Shown one piece after another: positions 1-37,426 of a DNA stretch of 37,426 nt. The stretch lies in NCBI GenBank assembly GCA_009782085.1, contig WQUN01000260.1, forward strand, positions 1-37,426. The letters run 5' to 3'. This stretch comes from Bacillota bacterium (GTDB lineage Bacteria > Bacillota > Clostridia > Lachnospirales > WQUN01). Both the position numbers and the translations under genes were made by a program. The notes below the pieces were generated by a model. That model was not told the origin of the DNA and searched no databases. It saw only the letters and a program-made list of their open reading frames with translations. Numbering within the stretch: position 1 is the first letter of the stretch; the number at the start of each line of letters is the position of its first letter.

Positions 1-15
1 ACTGTTCCCGCGCCA

Positions 16-204
16 TTACTCCGCGACCTTCAAAACTTCCCTTTTATTATAAGTCCCGCACTTCCTGCAGGCCCTGTGGGAGCGCATGATCTCCCCGCAC
101 TTGGGGCACGTGACGAGGCTCATGACCGGTATCCGCCAGCTCTGCGCCCTGCGCCTGTCCCTTCTGCCTTTCGAGTGTTTGCCCTTCGGGCATATAGCGC
201 CCAT
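16..204 (-). CDS. rpmF: 50S ribosomal protein L32
   Basis: 62 aa; basic N-terminus (KGKHSKGRRDRRRA) then CPKCGE...CRKCGTYNKREV, the Cys4 zinc-binding bL32 pattern; directly downstream of rpsI. Confidence 0.85.
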   Translation of the reverse strand: MGAICPKGKHSKGRRDRRRAQSWRIPVMSLVTCPKCGEIMRSHRACRKCGTYNKREVLKVAE

Positions 205-278
205 CTATCTCACCTCCGAAACTGTCGCGCCAAATTCGTACATTTTCGCGAAAACCACGAAAATGTACTCATAACAGA

Positions 279-671
279 TTACCTCTTCGAGAACTGCGGA
301 GCCCTGCGCGCGCCCTTCAGGCCGTACTTCTTGCGCTCCTTCATCCTCGGGTCCCGCGTCAGGAACCCCGCCTTTTTCAGTACCGGCCGCAATTCCGCGT
401 CCACGAGCAGAAGCGCGCGGGAGATGCCGTGCCGGATCGCCCCGGCCTGGCCTGTATAGCCGCCGCCGAACACGTTGACCTTCACGTCGAAGCGCGAGCC
501 CGTCCCCGTCAGCTCGAGCGGCTGGCGGACGATTAGCTTCAGGGTCTCGAGGCCGAAATAGTCGTCTATATCCCTTTTATTGACGGTGATCCTGCCGGTT
601 CCGGGAAGGATGTACACGCGGGCGATGGAGCTCTTTCTCCTGCCCGTTCCGTAAAACGAAACCAATGCCAT
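279..671 (-). CDS. rpsI: 30S ribosomal protein S9
   Basis: 130 aa; [21 protein letters not shown] and C-terminal [24 protein letters not shown] are uS9 signatures. Confidence 0.97.
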
Positions 672-699
672 TGTTTGTCTCCTCTCACTTTACTCGCGG

Positions 700-1140
700 T
701 CAGATTCCCGGAAACGACAGCGGTTCCGGCTTCTGCGCGGCATGGACGTGGTCCGGGCCGCTGTAGACGAAGAGCTTTTTTAACATCTGCCTGCCGAGGT
801 TGTTCTTGGGGAGCATACCCTTGACGGCGCGCTCTATGACGCTCTCCGGGTTTTTCGCGAGCACGTCCCTGAGCTTGATCCTTTTAAGGGAGCCGACCCA
901 GGCCGAATGCCTGAGGTATTCCTTCTGATCAAGCTTCTTTCCCGTGACCGCGATCTTTTCGGCGTTGACGACTATGACGTAGTCGCCGGCGTCGACGCTG
1001 GGGCTGAAGATCGGCTTGTTCTTGCCGCGAAGCACCTTGGCGATCTCGGACGAAAGCCGCCCGAGGGTCTGCCCGGCGGCGTCGACGACGTACCATTTCC
1101 GCACGACGTCCGCGGGCTTGGTGATATATGTGGTTCTCAT
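700..1140 (-). CDS. rplM: 50S ribosomal protein L13
   Basis: Start set at [40 protein letters not shown]; uL13 family; pairs with rpsI. The ORF track extends the start to 1221. Confidence 0.96.
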
Positions 1141-1245
1141 GTTATCCTCCTGAATTCCGGGGCTAATCGGTTTTAGTGGAAACACAATGGGCATTTTAAC
1201 GCAGAACGGGCGGGGTGTCAAGCGGGAGTTTTGGGAATCGGCGGA

Positions 1246-1971
1246 CTAGCAAAGCCCCCCGTCCGCCCGTATCACCTGCCCCGTCACATACGCCGCCGCG
1301 TCGGAGGCCAGGAAATAGGCGATCTCCGCGATTTCGGCCGCCGTCCCGAACCTCCCCAGGGGTATGCCCGCCGTGAATTCCAGCTTCTCCGCCGGCGTCA
1401 GCCTGCCGTTCATCCCGGTCTCCACGGCCCCGCAGGCTATGGCGTTCACGCGGACGCCGCTGGGCCCGAGCTCCTTCGCCAGCGACCGGGTGAACGCGTC
1501 CGCCCCGCCCTTTGACGCCGCGTAAACGGCCTCGCAGGAGGCCCCCGCGCCGCCCCATACGGAGGATATGTTGACTATGCAGCCGCTTTTCCGGCGTATC
1601 ATGGCGGGAAGCGCCGCCCTGCAGCAGTTCAGGACGGAATAGAGGTTCGTTTTGAGTATCCTGTCCCACGCGGGCGGTTCCATATCCTGAAACAGCCCGA
1701 AATCGGCTATACCCGCGTTGTTCACGAGGACGCCGACGTCGCCGAAAGCGCGTCTGACGCCGGCGAACATGGCCGAAACCTGCTCAAAATCGGAGACATC
1801 CGCCCGTACCGCCATGACCCCGGGGTTTAACTCCGCCAGCCTTTGCCGCGCCCGCTCCAGCTCGTCCGCGCCGGACGCGCAGTTGAGGACGATTCTGTGC
1901 CCCTCCCGCGCGAAGCGCTCGGCTATCGCGAGGCCGATGCCGCGGGAGGAACCGGTTATAAGAACAGTCAC
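1246..1971 (-). CDS. SDR family NAD(P)-dependent oxidoreductase (FabG-like)
   Basis: MTVLITGSSRGIGLAIAERFA (TGxxxGIG), VNNAGI, Y-x3-K (YAASKGG), C-terminal VTGQVIRADGG. Confidence 0.92.
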   Translation of the reverse strand: MTVLITGSSRGIGLAIAERFAREGHRIVLNCASGADELERARQRLAELNPGVMAVRADVSDFEQVSAMFAGVRRAFGDVGVLVNNAGIADFGLFQDMEPPAWDRILKTNLYSVLNCCRAALPAMIRRKSGCIVNISSVWGGAGASCEAVYAASKGGADAFTRSLAKELGPSGVRVNAIACGAVETGMNGRLTPAEKLEFTAGIPLGRFGTAAEIAEIAYFLASDAAAYVTGQVIRADGGLC

Positions 1972-1973
1972 GC

Positions 1974-3182
1974 CTACATCTCCCCGTATGTCTCCCTGTA
2001 TTTTTCCTTGAACTCTCTCAGCATGCCGCGCAGTATCTGCTGGTACTCCTTTGTCCTGCCCGCCGCCTTCCTGATCCGCGCCTGTTCCAGGCGGGCCCTG
2101 TCGTTTTCCGGGTCGGCCGCGAGCGCCTTTTCTATGGCGGACTGAGCCCCCTCCGCGTCGCGGTCCAGCCGGCGGTACGCCGCCAGGCGCGTCCAGAGCT
2201 CGGCGCCGGGCGGGCCGGCTTCGATCGCCCTTTCCGTGGCCTTGGCCGCGGCGGCCGGGTCGTCCTCCGCGGCGTTGATCTCCGCCAGCTTCATATAAAA
2301 TCCGGCGTCCTGCTCCGGGATCATGAAAAGCGCGTCCTCGGCCCTGCCGTAGCTCCGCAGCTTCGCGCAGACCTCAGCCAGGCGGTAGATATACCGCCTC
2401 TCCGGCTTCAGCGCGATCGCGGTCTCGAAGCGCTCGGCCGCCGTGGCCGGCTTTCCTGCCTCGAATTCCAGTTCTCCGTACAGATATTCTATGACGTGCC
2501 GCTCCGCTATGCCCGACAGGTCTTTCAAGCAGCTCTCGGCGGCCCCGAACGAGTGCGCGTAGACCGCCGCCTCGGCATAGTTCACGAGCATCCGGACACG
2601 CGTCCCGCCGGGCGCGGCGCCGGCCTCCGCCTCCACATCGCCGTCTAAAAGCTGTTTTACGGCCTCCTCCAGATACGCCAGCGCCTCCGGGAAAAGCTCC
2701 AGTTCCATCATCGCCACGCCGATGTTGTTCAGCAGCCGCGGGTCGCGCCGGCAGAACAGGGCGCGCCGGTACAGGGCCGCGGCCATGGCCGGTTCTCCCG
2801 CGGACATCGCGTAGTCCCCGCGCTCCTTTAGCTTTTCCCACTCCAGCCGCTTCTCCCAGTCCCCCAGCTCGCCGTTTAGCGCGGAGAGCTCGCCGGAGCC
2901 GAAATAGTCCAGTATCTGTAAAAACCCGATCAGCCGCTCGCTGAAACTCCCGGCCCCGGCGAGGCGCTTTATCCTCGAGGCGTGATACGGGAGCCCCAGC
3001 GCGTCTCTGACCCACGCCTCGAACTCCTCGCCGCAGAAGTCGTCCACGCACTGCCTCCAGTTGTGGAACACGTAAAAAAGGGCTTCCTCCAGGGAGAAAA
3101 CCCGCTGCCCCGTGAGCCGGAACTGATACGCGATGTTGTTCTCCCGCTCGGAAACGCAGGGGATTAAGGTCAGGGCGGACAT
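1974..3182 (-). CDS. Tetratricopeptide-repeat protein
   Basis: 402 aa with repeated TPR-like helices (AALYRRALFCRRDPRLLNNIGVAMMELELFPEALAYLEEA; IEKALAADPENDRARLEQARI). Confidence 0.85.
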   Translation of the reverse strand: MSALTLIPCVSERENNIAYQFRLTGQRVFSLEEALFYVFHNWRQCVDDFCGEEFEAWVRDALGLPYHASRIKRLAGAGSFSERLIGFLQILDYFGSGELSALNGELGDWEKRLEWEKLKERGDYAMSAGEPAMAAALYRRALFCRRDPRLLNNIGVAMMELELFPEALAYLEEAVKQLLDGDVEAEAGAAPGGTRVRMLVNYAEAAVYAHSFGAAESCLKDLSGIAERHVIEYLYGELEFEAGKPATAAERFETAIALKPERRYIYRLAEVCAKLRSYGRAEDALFMIPEQDAGFYMKLAEINAAEDDPAAAAKATERAIEAGPPGAELWTRLAAYRRLDRDAEGAQSAIEKALAADPENDRARLEQARIRKAAGRTKEYQQILRGMLREFKEKYRETYGEM

Positions 3183-3216
3183 GGAATCACCTGGTTTTCT
3201 TTACGATTAATACGAA

Positions 3217-4236
3217 TCACCACATAAACCCTCCGACGCATTCCACCCGCCGGTTCCCCGTGACTATCCTCCCGATGACTTTCGCCGGGACTCCCATGCC
3301 GTCAAAATGCCGGATGACTTCCTCCGCGTCCTTCGCCGCGGTCACGGCCGCGTATCCGACACCCATGTTGTACGTTCTTAGCATAGAAGCGTCGTCGAGC
3401 CCGCTGTATCTGCGGATGATTCTGAAAATCTCAGGGATGTCGTACCTGTCCAGCTCTATGACCGCGTCCGCGCCGTCCGGCAAAACGCGGTTCAGGTTCT
3501 CGCGAACGCCGCCGCCCGTGATATGCGCCAGGCCCTTCAGGAGGCCTTTGCCGAACAGGCCCCTCAGCGCGCCGTAATAAGCCGTATGCGGCCTGAGAAT
3601 GGCGTCGGTGAAGCTCTCCCCGTCCGCCGTCTCGTCAAGTATCTCCGGCTTTTCGGCCATAAGGCGGCGGATCAAGGTATAGCCGTTGGTGTGGACGCCG
3701 TTGGAGGCCAGGCCGACGACCGCGTCCCCCGGGGCGATGCCGCGCCCGTCGATGATTTGATCCTTCTCCACGACCCCGACTATGCTGGAGGTCAGGATAT
3801 ATCTGCCTTCCTCGATGACCTGGGGCTGCTCGGACGTCTCCCCGCCGGTCAGCAGGCAGCCGTTTTCGGCGCAGGCTTCGGAAATCGCCTTTATGACGCG
3901 CTTGAGAATGTTTTTGTCCAGTTTGCCGCATATGACCGCGTCCTGCACGGCGAGCGGCGCCGCGCCCACGGCGGCGCAGTCGTTTACCAGGTGGTTTATC
4001 ATGTCGCGGCAGACGCCCTCGACGCGGTCGTACCGCATGGCGATCAGCTGCTTGGAGCCGGGTTCCTCGGTTTTGAGGACAAGAACGGGATGCCTGTAGC
4101 CTGCGAGGCCGATGTCGTAGAGGCAGGCGAAGTCCGCCGGCTTGCTGAGTATGCGGCTGTCGCCCCCTCCCAGGAAAGCGGAGATTTCAGCCTTGGCTTC
4201 GTTCGCCAGGTCGATGTTCACGTCGTATTTTATCAT
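3217..4236 (-). CDS. AIR synthase (PurM)-family protein
   Basis: 339 aa; VNDCAAVGAAPL, LLTGGETSE, GIAPGDAVVGLASNGVHTNGYTLIRR, AHITGGGVRENLNRVLP are PurM-type motifs; not in a visible purine operon. Confidence 0.85.
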   Translation of the reverse strand: MIKYDVNIDLANEAKAEISAFLGGGDSRILSKPADFACLYDIGLAGYRHPVLVLKTEEPGSKQLIAMRYDRVEGVCRDMINHLVNDCAAVGAAPLAVQDAVICGKLDKNILKRVIKAISEACAENGCLLTGGETSEQPQVIEEGRYILTSSIVGVVEKDQIIDGRGIAPGDAVVGLASNGVHTNGYTLIRRLMAEKPEILDETADGESFTDAILRPHTAYYGALRGLFGKGLLKGLAHITGGGVRENLNRVLPDGADAVIELDRYDIPEIFRIIRRYSGLDDASMLRTYNMGVGYAAVTAAKDAEEVIRHFDGMGVPAKVIGRIVTGNRRVECVGGFMW

Positions 4237-4259
4237 CTGCGGCCCTCCGATATCTATGA

Positions 4260-4526
4260 TTACCGATTCGATAATTTCCGATTTGATCCGGCGGCTTTAA
4301 GTTTTTCAAACAGCCGCCCGATCCTCTGTTCCCGCGCCGCCGTCCGGGCGCGGTCGATTTCAAAACCGCCGGTTTTCCGGATTATGACGTCGCCGGCCTT
4401 TGCTCCCGGGAGCCTGTCCCGCGGCACGTTGATTGTCTCCAGCGTCGCGATGTCCTCGCAGACAGCATAGCCGCCCTCGAACCTGTCGACCACGTATGTT
4501 TCCCGCATTGGTTTATTATCCCTCAC
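4260..4526 (-). CDS. DUF3006 domain-containing protein
   Basis: 88 aa; METYVVDRFEG-type N-terminus (MRETYVVDRFEGGYAVCE...) typical of DUF3006; ATGA overlap with the upstream MBL gene. Confidence 0.75.
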   Translation of the reverse strand: MRDNKPMRETYVVDRFEGGYAVCEDIATLETINVPRDRLPGAKAGDVIIRKTGGFEIDRARTAAREQRIGRLFEKLKAAGSNRKLSNR

Positions 4527-5407
4527 TTCCCCGTCGTCACGCTTATCGTCGTCCCGTCGCTGACCATGCGGATTGTCCCGTCCAGGTCTGTCCTGTACAC
4601 CTTCGCGCCGCTTTTGTTCAGCCTGTCGAGTATCTTCGTGTGCGGGTGCCCGTAGGGGTTGTCCTTGCCGCAGGGGATCACGGCGATACTCGGGCGCACG
4701 GCCGCAAGGAACGCCGGGCCGGTGCTCGTCGTGCTGCCGTGGTGGCCGACCTTTAGCACGTCGGCGGACAGGTCGTATTTCATCGCCAGCATGTCCGCCT
4801 CCGAGCGCGCCGACGCGTCCGCCGCGAACAAGAACGACGTCGCGCCGTAAATTGCCTTTACCACGACGGATTCCTCGTTCAGGTTGTCGTCCGCGCTGTA
4901 GTTCGCGTCGTCGTACACGGCGTTCGGCGCCAGGCCTTTCAGCGTAAGGCCGGCTATGCCCGTGGCGAGGTCGGTTCCGGGCTTCGCAATCTCGACCCCG
5001 AGCCCCTTTTTTTGCGCGGCTTTCAGCAGATTTTCGAACGAGGCGGAATTGGATGTCACGTCCGGCATGACCACGCGCCCGACGTCAAAACCGGAGACGA
5101 CCGCGGCCAGGCCGCCGGCGTGGTCGCTGTGCGGGTGGGTGGCAATGACGTATTCGAGCCGCGCTATGCCGGCGCTTCGCAGGTACCGCGCCACTCTCCC
5201 GCCGTTTTCCGCCTCCCCGGCGTCTATAAGAATGCCGGAATCGCCTTTTTGGATCAGTTCGCAGTCGCCCTGGCCCACGTCGATAAAGTGGACGGTCAAA
5301 TCGTTTTCCGAGGGCGGGGCGCTTTTGCCGCCCGGCGGGAAAAACCACAGGAGCGCGGCGGCCGCCAGGACGGCGGCGGCAATTAAGACTATTTCCAGCC
5401 TTTTCAT
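4523..5407 (-). CDS. ComEC/Rec2-related MBL-fold metallohydrolase
   Basis: 294 aa; N-terminal membrane anchor; VHFIDVGQGDCELIQKG, IDAGE, ATHPHSDHAGGL, LKVGHHGSTTST. Confidence 0.92.
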   Translation of the reverse strand: MKRLEIVLIAAAVLAAAALLWFFPPGGKSAPPSENDLTVHFIDVGQGDCELIQKGDSGILIDAGEAENGGRVARYLRSAGIARLEYVIATHPHSDHAGGLAAVVSGFDVGRVVMPDVTSNSASFENLLKAAQKKGLGVEIAKPGTDLATGIAGLTLKGLAPNAVYDDANYSADDNLNEESVVVKAIYGATSFLFAADASARSEADMLAMKYDLSADVLKVGHHGSTTSTGPAFLAAVRPSIAVIPCGKDNPYGHPHTKILDRLNKSGAKVYRTDLDGTIRMVSDGTTISVTTGK

Positions 5408-7485
5408 AACGCCATTCCCTTCCCCTTGCCCCTGCCGCCCGAAATCAGGCGGTCTATCGCCTCTTCGCCGTCGAATTCGCCAGTGCCGAGGGCCTTTCCG
5501 GCCGCCTCCTGGGCTTGCGCGAGTATGTCCAGATCTCTGGCCAGATCCGCTATTTTGAACTCCGGGAGCCCGTGCTGCGCCACGCCGAAGAAGTCCCCCG
5601 GCCCGCGCGTTTTAAGGTCCAGTTCCGAAAGCTCGAAGCCGTCGGACGTCCGCCGCATGGCGCCGAGCTTTATTTTGGCGGCCTCCGTCCCGGCGTCGGA
5701 GATCAGGATGCAGTAGGATCTTTCCTTTCCCCGGCCCACCCGGCCGCGAAGCTGGTGAAGCTGGGCCAGGCCGAACCTGTCCGCGTTTTCGATCACCATG
5801 ACCGTGGCGTTCGGCACGTCTATGCCGACCTCTATGACCGTCGTGGAGACCAAAACGTGTATCTCCCCGTTCGCGAAGCCGTCCATAACCGCCTGTTTCT
5901 CCGCCGGGCGCATCTTTCCGTGCAAAGGGGCGAGGACATAGCCCGGAAGCTCCGCCCGGAGCCGCTCCGCGTAATCCTTCACGGCCGCGTTCCCGCCGCC
6001 GGCGTCCTCGCTTTCTATGGCCGGGCAGATTATATAGGCCTGCCGGCCCTCGTCGAAATTCTTCCTAAGAAACGCGTATATCCTGGGCCTGTACGACCCG
6101 TCCACCGCGTATGTCTCTATTACGGCCCTGCCGGGCGGCTTGCCGCGCATGACGGAAATGTCCAGGTCGCCGTAAAGAATCAGCGCCAGCGTCCTGGGTA
6201 TCGGCGTGGCGGTCATGACGGCCGCGTGGGGGGCCTGTTCGCCCTTGCCGGACAGCGAAAATCTCTGGTCCACGCCGAACCTGTGCTGCTCGTCGGTTAT
6301 GACCAGCCCGAGGTTGTCATACTCCGCGGCCTCCTGTATCAGCGCGTGGGTGCCGATTATCATCCGCGCCGCGCCGGATCCGGCCGCTGCCCGGGCGCGC
6401 TTTTTCTCAGCCGCGGAAAGGCTTCCGACGAGCAAAACGCATTCTATCCCCAGGCTGCCGAATATCCCGGAAACCGTCTGGAAGTGCTGCCGCGCCAGGA
6501 CCTCCGTCGGGGCCATCAGCGCGGCCTGGTAGCCGTTGGATATGACGGTGTACGCCGCCGCCATCGCCACGGCGGTCTTCCCGGAGCCCACGTCGCCCTG
6601 GATAAGCCTGTTCATCACCAGGCCGCTCCGAAAATCCGCGTATATGTCGGCCAAAGCGCCGCCCTGGGAATCCGTCAGCTCGTAAGGCAAGGCGGCCAGC
6701 AGCTTTTCGGCCTCGAGCCTTCCGATGACGACGCGGCTCTCCTTTTTCAGCCGCCCCTTCAGCTTAAAGAGCGCCGTCTGCGTCAAAAACAGCTCCTCGA
6801 ACACCAGCCGCCGCCTGGCGGCGTAGAAGCTCTCCGGCGAGGGGGGGAAGTGGATGTTTTTCACGGCCTCCGGCTTGGGGCGGAGCCCGTATTCGGACAA
6901 AACGCCCCGCGGCAGGTTTTCCGGGTATTCGTCCCGGAGAGCGTCGAGGGCGGCTTTAATGAATTTGCGCAGGAGCTTTTGCCCCAGCCCGGCCGTGGAT
7001 GGGTATATCGGCACGATACGCCCGCCGGAGAGCAGCTCGTGCCCGTCCAGGCATTCGAACTCCGGATTCTCCATTTTATACGAGCATTGCCGGCCCCGGG
7101 CTTGTCCTTGCCCGCCGCGCGCAAAATTATTTTCGATCACCTTGCCCGTGAATATGTACTCTTTGTTTTTGACAAGCTGTTTGCAGAGATACGGCTGATT
7201 GAACCAGACGATCTCCAGCGCGCCGGTGTCGTCCGCGATGACCAGCCTGACCACCGCGCGCCCGTTCGCCCGGAAAAGCTCCGGCGCGGCCGCGGCCGCC
7301 CCGCGCATGGTGTTCCGCGCCCCGGGGATCAGGCCGGCGATTTTGCGCACGTTCGAGCGGTCGTCGTAGTCCCTGGGGTAGTGCTCTATAAGGCCGCCGA
7401 CCGTGAACACGCCGAGCCTGGCGAAAAGGGCCGCCCTGGACGGGCCGACGGAGGGAAGGGCCGTGATTGGGGAGGAGGGGGTCAT
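5404..7485 (-). CDS. recG: ATP-dependent DNA helicase RecG
   Basis: OB-fold wedge, Walker A GDVGSGKTAVA, DEQHRFGVDQR, MTATPIPRTLAL, RGRVGRG; start chosen at MTPSSPITALPSVGPSRA. Confidence 0.96.
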   Translation of the reverse strand: MTPSSPITALPSVGPSRAALFARLGVFTVGGLIEHYPRDYDDRSNVRKIAGLIPGARNTMRGAAAAAPELFRANGRAVVRLVIADDTGALEIVWFNQPYLCKQLVKNKEYIFTGKVIENNFARGGQGQARGRQCSYKMENPEFECLDGHELLSGGRIVPIYPSTAGLGQKLLRKFIKAALDALRDEYPENLPRGVLSEYGLRPKPEAVKNIHFPPSPESFYAARRRLVFEELFLTQTALFKLKGRLKKESRVVIGRLEAEKLLAALPYELTDSQGGALADIYADFRSGLVMNRLIQGDVGSGKTAVAMAAAYTVISNGYQAALMAPTEVLARQHFQTVSGIFGSLGIECVLLVGSLSAAEKKRARAAAGSGAARMIIGTHALIQEAAEYDNLGLVITDEQHRFGVDQRFSLSGKGEQAPHAAVMTATPIPRTLALILYGDLDISVMRGKPPGRAVIETYAVDGSYRPRIYAFLRKNFDEGRQAYIICPAIESEDAGGGNAAVKDYAERLRAELPGYVLAPLHGKMRPAEKQAVMDGFANGEIHVLVSTTVIEVGIDVPNATVMVIENADRFGLAQLHQLRGRVGRGKERSYCILISDAGTEAAKIKLGAMRRTSDGFELSELDLKTRGPGDFFGVAQHGLPEFKIADLARDLDILAQAQEAAGKALGTGEFDGEEAIDRLISGGRGKGKGMAL

Positions 7486-7615
7486 GGCGGAGTCTCCTGG
7501 GGTAAGGCGTGGAGGTATGGATGATGATTCTATTGCATTATGTAGTGATTTGTGCAGTAGAGCAGGCACTTATGTTTAGGTGCATCATATGGATAATGCG
7601 TAACATAGAAAATGC

Positions 7616-8071
7616 TTATTTTGAACGTTCTCTATTAAAATCTTTCCTTGTCAAGCCCAATGGCAATATAACCACTAATAAGAGTACAATATTGAATACC
7701 ACATTAAAATAAACTTGAAAATACATAGAAATCGGCGTATCTATTATGAACCATGCCGCCAATCCGGCAAGTAAGCAATTCCACGCCCATTTTTCTTTTC
7801 TTGCAAAAGAGTTTTTCACTATGAAAAAAATAAGAATACCAACCATTAAGCATGTTGCGCCAAGCAATCCGTAAACCCAACGTTGAAAAAATAATGTTTT
7901 CGTTGTTAATTCTGAATTTGTCCAAAACACAGGATTTATTTGATTATTAAATACCGCTTGGAAGATTGTTGTTTGGTTAAACAAAGCTATTATAATTCCA
8001 AAAACAGCAAATGAAATACTTACTATTTTGAGCCACAATACCGACAAACTAAATCGCTCCATATCTAACAC
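7616..8071 (-). CDS. Hypothetical four-TM-like membrane protein
   Basis: 151 aa, several hydrophobic segments; AT-rich compared with neighbours; possible GTG start at 8071 or ATG at 8062. Confidence 0.55.
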   Translation of the reverse strand: MLDMERFSLSVLWLKIVSISFAVFGIIIALFNQTTIFQAVFNNQINPVFWTNSELTTKTLFFQRWVYGLLGATCLMVGILIFFIVKNSFARKEKWAWNCLLAGLAAWFIIDTPISMYFQVYFNVVFNIVLLLVVILPLGLTRKDFNRERSK

Positions 8072-8307
8072 TCCCCCCGCCTGATAATCAAATGCGCGGT
8101 AGATTCCAGAATTTCCTGATATTTATTGATATCCTCCTCGTCAAAACCGGAAATATCGCTCTATTGATACTCCGGCAAAAAACATGCGGCCGACTTAAAC
8201 CCGCCGGCGACCGGTTTCTCAATATATACCTTTACCCTTTCGCCGTCGAGCAAATCGGAGTGGACAATCTCGGTATTGTCGTTTAATTGCAGGAACGGGT
8301 ACATCAT
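8065..8307 (-). pseudogene. Small conserved-looking protein interrupted by one in-frame TAG
   Basis: Manual translation from ATG at 8307 (SD-like ggagg upstream): MMYPFLQLNDNTEIVHSDLLDGERVKVYIEKPVAGGFKSAACFLPEYQ*SDISGFDEEDINKYQEILESTAHLIIRRGEC*; the same frame continues past the TAG. Confidence 0.6.
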
Positions 8308-8353
8308 AAGCTCATCTCCTCCAAGCACAATGACAAAACCTCACGTTATCGGC

Positions 8354-10015
8354 TCACTCCACCGACACGATAAAATCATAGACCGGCTGCCCGCCGTCAT
8401 ACAGCTCCAGCTCGGATTCCTGATACTTCTCCCGCACATAATCCGCCAGCGTCCCGGCGTCGGCCTCCGACACGCCCTCGCCGTAGTAGAGGCTGACGAC
8501 GTCCCCGCCGTCCCTGAGCATGACGTCCAGAAGCTCCTCGACCGCCGGCTCGCGCTCCGAGTTGACGGCGGCTATTTCGCCGTCGAGGATGCAGATATAG
8601 TCCCCCTCGCGGATGTCCTTTCCGCCGATTCGCGCGTCGCGCACGGCCCGCGTGACCTGCCCCGTTTTGACCTGGCCCAGGCTCTTTGTCATCTCGGAGA
8701 CGTTGGACTCCGCGTCCGCCGACGGCATGTAGCTGACCATGGCCGCCAGGCCCTGCGGGATCGTTTTGGACGGCGCGACGAACGCCTTTTTGCCCTGGCA
8801 GAGGGACGCGGCCTGCTGCGCGGCCAGGACGATGTTGCCGTTGTTCGGCAGGACTATCACGGCGTCGGCGTCCACGCGCCCGATCGCGTCCAGGATGTCC
8901 TCCGCGCTCGGGTTCATCGTCTGCCCGCCCTCGACCACCTCGTCCGCGCCCAGGCTTATGAAAAGGTCGCGGAAACCCGCACCGGAGGCGACCGCCACGA
9001 CGCCCAGCGGGCTGTGCTTGGATTTGGGGCGCGGCTCCGGCTTTTTGGCGGAAAAATTGATCAGCGTGGTGTGCTGGAGGCGCATGTTCTCGATCTTTAT
9101 GCTGGACAAACTCCCGTAGCGCATGGCCCGCTCCAGGACATTGCCGGGGTGGTTGGTGTGGACGTGGATCTTGACTATCTCCTCGTCGGCCGCGGCCACG
9201 ATGGAATCCCCCAAAGCGCTCAGGAATTCCGTCATCTCGTTTTCGATCTCCTCCGAAGTCCGCTCTCCGGCCTTTATGTCAATGAAAAACTCCGTGCAGT
9301 ACGCGAAACGTATGTCGGCGGACGACATGGCCGCCGCCGTCTGCGCCGGGGCGGACGCCGCTCCCGCGGCTTCCGGCGCGTCGAGGCTTACTTCGGCGTC
9401 CGAGCCGATGACCGACGCCGCGCCCTCGAGAAATACGATCAGCCCCTTGCCGCCGGCGTCCACGACCCCCGCCTGGCGAAGCTCCGCCAGCATTTCGGTC
9501 GTCCGTTCGAGGACGTCGCGCCCGCGCGCGAGCATGTCCCGGATCACGCCCTCGGCGTCCGCGCCGTTTTCCGCGCTTTCCGCCGCCTGTTCGCCCATCT
9601 CCCTGGCGACGGTAAGTATAGTGCCCTCCCTGGGCTTCATGACGGCCTTGTAGGCCGTGTCGGAGGCCTTGCGGAAAGCCTCCGCGAGACGCCGCCCGTC
9701 GGCCAGCCCGACGCCGTCGAGACCCTTGGCGAAGCCCCGGAAAAGCTGGGACAGTATGACTCCGGAGTTGCCCCGCGCGCCCCGGAGCGACCCGTTCGAC
9801 GCGGCTTTGGCCACGTCGCCCGCGTTGGGCGAGGCTGTCTTCCCGGCTTCCTTCGCCGCCGCGATGACGGTCATGGACATGTTGGCCCCGGTGTCCCCGT
9901 CGGGAACCGGAAACACGTTCAGCGCGTCGATGGCGGCCCGCTGCCCGCTGAGCTCGTTTGCCCCGGCGATTATCATCTTCCTGAGTAAATTCCCGTCGAT
10001 GCCAGAAACGCTCAT
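8354..10015 (-). CDS. fakA: DAK2 domain fatty-acid-kinase-like protein (FakA/YloV)
   Basis: 553 aa; MISGANELS-like N-terminus, VFPVPDGDTGANMSMT, GARGNSGVILSQLFRGFAKGL; next to Asp23 and RecG as commonly seen. Confidence 0.93.
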   Translation of the reverse strand: MSVSGIDGNLLRKMIIAGANELSGQRAAIDALNVFPVPDGDTGANMSMTVIAAAKEAGKTASPNAGDVAKAASNGSLRGARGNSGVILSQLFRGFAKGLDGVGLADGRRLAEAFRKASDTAYKAVMKPREGTILTVAREMGEQAAESAENGADAEGVIRDMLARGRDVLERTTEMLAELRQAGVVDAGGKGLIVFLEGAASVIGSDAEVSLDAPEAAGAASAPAQTAAAMSSADIRFAYCTEFFIDIKAGERTSEEIENEMTEFLSALGDSIVAAADEEIVKIHVHTNHPGNVLERAMRYGSLSSIKIENMRLQHTTLINFSAKKPEPRPKSKHSPLGVVAVASGAGFRDLFISLGADEVVEGGQTMNPSAEDILDAIGRVDADAVIVLPNNGNIVLAAQQAASLCQGKKAFVAPSKTIPQGLAAMVSYMPSADAESNVSEMTKSLGQVKTGQVTRAVRDARIGGKDIREGDYICILDGEIAAVNSEREPAVEELLDVMLRDGGDVVSLYYGEGVSEADAGTLADYVREKYQESELELYDGGQPVYDFIVSVE

Positions 10016-10093
10016 TCCCGCTCCTCCATAGGACCGCCCCGAATGGGATCCGGGTCACGTCCTTCATCCGCGCTCTGTTTTTTATCGGCCGCG

Positions 10094-10444
10094 CTATACG
10101 CGAATGCCCTCCACAAATATGTTTATCGACGAGACCGGCACGCCTGCGCTCTCCTCCACGCGGTATTTGACCGCGCTGACGAGGACCTCCGCTATGGCCG
10201 GGATGTTCGTGCCGTATTCGACGATGATGTGAAGGTCTATCGACAGGGAATTGCCGGCCGCGCTCAGCCGGACGCCCTTGGTGAGGCTTTCCATCTTCAG
10301 CAGCTGGACTATCCCGTCCTTGACGTTTTTGGCGGCCATGCCCACTATGCCGAAGCAGCCCATGACGGCGTAGCCCGCTATCCGCGCGATGACCTCGTTT
10401 TCGATCGTGATTGAGCCGTACTCGTTTACGGTTTTTGACGGCAT
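10094..10444 (-). CDS. Asp23/Gls24 family envelope stress response protein
   Basis: Start at MPSKTVNEYGSITIENEVIARIAGYAVMGCFGIVGMA; C-terminal SINIFVEGIRV; upstream part of the ORF track entry is repeat-derived. Confidence 0.9.
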   Translation of the reverse strand: MPSKTVNEYGSITIENEVIARIAGYAVMGCFGIVGMAAKNVKDGIVQLLKMESLTKGVRLSAAGNSLSIDLHIIVEYGTNIPAIAEVLVSAVKYRVEESAGVPVSSINIFVEGIRV

Positions 10445-10470
10445 AAAGAAACCCCCTCTCCAGGGATTGG

Positions 10471-10540
10471 TATACCGGAATGCGAAAACATCAGCTTCCT
10501 TTGTCGCGTCGCCGGCAAATGTTTTCAGCGTCCGGAATAG
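10471..10540. repeat. TATACCGG palindromic element, short form
   Basis: tataccggaatgcgaaaacatcagcttcctttgtcgcgtcgccggcaaatgttttcagcgtccggaata. Confidence 0.8.
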
Positions 10541-10656
10541 CCAAGAGGCTGAATATATTGTATCAGGAACCGGCGTTTTCGGCAACCGACAAACGGAAGC
10601 CGGGCGCGGCGATTTTTCGCGGGAAAAAGATATTCCGGTTGTGCAGGGGCGGTTAT

Positions 10657-10759
10657 TAATCGGAGTGCGAAAACATTAGCCTCCTCTGTCGCCGATTCGC
10701 CGCTGAAACGTTCGGCGAATCGGCTCGCCGTCGGCAAATGTTTTCTGCATCCGGTATAA
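10657..10759. repeat. TATACCGG palindromic element, long form
   Basis: cggagtgcgaaaacattagcctcctctgtcgccgattcgccgctgaaacgttcggcgaatcggctcgccgtcggcaaatgttttctgcatccggtataa. Confidence 0.9.
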
Positions 10760-10816
10760 CCGCCCGCAAACGCGCAGAGAAGGTTAATAACCTCCCCGCA
10801 GGCAACCTCTGTATGT

Positions 10817-10884
10817 CATCCTGAGCGAAGCGAAGGATCTTAAAAAGCCAAAACATAAGATTCTTCGCTCCGCTCAGAATGACA
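10817..10884. repeat. GTCATCCTGAGCGAAGCG hairpin repeat
   Basis: gtcatcctgagcgaagcgaaggatcttaaa...aagattcttcgctccgctcagaatgac. Confidence 0.85.
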
Positions 10885-11090
10885 AAAAGAGTATAGAGTA
10901 TAGAGGTTACTATATGTAGGGCGGGGGCTCTGCTCCCGCCGTTTTCGACATTCCCAAATTATTCCGCGTCTCCGGGAAGTTTATGACCGCCGTTCAGGCC
11001 ATTGTTTTCGCTCCCGGCTTCACCCGCGCCCGGCCCTTCGCCGTTGCCCTCGTCCTGCTCTTTGCCTTCGTCCCGGCCCGTGTCCTGTCC

Positions 11091-12194
11091 TTAGCCCTTG
11101 CCACGACCCATATCCAGTTTTTCATCGTTATCCTCGTTCCGGCCCGCGTCCTGTTCTTCGCTCTTGCCCTCGTCCCGGCCCGTACCCTGTTCTTCGCCTT
11201 CGCCCTCGTCCCGGCCCGCGTCCTGTTCTTCGCTCTTGCCCTCGTCCCGGTCCGCGTTTTCGTCCGCCTCCGCGTCCCGGCTTTTATCCCTGTCCGCGCC
11301 CCAGTTTATAAGCTCTACGCCCGCGCCCGTCCCGGCGTCCCTAACGGCACCGGCTCTCTTTCTGCGCCAGAGGAACACTAAAACCCCGCCGACCACGAGG
11401 ATCACGGAAAAAACCTGGGAAGCCGGCACCCCGGTGTGCCCGATTATGAGCTGGTCTGTCCTCATGCCCTCTATGAAAAACCTGCCGAAACCGTAGGCGA
11501 TCAGGTACAGCAGAGTGACCTCGCCGTAGACCTTCCGCTTCCGCGTGAAGAATATCAGCAGCAGAAACACAGCCAGATTCCAGACGGACTCGTACAAAAA
11601 AGTAGGATGTACTTGAATATATTCCGCGCCGCCGGCCGTTATGACGCGGTCCAGAACAGACTTCGGGACGGTCCCCGCCTGGTTCGCCAGATAGCGCATC
11701 GCGAAAACGGAGTCCGTGTATCCGCCGAAGGCCTCCCTGTTGAAAAAATTCCCCCAGCGGCCTATGGCCTGGCCGATGATCAGGCCGGGGATGGCCGTGT
11801 CCGCGAAAAGCCAGAAATTCAGCTTCTTTACCTTGGTATAAATGACGCCGGTCGCGAACGCGCCGATCACCCCGCCGTAGATCGCCAGCCCGCCCTCGCG
11901 CAGCGCGAACACCTTCAGCAGGTTGTTTTTATACTCGTCCCAGGCGAAGACGACGTAGTACAGCCTCGCGCAGACGATGCTCCCGATCAGCGCGAAGAAC
12001 AGGAAGTCCAGGTAGAGCTCGGGGGACTGGCCCGACCGCTTCGCCCGCACGCAGGCGGCGGCCGTCCCCGCGATAACCCCCAGGACCAAGGTTATGCCGT
12101 ACCAGTAGATCTCCAGGCCGCCTATCGAAAACGCCGCCCTGGACAAATGCTGGATAGTGATCCCCAAATGCGGGAAAACGACTTCCGGGCTCAT
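11091..12194 (-). CDS. lgt: Prolipoprotein diacylglyceryl transferase with an acidic/basic repetitive C-terminal tail
   Basis: IYWYGITLVLGVIAG, GGLAIYGGVIGA, IGQAIGRWGNFFNREAFG, HPTFLYESVWNL; tail of ~12-aa repeats (DEGKSEEQDAGR). Confidence 0.93.
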   Translation of the reverse strand: MSPEVVFPHLGITIQHLSRAAFSIGGLEIYWYGITLVLGVIAGTAAACVRAKRSGQSPELYLDFLFFALIGSIVCARLYYVVFAWDEYKNNLLKVFALREGGLAIYGGVIGAFATGVIYTKVKKLNFWLFADTAIPGLIIGQAIGRWGNFFNREAFGGYTDSVFAMRYLANQAGTVPKSVLDRVITAGGAEYIQVHPTFLYESVWNLAVFLLLIFFTRKRKVYGEVTLLYLIAYGFGRFFIEGMRTDQLIIGHTGVPASQVFSVILVVGGVLVFLWRRKRAGAVRDAGTGAGVELINWGADRDKSRDAEADENADRDEGKSEEQDAGRDEGEGEEQGTGRDEGKSEEQDAGRNEDNDEKLDMGRGKG

Positions 12195-12270
12195 TTGTAT
12201 ACCCCCCTTGAATTGAATTGACTTGAGTTCAAACGGAAAGACAAATATCCGCGTGCAAATCTTCGTTTTT

Positions 12271-13596
12271 TTAGCTTTGCCTGTTTTTTGGAACTATCAT
12301 CGACAAGGCGCAGTTTTCCTCCAGATAGTGCCCCCGGAGCCGCTCGTCCACGGCCTCCGCCGTGACGTTCTCATAGCTGTCCGCCAGGTCGAACAGGTCG
12401 CGGCCCAGCGTGAAAAGCTCCGCCTGCGTCCCCGCGACCCAGTCTATGGCGTTGAACCCGGCCGTCAGCCGCCCGATATGCTTGCGCTTGACCGTCTCGA
12501 AGCGGTTCCTGTCGATGCCCTCGTTTTTCAGGCGGGCTATTTCGCCGAGGATCATCTCTTTGGCCCTCTCCGGCTCGCGGGAGGCCCCCGAAAACAGGCT
12601 CACCCCGAAGTAACCGCCGCCGGCGTAGTCCGCGTGGAAGCTCCCGTCGATGACGCCCTCGTTGTACATCCGCTCGTACAGCGGGGAGCTCGGCCCGGCC
12701 GCCGCGTCCGCCAGAATCTTGTACGCGGCGATCTTGTCCGTGAGGGAGGACGCCGGGTCAAAATCCCTGTCCTTGAAGCCGAGCCCGAACACGGGCAAGG
12801 CCACGTCGAGGGCCTTTTCGGCGTAGTCCCGGCGGACGGGCGAATCGTCCGGAAGATTCGGAACGCGCTCCCCGGATGCATGGGCGGGCAGTTCCGAATA
12901 CGGACGCGCTTCATGTCCGTATTCGGAACGACCAGCCCCGCCCTGGGCCCCTTCGCCGAAGCATTCCGCGCAGATTTTCTCGGCCTCGCCGCCGTCCACG
13001 TCTCCGGCGCAGACCAGCGCCATGTTGGACGGCACGTAAAACCCCTGATAATACCTGTATAAAACGTCTTTGTCTATTTTTCGTATCGAATCGACGCTTC
13101 CCGCTATGTCCGCGCTGACGAGACTGTCCCCGTAGAGCAGGTTCTGGAGGTTCATGTAGAGCCGCCAATGGGCGTTGTCCTCGTACATGTCGATTTCCTG
13201 GGAAATTATACCTTTCTCCTTCTCCACGTTTTCGTCGGTGAAGAAGGGTTCGCGGACGAGCCGCGCCAAAAGCCTCAGGTTTTCGTAAAAATTGTCGATA
13301 CAGGTGAAATAGTAGGCCGTGACCGTGAAATTTGTGTAGGCGTTCACGTCGGCCCCGTTTTTCATGAACGCGTCGTACATGTTAAGCTCGGGGTCCTCGA
13401 ACATCTTGTGCTCCATGAAATGGGCGACGCCGTCCGGCGGCGGCTCCTGCCCGCCAAGCCTGTCCGCCGAGCCGTATTTTACTACAAACGCGGCCTGTTT
13501 TTCAACATATTCCTTTTTAGGTATCACGAAGCATTTCAATCCGTTCCGAAGCTCCGCGCCGTATAGATATTCGCCCGTCAAACCGTTCCGTCTCAT
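12271..13596 (-). CDS. M16 family peptidase-like protein (YmfH-like)
   Basis: 441 aa; GVAHFMEHKMFEDPELNMYDAF (HxxEH as HFMEH), Pitrilysin-type; ATGA overlap with the second M16 gene. Confidence 0.88.
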   Translation of the reverse strand: MRRNGLTGEYLYGAELRNGLKCFVIPKKEYVEKQAAFVVKYGSADRLGGQEPPPDGVAHFMEHKMFEDPELNMYDAFMKNGADVNAYTNFTVTAYYFTCIDNFYENLRLLARLVREPFFTDENVEKEKGIISQEIDMYEDNAHWRLYMNLQNLLYGDSLVSADIAGSVDSIRKIDKDVLYRYYQGFYVPSNMALVCAGDVDGGEAEKICAECFGEGAQGGAGRSEYGHEARPYSELPAHASGERVPNLPDDSPVRRDYAEKALDVALPVFGLGFKDRDFDPASSLTDKIAAYKILADAAAGPSSPLYERMYNEGVIDGSFHADYAGGGYFGVSLFSGASREPERAKEMILGEIARLKNEGIDRNRFETVKRKHIGRLTAGFNAIDWVAGTQAELFTLGRDLFDLADSYENVTAEAVDERLRGHYLEENCALSMIVPKNRQS

Positions 13597-14858
13597 TGCG
13601 AAGCCTCCTCTCCGGTCCGGCCGTCCTTGCCGCGGTCTTTGCCGGACATCAGGTATACCGTGTCCGCGGCCGCGGACGACAGCGAATCCAGCACGTCGCC
13701 GACGGTGATCCCGTTGAGCCTGTTCACGACGTCGTCCAGGGAATCCTTCTCCCGCAGCATCGACTGGGCGGCCTGGTAGTCCAGCACCGCCGAGGGGTAG
13801 TCCTGGAGGCTCCGGTACTTTTTGGTCAGCGCGGACTTCGCGTTCGCCAGGTCCTCTTCGGTGATTTCGCCCGACTTTATCTTCTCTATCTCCCGCGTGA
13901 TCATCCCGGCCGCCTCCTCGAGCTTATCCGTGGACACGCCGGACTGTATCAGCATGATAGACTTGAACCTGTAAAGAACGGAGCCTACCGTGTAGCAGAG
14001 GCTGTTCTTCTCGCGCAGGCTGGAGAACAGTTTGGAATTCGCCCCGCCGCCGATTATCTCGTTGGCGGTCTGGAGAGCGTAGAAACGCTTGCCGGTGGGC
14101 TCGACGCCGCATCTTAGGCCCATGCAGAGCCTGCCCTGCGTCGCGTCTGCCTCCTCTTTCACGGTTTTGACCTCGCCGGAGGCGGTCCTTATCTCCGCGT
14201 CAGGGATGCCGATAGTCTCTCCGCCGGGGAGATCGAAAATTTCGCGGATCCGCCGTTCCAGTTCCCCGCCGTCCAGATCGCCTACGCAGACGAAGTCCGC
14301 CGGGGATTCGGAGAGAGCTTGCCTCCAGCCGGCGAGCAGGCTTTCGCCGGAAATGCCGTCCAGATCCTCCGCGAAGCCGTCCCCGGGTATGCCGAAGGGC
14401 TCCTCCGCGCACATCTCCCCGAGGCACCTGAACCTGGCGTATTCGGCCTTGCTGTTTATCCTGGCGGCTATGTCCGCCCGGAGGTTTTCCTTTTCCCCGG
14501 CGACGATTTCCGGGAGAAACGCGCCGTCCCGCTCCAGCGGGCGAAGCATGTATTCCCCCAAAAGCTCCAGGCTCCTGTAGAAATTGCCGTCTTTCGGAAC
14601 CGCCTCGAGGAAGAACTGCAAAATCTGCCGCTCGCCCTTCTTGACGGCCTGCGCGCCGAAAAGGCTGCCGTACAGATCCTCCTCGGCGAGCCTCATGCCC
14701 TGGAGGGAGGGATATTTGGCGCAGCCGCGCCGCAGAACGCCCGGCAGCAGCGCGTTCCGGGTGACCTCGTCCCGGCGGAGCGGCCGGTGGACCAGAGCGC
14801 ACAGGACGGCGGTCTTGAATTTCGCGGAGGGGATGAATTTTATGCTGACAGAGGACAA
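13593..14858 (-). CDS. M16 family peptidase-like protein (YmfF-like)
   Basis: 421 aa; LFSSLREKNSLCYTVGSVLYRFKSIMLIQSGV, IGGGANSKLFSSLR; lacks a clear HxxEH motif (YmfF-type inactive subunit). Confidence 0.85.
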   Translation of the reverse strand: MSSVSIKFIPSAKFKTAVLCALVHRPLRRDEVTRNALLPGVLRRGCAKYPSLQGMRLAEEDLYGSLFGAQAVKKGERQILQFFLEAVPKDGNFYRSLELLGEYMLRPLERDGAFLPEIVAGEKENLRADIAARINSKAEYARFRCLGEMCAEEPFGIPGDGFAEDLDGISGESLLAGWRQALSESPADFVCVGDLDGGELERRIREIFDLPGGETIGIPDAEIRTASGEVKTVKEEADATQGRLCMGLRCGVEPTGKRFYALQTANEIIGGGANSKLFSSLREKNSLCYTVGSVLYRFKSIMLIQSGVSTDKLEEAAGMITREIEKIKSGEITEEDLANAKSALTKKYRSLQDYPSAVLDYQAAQSMLREKDSLDDVVNRLNGITVGDVLDSLSSAAADTVYLMSGKDRGKDGRTGEEASQ

Positions 14859-14898
14859 AAAACCACGCCTTTCGGATAGGGAATATCACACGGTATAA

Positions 14899-15300
14899 TT
14901 ATTCCATATACTCCGCAATAAATTCCGTAACCGTCATAATTTCGGGTTTTTCGACTTCGACGCCGATGAAATCCTTATCACCGGTGATAAGTATGTCTAC
15001 ATTTTCCAGCATAGCGGTGTAAAGAACAGGGTAGTCACATTTATCTCTGATTTGAAATAATCCCGGCGGCGTGTTTTTTGGCGTATAGGCGAGCGAAAAG
15101 GACAACGTTGTCAGAAATTCGTCCAACTCGCCGGCCATTCCTGGGAATTTTACATCTACGACATCCCGCAGTTCTTCCACGACATAAGTTGATAGCACCA
15201 GTTCATGATACGAGACGATGTAATCTATCATATAGTAAATTTTTCCGCTTTGAAAAACAAAAGCCGAAACAAGGATATTGGTGTCAAGCATCACACGCAT
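14899..15300 (-). CDS. PIN-domain toxin-like protein
   Basis: MRVMLDTNILVSAFVFQSGKIYYMIDYI... and ENVDILITGDKDFIGVEVEKPEIMTVTEFI: PIN acidic residues. Confidence 0.88.
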   Translation of the reverse strand: MRVMLDTNILVSAFVFQSGKIYYMIDYIVSYHELVLSTYVVEELRDVVDVKFPGMAGELDEFLTTLSFSLAYTPKNTPPGLFQIRDKCDYPVLYTAMLENVDILITGDKDFIGVEVEKPEIMTVTEFIAEYME

Positions 15301-15559
15301 TGCTTTTCTCCCATCTGCCGCGACGAACCTCCTTGACCATGGCCGCCACATCGTCGTCGGTTTCAAGGCCCAGCCTCTCGGCCTCTCCCTCGAACGCTTT
15401 GCCGATTTTTTCGAGGGCCATCATCGTCGGGTTGACTATGACCACGCCTTCCGGATTTTCGATGAACATCAGCTTATCCCCGACCTTGATCCCCAGGCGT
15501 TTGCGTATCGAAACGGGAATGGTGATCTGCCCGTTGCCGGTTACCTTCGCAAGTTCCAA
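15284..15559 (-). CDS. AbrB/MazE/SpoVT-family DNA-binding antitoxin-like protein
   Basis: MELAKVTGNGQITIPVSIRKRLGIKVGDKLMFIENPEGVVIVNP; overlaps the PIN gene by 17 bp. Confidence 0.9.
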   Translation of the reverse strand: MELAKVTGNGQITIPVSIRKRLGIKVGDKLMFIENPEGVVIVNPTMMALEKIGKAFEGEAERLGLETDDDVAAMVKEVRRGRWEKSNACDA

Positions 15560-15580
15560 TTTTACCCGCCTCCTACGGCT

Positions 15581-16663
15581 TTATTCCACTTCCTCTATCC
15601 CGTACTCCTCCGACCCGACGCCGTATTCCGCGAGCTTCCGCAGCTGTACGAACGGGTCCTTCCCATGCAGCCGCTCGAACAGATGCCCCTGGCCGCTCAT
15701 GTCCGCGCCGGCCGGGACGCCGGCCATGATCAGGTTCTCCGTCTTTATCGCGTCGAGGCAGGCGCGCTCCAGGGCCACCATGTCCCGGGAGGACATGACG
15801 CCGATGTCCGGGACCAAAGACGGCGTGGACAGGCCCCAGCAGTCGCACAGGGCGGTTATGTCTGTCAGAAAGTTGATATAGTATACGTTTTCCGGCCCTA
15901 TGGCGTCCAAAACGGTCTTTGTGCAAAGGGCCATGCCGGTCTGGAAGTCCTCGTAGCGCGAATCGTCCATGACGACCGCGCCCGTCGGGCAGACCTTCAC
16001 GCAGTGCTGGCAGAACGTGCAGTTGTGGAAGAATATGTCGTATTTGCCTTCCTTGGTGAAGCTGTTCGCGTTGTGGTTGCAGCCCTTTATGCACTGCTCG
16101 CAGTGGGTGCAGAGATCTTCGTTCCATACGATGCCGCCCTCGAGATGGTGGATCTGCGTGCGCGTGCGGCCCGTCACGCAGCCCATCGCGATGTTCTTGC
16201 ACGCGCCGCCGTAGCCGCAGGCCCCGTGGCCCTTGACGTGGGAGAGGTCGACCATGAAGTCCGCGTCCTTGATATGCCCGGCCACGTCCACGTTCTTGAA
16301 CGTCTTGAAGTCCACGTCCACGGGGTAAAAGTATTTGTCGAACAGCCCGCAGACGTCCACGACGGGGCAGTCCAGATATTCCGCCGTATAGCCGCGGACG
16401 CGCGCGCCGGCCACGGTCACGTCCGTGACGAACGGCTTCGCGCCGTATTCCTTCAGCTTATCGACGAGCGTCTTCACGTACAGCGGGTGAATCGTCGTTA
16501 TGCCGAGGCCGACGCCCACGTGCATCTTTACCGCGACGTTCTTGTCCTTCACTTTTTCGGCGAGGCCCATGCGGTCGATCATCCGCCTGAAACGCGCGGG
16601 AAGGGTCTGGCCGGCGTCGTATTTGTCATAGCCGACGCCGGCGAAGAGGACTGAGTTTGTCAT
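15581..16663 (-). CDS. DUF362 domain-containing 4Fe-4S protein
   Basis: 360 aa; KNVAVKMHVGVGLGITTIHPLYVKTLVD; two ferredoxin-like clusters CTHCEQCIKGCN and CTFCQHCVKVCP. Confidence 0.9.
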   Translation of the reverse strand: MTNSVLFAGVGYDKYDAGQTLPARFRRMIDRMGLAEKVKDKNVAVKMHVGVGLGITTIHPLYVKTLVDKLKEYGAKPFVTDVTVAGARVRGYTAEYLDCPVVDVCGLFDKYFYPVDVDFKTFKNVDVAGHIKDADFMVDLSHVKGHGACGYGGACKNIAMGCVTGRTRTQIHHLEGGIVWNEDLCTHCEQCIKGCNHNANSFTKEGKYDIFFHNCTFCQHCVKVCPTGAVVMDDSRYEDFQTGMALCTKTVLDAIGPENVYYINFLTDITALCDCWGLSTPSLVPDIGVMSSRDMVALERACLDAIKTENLIMAGVPAGADMSGQGHLFERLHGKDPFVQLRKLAEYGVGSEEYGIEEVE

Positions 16664-16685
16664 GTATTAATCTCCTTTACAGATT

Positions 16686-17744
16686 TTACCGCCTGCTCAT
16701 CTTCTCATAAACCTCGTTATAATACAGCGCGTTCTCCACCGGCGTGTTCGCCGGGATGTGGTTCCCGACGGCCATAAAGAACCCCGGGCACTTCTTCCCT
16801 ATGTCCATGCACCTCTTGACCTCGCTGTATATGTCCTCCTTCGTCCCGCCGAGCAGGATCCTCGTGTCGGCGTTGCCGATGAACGAGTGCGTGCGGCCGT
16901 ACTTCTCCGCGACATAGGCCATGTCGGTCATCGGCTCCATGACGAAGCAGTTCGCGCCGCAGCGGGCTATGTCGTCGACGAACATCGTGTAGTTCCCGTC
17001 GGAGGTGTAGCAGATGATCTTCCCCTTTTGGCGCGGATAGTCGAACAGCCGCATATAGTTCGGGAACAGGAACTCCCTGTACCACGCGGGGTTCAGGAAC
17101 GGGCCCGACGTCCAGACGATGTCGTCGTGGAGCATGACGACGGGCGCGTCGCTCTCCGCCAGGGCGATGAAATACGGCTCCATCCACTTTGCGTACCGAT
17201 TGGCGAAATCCCCGAAGCGCCTGCCGTCGAGGCCCGCCGCGGCGAGGAGCGTCTCCCAGCCCAAAAGGTCGATCAGGCCGGACATGCAGGTTACGTATAC
17301 GCCGGTCATGTTGACCATATCCGGGTACGCTTCCGCCGCGTCCGCGTAATTTTGGTTGAACAGGGGTATCAGCGCGGCTTTGTCGTTCGGGCCGAAATTT
17401 TCCTCGAAATCAAAGCCGTACACGTCCCCGGGGTCGTTGAACAGCCTGCTCACGTTGTCGTCGTAGTCCGCGCCGCCGGCGGCGTAGGCCGCGTGGCCCA
17501 TGCGCGTCACCTTGTCCCCGAAAATCCGGCCGCTCACGCAGACGTTCCAGTTAAAATCGAAATTCCAAAGCCTCATCAGCTCTTTCGTGGCCTTCCCGCG
17601 CGTCTTTTCGTCGGAAAGCGCGGCGACGGGAACGCCCGCGGCCGCGCTTATCAGCTCCAGATGATAATTAAGCGAGTATTCCGTCCTGGGGACCCTCGGC
17701 GGCGTCTCCAGGCGCAGCGCGGCCATGCCGTGTTCAAGTGACAT
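16686..17744 (-). CDS. Uroporphyrinogen decarboxylase-family protein
   Basis: 352 aa; HDDIVWTSGPFLNPAWYREFLFPNYMRLFDYPRQKGKIICYTSDGNYTMFVDDI; UroD-type barrel. Confidence 0.82.
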   Translation of the reverse strand: MSLEHGMAALRLETPPRVPRTEYSLNYHLELISAAAGVPVAALSDEKTRGKATKELMRLWNFDFNWNVCVSGRIFGDKVTRMGHAAYAAGGADYDDNVSRLFNDPGDVYGFDFEENFGPNDKAALIPLFNQNYADAAEAYPDMVNMTGVYVTCMSGLIDLLGWETLLAAAGLDGRRFGDFANRYAKWMEPYFIALAESDAPVVMLHDDIVWTSGPFLNPAWYREFLFPNYMRLFDYPRQKGKIICYTSDGNYTMFVDDIARCGANCFVMEPMTDMAYVAEKYGRTHSFIGNADTRILLGGTKEDIYSEVKRCMDIGKKCPGFFMAVGNHIPANTPVENALYYNEVYEKMSRR

Positions 17745-17782
17745 ATCGCGACCTCCGCATTAATATAAATCCAACATTCGCA

Positions 17783-18955
17783 TTACGCCTTATAAAAGCT
17801 GTTGTTCACGTCCCCGTCCACCTCGCGGACGGTTTTTGTCGATTTGGAGCCGCGGATTTTTTCCTGCAGGGCCTCGTAATACTCGTCCTCGTCGAGCGGC
17901 AGGGTCACGGTCTTGTCCTTCCAGGAGGACAGGTACATCGCGTTGGCAATGGTCAGCCCGCGGATGCCCTCCTCGCCCTTGGCCACCAGCTCGCCCTCGC
18001 CGTTTATTTTGTCGACCATCGCCTGGAGGACGCCGGGGTGCTGAGTGTACGAGCCGTCCGTCTCGACCTCGGCCTTCTCCCACTCCGGCTGGCCGAACAT
18101 GGACCCGTTCGAGGCGTTGAACACGCTCTCCGGCGTTTTGAGGCGGTAAAAGGTCAGCTTGCCGTCCTCGTGGACGAGCTTGCCCTTGTCGCCGGCGATC
18201 TCAAACCTGTCCGTGCCGGGCGAGTCCGCCGTGGAGGTCACGAACACGCCCGTGGCGCCGTTGGCGTACTCCACATACGCGGTCACGTCGTTTTCGACCT
18301 CTATGTCGCGCCAGTGGCCCTCCTTGCAGAACGCCCTGACCTTCACCGGCATCCCGCATATCCACTGCCATATGTCCAGGTTGTGGGGGCACTGGTTCAT
18401 TATCACGCCGCCGCCCTCGCCGGCCCAGGTCGCGCGCCAGCCGCCCGAATCGTAATAAGCCTGGGAGCGGTACCAGGAGGTGATCAGCCAGTTGACCCGC
18501 TTAAGTTCGCCCAGCTCGCCGTTTTGGACCATCTCGCGCATTTTCCGGAACGCGCCGTAGGTCCTGACGTTGTACATGATCCCGAAGACCACCCCGTCGG
18601 CCTCAGCCTTCGCGGCGGCCTCGTTCATCTCCCTGACCTGCTTTGTGTAGACGCCCGCGGGCTTCTCGGTCATGACGTGGATCCCGCGCTTAAACGCCGC
18701 TATGGCCATCGGCGGGTGGGAATAGTGCGGGACGGCGATTATCAGCGCGTCGATCTCGCCGCCGTCGAGCATCGCGTCGAGGTTGTCGTAGGTTTTGAGC
18801 GCGGGCATCTCGCCCAAGGCCCAATCCAGCCGCTCCGGCCTGACGTCGCACACGGCCGTCAGCCGCGCCCCGCGGACAAGCCCGTTCCTGAGGTTGTTCA
18901 GGTGCCCGCCGCCCATGTTGCCGACGCCGACTATGCCGAACCTTACTTCCTTCAT
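17783..18955 (-). CDS. Gfo/Idh/MocA family oxidoreductase
   Basis: Start at MKEVRFGIVGVGNMGGGHLNNLRNG; IIAVPHYSHPPMAIAAFKRGIHVMTEKPAGV. Confidence 0.95.
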   Translation of the reverse strand: MKEVRFGIVGVGNMGGGHLNNLRNGLVRGARLTAVCDVRPERLDWALGEMPALKTYDNLDAMLDGGEIDALIIAVPHYSHPPMAIAAFKRGIHVMTEKPAGVYTKQVREMNEAAAKAEADGVVFGIMYNVRTYGAFRKMREMVQNGELGELKRVNWLITSWYRSQAYYDSGGWRATWAGEGGGVIMNQCPHNLDIWQWICGMPVKVRAFCKEGHWRDIEVENDVTAYVEYANGATGVFVTSTADSPGTDRFEIAGDKGKLVHEDGKLTFYRLKTPESVFNASNGSMFGQPEWEKAEVETDGSYTQHPGVLQAMVDKINGEGELVAKGEEGIRGLTIANAMYLSSWKDKTVTLPLDEDEYYEALQEKIRGSKSTKTVREVDGDVNNSFYKA

Positions 18956-18971
18956 CGGAAAAGCCCCCTTA

Positions 18972-20000
18972 TTATTGAAATGCCCGGTAAAACGCCTCGA
19001 TGTTCTCAGCCGGCGTGTCCGGCTGAAACATGTGCGCCGGGCAGGCGATATATCCGGCGCCGAACGCCCCGGCATAGCGCCTGACTTCCCTTTTTACCTC
19101 CTCCGGCGTCCCGGACGGGAGGAGCCGCTGGACGTCGATCCCGCCGTGGAAACATATGCGGCCGCCGTAAGCCCTGAGCGCTTCCGGCGACATCTCCGGC
19201 CCGACCGGCTGGATCGGGTTCAGGATATCCACGCCGCAGCGTATGAACGACGGGATGAACCCGGCGACGTTCCCGCAGGAGTGGAACATCAGCCTCGCCC
19301 CCAGGCGGTGGACGGCCTCCGCCATCTCCGACAGGTAAGGCGCCACGAACTCCCCGAACATCCGGCCGGAGATCATCGGGCCCCTCTGGGAGCCCACGTC
19401 GGAGATCACCAGAAATATGTCTATCTGCCCGCCGGACGCCTCCCAGGCGCGCCTGTAATCCTCCAGGTAGAAGTCGGTGAACTTCCGGCTAAGCCAGTGG
19501 GTCCAGCCGGGGCGTTCGCACATGTCCAGGAGGTGGTTCTCCAGCCCGCGCACAAGCGACGGCCGCTGCCATATGTCCGCGAAGCCGTAGCGGACGGCGA
19601 GCTTTTTGTCCCTCGCCGCGCGGACCTGCTCCCGCAGGCGGCCGTAATCCATCGCGTCGTTGTCCGGCCAACGGAACGCCGCTATCTCCTCCAGGCTTTC
19701 CGCCCGGCAGAGCGCGCCGTACGTGTCCTCCCGCGCGTCTCCCCATTCGCCCCGGCGGAAAGTGTACCTCTCGCCCCACATGTTCTCGTAAAATCCGCCT
19801 CCTATATCTTTGGCCGGAGGCTCGACGGCCCGGAATTCCCGGATATCCACGCTGTTTTTGTCCAGGAAAAGGTCTATATCCCTGTGCCCGAGGTAGGCAA
19901 ACAGCCGGTTAAGCGCCGCGTCCTCGGCCCAGAAATCGAAGGGCGGCCTGTCCGTCCGCTCCCCGGAGAGCGCGGCCATCGTCCGCTCGAAGCCGGTCAT
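18972..20000 (-). CDS. Uroporphyrinogen decarboxylase/MtaA-like methyltransferase-family protein
   Basis: 342 aa; MTGFERTMAALSGERTDRPPFDFW, FHSCGNVAGFIPSFIRCGVDILNPIQP, GGIDVQRLLPSGTPEEVKREV. Confidence 0.88.
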   Translation of the reverse strand: MTGFERTMAALSGERTDRPPFDFWAEDAALNRLFAYLGHRDIDLFLDKNSVDIREFRAVEPPAKDIGGGFYENMWGERYTFRRGEWGDAREDTYGALCRAESLEEIAAFRWPDNDAMDYGRLREQVRAARDKKLAVRYGFADIWQRPSLVRGLENHLLDMCERPGWTHWLSRKFTDFYLEDYRRAWEASGGQIDIFLVISDVGSQRGPMISGRMFGEFVAPYLSEMAEAVHRLGARLMFHSCGNVAGFIPSFIRCGVDILNPIQPVGPEMSPEALRAYGGRICFHGGIDVQRLLPSGTPEEVKREVRRYAGAFGAGYIACPAHMFQPDTPAENIEAFYRAFQ

Positions 20001-20023
20001 GCGTGCGTCCCCTCCCTGATTTC

Positions 20024-20782
20024 TCAGTATTTCCTGTACTTTTCCATATTCCTCAGGCTGTTTTCCAGGCAGTCAAACGGGTTTTTCCCGTAACAGTCGT
20101 CCTGCTCCACGAAGGCCCACTTCACCTTTGCCTTTTCGCAGGCGGCGTAAATCCTCTCCCAGTTCAGGTTGCCCTCCAATATCTCGGCCATCCGACGCTC
20201 GCCGTTCACCATCGTCATGTCCTTGAAGTGGACGGCGTCCACCCGCCCGGCGAGCTTCTCCAGCCACTGCGCCGGGTCGCCGCCGCCGGCCTGCACCCAG
20301 TACACGTCCAGCGTGAAGCCCGCGTTTTCGCCCAGCGCGTCCGCCAGATGCTCCAGAAGCAGCCTGCCGCCGGATTTTTCAAACTCGAAGTCGTGGTTGT
20401 GGTACATGAACTTCATCCCGGCGCGCCCGATCTCCGCTATGGCCTCGGCGAACTCCTCCGCGAACCGCTCCGCGCCCTCTTTTGTCCGCCCGTACTCGCC
20501 CGGCAGGCTGCCGACCCCGATGTAATCCGCGCCCAGAACGCGGTGGTCCTCGATGACCTGAGCCGTCTCCAGGCGGATCCTGTCCTGGGCCGTGTGGGTT
20601 ATGGCGATCCTAAGGCCGCTGTCGTCGCAGATCCGGCGTATCCTCTTCGGCTGGATGGGCCCCGCGCCGGAAAGCTGCACCCACCTGTAGCCTATCTTGC
20701 CTATTTTCTCGGCCGTTTTCGCGAAATCGGCCTCCGTTTTGCAGAAATTCCTGACCGTGTACAACTGCGCCCCGTATTCCAT
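20024..20782 (-). CDS. Sugar phosphate isomerase/epimerase family (xylose isomerase-like TIM barrel)
   Basis: Start at MEYGAQLYTVRNFCKTEADFAKTAEKIGKIGYRWVQLSG; MFMYHNHDFEF; TLDVYWVQAGGGDP; ATGA overlap with the next gene. Confidence 0.9.
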   Translation of the reverse strand: MEYGAQLYTVRNFCKTEADFAKTAEKIGKIGYRWVQLSGAGPIQPKRIRRICDDSGLRIAITHTAQDRIRLETAQVIEDHRVLGADYIGVGSLPGEYGRTKEGAERFAEEFAEAIAEIGRAGMKFMYHNHDFEFEKSGGRLLLEHLADALGENAGFTLDVYWVQAGGGDPAQWLEKLAGRVDAVHFKDMTMVNGERRMAEILEGNLNWERIYAACEKAKVKWAFVEQDDCYGKNPFDCLENSLRNMEKYRKY

Positions 20783-21276
20783 CAGGCGTCGCCTCCTTCG
20801 TATTCGCTTACAATCTCCCCGAAAAAAAGGATGTGATAATCCCCGTCGTAGAAAGTTTCCTTTATCCCGTTCCTGAGCCCGCCTTCCTCGAGCCGCCCGC
20901 GGTAATTCACGCGGCACTCGAGATACTTCCGGCAGCCGGCGACGACGCAGCCGTCCACGGCCTTCGCCGGGACGAACCCGACGACCTTGCTTTTGTCGAT
21001 GTCCGCGCCGGAGCGCGTGCCGCATACGACGAGCTCCTCCGCGAGGTCTCCCTCGTCCGGTATGCTGACGGTGAAGCAGTCCGCCTTCTCCATCAGCCCG
21101 TAAGTATACCTTTGCGGCCTGACGAGCGCGACGAAGTGCGGCTTGTCCCAGATCACGCCTATAAAGCCCCAGGAAATCGTCATGGTGTTCACCTTCCCGC
21201 CGCCCCTGACGGTCAGAAACGCGCCCTTCGCCGTAAAGCTGCTCATGGCCCGCGCCATATCGGCGTCAAAAAACAT
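20782..21276 (-). CDS. Flavin reductase family protein
   Basis: 164 aa; NTMTISWGFIGVIWDKPHFVALVRPQRYTYGLMEKADCFTVSIP; HILFFGEIV. Confidence 0.88.
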   Translation of the reverse strand: MFFDADMARAMSSFTAKGAFLTVRGGGKVNTMTISWGFIGVIWDKPHFVALVRPQRYTYGLMEKADCFTVSIPDEGDLAEELVVCGTRSGADIDKSKVVGFVPAKAVDGCVVAGCRKYLECRVNYRGRLEEGGLRNGIKETFYDGDYHILFFGEIVSEYEGGDA

Positions 21277-21389
21277 GGTTACGCCCCCTTTTTATATATA
21301 TGAAGATTATATACATTCAAATGGAGATATACAAGCGGATTTGAAAGGTTTTACGGGGTTTGCCATACGGAAAGTACGGAAAGTACGGG

Positions 21390-21557
21390 GGGTGCGGCAA
21401 ATTTTCGTGGGATACGCCAAAATACAGTAGGGGACGCCGCCCTCGGCGTTCCGTTGTTTTGCGCCGCCCTCGGCGTCCCGCTGTTGTCGGCAGAATCGGG
21501 TAACGGGACGCCCAGGGGGGCGTACCCTGCGAATTTCCACGAAAATTTACCGCACCC
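21390..21557. repeat. Inverted-repeat element with GGGTGCGG(C/T)AAATTTTCGTGG termini
   Basis: Left gggtgcggcaaattttcgtggga, right tttccacgaaaatttaccgcaccc; interior carries gacgccgccctcggcgt-type palindromes. Confidence 0.75.
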
Positions 21558-21640
21558 AAGTATGGGCATATGCTTGACTGTTTTAATCTTGTATGGTAAT
21601 TTATTGCAGAAAAGTATAAGAAGCATAGCTTTCTATATTA

Positions 21641-21906
21641 GACCTCCTCGGGAATTAGTTTCCGGCGTCTTTGCGGCCATTTTTCCGGATTGCCGCGTCA
21701 GCGCCTCCTATAGTCGTTTCGTTTGAAATTGAGCTTCAAACTTCGCGCGAAACGCCCCTGAACATCGGTCGTCTCGCGCTCGTTTTCAGCTCATTTCAAA
21801 TCGAAACGACTTTAGCAGACCTCCTGCGAGTATGCGTCGTCGGCGCTTCCTTGCACTCCAAAAAAATGTCGCGCAAATCCGCCGAAAACTAATTCCCGAG
21901 GAGGTC
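21641..21906. repeat. Foldback element with about 45-bp terminal inverted repeats (GACCTCCTCGGGAATTAGTTT)
   Basis: Left gacctcctcgggaattagtttccggcgtctttgcggccatttttcc; right end reverse complement gacctcctcgggaattagttttcggcggatttgcgcgacatttttt; inner agtcgtttcgtttgaaattgagc / gctcatttcaaatcgaaacgact. Confidence 0.85.
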
Positions 21907-21927
21907 AATGAATAACGCGCCGCATAT

Positions 21928-21993
21928 GTAGGGCGGGGGCTTGCCCCCGCCGCGCCATACGGGAGCTTTCGGCGGGGGCAAGCCCCCGCCCTT
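21928..21993. repeat. GTAGGGCGGGGGC(T/A)TGCCCCCGCC palindromes
   Basis: gtagggcgggggcttgcccccgccgcg...cggcgggggcaagcccccgccc. Confidence 0.8.
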
Positions 21994-22051
21994 CTGCGGA
22001 AAACATTTGCCGGCGACGTGACAAAGGAGGCTAATGTTTTCGCACTCATAC
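21994..22051. repeat. TATACCGG-family element, short form, reverse orientation
   Basis: gcggaaaacatttgccggcgacgtgacaaaggaggctaatgttttcgcactcatac. Confidence 0.75.
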
Positions 22052-22150
22052 GAATCTCGATTAAAATCTTCACAGTCTGTCGCCGAGAACGCCGCTGAAG
22101 CGTTCGGCGTTTCGGCTCCGCCTGTGAAGTTTTAATCTGAGATTCGTATC
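22049..22150. repeat. Palindromic element with ATACGAATCTC arms and a core shared with the TATACCGG family
   Basis: atacgaatctcgattaaaatcttcacag...tgtcgccgagaacgccgctgaagcgttcggcgtttcggctc...ctgtgaagttttaatctgagattcgtat. Confidence 0.85.
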
Positions 22151-22192
22151 AGGTATAGCAAACGCTGATGCGGATGAGCCGATTTTTTTATT

Positions 22193-22309
22193 AGACTTCT
22201 TCGGTAGTTGATTTTTCGTTGTCACCCTGAGCAAAGCGAAGGGTCTTAGAATCAAGATTCATCGCTTCGCTCAGAATGACAAGCGCCAGTTCCCGCAGAA
22301 ATCTATTTA
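22193..22309. repeat. AGACTTCTTCGG-armed element enclosing a GTCA(C/T)CCTGAGCGAAGCG hairpin
   Basis: agacttcttcggtagttgatttttcgttgtcaccctgagcaaagcgaagggtctta...cgcttcgctcagaatgacaagc. Confidence 0.65.
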
Positions 22310-22324
22310 AGGGGGCATGTATTA

Positions 22325-23059
22325 GTGGATGAGACTGATAAACAAAAATTGCTGAGAGGAAAAACAAGAGCAAATCTTCCGCCGGAATATCAAATGATTT
22401 ACGAGCGGCATTACAAAGACAACAGAAACGGCGATACCGCGGCTGCGTCAATGACTCAAAAAATGGAGCGATGGTTACACAGGCAAGTGGCCAAAGATAC
22501 GGAGGATATGCTGTCCACGCTGGAAATAGGCGCGGGCACGTTAAATCAGCTTGGATATGAGAAGGGCAATGTGTATGATATTGTTGAACCCTTCACGGCG
22601 TTATATGAAGGTTCCAATAAATTGAAAAGAATTAGAACGGTCTATGATTACATAGAAAATGTGCCGCCGAGCAATAAATATAACCGAATAATATCATGCG
22701 CCGCCCTGGAGCATATTGAGAATTTAGCCTTTGTTGTGAGCAAGTCCGGGCTGCTGTTAAGAGACGGCGGCTGTTTTCGCGCGGCCGTTCCGAGCCATGG
22801 CGGATTTTTATGGAAGATAAGTTATACTTTGACATCGGGCCTTGAGTTTAGGATGAGGCATCATTTAAGTTATTCGGTTATTATGAACTATGAACATATC
22901 AACACGGTTGATGAGATCGAATGGATAATAAATTTTTTCTACAAGGAAGTAAAACGCAAAAGACTCGGTTTGTCAAAGAATTTATCCTTTTATTCGTTTT
23001 TTGAAGCCAGATATCCCGATTTACGGCGTTGTAACGATTATTGTTCAATAGGGTTATAG
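22325..23059 (+). CDS. Class I SAM-dependent methyltransferase-like protein
   Basis: 244 aa; LEIGAGTLNQLGYE, YNRIISCAALEHIENL, LLRDGGCFRAAVPSHGG; start TTG/GTG or ATG 22329 uncertain. Confidence 0.72.
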   Translation: MDETDKQKLLRGKTRANLPPEYQMIYERHYKDNRNGDTAAASMTQKMERWLHRQVAKDTEDMLSTLEIGAGTLNQLGYEKGNVYDIVEPFTALYEGSNKLKRIRTVYDYIENVPPSNKYNRIISCAALEHIENLAFVVSKSGLLLRDGGCFRAAVPSHGGFLWKISYTLTSGLEFRMRHHLSYSVIMNYEHINTVDEIEWIINFFYKEVKRKRLGLSKNLSFYSFFEARYPDLRRCNDYCSIGL

Positions 23060-23083
23060 CGAATTCCGTTCACCGCGGTGAAC

Positions 23084-23155
23084 CCCGCTCGCGGAGATTC
23101 GCGCGTTTGCCGTGACAATCCCGCTCGCGGAGATTCGCGCGTTTGCCGTGACAAT
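23084..23155. repeat. 36-bp perfect tandem duplication
   Basis: cccgctcgcggagattcgcgcgtttgccgtgacaat x2 (then cccgctt), just after the stop of the AraC regulator. Confidence 0.92.
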
Positions 23156-23160
23156 CCCGC

Positions 23161-24786
23161 TTACCTTTTCCCCGTGGCGCCGGGCGCGGCGTACCTCGCG
23201 CGGTAATCCGCCGTGTCCGTTCCCTCGTACTGCCTGAAAAGGCTCCTGAAATGCCTGACGTCGCCGTAGCCCACCTTCACGGCGACCGCCTCGTCCGATT
23301 CGCCGGTTTCGCGGATGAGGCGCTTCGCCTCGTCCAGGCGCGTCTTTACGGCGAAGTCGAACAGGGTCTGGCCCTCGAGGCCGAGAAAGAGCTTCTGGAT
23401 GTGCTCCGGCGTCGAGCCGACGGCCAAAGCCAGCCTGGGCAACGAGAACGTCTCGAAATAGCGCTCCCTTATATAATCCTTGGCCAGATCCGTGAGCCGC
23501 CGGTCTATCTCCCCGCGCCGCCTTATGATCGCCGCGCAGAGCTTTTCGAGCGCGGTTTCGAGATATGCCCTCGCGGACGCCGGGGCGTCCAGCTCCAGGG
23601 CCTCCCTCGACGGGAAAAAGCCCGTGAAAGGCTCCCGCAGGCCGAGGTTTTGTTCGCTCAGGCGCAGGCTTATCGAAATGGACATGGCCGTCGCCATTTT
23701 GGAGCAGAATCTTTCCGGGAGAGGCCCGCAAGCCTCCAAAGCGCCGAATATCTCCGCCAGAAGGGCCGCGCAGCGTTCGAAATCCCCGGCGGCCGCGCAG
23801 CGTGTCAGCTCGTTTTCCCTTTGGAACGGGTATCTGTAGGAAACGATATTGTCAGGCTCCGCGAAGCCTATCGGGATAACGCAGTCCCCGCCCAGGCGGA
23901 ACCTGTGCCTTAGCGCGCCCTCGGCCTCCCTGTAGGAGACGCATATGTCCGCCGGGCTGGCGTATGAGCGGCCGACGCCGATCGTCACGCTGACCTTGGC
24001 CTTTTCGCGGATACGGTCTTTCAGGTCTTCCCAGAGCGCGAGCGTCTTTTCCGGATCCTCCGCCGCGCCCAGCAGCGCCGCCAGCCTGCCGTAACCGATC
24101 TGAACCGTCTCGAGCGGGCCGCCGCCGAACACCTCCGCGGCAATGCCGGCGATCCTGAATCCCAGCATGTGCTTTTCCCTCTCGTCCAGCGTCAGGACGA
24201 TCTTGTCGAACCGGTCTATGTCTATCAACGCGGCCGTGAAGCTCTTGCCGAAAGCCATGCCGAAATACCTGAAAGAGGCCCTTATCTCGCGCTCGCCGCC
24301 GGGCTCCCCGCCGAAAAGCCCCCGCAGGAACAAATCCCTGTAGCGGAACGTCTCGCCGGCGTATCTGCGTCCGAGATCGGTCTCGTTTTTTCTCTCCAGC
24401 TCGGCCTTTTTGAAATACGCCTCGGCGGTTTGCAGGCACCTCGTCAGGTCCGCCGGCTTCACCGGGCGGTACATGAAATCGACCGCGCCCCAGCCGCGGC
24501 CGGATTTGAGATATTCCGCGTCGCTATAGGCCCCGTAGAGGATGAAGCGCACTTCCGGAAACTTTTCGTGGATGTCCTGGAAAGCCCTGACGCTGTTCGG
24601 GCCGAAAAAGCGGACGTCCGCGATAATAAGGTCCGGCTTCAGTTCCCGGATGAACGGCACGATGTCCCGGCCGCCGTCCGTCGCCGCGCCGACCGTTTTC
24701 ATGTCCGGAAAGCCGCGCGCGATATGCGCCCGGAAATTTTTGATGTTTTCGATATCGGAACCCGCGAGAAGTATGTTTATCATCAT
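23161..24786 (-). CDS. AraC-family response regulator (receiver plus C-terminal HTH)
   Basis: 541 aa; receiver-like N-terminus (LKPDLIIADVRFF...MYRPVKPADL), C-terminal AraC HTH (IRERYFETFSLPRLALAVGSTPEHIQKLF...VKVGYGDVRHFRSLFRQYEGTDTADYRAR). Confidence 0.9.
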   Translation of the reverse strand: MMINILLAGSDIENIKNFRAHIARGFPDMKTVGAATDGGRDIVPFIRELKPDLIIADVRFFGPNSVRAFQDIHEKFPEVRFILYGAYSDAEYLKSGRGWGAVDFMYRPVKPADLTRCLQTAEAYFKKAELERKNETDLGRRYAGETFRYRDLFLRGLFGGEPGGEREIRASFRYFGMAFGKSFTAALIDIDRFDKIVLTLDEREKHMLGFRIAGIAAEVFGGGPLETVQIGYGRLAALLGAAEDPEKTLALWEDLKDRIREKAKVSVTIGVGRSYASPADICVSYREAEGALRHRFRLGGDCVIPIGFAEPDNIVSYRYPFQRENELTRCAAAGDFERCAALLAEIFGALEACGPLPERFCSKMATAMSISISLRLSEQNLGLREPFTGFFPSREALELDAPASARAYLETALEKLCAAIIRRRGEIDRRLTDLAKDYIRERYFETFSLPRLALAVGSTPEHIQKLFLGLEGQTLFDFAVKTRLDEAKRLIRETGESDEAVAVKVGYGDVRHFRSLFRQYEGTDTADYRARYAAPGATGKR

Positions 24787-24859
24787 GCCTATATTCTTGC
24801 CTTCCGCGGCGGTTTATAAAACCTGTGCGGTCATTCAAAAGCCATAAAACACAGCAGTG

Positions 24860-24961
24860 CGGGGGCAAGCCCCCGCGGCAACCCCAGCGCGGCGCGGCGG
24901 GGGCAAGCCCCGTCGGCGACCCCAGCGCGGCGCGGCGGGGGCAAGCCCCCGCCCTACATAT
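24860..24961. repeat. 38-bp GC-rich tandem repeat, about 2.6 units
   Basis: cgggggcaagcccccgcggcaaccccagcgcggcgcgg / cgggggcaagccccgtcggcgaccccagcgcggcgcgg / cgggggcaagcccccgccctacat. Confidence 0.9.
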
Positions 24962-25006
24962 TCCGAGTTCGAGTTTCCACGAAAACCCGAATGCCGCAGT
25001 CCGTTG

Positions 25007-25080
25007 TCATCTTGAGCGAAGCGAAAGATCTTTCACCTCCGTGTCAAAAGCAAGATTCTTCGGCTTCGCCTCAGAATGAC
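25007..25080. repeat. GTCATCTTGAGCGAAGCG hairpin repeat
   Basis: gtcatcttgagcgaagcgaaagatcttt...aagattcttcggcttcgcctcagaatgac. Confidence 0.85.
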
Positions 25081-25130
25081 AGAGCAGTTTCCGCGGATAC
25101 TCTATGCCGCGCGTTTTTTTATGCGGAAAA

Positions 25131-25234
25131 TTATACCGGAGTGCGAAAACATTAGCCTCCTCTGTCGCCGATTCGCCGCTGAAACGTTCGGCGAATCGGC
25201 TCGTCGTTGGCAAATGTTTTCTGCATCCGGTATA
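25131..25234. repeat. TATACCGG palindromic element, long form
   Basis: ttataccggagtgcgaaaacattagcctcctctgtcgccgattcgccgctgaaacgttcggcgaatcggctcgtcgttggcaaatgttttctgcatccggtata. Confidence 0.93.
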
Positions 25235-25248
25235 TGTGTCTTATACGG

Positions 25249-25434
25249 CTATACTTCCCTCTCCTCCGCCTTCGGTTCGCCCACGCCGGCAAGCTCCGCG
25301 TATTTTTCGATGCTCATGATGACCATCACCCCGTAGCCGTTTTTGGTCAGGTAAACGGGCCTTCCGCCGCCGACCGCTTTTTTTATCTCCGGGAATTTGT
25401 ACCGGAGATCGGATACCGGCCTGATCAAGACCAT
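25249..25434 (-). CDS. Phd/YefM-family antitoxin-like protein
   Basis: MVLIRPVSDLRYKFPEIKKAVGGGRPVYLTKNGYGVMVIMSIEKYAEL; no adjacent toxin ORF seen. Confidence 0.82.
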   Translation of the reverse strand: MVLIRPVSDLRYKFPEIKKAVGGGRPVYLTKNGYGVMVIMSIEKYAELAGVGEPKAEEREV

Positions 25435-25446
25435 TGCCCCCACTCC

Positions 25447-25857
25447 TTAGCGTCTCGTCTGATTCTCTTCGGCGATAATCCTCTCCATCATGTCGGCGAC
25501 CTCGCCGATCAGGCCTTCGCAGGCCATGTCGCCGGCTTTCCGCCGCGCCAGGAGCGACGTGCAGTTCATGCCGGGATACTTTTCCGAAAAAGCCGTGAGC
25601 AGCCTGATCCTCATCTTTTTTGTGGTAAGCTCGTCAAACAGAAGCCCGAAAACCATGACGCCGGCCAGCAGCAGCACGCAAAGCTCCCCGACGCCGAGGC
25701 CGGCGTTTATCCCCTGGCAGGCCTGGAGCACCTGCCTGGAGACGGGGAGCTTATAGACTTGTTCGGCGGCCTTGACTATGCACTGAGAGCAGTTGTAACC
25801 TTGTCGGCGATACTGAAGCGCTTTTTCCCCCAGCATAAAAAGACCCCCTTTACTCAA
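25447..25857 (-). CDS. C_GCAxxG_C_C family protein (divergent motif)
   Basis: YNCSQCIVKAAEQ, CQGINAGLGVGELCVLLLAGVMVFGLLF, MNCTSLLARRKAGDM. Confidence 0.7.
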   Translation of the reverse strand: MSKGGLFMLGEKALQYRRQGYNCSQCIVKAAEQVYKLPVSRQVLQACQGINAGLGVGELCVLLLAGVMVFGLLFDELTTKKMRIRLLTAFSEKYPGMNCTSLLARRKAGDMACEGLIGEVADMMERIIAEENQTRR

Positions 25858-25916
25858 TATAATATCGAGACAAGGAGGATTTTGTGAATAACGAAAAGCG
25901 CCGCGCGCTTCGCGCT

Positions 25917-26567
25917 TTAATCGGGGTCATTATCCTCGTTTCCGCCGCGCCGGCGGCTTTTCCGGAGCGAATATCCTATGACGCAAAGGCCCGCGGCCGC
26001 GGCCAGCGCGGAGACGAACCCCGGCAGCGGCAGGCGCGTGAGCGGACGGACGGCCCCCAGCACGAGCAGGCACGCCCCGGCGTAAAGCGCGCCCCTGTCG
26101 GGGCCGCGCCCGCCGGCAAAGTACACGAACAAAAACGAACAGCCGGCGCAGGCGAGAAACAGCGCGGCCCCCGCGCCCTTAAACGCCGGAAGCGCGGCCA
26201 GAACGGTAAACAGGCCGAACCAGAGCAAAAACGAGGCGGCGTAGAGCGCCCCGCGCCTGCCCCTGGCATAAAAGCGCGTCAGGAACGTCACCCCCGGCGC
26301 AATGAAAAACAGCGCCCAGACGAGAGCGGCCGTGACCCGGCCCGGCAGCGCGCCGCTCAGAATGGCGACGGCGCCCCCGCCCAGCAAATAGAGCCCGAGG
26401 GCCAGCGACCATGTCTTCCGCTTGCCCTGATACAGCATCAGAAAGGCGAAACCGCCGGCCAAAAGCGCGGCGTGCCAGAAATGGACGGTGAAAAAGCGCT
26501 GCGCGGCCGAAAAAATCCCGACCAGCACGAGGATGACGCCCAAAACCAGAACGTTGGACCTGTTCAT
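25917..26567 (-). CDS. Multi-TM hypothetical membrane protein
   Basis: Start at MNRSNVLVLGVILVLVGIFSAAQRFFTVHFWHAALLAGGFAFLML; repeated hydrophobic segments. Confidence 0.65.
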   Translation of the reverse strand: MNRSNVLVLGVILVLVGIFSAAQRFFTVHFWHAALLAGGFAFLMLYQGKRKTWSLALGLYLLGGGAVAILSGALPGRVTAALVWALFFIAPGVTFLTRFYARGRRGALYAASFLLWFGLFTVLAALPAFKGAGAALFLACAGCSFLFVYFAGGRGPDRGALYAGACLLVLGAVRPLTRLPLPGFVSALAAAAGLCVIGYSLRKSRRRGGNEDNDPD

Positions 26568-26835
26568 CGCGAACCCCCTTACCGGAAACCATTCGCTTCT
26601 CTCATTAATATTTACCCTGAAACGAAAAAAATGTCTGAAATTTCGCTCCGCGGCGCAGGGCAGCGTCCAATGGGGGATAAAGTGAACAGAGCCCCCGCCC
26701 TGCAATTATTCACTATTCACCGCTGTAATAGGCAATTCACGGAATTTAGACTGACCTGAAAAGGGCAATAAAAAAGTTGAAATATGGGAAACGGAGTAAT
26801 ACAATAAGGATTCGGGCGCAAGGCCGTGTGCGTTT

Positions 26836-26885
26836 GCGGCGGTATGTCGTTTCGATTTCAAGCGAAACGACAATAATATACCGCC
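26836..26885. repeat. Perfect-stem hairpin GTCGTTTCG..CGAAACGAC with outer GCGGCGGTAT..ATACCGCCG stem
   Basis: gcggcggtatgtcgtttcgatttcaagcgaaacgacaataatataccgccg, upstream of the HMA gene. Confidence 0.75.
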
Positions 26886-26917
26886 GATAATTATTACTTT
26901 TCCACAAGGAGGCCGAT

Positions 26918-27124
26918 ATGTCAAACCTGACCCTGAAAATCGGCGGCATGTCCTGCGAGCACTGCGCAAAAGCCGTAAAAGACGCCCTTCTCGCCCTGCC
27001 GGGCGTCCGCGGGGCGCTGGTCGACCTGAAAGGCATGTCCGCCGGCGTGGAATACGACCCCGCCCTATGCGCGCCGGAGACGATGAAGGCGGCGGTCGCG
27101 GACGCGGGGTATGAGGCGGAATAG
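26918..27124 (+). CDS. Heavy-metal-associated (HMA) domain, CopZ-like metallochaperone
   Basis: MSNLTLKIGGMSCEHCAKAVKDALLALPGVRGALVDLKG: GMxCxxC; aaggagg upstream. Confidence 0.93.
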   Translation: MSNLTLKIGGMSCEHCAKAVKDALLALPGVRGALVDLKGMSAGVEYDPALCAPETMKAAVADAGYEAE

Positions 27125-27157
27125 AAAACCCATCATTGCGCAAATCAAAAAAATGTG

Positions 27158-27178
27158 TTATACCGGAGTGCGAAAACA
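27158..27178. repeat. TATACCGG element, left-end fragment only
   Basis: ttataccggagtgcgaaaaca followed directly by aggaggtctgtATG. Confidence 0.7.
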
Positions 27179-27189
27179 AGGAGGTCTGT

Positions 27190-28407
27190 ATGAAAAAACT
27201 GTTCGCCGCGGTTCTCGCCGTTATACTGCTGTCCGGCGCGGCGCCGCAGATCCGGGCCGCGAGCCCGGCCGGCGCCGATCCCGCTGGGAAAATCATCTCC
27301 CTGACCATCGGCTCCCCGATAATGACGGTCAACGGCGCCGCCCGGCGCCTCGACGGCGTTCCGCTCATCGAAAACGGGCGGACGCTCGTGCCCCTCAGGG
27401 CGATTTTCGAGGCGCTCGGCGCGGGGGTGGACTGGGACGCTGCGGCGCAGACGGTCACGGGCACGCGCGGCAAAACCGTGATCCGCCTGACGGTCGGCAG
27501 TCCCGACGCCTATGTGAACGGCGTCAGGATACGCCTTGAAACCGCGCCGGAGGCGGTAAACGGCCGGACGATGGTCCCGCTCCGCTTCATCGCGGAGAGC
27601 CTCGGCGCAGAGGTGCAATGGCTTCCCGAGACACGGATGGTGATCATCGCTCAAAACGCCGGGTATATCGCGATTAACGGCGCAGCCATCGGCATCGGGG
27701 ACACCCTGGCCGACCTGACCGGCCGGCTCGGCGCGGCGGACAGGATCGACCCGAGCTGCTATGGCTTCGACTGGTACGTATATAACGGCGATTACAGCCG
27801 CTTCATAATGGCCGGCGTGAAGAACGGCGTCGTGGAGGCCCTGTACACCGATTCCAAGGGCTTCGCGACCAACGGCGCGAAATACGGGGACGCCGGCGTT
27901 TCCGCCGGTCCCGGCGCGAAGTTCTATTTTGACAATAACGACGGCGGCAGGCTGTACGCCTGCATGATAATCTCCGGCGACGCGGCCTCCGCCGATTACG
28001 GGAGCGATTTCTACGCGGCGCAGGAAATGGAGAACTTCGACGCGACAAACGCGTTCCGCGTGAGCCACGGAATGGCCCCGCTGGCCTACGACGAGGCGGC
28101 CGCGCGCGCCGCGCGCCTGCACAGCCAGGACATGGCGGACAGGAATTATTTCAGCCACTATTCGCCGGAGGGCTACTGGGTTCCGGACTGGTATGCCAAA
28201 GGCGGCGGGGGGCTCTACCGATACATCGGCGAAAACATCAGCGGGGGGCATCTCCTGGGCGTGGACGCCTTTGACGGCTGGGTCAACTCCGCGAAGCACA
28301 GGGAAGGAATGCTGGGCGATTACGCGTATCTGGGCGTCGGCTATGGGCATAACCCGAATTCCCAATACGAATATTACATAACGCAGATTTTTATACTGCC
28401 ACAGTAA
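27190..28407 (+). CDS. Secreted copper-amine-oxidase-N-like (stalk) plus CAP/SCP domain protein
   Basis: Signal peptide MKKLFAAVLAVILLSGAAPQIRA; NGRTLVPLRAIFEALGAGVDWD / NGRTMVPLRFIAESLGAEVQW; C-terminal FRVSHGMAPLAYDEAAARAARLHSQDMADRNYFSHYSPEG...GENISGG. Confidence 0.93.
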   Translation: MKKLFAAVLAVILLSGAAPQIRAASPAGADPAGKIISLTIGSPIMTVNGAARRLDGVPLIENGRTLVPLRAIFEALGAGVDWDAAAQTVTGTRGKTVIRLTVGSPDAYVNGVRIRLETAPEAVNGRTMVPLRFIAESLGAEVQWLPETRMVIIAQNAGYIAINGAAIGIGDTLADLTGRLGAADRIDPSCYGFDWYVYNGDYSRFIMAGVKNGVVEALYTDSKGFATNGAKYGDAGVSAGPGAKFYFDNNDGGRLYACMIISGDAASADYGSDFYAAQEMENFDATNAFRVSHGMAPLAYDEAAARAARLHSQDMADRNYFSHYSPEGYWVPDWYAKGGGGLYRYIGENISGGHLLGVDAFDGWVNSAKHREGMLGDYAYLGVGYGHNPNSQYEYYITQIFILPQ

Positions 28408-28422
28408 CGAGGGGGCTTACAA

Positions 28423-28980
28423 GTGAACGAATCCGCCAGGGCCGACATCATAAGGGAACTGATAAGCTGGGCTAAGACGATCATTTTCGCGGTGATTCTG
28501 GCCGTGTTCATAAACCAGGTGGTCATCGTCAACGCCACCGTGCCCACGGGCTCGATGGAGAACAACATCATGCCCAACGACAGGATCGTCGCCTTCCGGC
28601 TGCAGTACCTCTTCCAGGGGCCCAAGCGCTACGACATCGTGGTCTTCCGCTATCCCGACGACCCGTCCCAGCTCTTTGTCAAGCGGGTCATCGGCCTGCC
28701 GGGCGAGACGGTGAGCATCCGCGGCGGTAAGGTGTATATAACCGGCGCCGACGGCGTCGAGGACCCCGTTCCGCTGGAGGACAGCTTCGTTTACAATCCC
28801 GACCCCAGGGATTTCGGCCCGTACAAGGTGCCGGAGGGCTGCTATTTCATGATGGGCGACAACCGCTACAACTCCCTGGACTCCCGCTTCTGGGATAACA
28901 AATACGTCGAGAAGGGCACGATTCTGGGGAGAGTTCTGTTCAAATATTACCCCGGGATAAAGATGCTGTACAATATCTAG
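28423..28980 (+). CDS. lepB: Signal peptidase I (copy 1)
   Basis: VPTGSMENNIMPNDRI (catalytic Ser), YDIVVFRYP, KRVIGLPGETV (catalytic Lys), FMMGDNRYNSLDSR. Confidence 0.95.
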   Translation: MNESARADIIRELISWAKTIIFAVILAVFINQVVIVNATVPTGSMENNIMPNDRIVAFRLQYLFQGPKRYDIVVFRYPDDPSQLFVKRVIGLPGETVSIRGGKVYITGADGVEDPVPLEDSFVYNPDPRDFGPYKVPEGCYFMMGDNRYNSLDSRFWDNKYVEKGTILGRVLFKYYPGIKMLYNI

Positions 28981-29031
28981 CGCGCTACTATTCACAGGAA
29001 AGGCTAACGGAATATGCATGAGCGGGCCAAT

Positions 29032-29115
29032 CGTAGGGCGGGGGCTCGCCCCCGCCGGCCCGCCCGGAATTGCATGTCCCATCGCGAAACGGCGGGGGCA
29101 AGCCCCCGCCCTACA
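29032..29115. repeat. GTAGGGCGGGGGC paired palindromes between the two signal peptidase genes
   Basis: gtagggcgggggctcgcccccgccggcc...cggcgggggcaagcccccgccctac. Confidence 0.85.
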
Positions 29116-29205
29116 GTACGGCATATCGTAAAGAAAAGCCCGCATGTCATCCTGGGCGCAGACAATAAGCGGTAATTTTTGGGATGATGTGCCGGGAAAT
29201 GGAGG

Positions 29206-29811
29206 ATGATCGATACGTCCATGCAAAAACTTCAAAAACAAAAACTTCAAAATCGTGCGCCCGCACAACGGAATCTTTCGGACGAGCTGATCTCCTGGGC
29301 CAGGACGCTCGGCTTCGCGGTGATTTTCGCCTTATTCCTGAGCAAGGTCGTCATCGTCAACGCGAAAGTCGTCTCGGGCTCCATGGAGAACACCATCATG
29401 ACGGGCGACAGGGTCGCCGGCCTGCGGATCGAATACCTGTTTGAAAACCCCAAGCGGTACGACATCGTAATGTTCCGCCCCACGGACGGCGGGAAAGTGC
29501 CCTATGTCAAGCGGGTCATCGGCCTGCCGGGCGAGACGGTGAACATCCGGGGCGGAAAGGTGTATATAACCGACAAAAACGGCGTCGAGGACCCTGTCCC
29601 GCTGGACGACTCCTTCACGGCGGAGCCGCCCGCGAGCGAGTACGCCGGCCCGTTCAAAGTGCCGGAAAACTGCTACTTCATGCTCGGCGACAACCGTAAC
29701 CACTCCTCCGACTCGCGCTGGTGGGCCGACCCATACGTCCCGAAAAGCGACATACTCGGCAGGGTTCTGTGCAAATACTATCCGGGGATCGACATGCTGT
29801 ACAATCATTGA
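29206..29811 (+). CDS. lepB: Signal peptidase I (copy 2)
   Basis: VVSGSMENTIMTGDRV, YDIVMFRPTD, KRVIGLPGETV, FMLGDNRNHSSDSR. Confidence 0.95.
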   Translation: MIDTSMQKLQKQKLQNRAPAQRNLSDELISWARTLGFAVIFALFLSKVVIVNAKVVSGSMENTIMTGDRVAGLRIEYLFENPKRYDIVMFRPTDGGKVPYVKRVIGLPGETVNIRGGKVYITDKNGVEDPVPLDDSFTAEPPASEYAGPFKVPENCYFMLGDNRNHSSDSRWWADPYVPKSDILGRVLCKYYPGIDMLYNH

Positions 29812-29831
29812 TAACTATAGGAGGCTTGTAA

Positions 29832-30047
29832 ATGCCTGAAATCACCAAGGAAACGCTCATCGGCGACCTCATCGGGATCGACCGCGGCGTCGCGGGGATA
29901 CTCATGCGGGCGGGGATGCACTGCGTCGGCTGCCCGTCCGCCCAGGGCGAGAGCCTGGAGGAGGCGGCGTTCGTTCACGGCATGGACATCGACGGCCTGA
30001 TGGACGAGATAAACGCCTACCTGAGCGCGAAACACGCCGAAAACTAG
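29832..30047 (+). CDS. DUF1858 domain-containing protein
   Basis: 71 aa; [47 protein letters not shown]. Confidence 0.9.
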
Positions 30048-31042
30048 CCGCGCCTGTACTTCCCGCTTAAAGTCCCCGTCAGGATCTCCGCCAGCGGCCC
30101 CATCGCGTTTTTGGCCTCCTGCACGGTACTCGTCTGCGCGCCGACCTCCACGAGTATCGACTTGGGTTTCATGAAAAGGCTGTACCGGTACGGCTTAAGG
30201 TATATCCTCCTCATAAGCCCCGGATAGAGCTCGTTCGCGACAAGCTGCATCTGGAGGCTCATGGCCAGATTATCGCGGAGATACGGGTTGTCCAGGCCCT
30301 CGGGCTTCTCCCGGCTCCCGTTGTCGTTAAGGCTCAGTATGCCGTCGAAGAGCATAAGCCGCGCCGTCTGCGCTCCGCCCACCGTCGCGACGAGGCGAGC
30401 GCCGTCCGGCACGCCGTCCCTGTGCAGGTCCACGACGACCTCTATCGAGGGATATTTGCGCAAAAGCGCCTCCACGGCCGGGGCCATCCTCTCATAGCTG
30501 CCGTCCCGCCGCTCCTCGCCGTTGACCACGTCGTACTGTCCGACGTCGTGCACCACGGATATGTGGTATTTGTCCACCAAAATCTCGCAGAGCTTCTGCC
30601 CGACGCCGACGATGGTGTCCTCCAGAGCCCCGGGGCGCGAGTCGGCGAAGGCCTCCCGGGAATGGGTGTGGAACACCAGGATCTTAGGCTCCGGGCCGGA
30701 CAGGTCGGTAGTCAGGTCGGCCCCGGCCAAGGCCCGGACGTCGAGGTCGCCCTCCGCGACATAGGCCGTGTCGTCCACGCCGTAGAGGTATCTCTTGAGG
30801 TCGTCCAGGCCGTTTAGCCTGGACAGGGTGTCAAAAGTCGGATAGAAAGGCGCGATAAGCGGCTCGCCGAGGCTCTCGTCCGCGGGCGCCGGGGGCGGCG
30901 CGGCGTTTCGCCCCCCGCCGGCAAGCCTGCCGAGCATGACCATTACGCCTATAAAACATATGACAAGCGCGGCCAAAAGCAAGGCCGGCTTTTTTTTGCC
31001 TTTTCGGCCGCGGGGCGCGGGCAGGCGGGGTTTTCTCAGCAT
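30044..31042 (-). CDS. spoIIP: Stage II sporulation protein P
   Basis: N-terminal [79 protein letters not shown]. Confidence 0.94.
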
Positions 31043-31232
31043 GTCTGTCCTCCGTGGTAAAAGATGCACCAATAATTACTATGAAAATAAACGGCAAATA
31101 GACCGTAAAATGCGAGTAGGCCGTAAATCGCGTTAAGCAAAATTCTTCATGCGTTTCTCGTGCCGAACCGGAATATCCCCTTGCCGTTACAAGTGAAAAA
31201 TGCTAAAATTTAATAAATAAAAAATTAACAAT

Positions 31233-31344
31233 AGACTTCTTCGGAAATTGTCGTTTGTCATTCTGAGCGAAGCGAAGAATCTTGATTTCAAGACCCTTCG
31301 CTGCGCTCAGCTGACAGCGAAAAATCAATTTCCGAAGAAGTCTG
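31233..31344. repeat. AGACTTCTTCGG-armed element enclosing a GTCATTCTGAGCGAAGCG hairpin
   Basis: agacttcttcggaaattg...caatttccgaagaagtct with inner gtcattctgagcgaagcgaagaatctt...acccttcgctgcgctcagctgac. Confidence 0.88.
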
Positions 31345-31359
31345 ATCATCTTTGTTTCC

Positions 31360-31400
31360 AGTTTTCAGTTTTCAGTTTTCAGTTTTCAGTTTTCAGTTTC
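31360..31400. repeat. 7-bp tandem repeat (AGTTTTC)n upstream of the MATE gene
   Basis: cagttttcagttttcagttttcagttttcagttttcagtttcc. Confidence 0.88.
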
Positions 31401-31417
31401 CAGCACCGAGGTGCCCC

Positions 31418-32806
31418 ATGACCGTCATGAAGGACAGCGTCCGCCGGTATCTGCCAAGGCTGTGGAAAATATCGGTCCCGATCATAATCGAGCAGGTCTT
31501 TATCACTGTTATGGGCATGGTCAACACAGCGATGGTCTCGACCGTGGGTAAGTACGCCCTGTCGGCCGCCGGCATGGTGGACAACATCAGCAACGTCGTC
31601 ATAGCCGTGTTCGCGGCCCTGACCACCGGCGGCGCGATAGTCGTGGCCCAGCGGACCGGCGCGGGGGACAAGGCCGGCGCCTCCTCCGCCGCGGCCCAGT
31701 CCGTGGTCATGTCCCTGTCCATCTCCATTGTCCTCTTCCTGTCGTTTTTCATATTCAGGCGGCAGATCATCTACGGCCTGTTCGGCGCGGCCGAACCGGA
31801 CGTGGTCGAGGCCGGGAGCAAGTATTTTTTTATCATCAATTTCTCATACCCCGTTTTGGCTATCCTGGAGACCATGTTCGCCTCGATCCGCGGGAGCGGG
31901 AACACCGGCACGCCCATGCTGATCTCCCTCGGGATGAACGTGTTCAACTTCATCTTCGGCTATATCTTCATAATAGGCATAAACCTGCCGTTTTTGCACA
32001 CCAGGAGCCTGGGCGTCGCCGGAGGGGCTGCGGCGCTGCTGATCTCCAGGTCGCTGGGCATGATCGTTTCCGTTGTCTATCTGCTCAAAAAATCTAAGAC
32101 GATCAAGTTCGGCAGCATAGCTATGTTCAAGCCAAAGTGGAACGTTCAGAAAATGGTGCTGGGCTTCGGCCTGCCCACCGGGGCGGAGTCCGTCCTGTTC
32201 CAGGCCGGCCGGCTGATAACTCAGCTGTTCATAGTCGGCATGGGCACGGCGGCGATGGCCGCGAACACCGTGAGCGGGAGCGTCGCCGGGTTCACGAACG
32301 TCCCCGGGAACGCGTTTTCCATAGGGACGATGATCGTGATCGGCCAGATGATCGGCCAAGGCAGGGTCGACGAGGTCAGAAGGGCGTCGCTGTTCTCCGT
32401 GTTCTGCGGGACGGTGGTCATGGGCGCGCTGTGCCTGGCGATTTTCCCGGCGGCGGGCTTTCTCGCCCGCGTCTACAACCTGGACGGCGACTCTCTGCGC
32501 TTCTTCAAGCAGATACTGTATTCCAGCCTGATCGTCACGCCGTTCATATGGCCCATATCCTTTGTCACGCCCGCGGCCCTTCGGGCGGCGGGCGACGTGA
32601 AATACACGATGATCGTCGCGACGGTGAGCATGTGGCTCTTCCGCATCGCCGTGGGATATATCGCGGGGATATATTTCAGGCTCGGCCCGGTCGGGGTGTG
32701 GGTGGGCATGTACGTGGACTGGCTGGTGCGCGGGGTGCTGTTCATGCAGAGGTTCCTCTGCGGCAAATGGCGCAAACACGTGAAATTGGCGCAAATAGGG
32801 ACGTAA
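31418..32806 (+). CDS. MATE family efflux transporter
   Basis: 12-TM-like; IIIEQVFITVMGMVNTAMVSTVGKYALSAAGMVDNISN, MFASIRGSGNTGTPMLISLGMNVFNFIFGYIFI; start at MTVMKDSVRRYLPRLWK. Confidence 0.93.
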   Translation: MTVMKDSVRRYLPRLWKISVPIIIEQVFITVMGMVNTAMVSTVGKYALSAAGMVDNISNVVIAVFAALTTGGAIVVAQRTGAGDKAGASSAAAQSVVMSLSISIVLFLSFFIFRRQIIYGLFGAAEPDVVEAGSKYFFIINFSYPVLAILETMFASIRGSGNTGTPMLISLGMNVFNFIFGYIFIIGINLPFLHTRSLGVAGGAAALLISRSLGMIVSVVYLLKKSKTIKFGSIAMFKPKWNVQKMVLGFGLPTGAESVLFQAGRLITQLFIVGMGTAAMAANTVSGSVAGFTNVPGNAFSIGTMIVIGQMIGQGRVDEVRRASLFSVFCGTVVMGALCLAIFPAAGFLARVYNLDGDSLRFFKQILYSSLIVTPFIWPISFVTPAALRAAGDVKYTMIVATVSMWLFRIAVGYIAGIYFRLGPVGVWVGMYVDWLVRGVLFMQRFLCGKWRKHVKLAQIGT

Positions 32807-32839
32807 CGCAAATCCCGGTTCGTATAAAGGAGATTATAT

Positions 32840-33481
32840 ATGACCGATGAGATTTCTCCGGCGGTGGTGCGCAGGCTGCCGCGATATTACAGATACCTCG
32901 GCGAGCTTCGCAGGAACGGCGTGGCGCGGATATCCTCCATGGAGCTAAGCGAGAGGATGAAGCTGACCGCGTCGCAGATACGCCAGGACCTGAACAATTT
33001 CGGGTGCTTTGGCCAGCAGGGGTACGGGTACAACGTCGGGTCGCTCCTGGACGAGATCGGCCGGATACTCGGCCTCACGCGGTCTTACGCCATGGTCGCC
33101 GTCGGCGCGGGGCATCTCGGCCAGGCTTTGGCCAGGGACGAGAGGCTGGCCCAGCGGGGCTTCGTGTTCAGGGCCCTTTTCGACATCGACCCGGCGCTGA
33201 TAGGCGCGCGCGTGAACGGCGCCCAGATACTCGCCGCCGATAAAATGGAGGATTTCCTCAGGGAAAACCCGGTGGACATCGCGGCGCTGACCTTGCCGAC
33301 GAGGGAGAGCGCCGAGCAGGCCCTGGGGCGGATCGCCGCCTGCGGCGTGAAGGCGCTCTGGAATTTTACGCATGTGGATCTGGATCTGTCCGCGTACCCC
33401 AATGTGATCGTGGAGAACGTGCACCTGACGGACAGCCTGATGATGCTGTCGTATAAGCTGGCGAAGGAAAAACAGGAATAA
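32840..33481 (+). CDS. rex: Redox-sensing transcriptional repressor Rex
   Basis: RRLPRYYRYLGELRRNGVARISSMELSERMKLTASQIRQDLNNFGCFGQQGYGYNV; VGAGHLGQAL. Confidence 0.97.
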   Translation: MTDEISPAVVRRLPRYYRYLGELRRNGVARISSMELSERMKLTASQIRQDLNNFGCFGQQGYGYNVGSLLDEIGRILGLTRSYAMVAVGAGHLGQALARDERLAQRGFVFRALFDIDPALIGARVNGAQILAADKMEDFLRENPVDIAALTLPTRESAEQALGRIAACGVKALWNFTHVDLDLSAYPNVIVENVHLTDSLMMLSYKLAKEKQE

Positions 33482-33495
33482 AAGGAATAACAGAC

Positions 33496-33693
33496 GTGAC
33501 TGGAATAATTATTGTTTGGTTTTTGTTTGAAGAGAAGAAAATGTCGCTGCGTCACTTTGCTTTCAAGGAATGTACGCCGCTGCTCATCCAGGATTTTATT
33601 ATTCACATGAAATCCGCCGGAAACTCCGCAAGCACCTGCAACCGCAGGCTCTCGGCCCTGCACGCTTATCTTTGGTTTGCCTCGGATCAGTAA
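33496..33693 (+). pseudogene. Tyrosine recombinase/integrase N-terminal (SAM-like) fragment
   Basis: MSLRHFAFKECTPLLIQDFIIHMKSAGNSASTCNRRLSALHAYLWFASDQ*; catalytic domain absent. Confidence 0.65.
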
Positions 33694-33703
33694 AAACCGT
33701 CGC

Positions 33704-33856
33704 ATGAATTGTGGCGAATCCTTGATCAAGTCGATCTATATGTCGATCCAGGAGATCAACAAGAAATGGACAGCTTCAGTCCGTGACTGGACAGAGATTT
33801 GGGGGCAGTTTACCATCTTTTTCGATGATAGGCTGCGCAAAGTGAAAACTGCTTAA
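33704..33856 (+). pseudogene. IS256-family transposase C-terminal remnant
   Basis: Manual translation: MNCGESLIKSIYMSIQEINKKWTASVRDWTEIWGQFTIFFDDRLRKVKTA*; resembles the IS256 C-terminus (LYLAIM..KKWT...W..I..QL.I.F..RL). Confidence 0.75.
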
Positions 33857-33953
33857 AACCGGGTTTATCCGCTTGGGGCATACCGCCAGCCTCCCGGCTG
33901 ACGCGCGGCTCATCCGAAAACTTTTATGACGGGCAAATGGCGGAGGTATCCAT

Positions 33954-34709
33954 ATGAGTCTGATTCACTACAAATTTTTTTCAGAATGCCTAGGGGTTCA
34001 AACAGGGATTTATATCTGTCTGCCCCAGCCGCCGTCTTACCGAGAACCGCGGTCTGTTACGCCTCCATATCCTGTCCTGACGCTGCTCCATGGACAGTTG
34101 GACGACTATACCGCCTGGTCGAGATACACGTCGATCGAAAGATATGCCGACGAGCGCAAGCTTGCCGTTGTCATGCCCGATATAGCCAGAAGTTTTTGCG
34201 TCGATATGTCCTGCGGTTACAGGTATTTTGATTATATCACACGGGAGCTGCCCTATGTCACCGAGGCCGTCTTTCCGTTAAGCGGAAAACGGGAGGAGCG
34301 CGCCGTCGCCGGGCTATCCATGGGGGGCTACGGCGCTTTTCTTCTGGCGCTGTCACGCCCGGACAAATTCTCGGCCGCGGCTTCCCTGTCGGGATGCCTG
34401 GACATGGCGGACTACGACCCGGAATGGTTCCTGCCCGGCGAATATGACGCGATCTTCCCGCGCGAACTGGCGGAGAGCCGTTACGACCTGTTCAGGCTGC
34501 TGCGCGGTTTGAGCGGAAACACAGCCGGCATCCCCCGGCTGTATCACTGCTGCGGAGCCGAAGATTCTCTGCTTGCGCAAAACAGAAAATTCTCCGGTTT
34601 TGCCGCGTCCCTCGGGGTTCCGGCGCTCTATTCGGAAGAGCCCGGCGACCATGGCTGGGCTTATTGGGATAAAAAAATACAGGACGTGATTAATTGGCTA
34701 AATATCTGA
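33954..34709 (+). CDS. Esterase family protein (alpha/beta hydrolase)
   Basis: 251 aa; PVLTLLHGQLDDYTAW, VAGLSMGGYGAFLLALSRPDKFSAAASLSG (GxSxGG nucleophile elbow), GDHGWAYWDKKIQDVI. Confidence 0.92.
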   Translation: MSLIHYKFFSECLGVQTGIYICLPQPPSYREPRSVTPPYPVLTLLHGQLDDYTAWSRYTSIERYADERKLAVVMPDIARSFCVDMSCGYRYFDYITRELPYVTEAVFPLSGKREERAVAGLSMGGYGAFLLALSRPDKFSAAASLSGCLDMADYDPEWFLPGEYDAIFPRELAESRYDLFRLLRGLSGNTAGIPRLYHCCGAEDSLLAQNRKFSGFAASLGVPALYSEEPGDHGWAYWDKKIQDVINWLNI

Positions 34710-34713
34710 TCGA

Positions 34714-35348
34714 TTGTCGTGCCCCCGCCTTTTAGGCCGGATATGGAAATGCCGTAAGCCACGCCGTACAACAGCTTATGCGCTGATTGACGTTCAGAAT
34801 GCCTATGCTATTGTGTCAGCCGTTCACCGAAACGGACCGATCAACGACGCGGCCAGAGTTACGGACGGAATAATCGGCGATTTCTGCGAGGTGGCCGTAG
34901 GCCCGCACTACATCCAGCTCGACCTCGGCAAGAGCTATTATCTGGACACCGTTATGTTCTCGAGCGGCGCGTTTGCGGCTTCCACACCGGATAGCGTGAC
35001 GGCCCTGCAAATTGCCTTGGACGAGGCGAAAACCGTCAACGGCGACGGCGCGGCGGCGCAGGCGGACGTGGACGGCGCGCTCCGGGCTGCGCTGGACAAC
35101 GCCCGGGCATCCCATGGGACATTCACCTGCACAGTCAAGTCGATGCTCGCCAAGGTCGCCAAATTGCAGAAGATACCGTTCGCATGGACGGGCAGCGGCG
35201 CGCTTATGTTCACAAACTCAAACGCGGCTGTGTGCAATGTGACGCCCGAGACGGGACGTTTGTTCCGCTGAAAGCGGGTATAGCCGTCATTACCATAGCC
35301 ATACCCGACGGCACTAAATATCTGTTTGCCGTTACCGTGACGGTGTAG
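34714..35348 (+). pseudogene. Frameshifted surface/extracellular protein fragment (F5/8C-like, FIVAR-like, Ig-like tail)
   Basis: ORF 34714..35271 has HYIQLDLGKSYYLDTVMFSSG and ALQIALDEAKTVNG...VDGALRAALDNA; a different frame continues from about 35250 as DGTFVPLKAGIAVITIAIPDGTKYLFAVTVTV* to 35348. Confidence 0.55.
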
Positions 35349-35591
35349 CGGAGAAACAATGTTCAGCCAGAAAGCAGCTCAGAAAATTACAAAAAGAAAG
35401 CGACTTTCTACCGTCCAAAGTCAGAAAGCCGCATTCCAACGGGTTTTTCAGAGCGCCTATCGACACCGTACTTAAACAATTCCGTTAAGACGGCACTGGC
35501 GCACCGCTCCGCCATTCTTGCCAGAAGTTTAAGGGATGAGGGCAGGATTGTAAATCAGAAAAAATCTGCTCCCTTTGGTGAGGACGTCAAG

Positions 35592-35825
35592 ATGGTTCGG
35601 AAAATTTCCCAGAAGCAGAAAATTCTCACGCCCGGCGAAAAAGATGAACTGAGAACAAAATATAAAAGCGGCATGACTATGACGGTCTTAGCCGACCTGT
35701 ATAGCTGCCATTATACTACGGTCAGTAGGATACTCAATAATACAAAATGTTTCTCTGTAGAAGATAGGCAGCCCAAATGCATTGAGAGGCTGAATATCCC
35801 AACGGGTATTAATCTTGAGGCATAA
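35592..35825 (+). CDS. Small HTH protein
   Basis: 77 aa; LTPGEKDELRTKYKSGMTMTVLADLYSCHYTTVSRILNN resembles a homeodomain-like/resolvase HTH. Confidence 0.5.
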   Translation: MVRKISQKQKILTPGEKDELRTKYKSGMTMTVLADLYSCHYTTVSRILNNTKCFSVEDRQPKCIERLNIPTGINLEA

Positions 35826-36103
35826 TCCATTTACCGCCGTCAGAATACCCGTTTTTTCTTCAGTTGTGTAAAAAGTATAATTCTCAGCAATCATCTCTGG
35901 GTTCATTTTTTCCCATGCTTGCTTAACTAAGAATAATACTTCGTTCTTCATATTAATTTTCACTGACATGCCCACCTCTGTATTCTGACAGCGGTTTTGA
36001 CAGCAACGGTGTCAAAAAATGTCATGGCGTACTGTCTGCGAACGAATGGCCGAACAGAGGTTGTATGAAACATATCGGGGGAGAAATCAATACCTGATCG
36101 TTG

Positions 36104-36148
36104 TTGTGGTCCAGGAGGTCGGCGGTTCAAATCCGCTCGCTCACCCCA
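36104..36148 (+). tRNA. tRNA-His(GTG) 3' fragment, anticodon loop to CCA (pseudo-tRNA / att-like remnant)
   Basis: TTGTGGT-CCAGG-AGGTC-GGCGG-TTCAAAT-CCGCT-CGCTCAC-C-CCA fits positions 32-76 exactly with U33, GTG anticodon, paired T-stem and C73 (His-type discriminator); no matching 5' half upstream. Confidence 0.75.
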
Positions 36149-36403
36149 GAGGTAGAAGAGCAAGGCTCGGTTGCATTTATCGGTGTGCGAAAGTTGAGTA
36201 TTATATTATGATATTTCATATTATGTTTAACATTGTCACATTCTGACAGGAGATAATAAGCTTTTAGGGTACTCCAAAATGAGTGTAATACAGACAATAG
36301 TATCCAAATTGTGAACTAAAAAGAGGCCCACCTTCCTGAATATATGGATGGTTAAGCCTCATTTTGGTATAAAGCTAAATCCAGACTAAACAGAAAATTA
36401 GTA

Positions 36404-36509
36404 TTATACCGGATGCAGAAAACATTTGCCGATGACGAGCCGATTCGACGAACGCTTCAGCGGCGAATCGGCGACAGAGGAGGCTAATGTTTTCGCACTC
36501 CGGTATAAT
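36404..36509. repeat. TATACCGG palindromic element, long form, reverse orientation
   Basis: ttataccggatgcagaaaacatttgccgatgacgagccgattcgacgaacgcttcagcggcgaatcggcgacagaggaggctaatgttttcgcactccggtataa. Confidence 0.93.
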
Positions 36510-36526
36510 TACTGCACATCTGAAGC

Positions 36527-37426
36527 TTACTCCAGTCCGTTTGCCGCTAGGAGTACATCGATAAAGAACCAATCGGTATCGGCCAAATCGATGAATGTGA
36601 CGGCATATTCTCTACTGATATCCGCAGTCCACCCAAGCAATTTGTTTACTATTGTAACTGTTTCTGCTCTCGTAATATTTTTATCAGGCATAAACGTCCC
36701 GTCGGGGTAACCACTGATCCAACCCTTGTTGTAAGCATTTTTGATTGAGTTTGCAGCCCAATGTTCGTTGTGAACATCTGAAAATGGCATATCGCCTGTA
36801 TCATCGTACACTTCAAATTTTGATACCATGGTAGCAAACTCCGCCCTCGTTATTAGGTTGGCCCCTTTGAATGTACCATCGGGGTAGCCCACAACAATCC
36901 CTTTAGCAGCGAGATAACCAACCGCTTCAGAATACCATTGATCTTTAGGTACGTCGCTAAACTTACTGACTTCATTTACATAGCCAGCTTTGTCATTATC
37001 AATGATAATCGAATAGAAAAGCACCGCAGCTTCGTAACGAGTAATGTTTTTGTTGCCGCCAAATGTACCATCAGGATATCCGGATACATAACCCATTATA
37101 CCACTTTTATCAAGCGCTGGAAACTTTGAGGCCACAGATGATTCGGATTCTGGCATCTGCTCTTCGGTTATAGTTTCAGTCGGTACAGAACTGGTCGAGG
37201 CAGGATTAGTTGGGTAAGTCGGTATGTAACCACTACCACCGCCGGGTGAAGGCTTTGGGGTTGGAGTGGGCGTCGGATCATTGCTCGTGAACTGGGCAAT
37301 AAGCTCAATATCTCTCATAGTAGTAAACTTGTATTCCAAATCCATCGATACAAGGGTGTTTCCCTCATACCATCCCTTAAATGGCGCATCTGTTAGCGGA
37401 ATAACATTGACTTTAGCGTACTCTCC
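36527..37426 (-). CDS. S-layer homology (SLH) domain surface protein, partial (5' end beyond window)
   Basis: Three SLH-like repeats (GYVSGYPDGTFGGNKNITRYEAA; GIVVGYPDGTFKGANLITRAEFA; GWISGYPDGTFMPDKNITRAETV), PTPTPTPKPSPGGGSG linker; frame stays open to 37426 with InlB-like GWYEGNTLVS...YKFTTMRDIELIAQF. Confidence 0.93.
   Translation of the reverse strand, partial: GEYAKVNVIPLTDAPFKGWYEGNTLVSMDLEYKFTTMRDIELIAQFTSNDPTPTPTPKPSPGGGSGYIPTYPTNPASTSSVPTETITEEQMPESESSVASKFPALDKSGIMGYVSGYPDGTFGGNKNITRYEAAVLFYSIIIDNDKAGYVNEVSKFSDVPKDQWYSEAVGYLAAKGIVVGYPDGTFKGANLITRAEFATMVSKFEVYDDTGDMPFSDVHNEHWAANSIKNAYNKGWISGYPDGTFMPDKNITRAETVTIVNKLLGWTADISREYAVTFIDLADTDWFFIDVLLAANGLE

Follow-up and report, generated by a model that had tools for sequence, protein, structure and literature searches.

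A covarying hairpin shared by palindromic, probably mobile elements with differing arms in one order of Clostridia

Introduction

What does it mean when the two sides of a stem change together in a palindrome that is repeated through a bacterial genome? Covariation is usually read as a strong sign that an RNA is at work. The question arises in a 37,426-nucleotide contig of a Bacillota bacterium (WQUN01000260.1; this whole stretch is called the window here), where a sequence-only reading had noticed, near position 22049, a palindrome that shares its center with palindromes bearing other arms, while its stem differs from theirs by changes that keep the pairing. That reading proposed that selection acts on the structure, either as an RNA hairpin or as a DNA hairpin recognized by a transposase. 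The genome to which the window belongs (G000) is a 2.49-Mb assembly in 265 contigs and is 89% complete; the RecG proteins closest to its own are from uncultured Clostridia and share about 50% identity with it.

Results

Position, ends, and nesting of the element

The palindrome has the arms and the core that had been described, with coordinates that are off by roughly 1 base. Assigned to family A, the element itself has the outer sequence TACGAATC...GATTCGTA and occupies 22049-22148.

22049..22148, + strand: putative palindromic MITE of family A, 100 bp, terminal inverted repeats TACGAATCTCG.../...GAGATTCGTA (sequence, genome copies, DNA fold)
22046..22048, no strand: left target-site duplication TCA (sequence; 3-bp TNA flanks are usual in family A)
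22149..22151, no strand: right target-site duplication TCA (sequence; flank pattern of family A copies)
22079..22119, + strand: shared hairpin module with conserved internal-loop flanks (match to covariance model R1)
22095..22104, + strand: apical loop CTGAAGCGTT of this family A copy (superfamily consensus NNGAARCGTT)
21994..22045, - strand: left portion of the short-form, core-less B palindrome that family A entered (inverted repeat I4, 90% complementary to 10478-10529)
22152..22157, - strand: GGTATA, what remains on the right of the short-form B element that was interrupted (sequence; compare CTCCGGTATA near 36498-36507)

Folded as a single strand of DNA, the element reaches -34.5 kcal/mol (z = -9.65 against shuffles). 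The core-less palindrome that it splits is of the TATACCGG type (family B) and has an uninterrupted counterpart at 10471-10539, so that the nesting provides, in effect, an empty-site comparison for 22046-22151; the palindrome entered by family A is older than the family A insertion. The window also holds the following members.

21709..21814, + strand: family D member with TATAGTCGTTTCG arms, hairpin 21742-21782, same architecture (covariance model, E = 0.0056)
10471..10539, + strand: hairpin-less short form of family B (inverted repeat, sequence)
10656..10758, + strand: family B long form, hairpin 10688-10727 (sequence, covariance model)
25132..25234, + strand: family B long form, hairpin 25164-25203 (sequence, covariance model)
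36405..36507, - strand: family B long form, hairpin 36436-36475 (sequence, covariance model)

The intergenic region from 21.64 to 22.31 kb consists of stacked palindromic repeats: an outer inverted repeat (21641-21675 / 21872-21906) encloses the family D element in a nest at 21641-21906, and a GC-rich palindrome pair (21928-21991) lies between this nest and that of A in B. A separate dispersed inverted repeat of type GTCATYCTGAGCGAAGCGAAGGATCTT, found at 10811-10886, 22217-22282, 25002-25080, and 31230-31310, often adjoins the MITEs.

Copy number and distribution

Family A occupies 40 places in G000. The core CGCCGNNGAARCGTTCGNCG, allowing at most 1 mismatch, occurs 113 times in this genome, 0 times in the backward control, and 0 to 4 times per genome in 145 relatives, and three arm families carry it in G000, namely, A, B (TATACCGG), and C (GGAACTGTCCAG). 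A pattern search of the relatives that used sequence only returned homologues with different but paired stems (L138, L142, L139, and L134). Covariance model R1, which has 40 positions and was seeded with B variants, C, L134, and L139 but with no family A sequence, recovered the core of family A with 49.5 bits (E = 1.8e-11). The model matched G000 127 times at E <= 0.01 and 141 times at E <= 0.5, some antisense matches included, and it matched the relatives G028, G015, G029, and G025 64, 62, 48, and 15 times, respectively. Further copies came from an order-level model search, in 15 other genomes spanning three families of one order, while a sample drawn evenly from the class Clostridia yielded members in the window's own genome alone.

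The elements are short (100 bp), have paired arms or terminal inverted repeats, and are dispersed in high copy number, which are the marks of a MITE. Four candidates in G000 (L085, L075, L036 on the minus strand, and L115) were rejected as coding-like sequence or a terminator-like hairpin, and eight matches to the core pattern in viral contigs, with coding-like flanks and no paired arms, look like chance.

A common architecture within different arms

Twenty-two representative elements (alignment A5) align end to end and have a common architecture: variable paired arms, with TA-type ends in most elements; a conserved asymmetric internal loop (5' YTGTC / 3' TCG); and a variable, covarying stem of about 12 bp capped by the 10-nt apical loop NNGAARCGTT. 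RNAalifold gave 25 pairs for these elements, 22 of them with double-sided changes, and 90% of cells in the alignment are paired; shuffling lowers this to 64%, and sliding the alignment gives no more than 51%. The A and B cores align with a score of 27 points, far above 5000 shuffled palindromes (-2.3 +/- 3.5, maximum 12), a kind of comparison that the sequence-only reading had called for, and the family D core likewise aligns with both better than shuffled palindromes do (p <= 0.0006). Most families belong to one superfamily, and the centers of family A and of the TATACCGG element are homologous. The match of family C to the superfamily is limited to the apical part, and this family is the clearest case of the core within unrelated arms.

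That a structural module is shared around a constant core while the arms differ holds up: it is present in families with 3-bp duplications and in families with TA ends, and an identical 41-nt hairpin stands within B-type arms in G036 (L185) and within E-type arms in G025 (L196). Two unpaired parts, the GAARCGTT of the apical loop and the TGTC/TCG of the internal loop, persist across genera and families in which the neighboring stems and arms are replaced, and several unpaired loop positions are more conserved across families than stem positions.

Three observations concern variant forms. In family C of G000, the short form (L371 1501-1555) and the long form (L101) differ by a single hairpin indel of about 43 nt, with no long direct repeats. 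A tandem array of a 77-bp unit in G028 (L130 1440-1720) alternates between a GCAAAAAG hairpin and a long stem that ends in the loop TAGRAGCGTT, an occurrence of this loop outside the MITE architecture. Relatives in G148 (L335 and L337 to L339) have an extra hairpin, GTTTCGGCGAAGGTTCTCCGCCGAAAC, immediately 3' of the core, where it has been inserted.

Covariation beyond phylogeny

Covariation was tested with our own R-scape-like implementation, using a G statistic with average product correction and a null in which the parsimony number of changes is placed on the tree. Among 68 distinct hairpins, all four pairs with E < 0.05 lie in the helix, as do the next three ranks, and among the 22 full elements all five pairs below this threshold are predicted helix pairs; most of the distant members were retrieved by a structure-aware model, which favors paired matches, and the first distant ones (L134, L138, L139, and L142) by the sequence-only pattern. 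Covariation beyond phylogeny is real, and the compensatory changes first noticed between two palindromes thus stand against a phylogenetic null. The swap of TT/AA for AA/TT, on which that observation had been built, is present but is merely one of several, others being GATT/AATC, GACA/TGTC, GATA/TATC, CAAAA/TTTTG, and ATGAAA/TTTCAT, among others. A C.T mismatch occupies the third pair from the loop in most B copies (e.g., L044, L045, and L073) and in all C copies; it is also seen in elements of G148 (L288 and L291), although other members of the group have C-G, G-C, or T-A at this pair.

Arm homogenization and whole-stem switches

The usual B arms are imperfect complements, with AGTGCG on the left and CTGCAT on the right. 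Twenty-eight B copies have one version on each side, while six have the left version on both sides and one has the right version on both; no loop-inverted B copy was found among the copies compared. In the stem, the two common states are ATT/AAT and ACA/TGT, and none of the copies examined is half switched (ACA/AAT or ATT/TGT). Template switching has been described as giving rise to compensatory changes of several bases at once (PMC8794818), and both the B arms homogenized into perfect palindromes and the whole-stem switches are what intrastrand template switching gives. Compensatory change is therefore not by itself proof of selection here.

A purely mutational account, in which all families stem from one ancestral palindromic MITE and template switching plus gene conversion keep the palindromes perfect with no selection on structure, is rather unlikely. 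It draws on that published mechanism, on homogenization in both directions, on stem switches without intermediates, and on the lack of a G.U bias (below), but by itself it does not account for the conservation of the unpaired GAARCGTT and TGTC/TCG across genera and families despite replaced stems and arms, or for repeat arrays in which the same loop caps unrelated stems (L130 and L343).

Strand tests and drift

Maintenance of one strand as RNA should show itself in a tolerance of G.U over A.C. Within families, however, there are 64 distinct G.U events and 81 distinct A.C events (p = 0.18), and between families the helices show 13 and 12 (18:13 when cells are counted). A preliminary ratio of 38:15 for full elements was discarded, because counting the conserved internal loop, which all families have in common, had inflated it. 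Relative to flanking genes, which were predicted with a simple caller based on codon usage in the window, 17 copies are co-directional and 15 are opposed, a small sample with many copies at contig ends, and 0 of the 113 copies lie inside a predicted gene. Rfam returned nothing relevant at gathering or relaxed thresholds; no matching family was found in Rfam or in the literature searched, and a literature search with the loop sequence returned unrelated text alone.

Within family A, the apical loop differs from the consensus at 6.1% of sites and the stem at 2.7%; in the D copies of G029 the values are 11.2% and 5.6%. The order is reversed in family B, which contains subfamilies, with more change in the stem than in the apical loop. 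Greater drift in the loop than in the stem of A and D copies makes the inserted copies look neutral, and constraint appears to act on the elements that multiply.

It is improbable that the core works as a structured RNA within transcripts, for example, as the target of an RNase or other protein, with selection on the RNA keeping the pairing; such a role has been proposed for ERIC, Correia, and REP elements. Significant covariation, an intergenic location, and the cross-family conservation of unpaired loop positions would suit such an RNA, but the event counts, the random orientation, the Rfam result, and an apical loop that is no more conserved than the stem within A and D copies all speak against it. 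The RNA hairpin under selection that had been suggested at the outset thus lacks support, and the compensating changes look tied to the spread of a DNA element and not to a working RNA.

Very improbable is a mobile cassette, a hairpin able to insert at the apex of unrelated palindromes, which would account for the A, B, and C carriers and the core-less short forms: short and long forms differ exactly by the hairpin in B (10471-10539 versus 10656-10758) and in C (L371 versus L101), C has only the apical part in common, and the same loop recurs in tandem arrays (L130), but the arms align over their full length across all families except C, so that most families resemble a single lineage whose arms have diverged, the short forms could have arisen by deletion of the hairpin, and there is no standalone core among the matches listed.

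Insertion chemistry and the search for a partner

At least two insertion chemistries carry the hairpin, 3-bp duplications in families A and C and TA ends in families B, D, E, and F. Identical 3-bp TNA flanks border 25 of the 28 family A copies with two readable flanks (TTA in 12, TAA in 9, TGA in 3, and TCA in 1), and 3-bp duplications border eight of nine family C copies. TA stands on both sides of 12/13 E copies, 3/4 F copies, and 12/16 D copies of G029; it is invariant and could be the element's own.

No PF13358 (IS630) protein was found in G000, G028, G029, or G025, and neither PF01609 nor a longer element with A or C termini was found in G000, whose 89% completeness and fragmentation make absences from it weak. 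PF01797 (Y1/RAYT) stayed below the cutoff in G000 and had no match in G015, G025, G028, or G029. MITEs can outlive their autonomous partner, and since G000 is also incomplete and fragmented, a missing partner decides little. In G023, an E copy next to an IS630 gene was rejected as evidence of a partner; this E-family element (L203 1470-1573) sits inside the broken IS630-type transposase gene, which it disrupts from within.

Discussion

Our results lead us to favor, as the probable explanation, that the element at 22049-22148 is a non-autonomous palindromic MITE of an order-restricted Clostridia superfamily, a selfish DNA element whose palindromic form would result from template switching together with selection for a hairpin needed in mobilization. 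A trans-acting enzyme would mobilize the element and thereby spread it. Its long palindrome might extrude into a cruciform, or into a hairpin when single stranded, and contact points on this DNA fold may then be provided by the two conserved loops. Template switching between the arms would repair mismatches, so that paired changes arise together, and only source copies with an intact fold would multiply, the inserted copies drifting neutrally thereafter. A DNA hairpin recognized by a transposase, the second alternative of the sequence-only reading, would be part of this best explanation, and the conservation of the loops across families could in part reflect common descent.

By analogy with known systems, the elements are ordinary in kind, being palindromic MITEs of a form like that of RUP, ERIC, and Correia elements (PMC2229807). 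RUP, an IS630-type MITE of about 107 bp that is intergenic, has TA at its ends, and is present in about 100 copies (PMC2229807), resembles families B, D, E, and F in its ends and the elements here in size, location, and copy number. Its terminal inverted repeats are common to IS630-Spn1, whereas no IS630 transposase was found in the four genomes searched here; families A and C differ from it by their 3-bp duplications, and no further signature of structure or function is reported for it in the review cited (PMC2229807). ERIC and Correia (NEMIS) elements are palindromic MITEs of about 100 to 160 bp with the potential to form long hairpins, and the long and short forms of Correia differ by an internal segment, much as the forms described here do; the effect of ERIC on RNA depends on orientation (PMC2229807), whereas the elements studied here, in different hosts, show no orientation or G.U signal and have one core common to many arm families. 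REP elements (GTAG/CGTC, with RAYT transposases) are also high-copy palindromes with conserved unpaired motifs (PMC3733652), but the present elements are longer and have terminal inverted repeats and target-site duplications, and no Y1 transposase exceeded the cutoff in the five genomes searched. The structured RNAs of Rfam are similar in having conserved loops on variable, covarying stems and differ in that the elements here have no Rfam match, no G.U excess, and no strand preference. What is unusual is that one covarying hairpin extends across many arm families, an order, and two insertion chemistries.

These mobile DNA palindromes pass a covariation test with a phylogenetic null and fail the strand tests for RNA, which makes them a warning case for RNA discovery pipelines, and they offer a natural system in which template switching can be separated from selection. 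A bolder idea, which we regard as unlikely, is that the internal and apical loops on the covarying stem form a DNA-structure module read by a hairpin-specific mobilization factor independently of the terminal repeats; common machinery would then multiply MITEs of the TNA and TA types, with arms exchanged between families. If it is true that a mobilization factor reads the loops, the hairpin would be a structure-specific module common to MITEs with different insertion chemistry.
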